64,000 nt of DNA from NCBI GenBank assembly GCA_024195265.1, contig JAJLRJ010000004.1, positions 4,116,659 through 4,180,658 of the forward strand. Direction: 5' to 3'. The notes beneath the pieces were generated by a model, which had not been told where the DNA came from, ran no database searches, and saw nothing but the letters and a program-made list of their open reading frames with translations. This document shows positions 1-64,000 of the stretch, piece after piece. A program made the translations under genes and the position numbers. This DNA is from Dendrophyllia cribrosa. Taxonomy: Eukaryota; Cnidaria; Anthozoa; Scleractinia; Dendrophylliidae. How positions within the stretch are numbered: the stretch's first letter is position 1; each line of letters begins with the position of its first letter.

Positions 1-4
1 CAAA

Positions 5-1077
5 GTGAATGGTGAGTCAGTTACACACAAAGTTTGGGTCTGCCTATTTACCTGCTTGGCAGTCAGAGCTGTACATTTAGAAGTAATCAATGACATGTCT
101 GCAGAGCAATTCCTTTTGTGTCTAAGAAGATTTATCGCCAGGCGTGGCAAGCCTAAAGAGATTATATCTGACAATGCTTCACAATTCAAGCTAGCAAAGT
201 CCACTGTTGATGAAGCATGGCAGGTTGCAACAACTAGCCCCGACACACAAAGTTATTTAGCCAATGAAGGAATTAAATGGAGCTTCACCATTGAACTGGC
301 GCCCTGGATGGGAGGCTTCTATGAACATCTTGTAGGAGTTGTAAAGCAGGCTCTCCGAAAGAGTATTGGCAAGATCTGTTTGAACATTGTCCATTTGGAA
401 ACTATTCTCGCAGAAGTCGAAGCAGTCATAAATTTACGACCACTAGTGTATGTGGGAGCTGATTTGAAATCTGGATTTGCACTAACACCTGGTGACTTTC
501 TTAGTCTAAGCCCGAAAACCGGTGTACCATGCCTAGAAACAGAAGACGAACAACTGCAAGATCCAGACCTTATTGAAAAACTCAGTTCTGCAAAGAAACC
601 TCTTGAAACATGGAAAAAGGTCAGAAAGACCTTAACACATTCTGGAAACTGTGGTTTGATGAATATGTGCTAAGTCTGCGTGAAAGAAGCCAGAAGTACT
701 TAAAAGCCCCTAGAGTTCAATCTAAAGTTTAACCCACAAAGGGAGATGTCGTGTTACTAAAAGAAAGCTCACCAAGAGGAACCTGGAAGTTAGGAATGAT
801 CGAAGAAATCATCACAAGCAAAGATAACGAAGTTCGAGCGGCTACGGTCCGAACAGCATCAGGAAAGCTGCTGAACCGACCATTGAACTTTCTGTGTCCT
901 TTGGAGTGCGCGCAAGTTAATCAAGAGTCTGACGAGTGTACCGAGCCTGGAAGTAGCAGCCAAGAGCAGCATGATGTACCCAAGCGGAAGAGTGGAAATG
1001 AAGCTGCTGAGAAACGCCCTATTCGCAGAGCTGCAGCCGAAGCAAGAAGAAAGCTGAACAAATTACTGAACACTTAG
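5..1077 (+). pseudogene. BEL/Pao retrotransposon pol, integrase and C-terminal region, decayed
   Basis: The first reading frame (5-673) matches the integrase core of BEL/Pao elements. It contains the second catalytic Asp in ISDNASQF and the catalytic Glu in GGFYEHLVG. The first Asp lies upstream of the window. A second frame (751-1077) has the basic integrase C-terminal module typical of this clade, with GTWKLGMIEEI and LNRPLNFLCPLE. The two parts are separated by a frameshift near 620 and an in-frame TAA near 730, so the copy is not coding. The order integrase, C-terminal module, then LTR is what BEL/Pao elements show. Family assignment rests on recognised motifs. Confidence is high for the superfamily and high for inactivity. 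Confidence 0.88.
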
Positions 1078-1104
1078 GACATAAAACAAACCTTGCCTGG
1101 GGAG

Positions 1105-1255
1105 TGTCATGGAGAGCTTTCTCCGTGAATAAGGGAATAGTCACGCTTTAAGTAACGCGGGACAGCTCGAGGAATTCCCGGTAACACGTGTAAGCCTAAG
1201 CGAAAATAAAGCCGCCATGTTGAAATGTTGATGTCTTCACTCGCCCATCGCGACA
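1105..1255 (+). repeat. Probable 3' LTR of the BEL/Pao element
   Basis: A TG-starting sequence begins 28 bp after the last pol stop, behind a purine-rich stretch. It contains an AATAAA polyadenylation signal at 1205-1210, as expected for the R region of an LTR. The right edge is a guess, placed at a CA near 1255, because the partner 5' LTR is outside the window. The receptor kinase start codon lies only about 200 bp downstream. Confidence 0.55.
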
Positions 1256-1450
1256 ATAGTAAGCAATTCAACGAAAGTTACGGCCTTTTTGCTGCTGAAA
1301 CAAATTTTAGCAATTCCTTTCTAGTCTGGGCTTAATGTCTTAAAGGCTAGCTATTTTCAGAAGCAACATTTATTATGTTACAATGCAAGCCAAAGTTGAA
1401 ACATCTTTGTTTCCTCATTCAGCAATGTCATAAGTATTACGCCACGTAAT

Positions 1451-31171
<29,721 letters not shown>

Positions 31172-32615
31172 TGAAAACCTCATCAGTGGTCTACTGACAG
31201 AACATTCAGAACCGACAGAGTTGCATCCAGTAGTTGGTACCGCCAAGGCATTGTTTTAAGGTTGCTTAAGGAATCGATTTGGGTCAAAATCATGAAAGTA
31301 GTGTACCTGTACGGAGGTAAAAGTAGCTCCAGTAATAATTAAACAAACTAACAAGAATAAACACAACGCCAGTAAAAATATAATGTTGATTGTATCTTTT
31401 TCTGCACTCTATAACGATTGTCTTAACTATAAGTAATTTACGGTTTCGCCGCCTTAACGGCTAACATAGTTACTGGGCTGCCTATGTCCACAGGTTGGCT
31501 TGAAATTTATTTTTTCAGCCTAGCCATTTGAAAAGTATTAATAGCCATTAACAAGATTCCGCTATGTTAGAGTAAAACTTTGTTAAAACTAAACGATAAA
31601 TCGCGGTCATGAAGATAAACAAATCGTCAATTAGATTGTGTCGTTACAATAATTTGCCACTTCATAAAATTCTTAGTTACCGCTTGCTTGGTATTGTCAC
31701 GCATGTTATTTGATAAGTAGTTAACGGTTACGTCATATCTTAAACTATAATTGTGAAAGACATATTAAAGAGTCTGACCCACCCAGTTTGCATTGCGCGC
31801 TTCTCTTATTGTTATGATACGGCTCTATTCCATATTTGGGCAAGTATATCACCTCTTACACGAGTGAATGTCTCGTCTACAATACAGTATGGATTTTCGG
31901 GGGCCCTGAAAATGGCGGATAAACCAACGTAGGCGCGCAATGCAAACTGGGTGGGTCAGATTCTTTAAGTACTTTCATTGCCTAGTGATTTCAAATAATT
32001 ATAATTATAATAGAGTTTGTAGTTCCTTTTCATTCTTTAGTTAGTGTTGTTCTTGCTGTCGCTGTAGTTCGTGTAGATCTGTAGTTCGTTGACTTCTTGT
32101 GGTTCAAGTACATCTTATAGTTGATGTAGTTTGCGTAGTTCTTATAGTTGATGAAGTTATATAAATTGGGGAGAATATGAAGCGTTGGTTACCGGGGAGG
32201 GTGAAGGGAAATAAAAATTATTATCGTGAGGTCATTGGACAAAACTCATAGCTTAAAACAAGTATCAATAACTACAGTCAATCTCACTGCTGTTCACAGA
32301 TCCGGTTTTTTTTCAAACATGATTCACCAGCTATGATACGCCCAATCGATCGATCGATCAATCAATCGATCATTAAAGTAGCAATAAACAAAATCATAAC
32401 AGCTGTAAGGTGACTAAATGAAGTTTGAAAAAGCTGCATAGCTTGTTTCATGGACCCCACAAATAGTAAAACAACATTTATAGTGGAGCACTCGCCCGGC
32501 CGAAGGCCCGGCTGCGCAGCCCCATACTCATAGAACCTATGCCGTCATTTTTCATGGTCATGGCTAGCGGAATGCTTCGCGGGCGCGCGTGTGCCCGCCC
32601 TCCGCCGTCGCGCGA
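31172..32615 (+). other. Region 3' of the receptor kinase gene
   Basis: It holds the presumed 3' UTR, a TTAA MITE (31764-31969), degenerate TAGTT(G/C)ATG-type repeats at about 32040-32165, a short CGAT/CAAT run at 32340-32370, and a GC-rich segment at 32490-32620. No gene is recognised. Confidence 0.6.
31764..31969. repeat. 206-bp TTAA-ended MITE
   Basis: TTAAAGAGTCTGACCCACCC at the left is mirrored by GGGTGGGTCAGATTCTTTAA at the right, with pairing of about 36 bp through TTTGCATTGCGCGC. The interior includes AAAATGGCGGA. It is non-coding. Confidence 0.85.
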
Positions 32616-33147
32616 CAGGGCTGAAAAACGACTGCGCACGCGCCAGTGGCCCGCGGCAATGAACGTGGGCTCAAGCGCGGGGGGGTTCAAAATGACTGCA
32701 ATTCAGGGGAAAATATAGTTTGGGATTTAAACTCAAAAGATAAGGTCTTAAAAAGGTTTTAAAAACATAATAAATTTATCAGTATTTTCGAGTAAAAAAA
32801 TCTATTTAAAGAAAAATTAGGGTGTGTTGAACGTTTACAAAATTTGTTCTCGCGTTAAAAAGCGTTATCGAGTCCGCTCGTACATGAGTAAATTTTCGCG
32901 GCACTACAAAAAATGTGAAAGCCGCTACGTTTGTTATGTAGATCAAGAGTTTTCCTGCAAACTTTAGCTCGAAACTTTCATAACAGTTAGTCCAGTTAAA
33001 GAGACACAACGTATGTTTTGTACACCAAACTTTTTTTGCTGTACACCGCTTGAAAATTGTCTGCGAAGTGACGAGTCCGCGGCGCGAAATGCAGCTTGTG
33101 CGGGTTGCTTCAACTTTCATCCCAATTTATCTAATTTTTCGGGTTTA

Positions 33148-33286
33148 CCTCGGTGTAAGAACCTGTGACTTTTTCCTTTGTTTCTTACCTTTGTAGTATT
33201 GCATTCCCAGTTGACTCTATTGTTTTATGCCTTTTGTTTTCTTTGTTTTACGTCACTCATGAGTTTCACAGGTTCTTACACCGAGG
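33148..33286. repeat. 139-bp hairpin MITE
   Basis: CCTCGGTGTAAGAACCTGTG is mirrored at the right end as CACAGGTTCTTACACCGAGG, enclosing about 98 bp. It is nested in the 3.7-kb element. Confidence 0.85.
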
Positions 33287-33361
33287 ATGAGCCAATTTTT
33301 CGATGGACAAACTTGCTGATTCCACAATAAGACTCGAACAGGATAAGATTATAGAGGGAAA

Positions 33362-33655
33362 ATGAGAAGATTCAGTTCGACTTTTTCGAGATATGTTGGC
33401 GGAAACACGGATGGTTGGGCCTGTACGCGGCACAGGGAGGAATATTCGAGAAACCAATCGAAACTAATAGCCTTTGCGCCTGTCCACTCAAACCAGCAAC
33501 ACAGCCAAAACATTCCGGAAAGAAGTTTTCCAATGTTTGACCGTATTGGATCCGATGTACCTGCCTATCATTCTGGTGTGAGGTGGTACAAACAATGCTA
33601 CAAAACGGCAGATGAGCTGTTCCAAAATGTACAAGATTATAATCCTCCTGAAAGG
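33362..33655 (+). CDS. Possible exon of an unrecognised gene inside the hAT-like element
   Basis: An open frame from ATG 33362 with coding-like composition (PMFDRIGSDVPAYHSGVRWY, KTADELFQNVQDYNPPER) ends at a consistent donor, AAAGG followed by GTGATG. No downstream exon in matching phase was found; a candidate terminal exon at 35373 is out of phase. I do not recognise the family. Confidence 0.3.
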
Positions 33656-33659
33656 GTGA

Positions 33660-36270
33660 TGTCTTACTTTTATATTTTATTGATCATGCTAAAGAAAAAC
33701 ATATTTGACATAAAGCTCTTTATCTTATGTTTACTTAAGCCTGCTGAAACCAGTTTTTTATTGGCTTTTGTTTGACTAGAGGCAGATTGGTTGATGGACT
33801 AAATACAAAACTGGACAATATAATATTTTTAATAAAGGGAGATTCCCCTTTCCCTGGTAACCAAATCAAACTGTACGGCATGTGGTTTCATTAAAATTTT
33901 TATTTTTTATTAAATATATTAATACAAAAGTGGTTTTCGTCAGCTGTTTAGTGCTTGTCTTTTACACTGCTTTCCTGGAACAGGTTGCAAGTCCTTCATC
34001 CACCTGAAAGGGATTATAAACAAATGCATGTCAGCATTTTTGCTAGTCTATATTACTATTTTGCCTTCCAGATATTATAAGTTAGATATTAAGACAAACC
34101 TCCACATTTTTTAACCCTATGCCCCTGCCTCTACACCCTCCCGGAAGAAACTATTATAACATTTTTTTTAATACATTAGTATTTTGTCATTTACAACCAC
34201 TGTCTATCCCTGACTAATGCTGCCAGGCTTGCAAACAATAAAACCATTACAATGTCACTGGCTGTTTTTTATTGAACTGAAGTCCCCCCCCCCCCCCCCC
34301 CCCCCCCCTCCCCATACATTACATCTGCCCCCAATAATTTGGACCATATTTTCTAGGATAATAGCCGTCCCTTGATTAATCACCCTCCTCAGATAATTGC
34401 CCCCCTTTGTTGGAAATATTTGAAATAATGATCGCCCTCAATTAATCGCCACCCATCCCCTTCTTCTTGTTTTTCAATAATAGCTTATCTTAAATTTATA
34501 CACTTCTAATGAAGTTTTATTTTGTATCTTTTATCTTTATTATTTTCGTGGCATACCTGGAAACTGGCTCTTAAGCTAAGCGTACTGACCACGTTAAATA
34601 AAGGATTGATTGACTGATTTGTTTCACCTCCTCCCAGTCAGGTTAAGAATTTTACTTCTAGTGTAGGAAACAAGTTTTGATGTAATCGTTACAATAACAA
34701 TCATTACAGAAAAGGTACAAAAGCATAGTTTCATATATAGGTTTTCAAATATAGTGACACACATGTATTTGTCACTCTTTCATTTATTTTTTTGGAACTC
34801 TCTTACTATTAGCACATTAGCACTTCCAGCGAGCAATATTTGAAATAACCGCCTCAGTCCATTAGTCGCCTCCCCTCGAATAATTGTTTTTTTTTTATTG
34901 AAAACTAATAATTGCCCCGGCTATTATTCCAGGAAATATGGTACGAGTGTTAAAGAGCCAAAAAAATAAAACCAATATCATTAGCTGTTTTCTTTCTTCT
35001 CTTTTGTCCTCTTCCATCCCCTGTCTAAGTATGACCTGCCCCGCATAATTTTATGCTATTATTATGGTTTCTTCATAAAACTCAAACATAAATGAACAAA
35101 ATCAGTGATTACATGATAGATTGCATGGTCACTTAATATTAACTGAGTTTTGTTTACAAAATGTGTCTTGCTTTTGTAAACAATATAAGAACATTTTATA
35201 AGAGGTTAAAGTAAGCACATTTTTACTAATAAAATTAATCAGATTTATATCATTACAAAAATAAAATTAAGTAAAAAACATTTTAATAAATAATTAAATT
35301 AAAAGTATATCAAAAATTGATATATTTTTATTTTTTCTGTCCCTTTTCTTAACAAATTCTTTATATGTTTAGACAAAAACTGTATCTTGAAGTATGTTAA
35401 TGAATTTAGAAAACAGCTGTCTCTAAAAGAAGAAGTTTTGAACGAGAGAAGCAGCGCTTGCTTATGATATCACCACCAGATGTGAGAAGTTCCAAAGTCG
35501 GCATTTCACTGGCTGTTTTTTATTGATCTGATGTCTTTTCATTGTGTTTTACTTTGCTTTTTTCTTGTTCGGATTTCCAGCAGTTAAGTTTATATACAGC
35601 TTGTGGGATCGTGTAAATTAATAAATTGGGTTAATTTATTAAAGTTTATGTTATCAATCAATAATTACGATTTCAGATCCAATAAAATCTGATATGCGAC
35701 TGGGAATTTTCTTCGGTACTGCTTGTATTCATTTTCTATCGGAACAGTTGAAGTTTGCAGCATATTAAGCTTAACTTAAGCTTACACAAATGTATATTTA
35801 CAGATCTGCTCGTAGAGTTCGAATCTCTGGCGCCATAAGCTTGAAATGAACAAGCTAATTTCCCAGCAGAGAAAGGTTGTTTGAGTCGAAAAGTTAAGAC
35901 GACGTTAATTTCATTTCCATGTTTGTTTTCTGTTCCCTATTTTGATGCTAAAAGGCCACATTAATTATCGAAATTAGGATAAGGAATGAATATATGCTTA
36001 CATGAGTGATGACATAAGCTCATAAGATTCTAGTTTCGTGGAGCAATGATACTATGTTTTAAAATTTCTTACCTTTTATCAGGTTTCTAACCTCCATGTT
36101 TTAATAGGACCACTAAAGTGTGACTGTAGGAACACAAATTAACCGCGTCGGGAAGAAACAACAACTAGAAGGAGACAAAAATAACTGCAGAACGACGGTA
36201 TTGCTCTACGAAGATCCTTTGTTCGGTTGAAACACAAATTCACGCCGATCGAGCCGATCGCGGTGTCAAA
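33660..36270 (+). other. Gene-poor AT-rich interior of the 3.7-kb element
   Basis: It contains a poly-C tract (about 34287-34308), poly-A/T stretches and scattered degenerate phrases such as ATAATTGCCCC, repeated loosely at 34330-34450 and 34850-34930. No coding gene is supported. Confidence 0.55.
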
Positions 36271-36544
36271 TAAACGCATGCGCAGTCGTTTTTCAGCCCT
36301 GTCCCGGTAATGAACATCAGTAAAGCTGACCGTTCGTGTAATAATTATGTTTGGGTAACACGCAAAATTTTACAATAAGTTTATTCTCATTAGTCTTTAC
36401 TCATCCATTGCTATTTTGTTACCAAAGATCTGTAAACTAGTGTGAGACAGAAGTCCAGAATACATCATTTGCTTTTTTGAGCACTTGACTGTAGTTTTAT
36501 TTAGATTTATACATATATTTGTTTATTTATTACACAGGTCATAC

Positions 36545-37703
36545 CTTCTCAAGATGAAGGGGAAGAAGTGTTTCCATAGTCAAGTTGCAAGTCACATTGT
36601 TGCAACTCAAGCAGACTACTTCACTTCTCAGACTGAAGAAAAATGTTTTGACAAAGGACAGATCAACTTCTTTGGGAATGAAACCATTGTTTTGGCATTC
36701 ACTGGTTCTGTAACCCAGCACACGGCAAAATTCTTGAAAAAACTCAGCAGCACACTGCTGTTGCCCTTTTTGGAACCTGCAGTTAATGCTGGGAAGCATG
36801 CCCATTAGAGAGGCAGGATGAACTAATCCAGGAGCAGTCTTGTAGGCACTGATAAAGGATTTGGTACTACACACAATGCAGGGCTTTCCTGTGGAATGTT
36901 AATTTAATACATGACTGTATTTATATGCAAGTTAATTAACTGTAATGTATTTTTTATGTGGCTTTCTGCATTTACATGTACCTGTTACAAGAAGAGTTGA
37001 TCATGCCTGGTGAAAAGAAATTCCGAAAGAAATCCAGAACTCCTTACATGGAGAGCAAAGAAAGTAAACACAATACTTTGTCAACACTATTTTTATTATG
37101 TGAACCACAGTAATTGATTTAATTTGAAAAAACTGACAATAAATTTCAATGCGAAGAACAAAATTATTTTTAAATGCACAACTAGTCATGCCTCCTAACA
37201 CCATGAATTCAGTTCTTTTTAGCCCCCCCCCCCCCCCCCCCCCCCGCTATGAGCAGCCAGTTTGTTTTTGAAGAATGATCTCCTGAAGAGGGTATTTATT
37301 TTACCGCAGAATATTATGAAGGCTATTGGGAAGAATATATTGAGTTCCCACCCCCCCCCCCCCCCTCCACCCCACCCCTCAGGTGAGAGGCTCGTATATC
37401 CAATACATGTGTAGACCAAAATGGCCATGTACCATAGGCTTTAAAATTTTCAATGCCCCTTTAACTGTTATTCCCTTTTATATAAAAATCTGCCTGATAT
37501 ACCAGGAATATAAGTGTGTATGGGGGAGGAGAACTTATACATCGCAGCTTCTCACCTGCTCTTTTAGCAGAACATTTCTCTCTGTTATGTTGGATGCTGT
37601 CAAGACCCTTTGAAAATCTATCTACTGAAAGCAAAGCTTGCAAAACACTGTTTGCAAAGCAAGTATTATTTAAATTTTGAATTCCTCGCGGTGTCAGACA
37701 CAT
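36545..37703 (-). pseudogene. Ubiquitin-specific protease fragment (peptidase C19), two exons
   Basis: Exon 1 (37703-37556) encodes RGIQNLNNTCFANSVLQALL, the Cys box with the catalytic Cys in NTCF. Exon 2 (36888-36545) encodes GKPCIVCSTK, then KGQQQCAAEFFQEF (counterpart of the QQDAxEF box) and VVCLSCNNVTC, a zinc CxxC. Phases agree (1 then 0) and the donor is GTATGA. The His box with the catalytic His and Asp is not found between here and the receptor kinase, so the gene is truncated in this window. It is wedged between two transposons. An intact but distant continuation is possible only beyond what I could recognise. Confidence 0.7.
37222..37366 (+). repeat. Two poly-C tracts in the protease intron
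   Basis: Runs of about 23 C at 37222-37245 and about 15 C at 37350-37365. The Gly-rich frame on the other strand is an artefact. Confidence 0.95.
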
Positions 37704-37884
37704 ATTGAGTTAACACGATTAGCAGGGTAAACTGCAGAGATCGAGTTAAACGAGGGATAATTCCTAGGGTAAATGCAATGCAACAGTCGCCAACAAAGAG
37801 CTGAGCAGAAAGATCTAAGCGCGCGAAATTCCCGCCAGAATGTAGCTAGATACGTCACTAGCATTCGGTCTCAAATTTCACTCC

Positions 37885-37943
37885 AAAGTGGTCCCAAAAC
37901 ATCGCTTCTCTGGCTGCGAAATTATTTTGGGACCACTTTTGTC
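37885..37943. repeat. Short hairpin with GTGGTCCCAAAA arms
   Basis: AAGTGGTCCCAAAA is mirrored as TTTTGGGACCACTT about 25 bp later. The same GTGGTCCCAAAA phrase recurs at 38191, directly at the insertion point of the 8-kb element. Confidence 0.75.
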
Positions 37944-38274
37944 GTCGCATGTTCTTCACGTTTACAGAACTACGGCCCCATCGATTTCTCTGGCAGACAG
38001 CCTTTCCCTTATCTTTCACCATTGTAAAGCTAATGCGTTCGCCTTTCTTCCACAAAATGTGGATTTCGAAGGCAGAATTTATGTCACGATCGATCAAAAC
38101 ACTTCGCCTCGAAACGGCCGCCATTTTAGTAAAGGGGAACCCAGACCTCACTCGACATAGTTGGGAACGGTTACCAAGCTAGATCGAAAAGTGGTCCCAA
38201 AAGACACAGCGGAAAAACCGCCACGCATGCGCCCTGAAAATCTTGACCGTTACAAATTCAAAATGGCGGACGAC

Positions 38275-39063
38275 AAATCGTATTTTGCTACGTAATTAGG
38301 GACCAGTTTGCAACCGTTTACATGAGCTGGAGACTGTGCCTTCACGCCGAATTTCAAGTTCAATTCTTTGACGTTTGTGAGTTCGTTTCTTTCAGTAATT
38401 CGACTTGGTTTTCCAAACATTTTGGCCTTTGCTTTACGGACCGTAACGACAGCTGTATATGATGATAGCTGCCCCAATCGTCCGTGGTTTTTTCCATTTA
38501 TTAAGGTCATTCATAAATGATTAAGGCCAGGACTTCGGTTGTCGAAAGTTTGTGAATTTTCAAAGAAAATATCAAATATGACTTTTTTTTCGTTCTAATG
38601 ACTTTTTGTAAATGCCTTTGAAAGATGGAAACCTAAATACATGCGAAGGAGTCTCACTGGCTTCGAATTTCGTCTTCATCTTCACGCTTACCTTCCCGAC
38701 GAGCAGTCTTACGAACGGTAAGCAGATCATCTTGTTTATCTGGGCTGTTGTCTATGCCTTTTCTTGTGTTATGAGATTTTCTCATCAATGTAAACAGCTT
38801 GTTTCTTATAAGCGTTATTTTCAAAGTAATGTATTTAAACATAACTTGGATGAATAAACATTTTTTGAGTTCAAGATCTTTCTTGTTGTTGTTCTTGTTC
38901 GTCCATCTTATCTAGTTGTGTCGCGAACGCGGCGACGATTTCCCGCCTTTTTCGTCGGGACGCACCCAATACGATGTCAATATCAATTAGGCTGGTGACT
39001 TGACAGCAAACCGGCTAAACTGCAACAAAAACATGGCAGTTGTGTTGACGTTTTTTTAAGAAA
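38275..39063 (+). other. 5' flank inside the 8-kb element
   Basis: It is the presumed promoter and leader of the element's gene. A CAAAATGGCGG motif lies at its left edge. Short - strand frames (38250-38510 and 38654-38842) are coding-like only in part and have no recognisable family. No TATA box was assigned. Confidence 0.4.
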
Positions 39064-39450
39064 ATGTTTTGTGCTAAAGCACCCAGAGTTTTACGGAGCA
39101 AGGAAAATGTTTTGGCAAGTCCTCAAAATATAGATTGTTGGGGGAAAATTTCCTGTTTGACTAAAATAGAGTCTTTAAACTGTGGATTTCAAGAACGTGT
39201 GAGCCTCTGTGTGCGGCATTACGAAGAGGAAAAACAAAAACACCTAAGTGTCTGCTGTTTCCCGACACGCTCCTGCAATGACAAGTGCTCTGGCAAACTT
39301 ACCGCTTGTCCACAGCGTCTTATTACAGTGTTCGAGGGATTGTTCAGTGGGGGCAAGATGCCGTCGGGCAGAATTTGTCAAACCCATTTAATGCAGGCCG
39401 ACAAAGATGCTCGTATCATTGAAAACAAAAATTATATTTCTCCCAGAAAG
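39064..39450 (+). CDS. Transposon protein exon 1: Cys/His-rich N-terminus
   Basis: 129 codons from the first ATG after an upstream in-frame stop. Cys and His residues are spaced as SLCVRHYEEEKQKHLSVCCF, then RSCNDKCSGKLTACPQ and GRICQTHL, suggesting one or two zinc-binding modules suitable for DNA binding. It ends at AAAG followed by GTGAGC. Confidence 0.75.
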
Positions 39451-42400
39451 GTGAGCCACTCTGCACATTTGTTTTTTTATTATTACTATTTTGCAAGAGA
39501 GCAAAAGTCGAAAAAATATTTTTTTTGTAATAGCGTCGACATTCAAACAGTCCAAGGGAAGACACCGGAGATGTGAAGGTCTCGCCAAGGGATCCCCCAA
39601 AATGGTGTGAACTAATTAAGCAGCTCGAGAGGCTGGAGCATGAGAATGAACGCTTAAAGGAAAGGTCCAAAAAGTTAGGTATTGAAAACTCAAACCTGAA
39701 GGACCAAATTAAAGGTGTGTTGAATTTTAATGGGTTTGTAAAAATTATTAAAAGTTTAAATGGGTTTCCATAACATTTAAAGGGTTTTTCAAGCCAGCTT
39801 TTTCATGAAACATTTTGTTTCAGTTGAGACCCACTTAATTGTACTGTTGATAAATTCAAATGCACCTCACAACTACTTTAAATGCTACAATTTGACCGGT
39901 CATCTGAAGAAGTCTAAATATAGTCTATAGCTATTTTTAGCAAGGATAACATTAACATTTGCAGATATGGAACAACAAAACAAGGACAAACAGAAACATC
40001 TTGAAGAGGCCAAGGCTGAGATTGACAGTCTTTTAGAGAAAGTCAGAGGTACCAGAATATAACATGATTGCCTTCAGTCGAATTCACACTGTGAACTATG
40101 TATTTTTACCCAAGGCATAAAAAGCCTAAATGCTGTACTAGTACAAACTGACAGAGATTTTTAACAACATACAGATCTTAAGGAAAGCAGACCTCATGAT
40201 TGGATTTTGACTGAATCAACCTGTTTTTTTTTATAACATTTTACTTCGCTAATATTCCCCCTAAGCTCACAGGGAAATTTTTCTACACAGGTTTTAAGGG
40301 GGAAAGATACTGTTATTTCAACTAAATAAATAATAATATTTTGAAATGAAAATAAACATGGAGAGAGCAATTACTTTAATTACACCCTGTAGATTCTGTA
40401 AATAAAATTAACAATAACTTTTAGGTCAATCATCATTCAGTGAGTCAGTGCACAGTTTCCACAAGGCACTGACACATCATTACACAATGGGTGGCAAACA
40501 TCTGTACAACCCCACTGACATGGAAGAGTTTTGTGAAAGTCACGCTCCGGATTTATTCAAGCAAGTGTACACAGCAATTGTCAATGACTCAAAGGAAGCA
40601 CCTTCAGTAAAAAGGTTGGAGCTGCAAAAAATAAGGACTGTTGCTATTCTACACAGTCTGTGTTTTTATCGCAATCAGGTATTTTCCTAGCAATAAAATA
40701 TTTCAATATTGACTTCGTGAACTGGTGATATAGTAAAGTGGTTTTGTTTGTATGTTCAAATTTTCGTAAGGTTCTCTTGTAAGGCAATATAACTATATAA
40801 CTGCTGTAGATTTGTACTCTTTAGTGGTTTTAATCCACAAATTATCATAACAGTAGGAGAGGCCAACATTGCAAATGACCACTCATTGTTGTTTTAACTG
40901 TAAGAATCTACAACTGGTACTTTTCCCAAGAAGAATGTAATTTTTAAATGAACCACATTTTTTTACTAGAAAATTTGCCCCATTCAAAAAGCAAATGGTC
41001 TAAACCTGAAGATGAGTGGTGCAAGCTACAGTGCATTGATGTCTGGAATGATCCTTGGCTACAGTTGCCACCCAAAAACTGTAAGGAATCATGAAAAGGC
41101 ATTAGCAGAAGCAAACAAAAAGGAAGTTTCAAAGAGAATAATGGAAGCCACAGCTGTAAGGAAGATAATTAAGTTTAATTTTTTTTTGTGCCAGAATAAA
41201 ACTTACATGTAGGCTGACTCCAGCAAATCTTGCTTAGCTCCACCATTAGCATATTTATGCCAGTTCCCCAACTCATCATAGCATTGACAATGAGGATAAT
41301 GGCTTACTGAAATTTTCTTTACAGTATCTTTAAATTTTTGGTTAGTCTTCTCAAAAAAAAAACATGAAGGTAAAAAATGGACAGGTTTTAGAAAAATTCC
41401 TCCCATACACAGTCAAACATATATTAAACCATCCAACTTAGCCAAAGTACTTGTAGATGTAGTGATATTCCTTATTGTACATACAGCTGCTAGCCATTTT
41501 GACTTTGCACAGAATACTGCTGAAGTTTAACACTACATGTTTTCTTCCACGTGCTGGATGTGAAACTTCAGTTCTACCAGGTCCAAAAATAAAAAATGAC
41601 CTAACAGTTCAAGGAGACAATGATATACATTCACAAATTACTTGGCTTTCATTCCTTTTTTAGAAAAAGCAGTTTATGCTCCTCATTGAGGATGATATTC
41701 ATTTCATTCATACAATCGGCCAGCCTACAACCAGTACCACGAGTACTGCTTGGCACATGTGCACAGGCTTACTGGATGTGCAAGACCAAATTCCAGCAGT
41801 GCCAAAACCTCAGAACACCAGCAAGCTTCATCGCACTGTTCCAGTAACCATGAAGAATGGCACAGTAAGACAGTGTAGGGGTGGCATTGATGTAACATCC
41901 ATACTGCAACACTTTTCTAAGGCTTTAAATCAGTTCTTTTCTTCAAGCTATTTAAGTTCCTTGCCAGTGGGACACAGAACTTTGGACATGACAAATGCAC
42001 AGCAAAGTTGTGAAAACCTGAGGTAAAAAACAGAAAAAAAGCAAGAAAAACAACTCTTATAAATTTGTCTCTCAAAATAATTTTATGTTTAATAATTACT
42101 CTGAGTTGGCTTCAGATAGGCAAAGTGCGCGAAACAGAGAAAACATCTACACTGCCTTCAGATTCCATCACAATTTCGTCAGGCTAATAAAATTCAGAAA
42201 AGAAATATCTTTCAGAACTCATAGAAGATATGTGTTTTGTTCAATTTCCTGCTTTTTTAACAAGGTTTCTTTGAACAAAAGTCACTCACTAAGTTGCTAG
42301 GTTTTGTAAACAAAAACCGTGGTGGGAAAATTCTGTAATGCCTGTGGGCAATCAGAGTGTGCATACTATTGCAGCCATATAAAAATGCTTAATAAATCAA

Positions 42401-45400
42401 CACATTAAAGAATAAGAGACTGATAAGCATTTCATTAAATAAATAAAATAAATAAGTACATCAATCCCTCTTTTCAGAGTGTATTCAGATGAAGACAGAC
42501 AGGAGTTAGAACTCCTGAGGACAACGTGGCTCATTGATGAGTTTGAACAAACCCTCAAAAGTGTCTACAACTACCGAGAGGCACTCACACACCTTCTAAG
42601 GGAGGCTCCCACACTAGAGGAGTACTTGCAGAAGTTTGTTGTCGTATTGAGTGGCGACTTCCCCACCTGGAAATATAACAAGATTATTGCAGAGGTTTGT
42701 TACATGTCAATATACTGTAATTCTGGGCTTAAAATTGGTACATGTAGTTGCATGATTATCAGTGGTGACTTAAAATATTTGGCCAAGACCGGCCACTAGA
42801 TTGTTGAGGTTTGATTGCCAACGTGGGACTACAAGTATGATACAAAAAGTAGCAATGTATATTGAAGTGTGATACAGTAAAGGCCACCATTTTTCCAGGT
42901 TAGACTAAACAGGTTCTTACATAAAGGATATATAACAGAATTTTAAGCTAATTAGGTTCTGAACAGGTTCTTTTTTTCTGAAGAAAAAAATCACTGGTTT
43001 AAGATGCAAATTTTAGCCTAACTGGTTCCTTAAATAGCGGTTCTTACTCATGGGTTTTACTGTATTACATGTATAACAAACTTAACTAGACTGCCATTGT
43101 TTGTTTTCTTGTTATTCTTCAATCCACAACATTACTCCAATTCCTACTCCAACATATTAACAACATTTTTTCTTTGACTTTATGGTACATTAAGTGGGAC
43201 CCAGTGGCAGAACCAAGAAGTACAATACCTTCTTTGATTCCATGGCAAGGCCCATTTCACGTTTCGCTAAATGCTCAGGAATCCACTGTGTTATTGTTCA
43301 GACCACTTTTTGCAAAGCTTTACAAGAAGCTATTTGGAAGAAACAAGGTAATTATAACCAAATGTTAACAAAGAGAGTAAAGTAAAAATAAACAAATACA
43401 GTGTTGTACATCACTGTAAGTATATAATTTTTATATGTGCATGGTAAATTACATTGTATGTTGACTCCTAAGTATAAAAAAGAATTTATTGAACAATCAG
43501 TCACTCGGTGTAATCAAATATGTTATTTTGACACCAAATCATAAGCTGATTGAGTTCCTAGCTAAAAAAATATGTTAATTATATTATAAAATTCAAGAAG
43601 AGTGATGCATAAATGATATCCTGATCCACTGATTGAAAATTATTGTACACTGTAGGTGATGCCAAAAAGACCAAAACCTCATCGCATTAGTACACTTACA
43701 ACCACAGCATTTGGTGGTTGGACCATCATACGTGATGCTGTCCTCCAACAGTTTGGACCAACATGCAAGGACACACAGTACCTTTCCCTTCTACACCTGT
43801 TTGATGAAGTGTTGCCCTTGGTCTTTTTCTTTTATTGTACTATTTTTAGAGGTGGAGATTACAGTGAGTGGCTCCGTGCCACATTTCGCATGGCTCTGAC
43901 ATTCGTAACCTTTAAAAGAAAAAACTACGACAAGGCTATTCTTTGCCAGCTGTCTGACATCCTGTATCATGCAGCAGAAAACAAAGACCTGGTGGAAAAC
44001 ATCAAGCTGTTTCTACATGCATTCACCGAAAAGAAGGTTGAAATATTTCATTCCGTTTTAAGAAGGTTTGTTAAAACATGACAATTACTTGTATAATTAC
44101 ATTTACAAACAAATTTAAAGCCATAGAGGATAATAAACATTCAGTGGTAGGCCCTTTACCAATTTCATTCAAATCATATATCACTGTATCATACAAATGC
44201 CATCATTCAAATCTTATTTATTGTAATAAACATTTTTGTAGAGATTATTTTACCTTTTGTTAATTTCCTAGAAATGTTCCTGTATGGGCAGTTCCTGCTG
44301 AGATCCAAACAATGGCACATGCTTTGAGTGGCAGGAGGTTCAATGATGACTTTTTGGAGTGGTTTCTTCCCGAATATGCAAGAGGCCGAGGTACCAAGCA
44401 TATGGCTGAACTGGTTTTTGCTGCTGCAGAATTCTTCATTGAATTGTTTTGTGAAGTCTGGGCCACACAGGGTCAGACTAACAAGATTCCTAGAGGAAGG
44501 AAGAAATTTCAGGTTAGTAACTACATGTTTACTGGCTCCTAGAGTCTTTAGGTTTACTCTACCTGCCCATTCAGTGTACATGATACTTAAATAAAAGTAA
44601 TTCACAACACATTCAGCGAATGGCATTCACTTAGGGAAATATGCAGGGCCAAAAAGCTAACATAATATCTAGACAACTTATTTTTTTTTGTTTTGTTTTT
44701 GTTTTGAAGTCATATTATTTACCTGCGCTTGACGCAACAATGGATCAACGGTGCCTTCCCCTGGGCTATTTGTTTCTGGGAAAAGAGCCGGATCCCATGC
44801 TAGCATGTGACCTTAGCACATGCCCAGTCAGCGATGACTACAATCACACAGTTGTACGTCTCACATGTGGCCACACATTCCACAAAGGATGTTTGTTGCA
44901 GGAGTCTGAACATGATGTTGAACACAACTATGCAATGGATCACACAGTGAAATGTCCTGTTTGTTATGGACCATTGCAGAAACACATGCAAGAACTTGCG
45001 ACCACGTTAAACCGGTAAGATACAGTGCTGTATACATGTAATATAATTGACCTATTATTTGATGTATAAATGTATTATTGACATATTGATGCACATGTAC
45101 TTTCCTAAGAAAAGTGCCATCAGGAATCAAAGTACTATTAATTTAAATTGGACAAAAATCGAGTGCCAGAATAATTTAAATTCTATTGCGTTTTTTGACA
45201 TCCTTTTAAGGCTAAAATTATTTAGCAAAGATGTAAGTAACTATCCGTGATAACCCCAACAACAATTTCTTATCAGAGCCAGAGAAAATGAATTTCGAAG
45301 CTCACAAGCTATAGGCACAATCTCATGTGATTTTTTAAAATCGTCTATAAAGCGATTCAGTGGAACTTCGAAATTTGTTTTCGATGTTTGGTGTTGTTAG

Positions 45401-45871
45401 AGAAGATTTCTTTTGATAATACGTCACACAAAAGTTTGCAATAAGGTGTAAATAATTTTGGTTCGTACTTTTGTCTACTAAATACTCAAAGTCCTGGCGG
45501 ATTCCACCTTAAATATTTATTACCAACCTCCATCCGATTGTTTGAAGTTCTATTTCAAACAGAAACGATGACTGACAACAATAACTGCGTAAAATCGTTT
45601 CAAAAAATGTACCTACCTGTGACAATTCGATGTCTTGTTGATTTCCAAACTTAGATATCTGGCAGGAGGCGCGGACGATGTTAGAAATGATGATGATGAA
45701 GACGACGATGAAGACACCACCAAAGATGAAACAGATGATGAAGAAGACTTCAGTGACGACAACATCGATGACAAAACGTACAAGGAACAAGTCGAAAAAA
45801 TTCAGCAACACGCGGTCGCGCGTTTCTCGTCCTTAACCAGGATAAACAGGAAAGATGAACCATCCGCCTAA
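39064..45871 (+). CDS. Large transposon-borne protein: Cys-rich N-terminus, coiled coil, unknown core, RING finger
   Basis: Exons: 39064-39450, 39534-39714, 39965-40048, 40425-40678, 40970-41155, 41664-42022, 42478-42694, 43195-43347, 43656-44065, 44272-44512, 44710-45014, 45655-45871. All junctions are GT-AG and every phase fits, giving 998 codons including the stop with no disablement. Order: Cys-rich region (about 20-115), coiled coil (about 145-215), core (about 220-824), RING (857-909), acidic tail (about 926-997). The core contains MLLIEDDIHFIHTIGQPTTS, GPFHVSLNAQ and KKVEIFHSVLRR. These resemble a widespread, multicopy, uncharacterised invertebrate family that I loosely associate with DUF6589-type proteins. 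A transposase role is inferred from the inverted ends. The exact catalytic residues are not established. Confidence 0.82.
39534..40048 (+). CDS. Transposon protein exons 2-3: coiled coil
   Basis: Exon 2 (39534-39714) encodes ELIKQLERLEHENERLKERS and IENSNLKDQIK. Exon 3 (39965-40048) encodes KHLEEAKAEIDSLLEKVR. The heptad pattern of Leu and charged residues predicts a parallel coiled coil, likely for dimerisation. Phases are 0-1 and 1-1. Confidence 0.8.
40425..44512 (+). CDS. Transposon protein exons 4-10: core of unknown family
   Basis: Seven exons encode about 600 residues of mixed alpha/beta character. Conserved-looking strings are HLYNPTDMEEFCESHAPDLF, GASYSALMSGMILGYSCHP, MLLIEDDIHFIHTIGQ, FVVVLSGDFPTWKYN, IPWQGPFHVSLNAQES, FGGWTIIRDAVLQQFG and FTEKKVEIFHSVLRR. 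The acidic residues in IEDD, SGDF and VEIFH are candidates for a metal-binding DDE-type site. This is inference from spacing and from the element's ends, not from recognised homology. Confidence 0.7.
44710..45014 (+). CDS. Transposon protein exon 11: RING-H2-like finger
   Basis: Zinc ligands follow the pattern C-x4-C-x14-C-x-H-x2-H-x2-C-x20-C-x2-C, ending in KCPVCYGPL. The CGHTFHKGC and CPVC boxes are characteristic of RING-H2 ubiquitin ligases. The first pair has four instead of two intervening residues. It would give the protein potential E3 activity. Phases are 0 in and 2 out. Confidence 0.85.
45655..45871 (+). CDS. Transposon protein exon 12: acidic C-terminal tail
   Basis: RNDDDEDDDEDTTKDETDDE and the following residues form a strongly acidic stretch, then a short amphipathic segment and the stop at 45871. 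Such tails occur in nuclear and histone-binding proteins. The acceptor is AACTTAG. Confidence 0.75.
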
Positions 45872-46247
45872 GAACTTTCCTCGTATCTAAATCTCGCAAC
45901 TGTCCCATTTGTCAATGGCCGGAGGATGAAATGTGGAAGGTGAACAGTTCCACACAAAACCACCAAAAACACGGAGGGCAACAGCCTTCCTTCGCGTTCG
46001 TTCCACTGCATACGATGGCTAAAAACTGTTATTTCATGAGCCATTTAAAATGAAAACGCCAGTGATAAATCCATTAGTTTTAGTCAAAACCTAAGAAAGA
46101 TTGAAGGTAACTTGAAATATTCCCGAGATCAAATATTATTGTGTTTTCTCTATTCTCGAACCGCGTGGTCATCCGCCATTTTGAACTCAGTTAACGATTC
46201 GCGCAGGCGCATTACTTGGTAATTACGTCATAACAATCAGCCAATCA
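45872..46247 (+). other. 3' flank inside the 8-kb element
   Basis: It is the presumed 3' UTR and subterminal right end. The inverted YY1-like block (GTCATCCGCCATTTTGA, 46168-46184) mirrors the left end. No gene is seen. Confidence 0.55.
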
Positions 46248-46275
46248 GCGGTTTTTCCGCCTTGTCGTCCCAAAA

Positions 46276-47222
46276 AAAATTTCTGCGTCCCGTCGCGCAG
46301 GACTAGCTAGCTCGCGGGCGCGTATGACGTCGCAAAACATGCGCGTATTACGCCACACGCGCGGCTACACAGCCGTCAGCTCGGTAAACACTTTTTAAAG
46401 TTTTAAAAAAGTTGGATCTTTCGCAGTGTTAGGCGGAGCAGTAAAGTCGTTATTTCCCTGCATTTTTTCGCGGTTTGCTACTCAAGACAGGGATACTAAT
46501 TAAGAGATACTCAGAAGCCGCTTTAGTGGAAAAAAAAGAGCTTTCAGGGATAAAATCTTGCTTCGAGGAACTTCATATGATCAATGCAGGAGCAATGCGG
46601 GGAGATGCCTTGTTTTTATTACGGATTTCAGAACCGAAGAAGCGGAGTTTTAACGAATTTCCAAGCAGTCCAGTGCTTTAAAGGTAAAATAAATCACATT
46701 TTTCGATGGGAATTTATGTTGATATCAATTTTTGATTGACTTTTCATCTGTGTTCTCTTAGTTTTGGAGCAGCGGTACGCAGCTCTTACAAGATGAGCTG
46801 TGATTGGCTAATAACATTTTTCCCAAAAAATGTATATAATATAATCAAAGTAATAAATGAAATAAATCGAATTTTGACGACGAGGAAAAAAATCTTAAAG
46901 GCCTCCTCTAAAGGCAGCGTTTACGCGAGGCCGTGTGTCGGAATGGCTACAAACGTTAACCTACGGAGTAATGAAAAAGAGCTATAGTTCGTGATGCAAG
47001 CAAAACAAAGGAGTGAATGGGATTCACATTTGTTATTAATGAAGATTCTTGTCGTTAAAGCAATAAAAGTAATACTCAACTACTATCAACTATTGCACGG
47101 CAGTATTCATTTCATTTCTTTCTAAAAATAACAGTATTGGAGCTAAAGAATCCAGCTTTGCTTTCTTTTATGGCAAACTCCTAGTGTCCCACAGCATAGG
47201 GGGGAAACTGTGCGGAAATTCG
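46276..47222 (+). other. GC-rich then AT-rich stretch without a supported gene
   Basis: 46290-46390 is rich in CGCG/GCGC and contains TGACGTCG, a CRE-like site, which looks promoter-like. Two frames follow (46475-46681, with an EEKKELSGIK-like composition, and 46736-46987). Neither has a recognisable domain, and no splice linkage was established. Confidence 0.4.
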
Positions 47223-47259
47223 TTAAGGAGTAACGCAATGAATTAAATTAAACTTGATC

Positions 47260-48690
47260 CCTTCTTGGCCACGTTTCCCCGGTTTCCCTGGTTTCCCTTT
47301 TGCCCTTCTTGCCCTGTTTTTCCTGGTTCCTGGTTGCCCTGTTGCCCGTGTTGCCCTGGTTTCCCTGTTGCGCTTGTAGCCCTGTTCCTTGTAACCTTTG
47401 TTGCCCTGTTGCCTTTGTTGCCCTTGTTGCCTTGTTGCTCTTGTTGCCCTGTTGCCTTTGTTACCTTTGTTGCCCTGTTGCCCTTGTTGCCCTGGTTGTC
47501 CTGTTGCCCTTGTTTGCCCTGTTGCTTTGTTGCCCTGTTTGCTCTGTTGCTCTGTTTTGCCCTGTTGCCATTGTTGCTCTGTTGCTCTTGTTGCCTTGTT
47601 GCCCCTGTTGCCCTTGTTGCCCTGTTTGCCCTGTTGCCATTGTTGCTCTGTTGCTCTTGTTGCCCTGTTGCCTTTGTTGCCGTGTTGCCCCTGTTGCCCT
47701 TGTTGCCCTGTTGCCCTGGTTGTCCTGTTGCCCTGTTGCCCTGGTTTCCCTGTTGCCCTTGTAGCCCTGTTTCTTGTAACCCTTGTTGCCCTGTTGCCTT
47801 TGTTGCCCCGTTGCCCTTGTTGCCCTTGTTGCCCTGTTGCCCTGTTGCACTGGTATCCCTGTTGCCTTTGTTGCCCTGGTTGCCCTGTTGCCCTTGTTGC
47901 TCTGTTGCTCTTGTTGCCCTGTTGCCTTTGTTGCCCTTGTTGCCCTGGTTGTTCTGTTGCCCTTGTTGCCCTGTTGCCTTTGTTGCCCTGGTTGCCCTGT
48001 TGCCCTTGTTGCTCTGTTGCTCTTGTTGCCCTGTTGCCTTTGTTGCCCTTGTTGCCCTGTTGCCCTGGTTGTTCTGTTGCCCTTGTAGCCCTGTTTCTTG
48101 TAACCCCTGTTGCCTTTGTTGCCCCGTTGCCCCTGTTGCCCTTGTTGTCCTTGTTGCCCTGTTGCACTGGTAGCCCTGTTGCCTTTGTTGCCCTGTTGCC
48201 CTTGTTGCCCTGGTTGTCCTGTTGCCCTTGTTTGCCCTGTTGCCCTGTTGCCCTGTTTGCCCTGTTGGCATTGTTGCTCTGTTGCTCTTGTTGCCCTGTT
48301 GCCCCTGTTGCCCTTGTTGCCCTGGTTGTCCTGTTGCCCTGTTGCCCTGGTTTCCCTGTTGCCCTTGTAACCCTGTTGCCCTTGTAGCCCTGTTTCTTGT
48401 AACCCTTGTTGCCCTGTTGCCCTTGTTGCCCTTGTTGCCCTGTTGCACTAGTAGCCCTGTTGCCTTTGTTGCCCTGGTTGCCCTTGTTGCTCTGTTGCTC
48501 TGTTGCTCTTGTTGCCCTGTTGCCTTTGTTGCCCTTGTTGCCCTGGTTGTTCTGTTGCCCTTGTTACCCTGTTGCCCTGTTGCCCTGGTTTCCCTGTTGC
48601 TCTGGATTCCCTGTTGCCCCTGTTGCCCTGTTACCCTTGTTGCCTTTGTTGTCTTATTTTCCTGTTGTCCTTGTTCCTCTTGTTATGAAA
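47260..48690 (-). repeat. 1.4-kb minisatellite of 8- and 9-bp units, Gly-X-Y-like on the - strand
   Basis: On the + strand units TTGCCCTG and TTGCCCTTG alternate with variants (TTGCCTTTG, TTGCTCTG). Both strands are open for hundreds of codons because the units lack stops. The - strand reads GQQGNKGNRGN-like tripeptides interrupted by frame changes wherever an 8-mer replaces a 9-mer. The less repetitive edge on the - strand (GKTGQEGQKGNQGNRGN) keeps a collagen-like Gly-X-Y register. It is probably an expanded repeat, possibly born in a collagen exon, and not a gene now. Confidence 0.85.
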
Positions 48691-48840
48691 TAACCCAAAG
48701 GGTCCTCGCTTTGATAGCTTATTATAGTCTAATATTTCGATATACAGTCAACTCACTTAAGGCGGAGACCCCTGTAATGCGGAAACCTCTCTAAAACATA
48801 AATTATTGGCTGGTTAAGGCCTAATTTGACCTGTTAGTCT

Positions 48841-50761
48841 TTAAGGTGGCTCGATGGTGTTTTTTTCTGTGCCGACCACTCTTTTTCAATCACGTATTTG
48901 GATATCTTATTCAGTATTTACCTAAATACTCATGGCACACACTTACTAGGGAAAAATTGAAGTTTCCATTTCAGTTGTATTTTTTGCGATCGAAGCGTCC
49001 TTGGCAACGATACGTTGCTAGGCGTAGTTTTACTTGTGAGGCCGCCGTCGGCCTGTATGAGAAATTTTGGTAACTCGCTCTTGGGGACTGAAAGAGTACC
49101 ACAATGCACACATTTTAGCCAAGTTTGGTTAACTTCTGTGAGAGGATTTTTGAATGGCGCGAGTTTACTTATTTTAGGGTTAAATTTGGTAAAATATCAA
49201 AGTTTGTTGTATTTCACCCCAAACTGAGAGATCGAGGACCTAATGCCGATTTCAACTTTACTCATTCATAAGAACAACTATTGTACCTTATTTGTTTGGC
49301 TCTTTTGGCGGATTGACGGTTTTGGATTTTTCCCTGTGCCGAGTTATAATAATCGAAATTTACGATGTTTTTGCAACAAACGAACAGAGAATCTTATGAC
49401 CTCGCTTATTTTAAAAATCTGAGATAGAATTTCCCAAGAATAAGCGAACTATAAATTTGGACCTTCTTTTACTTAGTCTCCAAATTTCGTGTTGGTTGAA
49501 ATGCTGTGAGACTTGTACGCTGAACGTCGAGTTGGTAACATGCGCGCTAGTATTTTCAGAGATTTCTTGTTCTCCGAGATGTTTACAATTCATGATCTAT
49601 TCTGCATATTTCATTGTTCTGAAATGACACCTGCACGCGAATTCCAGTCTAGCACGGGCGGAACCAAAACGCTTGATTAACTTCCGAAGACCTGCCGATT
49701 ATGGTAATTCATCAGTCCTGGCAATGTGTTCATGAAATAACAGGTGAGCTGTTGAACATCAACGTTAAACACGTAATTGACCTAAAAATAGCAAGAGCAT
49801 GCCGCAAACAGAAAACAGAAATTTTTACTCACTGTCAAGGCAGCAATTATTTCCCTTATTAAAAGACGTGAAAAACGCTACAATAAGCGTGTCTAACAGA
49901 AGAGTTTATTACCATAATCGGCAGGTCTTCGGAAGTTAATCAAGCGTTTTGGTTCCGCCCGTGCTAGACTGGAACTCGCGTGCAGGTGTCATTTCAGAAC
50001 AATGAAATATGCAGAATAGATCATGAATTGTAAACATCTCGGAGAACATGAAATCTCTGAAAATACTAGCGCGCATGTTACCAACTCGACGTTCAGCGTA
50101 CAAGTCTCACAGCATTTCAACCAACACGAAATTTGGAGACTAAGTAAAAGAAGGTCCAAATTTATAGTTCGCTTATTCTTGGGAAATTCTATCTCAGATT
50201 TTTAAAATAAGCGAGGTCATAAGATTCTCTGTTCGTTTGTTGCAAAAACATCGTAAATTTCGATTATTATAACTCGGCACAGGGAAAAATCCAAAACCGT
50301 CAATCCGCCAAAAGAGCCAAACAAATAAGGTACAATAGTTGTTCTTATGAATGAGTAAAGTTGAAATCGGCATTAGGTCCTCGATCTCTCAGTTTGGGGT
50401 GAAATACAACAAACTTTGATATTTTACCAAATTTAACCCTAAAATAAGTAAACTCGCGCCATTCAAAAATCCTCTCACAGAAGTTAACCAAACTTGGCTA
50501 AAATGTGTGCATTGTGGTACTCTTTCAGTCCCCAAGAGCGAGTTACCAAAATTTCTCATACAGGCCGACGGCGGCCACACAAGTAAAACTACACCTAGCA
50601 ACGTATCGTTGCCAAGGACGCTTCGATCGCAAAAAATACAACTGAAATTTCCCTAGTAAGTGTGTGCCATGAGTATTTAGGTAAATACTGAATAAGATAT
50701 CCAAATACGTGATTGAAAAAGAGTGGTCGGCACAGAAAAAAACACCATCGAGCCACCTTAA
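48841..50761. mobile_element. 1.92-kb palindromic foldback element with TTAA ends
   Basis: The arms 48841-49707 and 49909-50761 are inverted copies with few substitutions and one 14-bp deletion in the right arm (near 50650). The spacer is 201 bp. The outer ends read TTAAGGTGGCTCGATGG on both strands. Mirror-image frames (49411-49593 on - and 50023-50205 on +) are not credible genes. TTAA suggests piggyBac- or Kolobok-type insertion. Extracted as a transcript it would form a very long hairpin RNA. Confidence 0.85.
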
Positions 50762-50904
50762 GTTAGTTTTCTATAAGGCCGACAGCTAGAGATGGTCCCA
50801 AACGTGTCCAGCTTAGAGACAGTTCACTGTATCGTTTATAATTATTAGTTATACCAGATATTACTAGTATAATAGCCTGCAATACAGCCGTCTCTAATAC
50901 CATG

Positions 50905-51165
50905 ATGACGCTGCAAAACACGTCCAAGGCCTTCTACTTTTTCTTGACTTCAATCGAGAAAGCTTTTGGCGCATGGCCTTTCATACAGAAAACTCTACCC
51001 TCTTTCGGGTTTTTATCGATTCTGTATTTTGAACAATGGCTGGCCTGTCAACTTCTTTTCTGCTCATAGGGTCGTGCAGCAAGGCTGCCCGCTCTCTTAG
51101 TTTCATTCTTTCAACCGACATTTTAGCCAAGGAAACACGGCGATCAAAGGTTTAGCTATCAAACA
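50905..51165 (+). pseudogene. LINE reverse transcriptase fragment
   Basis: Frame-broken translation gives a LLFLDFNREAF-like block, counterpart of the FLDFEKAFD motif that holds the first catalytic Asp. It then gives VVQQGCPLS, counterpart of the RQGCPLSP box, followed by a SFILSTDILAKE-like remnant. At least two frameshifts and a stop separate these, so it is an old non-LTR retrotransposon relic. The clade cannot be stated. Confidence 0.7.
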
Positions 51166-52700
51166 AGAGGAGGTTAACAACCACGCACAATACATCGTTT
51201 GAACTTTTTTATTTCAAAATATTTAACTTGACTTGTAAACGTCGTCCTCACTGACTGACATCTCCTTACTGACTGACATCTCACTGACTGAGGCAATCTT
51301 GGCAATTCCAGACTCCCACTGGTGCTTTTTTCACGCCTGCACAATTGCTGTAATAGAGGGATCCAAGATATATTAACGCATTTATCATTTACGATGAAAT
51401 ATTTCAGTTTATTGGCGGAAATGCTCTGACTTATTAAATGATATTACTTGGAACTTTGAAAGAGCCTTCTTTCCTGTGAACGAGGTAAATATATTTTGTG
51501 TTTTTCCAATACATGTAATTACGTCACATAACATTACCAGAACCACTTCTTCTACGCTTCGACTTAAATGGCTTTGTTTATGGAACTAGCATTTTTATTG
51601 CACACCGGAACACCTAACAATGTCAGGCTGAACACTTTAGCCTTGATCTATCGGTTTGCTGCAAATATGCGGTTTCACTCTAAATTTTCCACAAATACAT
51701 TTATTTTCCCGCTTTACTCTTTTTGATATTATTATTCACATTCAATCTGATTTGAGCTCTTTGAAGGTTACTTACAAGTGAAACCACTTCTTACAGGAAG
51801 TACACTCTATCCAGGAAAAGTGAGTTGCCTATGACCTGCCTGGAGAGATGTATTGCTTGCACATGTAGCATTGTTCACCAGATTCGCTGCCTATACAACA
51901 GGATTAAATTGGAAAGAAATTTAAAAAACTTAAGTGGAATTTGTACTTGAAATATCTGTAAAATAAAACAAACTAAAAGATAGAATCAGAGGGGAATGGG
52001 GCAAGTGAATGACAAAACGGTGGATAGATTACGTCTACCCGCGTTTGTGCCTTATACTCACTAATTACAGTTAAAGTATCATGATGAAGTTTCATTGATT
52101 TTATTATGGGATTTGTTAGAAAACGTTTCCTCTCCTGTGTAAACTATGTAGACTGAATAACCTGTTCATTCATTATGCCATTAACCATTGACATGCGATT
52201 CATCGCCCTTCATTCCGGACGGTCGACGGAAGTTTAGTTTGGTATATGTTTTCTCAATCCGCTTTTCCCTACTAATGATCTCGGAGCCTGGAATAGTCTA
52301 TTGTGGATTCTGCGCGACAGAATGAAACAATGAACATTTTTTTCCAGCAAAGAATAAGAAAAAGTCCAACCACGAACTAATTTTCGTTCGCCTTTCCCTC
52401 GGTTCATAAAACCTGGCTTACTATCTAGCTATCTTTATTGAACAATATTGGTCAATAACGCACATATGAAGTAGATCACACTCCCAGAACAACCTCCACT
52501 AGTCTTTTTGAACAGAAGTGTGAGTTGTTCTGCGTCCCCTTTAGTTTCTTTAATTCAGATAAAGAAAGATTATAAAGCCGATTAGGCAAACGGCAAATAG
52601 CCGGCGATCATCTACACTCACTCATATAAGCCAAAGATCTTGAACACGATTACTTGAAAGTTAAAACCCTACTTGTTGCTCTGCTTCCTGTAGCAGGTTT
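51166..52700 (+). other. Stretch without a recognisable gene
   Basis: No domain, tRNA or strong repeat was recognised. It includes a TGACTGACATCTC direct repeat near 51250-51290. Confidence 0.5.
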
Positions 52701-52751
52701 CACTTTTCACACATCATCATGTTAACTACAATGCATTGTTATCTACAGGTC

Positions 52752-53190
52752 ATGTCTAAAAGAGGGAAAGGTACGTGCGCTATATGTCAGCAACAGTACG
52801 GTAACAGAAACAAACCCGCGTATTGCTCATGTGGTGCTTATCTTGGTGGGCATTTCATTCCAAAAAAGAAAAAGATAATTTCTGTACCAGAGGTTGTAGA
52901 GTTAGTGAGGAACATTTATTCCGCAAAAACCAGTTCCAGAAACGACCGCTGTCTCGTAATGAAAGAAGGAAAACAATGGATTTGTTTGCGTGCTAATTGT
53001 CTGAGGGACAGGGCGGCCTTTGTGTCATCAGGGAACGCAGACGGGTTTGCCTGTAATCATATTAATCTAGCAAGAAAAGGCACTGTTTCAAAACCCACAA
53101 ATATCTGGACACCAACAGAATCAGATATTGACAACTACAAAGGTGGCCAGTCAGTGCAGACACAACTCAAAAGCGTCGTTCAGGGATTAA
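52752..53190 (+). CDS. Zinc-ribbon-like protein of unknown function, truncated by a repeat
   Basis: An AG at 52747-52748 precedes ATG 52752, which begins MSKRGKGTCAIC. Paired Cys residues (CAICQQQYGNRNKPAYCSCG, then CLVMKEGKQWICLRANC and ACNHI) suggest two zinc-binding sites. GGHFIPKKKK precedes a helical part. The frame runs into the 1.5-kb repeat at 53192 and stops at 53270 with repeat-derived residues, so the natural C-terminus is lost. I have seen similar Cys patterns in uncharacterised cnidarian multicopy proteins, but I assign no function. Confidence 0.5.
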
Positions 53191-53191
53191 C

Positions 53192-54682
53192 ACTATGGCT
53201 TAAAAAACCGTTCAAAATTATTCTGCCTATTTCCGATATCGAAAATTCTAATTTCGGGGTCGGGAATTAGTTATCGACATCGGGATTTCATTTCCTATTT
53301 TCAGGGTCGGGAATTAATTATCGACATCGGGATTGGGTTTCCTATTTTCGGGGTCGGGATTTTTCGATGTCGGAATTTGTTTTCCTATTTTCGGGGTCGG
53401 GATTTTTCAATGTCAGAACATCCCCGGCAGAAAAGACTGTCTGCATTTTCATTTCCGATGTCTGAATTATCCGATGTATTATTCCGTCAAATACTACAGT
53501 CGAGTCCAGTTATTTTGTATTTTTTTGTTATTTCTTTATTCATTTTTATATAATTTTTTAGGATTAAGGATGAAGAAAAGTGATAGATTTTGCACCATTT
53601 CAGTCTGTTTATTTATGTCCTAACTCTGTAAAAAATGATCAGAATGTGCTGTTATTACGTTGAATATAGCTAAAATTATTTAATTGCCCAGCAACTACGA
53701 ATTTCAGTAAATAAATCACTTGTATTCTGTAATAAAATTTCTTGGTTATGACAAAATGAAATAAAGCTGCAGCTTCCCTTTTTTAGTTATTTTAAATATT
53801 CTTGTAGCTCAAAGACTGTTAAAATATTTTCAATTCTGTAAAAGATTTCGGAATGAGAACTTGAAAACAGAAACTCTACAAGGGCGGTTATCACAGTCGC
53901 CTTTAGAAGTCTTAGAAAGAAGATGAACCACTTGTTATGTAATTTAACCATGTAAAGTTAGTTCTATAAAAAAAATATTACGTTACCAAATTTGGGGTTG
54001 AAATGACATAAGGGATAACTTGTAAACACCAGAATAAAGAAAAGGGTCTCTCTCTCTTTATTCTTTTACTGTCTCTCGAGGTCTTCAGTATTTCATTTCA
54101 TTTAAATGCACGTACGTTTAAATATCATTTTCCTAAAGCACTTAGCATTACAGCATTCCCCTTGTGCTTCCTGATAAATATTGTCGATTTCACCCATGTT
54201 TTTCAGTTTTTTTCTTCAGAATTATCGAGCGCATTCCTTTTGTATGGAAAATGCGGTTGTTCTGGTGGTAAATAAAATGGAACAGACTTTTTCACTGGAA
54301 ACTTTTCGGAGAAAAAGGAATACCTTCAGAGGTAGTCCTCTTTTCTCGTTTTTGCCGAAATGTTCGGAAAATCCCGTACCATCCCACTAGTGCCATGCTC
54401 CTTGATGAATTAAAGCCCATGTTTGTTATTGTAAATCGTTCAAAAAAGTACACAGATTACTCAAGAAAGAAAAAGCAATGCCGTGAAAAAGGAACACTCT
54501 CTTCCCGTTTCGTTTTGATCGAGGACAAATTTGTCCTGTTCCTTTTAACAGGACATTCTACCCTGTTTTTCCATTCAAATGGAAAGCGCCCGCTTCTCTT
54601 CCAAAAATACACTTTTTTCTGTTCGACCCTGGGCCATGGGGGACAATGCGGATGTCTTAGCAGGGAGGGCTCTGGAGACAAA
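53192..54682 (+). repeat. 1.5-kb direct repeat, copy A
   Basis: It starts ACTATGGCTTAAAAAACCG and ends GGAGACAAA, nearly identical to 55599-57178. Its first 250 bp contain tandem TCGGGATTT/GGGGTCGGGAATT units of about 55-60 bp. It lacks about 40 bp (around 54010) present in copy B. The short frames are not convincing. Confidence 0.9.
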
Positions 54683-55598
54683 TCTTCATGCAATTAAATA
54701 TCATTTTGACATAATAAACTGAAACATGCATTGAGACTAAAAGGTTCAAAAGCTGTTTAAGTAACTTAAAAGACTGCTACAGTGTTTGTGATGTGGAAAG
54801 TGCGCAGTGTATCTGCACCGTAAATTAAAAGAAATATCATACTGACCAATAGGAAATATTTGTATACTATGAGCAATCTCTGTTTCCATCCAATATCAAA
54901 ACGAGGGACTGCTCGTAGTGTAGACTTACAATCATAGATCACTATGGTAGATAGATCACTATATGGTCGCGCGAAATGCTTTGAGGTGAATAGCACTTGC
55001 TATCCCGAGTTTTAGTAGCCAATCAGAGCACGACAACAACGCTTTCCACTGTTTCGTTTTTAAAAAACATGAACTTTTAAAGTTAAAATTATTTATACTA
55101 TAGGAGGAAAAATTATTTGATACTTAAAGGATAACGCATATATTTTGTGCGCTGTGCGCGGTTGAAAGAAAACACTACCTGTACTTTTGCTTCTGTGCTA
55201 CCTTACTGATGACGGATGTTTCTCGCTGTTTCCATATTTTTACAACAATTGTAAATTTTCACAAAAAAAAACACATCATTGATCAGCGCGAGTTACGTTT
55301 TGCGATATTTTTTTGTATTATTCGTTCAATATCTGACATTATAGTTACAGTTTTGTGTAAAGCAAGTAAGTTGAAAGTTAGAAATGTAAATGTTTTAGGT
55401 TAAACATAGCTGGCAGGCCGAAAATTGGTAATTATAAGTTTTATAAATGTACATTTATTGATTTTATTAAGTTCAATGAGAACATAAATAAACAGACAAA
55501 TGGCCGGTGCCAGCTGATATGGGTCTTGTTATGAAAGGCATGTTAAAAGATTTTACTAAGGACAGTGATTTACGCTACAGATGTAAATCATACTCCAT
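54683..55598 (+). other. Spacer between the 1.5-kb repeats
   Basis: About 0.9 kb without a recognisable gene. If the repeats were LTRs this would be the internal region, but no primer-binding site, gag or pol remnant is visible. Confidence 0.5.
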
Positions 55599-57178
55599 AC
55601 TATGGCTTAAAAAACCGTTCAAAATTATTCTGCCTATTTCCGATATCGAAAATTCTAATTTTGGGGTCGGGAATTAGTTATCGACATCGGGATTTGATTT
55701 CCTATTTTCGGGGTTGGGAATTAATTATCGACATCGGGATTGGGTTTCCTATTTTCGGTGTCGGGATTTTTCGATGTCGGAATTTGTTTCCCTATTTTCG
55801 GGGTCGGGATTTTTCAATGTCAGAATCTAGTACATCCCCGGCAGAAAAGACTGTCTGGATTTTCATTTCCGATGTCTGAATTATCCGATGTATTATTCCG
55901 TCAAATACTACAGTCGAGTCCAGTTATTTTGTATTTTTTTGTTATTTACTTATTATACTATATCTTTATTCATTTTGATACCATTTTTTAGGATTAAGGA
56001 TGAAGAAAAGTGTTCTAAATAAAACCCAACTCAGCCCATAGATTTTGCACCATTTCATTCTGTTTATTTATGTCCTAACTCTGTAAAAAATGATCAGAAT
56101 GTGCTGTTATTACGTTGAATATAGCTAAAATTATTTAATTGCCCAGCAACTACGAATTTCAGTAAATAAATCACTTGTATTCTGTAATAAAATTCCTTGG
56201 TTATGGCAAAATGAAATAAAGCTTCAGCTTCCCTTTTTTAGTTATTTTAAATATTCTTGTAGCTCAAAGACTGTTAAAATATTTTCAATTCTGTAAAAGA
56301 TTTCGGAATGAGAACTTGAAAACAGAAACTCTACAAGGGCGGTTATCACAGTCGCCTTTAGAAGTCTTAGAAAGAAGATGAACCACTCGTTATGTAATTT
56401 AACCATGTAAAGTTAGTTCTATAAAAAAAAATATTACGTTACCAAATTTGGGGTTGAAATGACAACAAATGAACATAAGGGACTATTAAAAAGAGCAGAT
56501 CAAGGGATAACTTGTAAACACCAGAATAAAGAAAAGGGTCTCTCTCTCTTTATTCTTTTACTGTCTCTCGAGGTCTTCAGTATTTCATTTCATTTAAATG
56601 CACGTACGTTTAAATATCATTTTCCTAAAGCACTTAGCATTACAGCATTCCCCTTGTGCTTCCTGATAAATATTGTCGATTTCACCCATGTTTTTCAGTT
56701 TTTTTTTTTTTTTCAGAATTATCGAGCGCTTTCCTTTTGTATGGAAAATTCGGTTGTTCCGGTGGTTAACAAAATGGAACAGACTTTTTCACTGGAAACT
56801 TTTCGGAGAAAAAGGAATACCTTCAGAGGTAGTCCTCTTTTCTCGTTTTTGCCGAAATGTTCGGAAAATCCCGTACCATCCCACTAGTGCCATGCTCCTT
56901 GATGAATTAAAGCCCATGTTTGTTATTGTAAATCGTTCAAAAAGTACACAGATTCCTAAAGAAAGAAAAAGCAATGCCGTGAAAAAGGAACACGCTCTTC
57001 CTGTTTCGTTTTGATCGAGGACAAATTTGTCCTGTTCCTTTTATCAGGACATTCTACCCGGTTTTTCCATTCAAATGGAAAGCGCCCGCTTCTCTTCCAA
57101 AAATACACTTTTTTCTGTCCGACCCTGGGCCATGGGGGACAATGCGGATGTCTTAGCAGGGAGGGCTCTGGAGACAAA
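55599..57178 (+). repeat. 1.5-kb direct repeat, copy B
   Basis: The partner of copy A at a spacing of 2,407 bp, with a few small insertions (about 56015, about 56465-56505). Both copies are preceded by ACTA and end at GGAGACAAA. No target duplication was found, so tandem segmental duplication is as likely as a pair of LTRs. Confidence 0.9.
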
Positions 57179-57454
57179 AATAGTGCGCGCGCTTGCGCAG
57201 TCGCCTGCACAAGCAACCGGGTGTCTTGGCCGTCGCCGTGAATGAACAAACAAATTCAACAAAAATTAAGGTAAGAGTTCAAACGTTTATTGCATAATAC
57301 ATTTCATACATATCGCTGTATATGTATGTATGATTTACACCGGTAGCGTAAAACACTGTCCTTTAATAGTGAAAACTTTTAACATGATGATACTTTTTAC
57401 ACGACCCTGCTGTAACCATGACTTTATTTATTTTCTTACTCATAGTAGTACACT

Positions 57455-58608
57455 TTAAAGGAGCTATGTCATGGTGATTTTGGGTCAAAACTGCCCCAAG
57501 TTAAAACCAAGTACCTTTGTCACACACACAAAGTGCTCATAACACTAAGAGGAAGATATCACTTGAGTTAATTTTCGAAGGAAAAATAGACCATAGGGAC
57601 GTTCCATTTTTTATCCGCACCCCCCCTAAGGATGACGGGTAGTGAAATCTAGGGTTCGGATTTTTTCTTCAAAGAAGCCGACAAAATTTGGAGCCTTCGG
57701 ATTTTTTTTTCAAAGGTGCCGACAAAAAATCAACCCTTCAGATTTCATTTTTCAAAGGGCGCCGACAATAAATTGAGGGTTCGGATTCCTGCCATCTTTA
57801 GGGGGGATGCGGATAGAAAATGGAACGTCCCATAATCAAAGTTCTAGCAGTTTGCCAAGACAGAAGAGATAAACTTGAAAAAATTGGGCTCAATCCATTT
57901 CCATCCTGACCATATGCAGTCTTAGATACTTATTTTACTCTTGGAGCACTAGTAGAGTTATAATGAAAAAAAAAAGAAATGAAAATGAAACCGGACCCTA
58001 ATTTTTGGGTTAAAGGGAGGGTTTCACAGGTCGGCACAGGTGTAAGCTATGACATAACCAGTATTTAATTTCATTGTTTAGACCAATTGGAAGCGAGTTG
58101 ATAACTCTGGCAGGAAATTTGCCCGTGAAAATGTCGCGGTCAGTCTGCCGATTGAATGGATGATTATTCATACCCATGTGCGCCATGAAAGCCACCGGAG
58201 CGTAGAATAAATCCTTCGGGTCAAAGGTTTTATTTGAAATTTTCTGTGAATTTTGGTCATCCTTCGCTTTGTTTGGACTTATTATAGTATGTGATTATTG
58301 AAGAAAATGTGAGTGGTTTTTTAACCCATACAATAGCCCAATTTCGATATATTAAAATTTAACTTAAAACAAAAGACATAACTACGAGGCTTAGGGGAAT
58401 AAACTATATAAATCCCTACTATCATTGCCCAAAGCCTCGTAGTGATGTCTTTTGTTTTAAGTTGAATTTTAATATATCAAAATTGGGTTATTGGTAAGAA
58501 AGCGAATAAAGCATTTTAATCTGTGCTCATGCACTGAACTGTGAAACTATCCTTTTAATTTGACATAAAGATTTAAAGTAACACTAAAAATGGTGACAGC
58601 CCCTTTAA
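57455..58608. mobile_element. 1.15-kb TTAA-ended element with internal hairpin
   Basis: TTAAAGGAGCTATGTCATGG at the left pairs imperfectly with TGGTGACAGCCCCTTTAA at the right. Inside, GGGACGTTCCATTTTTTATC (57598-) is mirrored at about 57814-57833 around three degenerate units of GGGTTCGGATTTTTTCTTCA. A second hairpin (58332-58492) is nested near the right side. It is non-coding. Confidence 0.6.
58332..58492. repeat. 161-bp hairpin MITE
   Basis: AATAGCCCAATTTCGATATA and the following 40 bp are mirrored by the right arm, which ends AAATTGGGTTATT. The loop is about 39 bp. A few mismatches suggest moderate age. Confidence 0.88.
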
Positions 58609-59877
58609 GAGTTGATTTATTATATTAATTACTTTGGTTTTTCTTGACCTCCATACTTCCTGAGAAAAGGCACTATAGAAATATATTATTGTTGTTGTTA
58701 TTATTATTAACACACAGAGGTAAATAAACAAAAGAGGTAAAGCATGTCAACATACTGTATTTTTCAATAATAAATACCGGGCCCATAATAACCCCCCCCC
58801 CCCCCCTGGTCTATCGTTTATTTGAGGTCAGGTGTTAATTTGAATCAGGCCTTATGTGTGTGATTCTCATTTGTCAGCACATGTAGGTGTACTGACTATG
58901 TAATTAAACCACCTGCATGGTACCACAGTACTGTTTTTTTTTTGTACGACAGGCATCAGTGACAGCTAAGGAAGGATGGGTTACCATAGACTTGTTTTTT
59001 TTTTTTAGAGTTAATAACAGACCATTGCCATTGCTGAATAATTGCTGGGTATTGGGCCCTGAAAAAATGCCAGGTTCAAATAAAAAACAAATCTACAAGG
59101 TTGAGTTTTAAACAAACGCCCCTGGTGTTTAATCGAGAAATACAGTATCTTCACTCTACTAAATGCAAGCCTGCAAATGACAACCAGTCATCAGACAAAT
59201 TGACCAAGGTTAGGAAAATCTGATTTCAAAAATCTTACATTTCTCTCAACAATAAAATTATCCTACCATTTTGACCGGTAAAAGCTTAGTCTGGCTTGTC
59301 ACATTTTTTGCTCAGGTGAGAAAATTATTTGCAGGCTAATTGACTACATGTACATTACATTAATGACTATTAATGTTTTGAGATTTTGTTTTTCCTCTCT
59401 TTTTCTTTTTGTCTTCGCTTCTTTCTTCTATTCGTGGCACTTCCTTCTCCACCTTCCTCCTTTGCTTTCAGATTGTCGCTTGTATCCCCTTGTGGCATTG
59501 TGGTCAATGAAACCTCTGTCAAAGAAATAGTTGTCATCAGTTACCACAATAATATCACTTGTATAAGCAATAAAATTTGTCAGTGCCTTTGTTTATTTTC
59601 ATTAAATGTTTCCTTGTCTCCTTCACATGGCCATGAGTTTAGTTAAAACAAATAATAGCTGTTTAATAGGTTTTCATTTGAGGCCAGTCTAGACACTTCT
59701 CTGCTTATGTGCCAAATCTGATACATTTTTGCAATGGCTCAAGCATGATGTCCAGAATAGAGTAGAAACTTGTATCAACCACAAAGGCCAGGTTACCATG
59801 CATAGTGGTCAAGTGATATAGTCAATTACATTTATTTACCAAGCAGAGCTCAAAAAAATTGACGGGACCGTCAATCG
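58609..59877 (+). other. Stretch without a recognised gene
   Basis: It contains a poly-C tract (58791-58806), T-rich runs and short frames of no recognised family. Confidence 0.5.
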
Positions 59878-60423
59878 ATGTGGTTTCACAATGGTGGAGG
59901 ACGATTCGACTTCGCTGTCGCCAAAGACATGGCAGCTATGTCGGGTTACAGGCCCATCACTGGACCCCAACAAATATTGGTATGTGCTGACGAAGAGTCT
60001 GTGTGGCAGCAGACCAAAATACTTTGCGAAAAACGAAATATTTCGCAAATTTCCGGACGAGATTGTGCTCGCGGAGACTCGCGAACTGAAGCCTGCCACC
60101 AAAAATTGTTCGTTCAGTAAGATGCCGCGAAATCTTTATGTTGCTACCTCGTTTGGTCTCTGCGCTGCATTGTTAGACAACGAGAATTTTCACCAAACGG
60201 ATTCATCGGGTCAGCTAAATTTACTCTGGTCCAAGATGCAATGAACTTTGTCATCCTCGACATCTACGATTCGGAAACCAGTTTAGGCGGGAAAAGCTCA
60301 ATCTTTGGCGCGCTTGAAACGAGTTTACAACTGGAAGAGGTGGATGAAGAAATGTCAAGCTGGAAAGCTCGTTTCGAAGCTGCAAGCAGCAAATCAAGAA
60401 CTGGCACAGTTACAGTGGGGTAA
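59878..60423 (+). CDS. Weak gene candidate, possibly a first exon
   Basis: Reading from ATG 59878, a frame is broken by TAA at 60118. It then continues in the same frame with NGFIGSAKFTLVQDAMNFVI, LETSLQLEEVDEEMSSWKAR and a good donor (GTGG, then GTAAGC at about 60421). An alternative frame (59891-60244) reads KYWYVLTKSLCGSRPKYF. Base composition is more GC-rich than the surroundings, suggesting coding ancestry. No domain is recognised, and it may be a pseudogene. Confidence 0.3.
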
Positions 60424-60480
60424 GCTTAATTGTAATTTTTGTATAAATAATACATCGCCTGTTACCCGAGTCATATTGTA

Positions 60481-60504
60481 TGTGTGTGTGTGCGTGTGTG
60501 TGTG
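60481..60504 (+). repeat. (TG)n microsatellite
   Basis: A short TG/CG dinucleotide run downstream of the weak gene candidate. Confidence 0.95.
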
Positions 60505-61053
60505 TACTCACCCTTGCCTACTTGTGAGGTCCATGTCCCCACACCCCTCTTGTGAGGACTAAGTCTTCTTTAATACATATCCCAAAAAATCTAAGAGCGT
60601 TAAATTGCTTGTTTCCTCAGCTCTTGATACACTTGTTTGAATTTAGGAAAAAGTCTAATTTGCTTGTGGGGACTTCATAATGGGGACTTGGCGTACATAT
60701 GCTTCCTTGGCTACTTGTGGGGTCTACCTTTCTAAACCTCTTTTATGGGGACTGCATCTTCTGGAGCAGAAAACAGAAGATGCATAAGGGTTTTTTGCTT
60801 GTAATCTCGCCTCAATATTTTTTTGGAAGAAATAAGGAAAATGCCACTCCTGAAAGAACTACTTATGAGGACTGTTTCCCAAGCGGTACTTGTGGGGACA
60901 TTTTAATACCTTAACCTTGTGTGGACTACTTGCCCGATGATTTATGGAGATGGCAGACCTGCTGCTAATAACTGATAAATTAATGCATCAATCCCATGCA
61001 CTCAAATTATGCAGCTGGAGCTGTGGAAATTTTCTATTGAAGTTGCTTTATAT
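60505..61053 (+). other. Stretch with a scattered CTTGTGGGGACT motif
   Basis: Variants of ACTTGTGGGGACT occur about eight times at irregular spacing between 60518 and 60925. No gene is recognised. Confidence 0.55.
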
Positions 61054-61672
61054 TTAAGGTGATTCCTTAGTTTTGCATTGCGCATCACTACTGCGCATAA
61101 TAAATTGCGTCATTTGCGCGCGCGCACTCCGAAGCAATAGGGTTTCCTTTAGGAGAAGATTGCGTTGTGGACTCTGTGAGCGCTAGCGCAAAATCGAGCA
61201 CGGTGACCCCCATTTTATACTGCATAAATTCAATCAGGACAGTGTTCCCAACGCAAATTTAAAAAGTGAGCAAAAATCTATGATCAGATTTTGCACAGTT
61301 TATAGAAATCCTATGAAGAAAGCCATTTTGGTTAGAGGACCGCACACCAAGCAACTGTCTACTGTTCGAGTGTTCAGTAAATTTGAAGCTTTTTGGACAC
61401 GTTTTCTATGATACAGACGATTATACATATGTATAAAGTCAACTTATACGCGAAATATCAATATACAGTGGAAATATTGAGCATATTAGCTTCACGCGGT
61501 TATTGCCTGAAACTGCCTTTAAACACTGTATTCGTCAGCAGTATACCACTAAAACGTGCACGGTGACCCCTCATTTTTGTTACAATTTTGGAACCTTCAT
61601 GACTTGTTCAATATTTGTGCCAAGTTTCATTACAAATCTATGACAGATTCTTTTTCCAGGGAATCGCCTTAA
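61054..61672. repeat. 619-bp TTAA-ended MITE
   Basis: TTAAGGTGATTCC at the left is mirrored by GGAATCGCCTTAA at the right. A GCACGGTGACCCC phrase occurs twice inside (about 61200 and 61558). The ends resemble the TTAAGGTGGCTC ends of the 48.8-kb palindrome and the 63-kb elements. Confidence 0.75.
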
Positions 61673-62488
61673 GCCAGACAAGTGCTATTCCTTTAACCTT
61701 TCACGACAGGAGAAAACGAAAAGTTTGAAGTTGATGTAACTGTAACACTTTAATGCAAGTTTAAACTAACCTCTCATTCATTTTAAGCCACAATAACTAT
61801 TTCACAGCTGCATCACTGAACTGTTATCAACCAAAGCCAATTGTCAGTGATAGAGCAAATGTTCTGCACCCAATGTTGTAGACATCTTTTGAGTGAGAAA
61901 AGGCCATAAAATGTTATGCTAGTTTCCAACAAGTTAAGTTGCACAACCCTTTCTCTGATGTTAGTTTCACAATGCTTTGTCGATAACAGCTCAACTTAAT
62001 GACTTTAGTTTTAAAAATGTTTTTTAGTTAAATTGCGTTTTGCCAAAATCTCTCAAGCTCTATCAAGATTAATATGAAGCACTCTAAATTTCTATAATTT
62101 TTAAATATGATAAAATTCAAATCTTGAATTATCAAAGATCAAGTACAAACCGTTAACATTCTGGATAAAACCTTGGCCCATATTTTCTTTCGCAGGAGCA
62201 TATTGTGTGAGGGAAAATATTACAGATGGATGGTAAACTGTTCCAATATTTTCACAAGTTTTAAAAAAGGGAAAATAAGATATGTAAAGCGATCAGAGCT
62301 TACTATCAGAGAAATACCTTATAATGTGAGTGGGTACTCTGGGATAGGCTTATATCCAAACGTTTATGGTGTATTCTTTATAACTGTAACTCAAACATCC
62401 TAGCCAATAAGACTAAAACTAAAACTTAAACTAAACCTGTGAGCAGAGATTAAAGGATGATTCGTTTACAAGAGGTCCTGGTATAAAC
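61673..62488 (+). other. Stretch without a recognised gene
   Basis: AT-rich. The frame at 62173-62403 has no recognisable domain. Confidence 0.5.
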
Positions 62489-62620
62489 GATTCAAAAATA
62501 AAGTTTTGTTAAATATTGCGCTAAAAACGTTGTTAGAAGTCCAGACGTTTCGAGTCTACTGAATCTGGACTTTTAACAACGTTTTTAGCGCAATATTTAA
62601 CAAAACTTTATTTCTGAATC
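62489..62620. repeat. 132-bp hairpin MITE
   Basis: GATTCAAAAATAAAGTTTTG and the following 37 bp are mirrored exactly except for a few bases, with an 18-bp loop containing TTTCGAGTCTAC. A stem of about 57 bp. Confidence 0.9.
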
Positions 62621-62663
62621 TTTACGGACATTTGCGCTACACAGTTTTCTTATTGTTTTTACA

Positions 62664-62940
62664 TTATAATAGTCCAGTTTCGAATTCGCTGTGGTCGCTG
62701 AACGAAAGCACTGAAGACGCATTTTTACAGGGTTAGACTCGATCTGATGTAAAATATTCACAAATTCCGGCGAGAGAATGACCTGTTTACAGCTCTGTCT
62801 ATTGTTTAATTTTCAAATTTCACGCACCATCTGCCGGTATTTGTGAATATTTTACACCAGGTCGAGTCTAACCCTGTAAAAATGCGTCTTCAGTGCTTTC
62901 GTTCAGCGATCATAGCGAATTCGAAACTGGACTATTATAT
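62664..62940. repeat. 277-bp MITE with about 110-bp inverted ends
   Basis: TATAATAGTCCAGTTTCGAA at the left is mirrored by TTCGAAACTGGACTATTATA at the right. Pairing continues through GTGAATATTTTACA near the centre. It is non-coding. Confidence 0.88.
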
Positions 62941-63180
62941 AGCAGTCGGTTAATCCAGTATTGTCAGAACAGCTATATTTGGACAGTTTTCAATAGAGAA
63001 TTTGACTAAAAATGCAGAAACTGTCCTATTTATGTCCTATCTGAAGATGACTTCCGCTCAGGATGTCGGAACGTCAGTCACCAACAACAGTTCTTTTCAG
63101 AACTACTCTCACCCGGACGATCAAACTACACGAACTAATTATTTCCAAATTGGACAGCATGTAGTCCTATTATCGAAAAT

Positions 63181-63513
63181 TTAAGGTGGCTCTGAACCCC
63201 ATGAATATAATTTTTTTAAACTTTGCCAAAAGTTGCATCTTATCCTGCTGATCAAAATTCGACAATAAAAAAATAGGGGTCACCGAGTTCATTTTTGAGT
63301 TATTAACACTTAAGCTAAAATTAAGGGTGTTTTCAACACGTTATACTGTTGCTATGGTAACATATTGTGTCACAAAAATGATAACAAGGTAGTCACCAAT
63401 CATTGGGCATTCGTTTGATACCATGATTGTAGCATCAACTGAAAGAGTGGTTATGATGACCCATCAAATTCAAAGTCTTGGAAAGTGCTGGAAACTGTTG
63501 GGAGCCACCTTAA
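63181..63513. repeat. 333-bp TTAA-ended MITE
   Basis: TTAAGGTGGCTCTGAACCCC at the left, mirrored by GGGAGCCACCTTAA at the right. The terminal 12 bases match those of the 1.92-kb palindrome at 48841. Confidence 0.82.
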
Positions 63514-63732
63514 TACATTTATCGTAATGGTTTAGACATTCCCATCTGATGCATTATATTGCAACTATACCAATGACGCTGAAGAATAACTTTTAGTTCA
63601 CGTTTGTGAAGCTTTTAGCAATGAACAAATTGAGACTAATGTGACGCTAAAATTCGTTGCGATGGCAACGGCAAAGGAGGTAAAATACCCTATTTTTGAC
63701 CTTTTCAGGCTAATAACTTTAAAACTGCACGG

Positions 63733-64000
63733 TGAAAGTTTTTGTTTTTGATATATTTTTGTTTAATCGACAAAAGAAACAATTTTGCAAATTTTCAAAA
63801 AAAAAATCAGTCAATAGGGTTCAGAGCTACCTATTTTTTTATAAATTTAAGGTGGTTCAGAGCTACCTAATTTTTTCATAAATTTAAGGTGGCTCTGTCC
63901 CCTATTGACAGAATTTTTTTGAAAATTTGCAGAAATGTTTCTTTTGTCGATTAAACAAAAATATATCAAAAACAAAAACTTTCACCGTGTAGTTTTTAAG
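63733..64000. repeat. Inverted repeat at the window edge, TTAAGGTGGYTC ends facing inwards
   Basis: A block with ACGGTGAAAGTTTTTGTTTT (63730-63830) is mirrored at 63900-64000. Between them are two TTAAGGTGG(T/C)TC termini (63847 and 63884), 37 bp apart. It looks like two elements of one family meeting end to end. The outer parts extend beyond the window. Confidence 0.7.

Follow-up and report, generated by a model that had tools for sequence, protein, structure and literature searches.

DDE transposons of the P superfamily carry THAP and P-type transposase domains, and those of the hAT superfamily carry hAT dimerisation and BED domains; Transib makes 5-bp target-site duplications, while RAG1 carries a RING finger at its N-terminus. 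PMC10045372, PMC12730594, PMC4455052 and PMC3706591 form part of the background to the present work; by the Repbase rule given in PMC4455052, a superfamily counts as separate if iterated searches do not make it converge with any other at E<0.005. In the literature, a C/DxxH motif is reported for MuDR, P, hAT, Kolobok and Dada, and target-site duplications measure 4-10 bp for IS256/MuDR (9 bp for maize Mu), about 8 bp for P, usually 8 bp for hAT and 8 bp for Zisupton.

Here we describe a DNA transposon of 8,064 bp at positions 38203-46266 of a 64,000-nucleotide stretch of the Dendrophyllia cribrosa genome (the window), which is best read as representing a still unnamed lineage, of superfamily rank, among DDE transposons of the P/hAT/MuDR type, with a RING finger at the C-terminus. 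Superfamilies of DDE transposons are not often newly found, and if this reading holds, an unnamed one has recently been mobile in a living anthozoan.

Boundaries, copies and mobility of the element

The element is flanked by a perfect 9-bp target-site duplication, GTCCCAAAA, which is found at 38194-38202 and again, identically, at 46267-46275. Its 19-bp terminal inverted repeats, located at 38203-38221 (plus strand) and 46248-46266 (minus strand), match at 17 of 19 positions (GACACAGCGGAAAAACCGC versus GACAAGGCGGAAAAACCGC). A preliminary description made from the sequence had delimited an intact 8-kb element by precisely these coordinates, flanks and ends, all of which were recovered exactly. 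The end pattern GACANNGCGGAAAAACCGC has 47 exact matches genome-wide compared to none for a reversed control, and the ends thus exceed what is expected by chance.

In the genome of 627 Mb, the first 200 bp of the element have 27 matches, and the identity is 92-100% for 21 of these, the window counted. Both ends lay within the fetched piece for 17 of the 20 copies fetched; L011 and L021 carry extra DNA between the ends, and their far end was retrieved separately. The family set consequently comprises 21 copies, the window and the 20 fetched, of which 20 are testable for target-site duplications, L028 being excluded as it is without a left end. All 20 testable copies, window included, have a 9-bp duplication, and the 20 9-mers are all different; their raw composition is 58% G+C, and they lean slightly towards symmetry. 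The copies sit at many sites and similarity ends at the termini of the element. A non-mobile host gene cluster or segmental duplication, for which the many introns, the purifying selection and the RING domain described below would speak, is therefore ruled out for practical purposes by the 20 distinct duplications at many sites and by similarity that halts at the element ends, just as the copies elsewhere dispose of a solitary, single-copy gene.

Three other copies are full-length, namely L010, L009 and L022, which lie 1, 8 and 12 substitutions away from that of the window, respectively, besides short indels. L022 is a second full-length copy with an uninterrupted frame (2,997 bases); the frames of L009 and L010 are broken by frameshift. 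Relative to L009 and L022, exon 7 of the window copy is a codon short, close to the conserved GDFPTW motif, and this shorter form is common to the window, L010 and 12 measured deletion derivatives. When the window copy is called undamaged this refers to its open frame, and its function is putative.

Of the 20 fetched copies, 14 are of the internally deleted form: the 12 measured derivatives together with L021 and L028. The 12 are 6,880-6,882 bp long and share one identical internal deletion of 1,183 bp including 5 bp of microhomology (element position 4557 joined to 5736 with a 5-bp overlap), so that the segment 42760-43937 of the window (ends +/-5 bp) is absent. Exon 8 and the beginning of exon 9 fall within the deletion; deleted copies should therefore be non-autonomous, and the derivative has apparently been mobilised in trans. 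As each of the 12 derivatives is only 4-7 substitutions away from the window copy, mobilisation of the family is recent. Recent mobility had been proposed on the strength of the window copy, and it is borne out by near-identical copies, each testable one with its own 9-bp duplication; the element may be active today. Two shorter derivatives, L013 (4.7 kb) and L027 (2.4 kb), also have a 9-bp duplication each, and a partial copy is located at C7:1018-1023k. With near-identical copies, two full-length copies with open frames and an abundant deletion derivative, activity is directly testable, and the element could yield a gene-transfer tool for anthozoans.

Gene model, predicted fold and related families

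The gene of the element has 12 exons on the plus strand, with all introns GT-AG, and encodes 997 codons plus a stop codon without internal stop, in keeping with the model first put forward. Exon 1 (39064-39450) encodes an N-terminal Cys/His-rich region (C-x2-H ... CCFP ... C-x2-H), a putative zinc-binding DNA-binding domain, and similar residues are present in P0001 and partly in P0003. A coiled coil is divided between exon 2 (39534-39714) and exon 3 (39965-40048), and coiled-coil-type Pfam matches cover residues 134-229 at sub-threshold scores. Ahead of the catalytic core, a helical domain begins in exon 4 (40425-40678) and continues in exon 5 (40970-41155). The first RNase H strands are assigned to exon 6 (41664-42022), with the motif LIEDDIH and D374/D375 (D374 codon, 41691-41693), followed by the GDFPTW motif with D544 (codon 42656-42658) in exon 7 (42478-42694) and by the PWQGPFH motif with H578 (codon 43258-43260) in exon 8 (43195-43347), the exon that is absent from the 6.9-kb derivative. 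Exon 9 (43656-44065) encodes the helical insertion and the TEKKVEIFHS motif with E736 (codon 44040-44042), and exon 10 (44272-44512) a post-core region. The RING finger is encoded by exon 11 (44710-45014; Cys/His from about 44806 to 44964) and scores 27.1 bits against Pfam PF13445, the cut-off being 25.2; exon 12 (45655-45871) contributes an acidic tail and the stop codon.

Most of the core splicing is backed by family D of the same genome, in which the core lies in a single frame of 1,102 codons (L037:2207-5512, G000:C18). Aligned with the window protein, this frame is gap-free over junctions 4, 5 and 9, with small gaps near junctions 6 and 8 and longer ones at 7 and 10; junctions 1-3 and 11 are without such support. 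The intron-richness regarded as unusual in the preliminary description is thus not a fixed trait of the lineage.

AlphaFold models of two homologues have an RNase H-like fold, which contains a helical insertion; this is the fold which the preliminary description had proposed to look for, and their best solved matches are the P-element, Hermes, IS256-type, Transib and RAG1 enzymes. The predicted fold accordingly falls into one broad group with those of P, hAT, IS256/MuDR and Transib/RAG1. Sequence searches of solved structures yielded no transposase; the matches were of RING type, plus a few others (best E 0.073 for P0001 and 0.29 for the profile). The homologue alignment has conserved D, D and E columns at D374/D375, D544 and E736, and these are likely the catalytic residues.

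It is highly probable that the element is an autonomous DNA transposon and that its one spliced gene yields a DDE transposase with the predicted RNase H fold, and we propose the following mechanism. The transposase would dimerise through its coiled coil, and the dimers would bind the 19-bp ends, possibly via the N-terminal Cys/His region. An all-helical insertion would separate the last core strand from the catalytic-glutamate helix. D374 or D375, D544 and E736 would cut the ends and join them over a 9-bp stagger in the target, and host repair of the stagger would generate the 9-bp duplication; the chemistry would be of the cut-and-paste type. The same enzyme would mobilise the internally deleted derivative in trans, and the RING finger may be a ubiquitin ligase that targets host factors or the transposase.

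Homologues with 47-58% identity, annotated without function, are found in the stony corals Desmophyllum and Porites, and others with 37-39% identity in Nematostella and Actinostola; relatives in Oculina, Acropora and further contigs came from a profile search. The named relatives are all anthozoan, and a single-sequence scan of viral contigs with P0016 gave no relatives. A 21-protein tree divides at its midpoint into a group of 4 and one of 17; family D is in one of them and the window in the other. Within the Dendrophyllia genome, family B-like places include C16:30411, C2:18965 and C6:808, those of family D include C19:41367, C12:2357 and C20:38476, and further matches occur at 62% (C18:23253k and C17:27348k) and 36-42% (C16:34756k, C12:43317k and C16:19430k). 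Comparison of the window with one family B copy recovered 11 of the 12 exons in order, and pN (0.193) is lower than pS (0.712) over 932 codons, stop codons being skipped, which points to purifying selection, with the ratio approximate and dS saturated.

The 9-bp length highlighted in the preliminary description is constant over the family copies and recurs in related families. It was found in all three family B copies tested and in all three family D copies with both ends found; in the fourth family D copy, D3 (C18:22637-22643k), the right end is absent from the expected position. Duplications of 9 bp are likewise made by a relative that is about 30% identical, and the length is shared by both deep clades tested. 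The ends read GACA(A/C)(A/G)GCGG in the window's own family (A), GACAAGGCGG in family B and AACAGGGGG in family D; for family C (L039, L064 and L065), of which the left end was located (AACAAAGGAGACTTTTG), this end reads AACAAAGG.

By eye, the family D frame has a RING-like Cys/His cluster, of which Pfam reports none. After this cluster, families D (L037) and C (L039, G000:C1) continue into a C-terminal domain that contains GSNACT and SHPHG/SHSHF motifs and, to the eye, resembles a deubiquitinase or other Cys-His protease; Pfam gives no match in the family D frame. If the resemblance is true, families C and D would pair a ligase with a possible deubiquitinase in one transposase.

Placement among transposon superfamilies

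No Pfam transposase family scores above cut-off against the window protein or, among the matches listed, against its homologues, and two single-sequence searches and one profile search, made on word-limited candidates outside Repbase, returned 2, 7 and 20 proteins, none with a transposase label or a Pfam transposase domain. In the open-licence literature searched we recognised no publication on this transposon family. Judged by sequence against Pfam, it is a candidate new superfamily apart from the transposase families there, so far encountered in Anthozoa and in further contigs. We have not filed it in MuDR, P, hAT, KDZ or DUF6589 since, in each case, the defining sequence feature tested was absent. 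With a confidence that falls somewhat short of even, we propose an unnamed DDE superfamily characterised by constant 9-bp duplications, RACA-type ends, a C-terminal RING finger and a predicted fold among P, hAT, IS256-MuDR and Transib-RAG1, with one branch (families C and D) that also appears protease-like. The earlier impression that the core is not a standard MULE, hAT or piggyBac enzyme stands in so far as no sequence model matches it, but has to be qualified by a predicted fold that falls within this group.

That the family already has a name in Repbase or Dfam, for instance within Academ or Zisupton, is a possibility to be taken seriously, if a doubtful one. Repbase contains many superfamilies, and one of 23 homologues (P0015) has a sub-threshold match to DUF6589 (E 0.0082; 15.3 bits, cut-off 27), a domain whose proteins we take to belong to Academ-like elements. 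Kinship with the DUF6589 proteins of the same genome was also suspected from a similar order of GD, H and E motifs seen by eye, but is unsupported by profile comparisons, which gave no significant profile-profile match (probability <=3%); the one hint, a 61-column match of this kind to L051 with E 0.015-0.018 in one comparison and a probability no higher than 3%, was not used as evidence. Furthermore, DUF6589 has no match over its curated cut-off in the window protein, and none of the at least 102 DUF6589 matches listed genome-wide is at this element. As for Zisupton, the window protein has no KDZ transposase match at E<=1, and the 9-bp duplication of the element stands against the 8 bp given for Zisupton in the literature.

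It is unlikely that the element is instead a divergent member of P or hAT that has shifted from 8-bp to 9-bp duplications. The top-matching family is not constant over the two models, and both deep clades tested make 9 bp. THAP, P-type transposase, BED and hAT dimerisation domains have no Pfam match at E<=1 in the window protein and are absent from the homologue matches listed. The element differs from the Drosophila P element (P transposase, PDB 6p5a/6pe2) in its 9-bp rather than approximately 8-bp duplications, the lack of THAP and P-type matches and the C-terminal RING finger, and from hAT (Hermes, PDB 4d1q) in the lack of BED and hAT dimerisation matches and in a duplication of 9 bp rather than the usual 8.

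A divergent Mutator (MuDR/MULE) member would share the 9-bp duplication, which is within the MuDR range, and the same general fold, yet we consider this placement quite improbable. No MULE transposase domain turns up at E<=1 when the window protein is compared with Pfam, nor in the matches listed for the 23 homologues (25 of 29 families), and P element and Hermes score higher in model 1 of the two AlphaFold models. Moreover, where Mutator/IS256 enzymes (ISCth4, PDB 6xgx) have C/DxxH, the lineage described here reads GxxH, with G in 23 and H in 21 of 24 filled rows.

With respect to Transib and RAG1, the lineage described here makes 9-bp duplications as opposed to the 5 bp of Transib, shows no sequence match to either, and has its finger at the C-terminus and not, as in RAG1, at the N-terminus. 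It would add another RING-bearing transposase lineage alongside RAG1 and would help to test the kinship of P, hAT, MuDR and RAG-type enzymes.

Other features of the window and genome

An inverted repeat carrying AAAGTGGTCCCAAAA was seen by eye 300 bp upstream of the element, and the same word occurs at the insertion site of the element (positions 37885-37943 and 38188-38202). On the minus strand, retroelement remains occupy 16453-20861, where the frame 17789-19027 has Pfam reverse transcriptase RNase H domains and two other scanned frames are without match, and Harbinger-like transposase pieces lie at 25789-26741, with DDE_Tnp_4 over cut-off and HTH_Tnp_4 below. A Cys-rich open frame of 201 codons without Pfam match is located at 52665-53270 (plus strand), and 47223-48794 is taken up by a long repeat array of low complexity in which both strands are open (GNQQ/ATR-type reading). 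Elsewhere in the genome, L051 (G000:C2:20012000-20016800) contains a 1,434-codon frame that matches DUF6589 and includes a segment that by eye is XPG-type nuclease-like; it is perhaps Academ-like.
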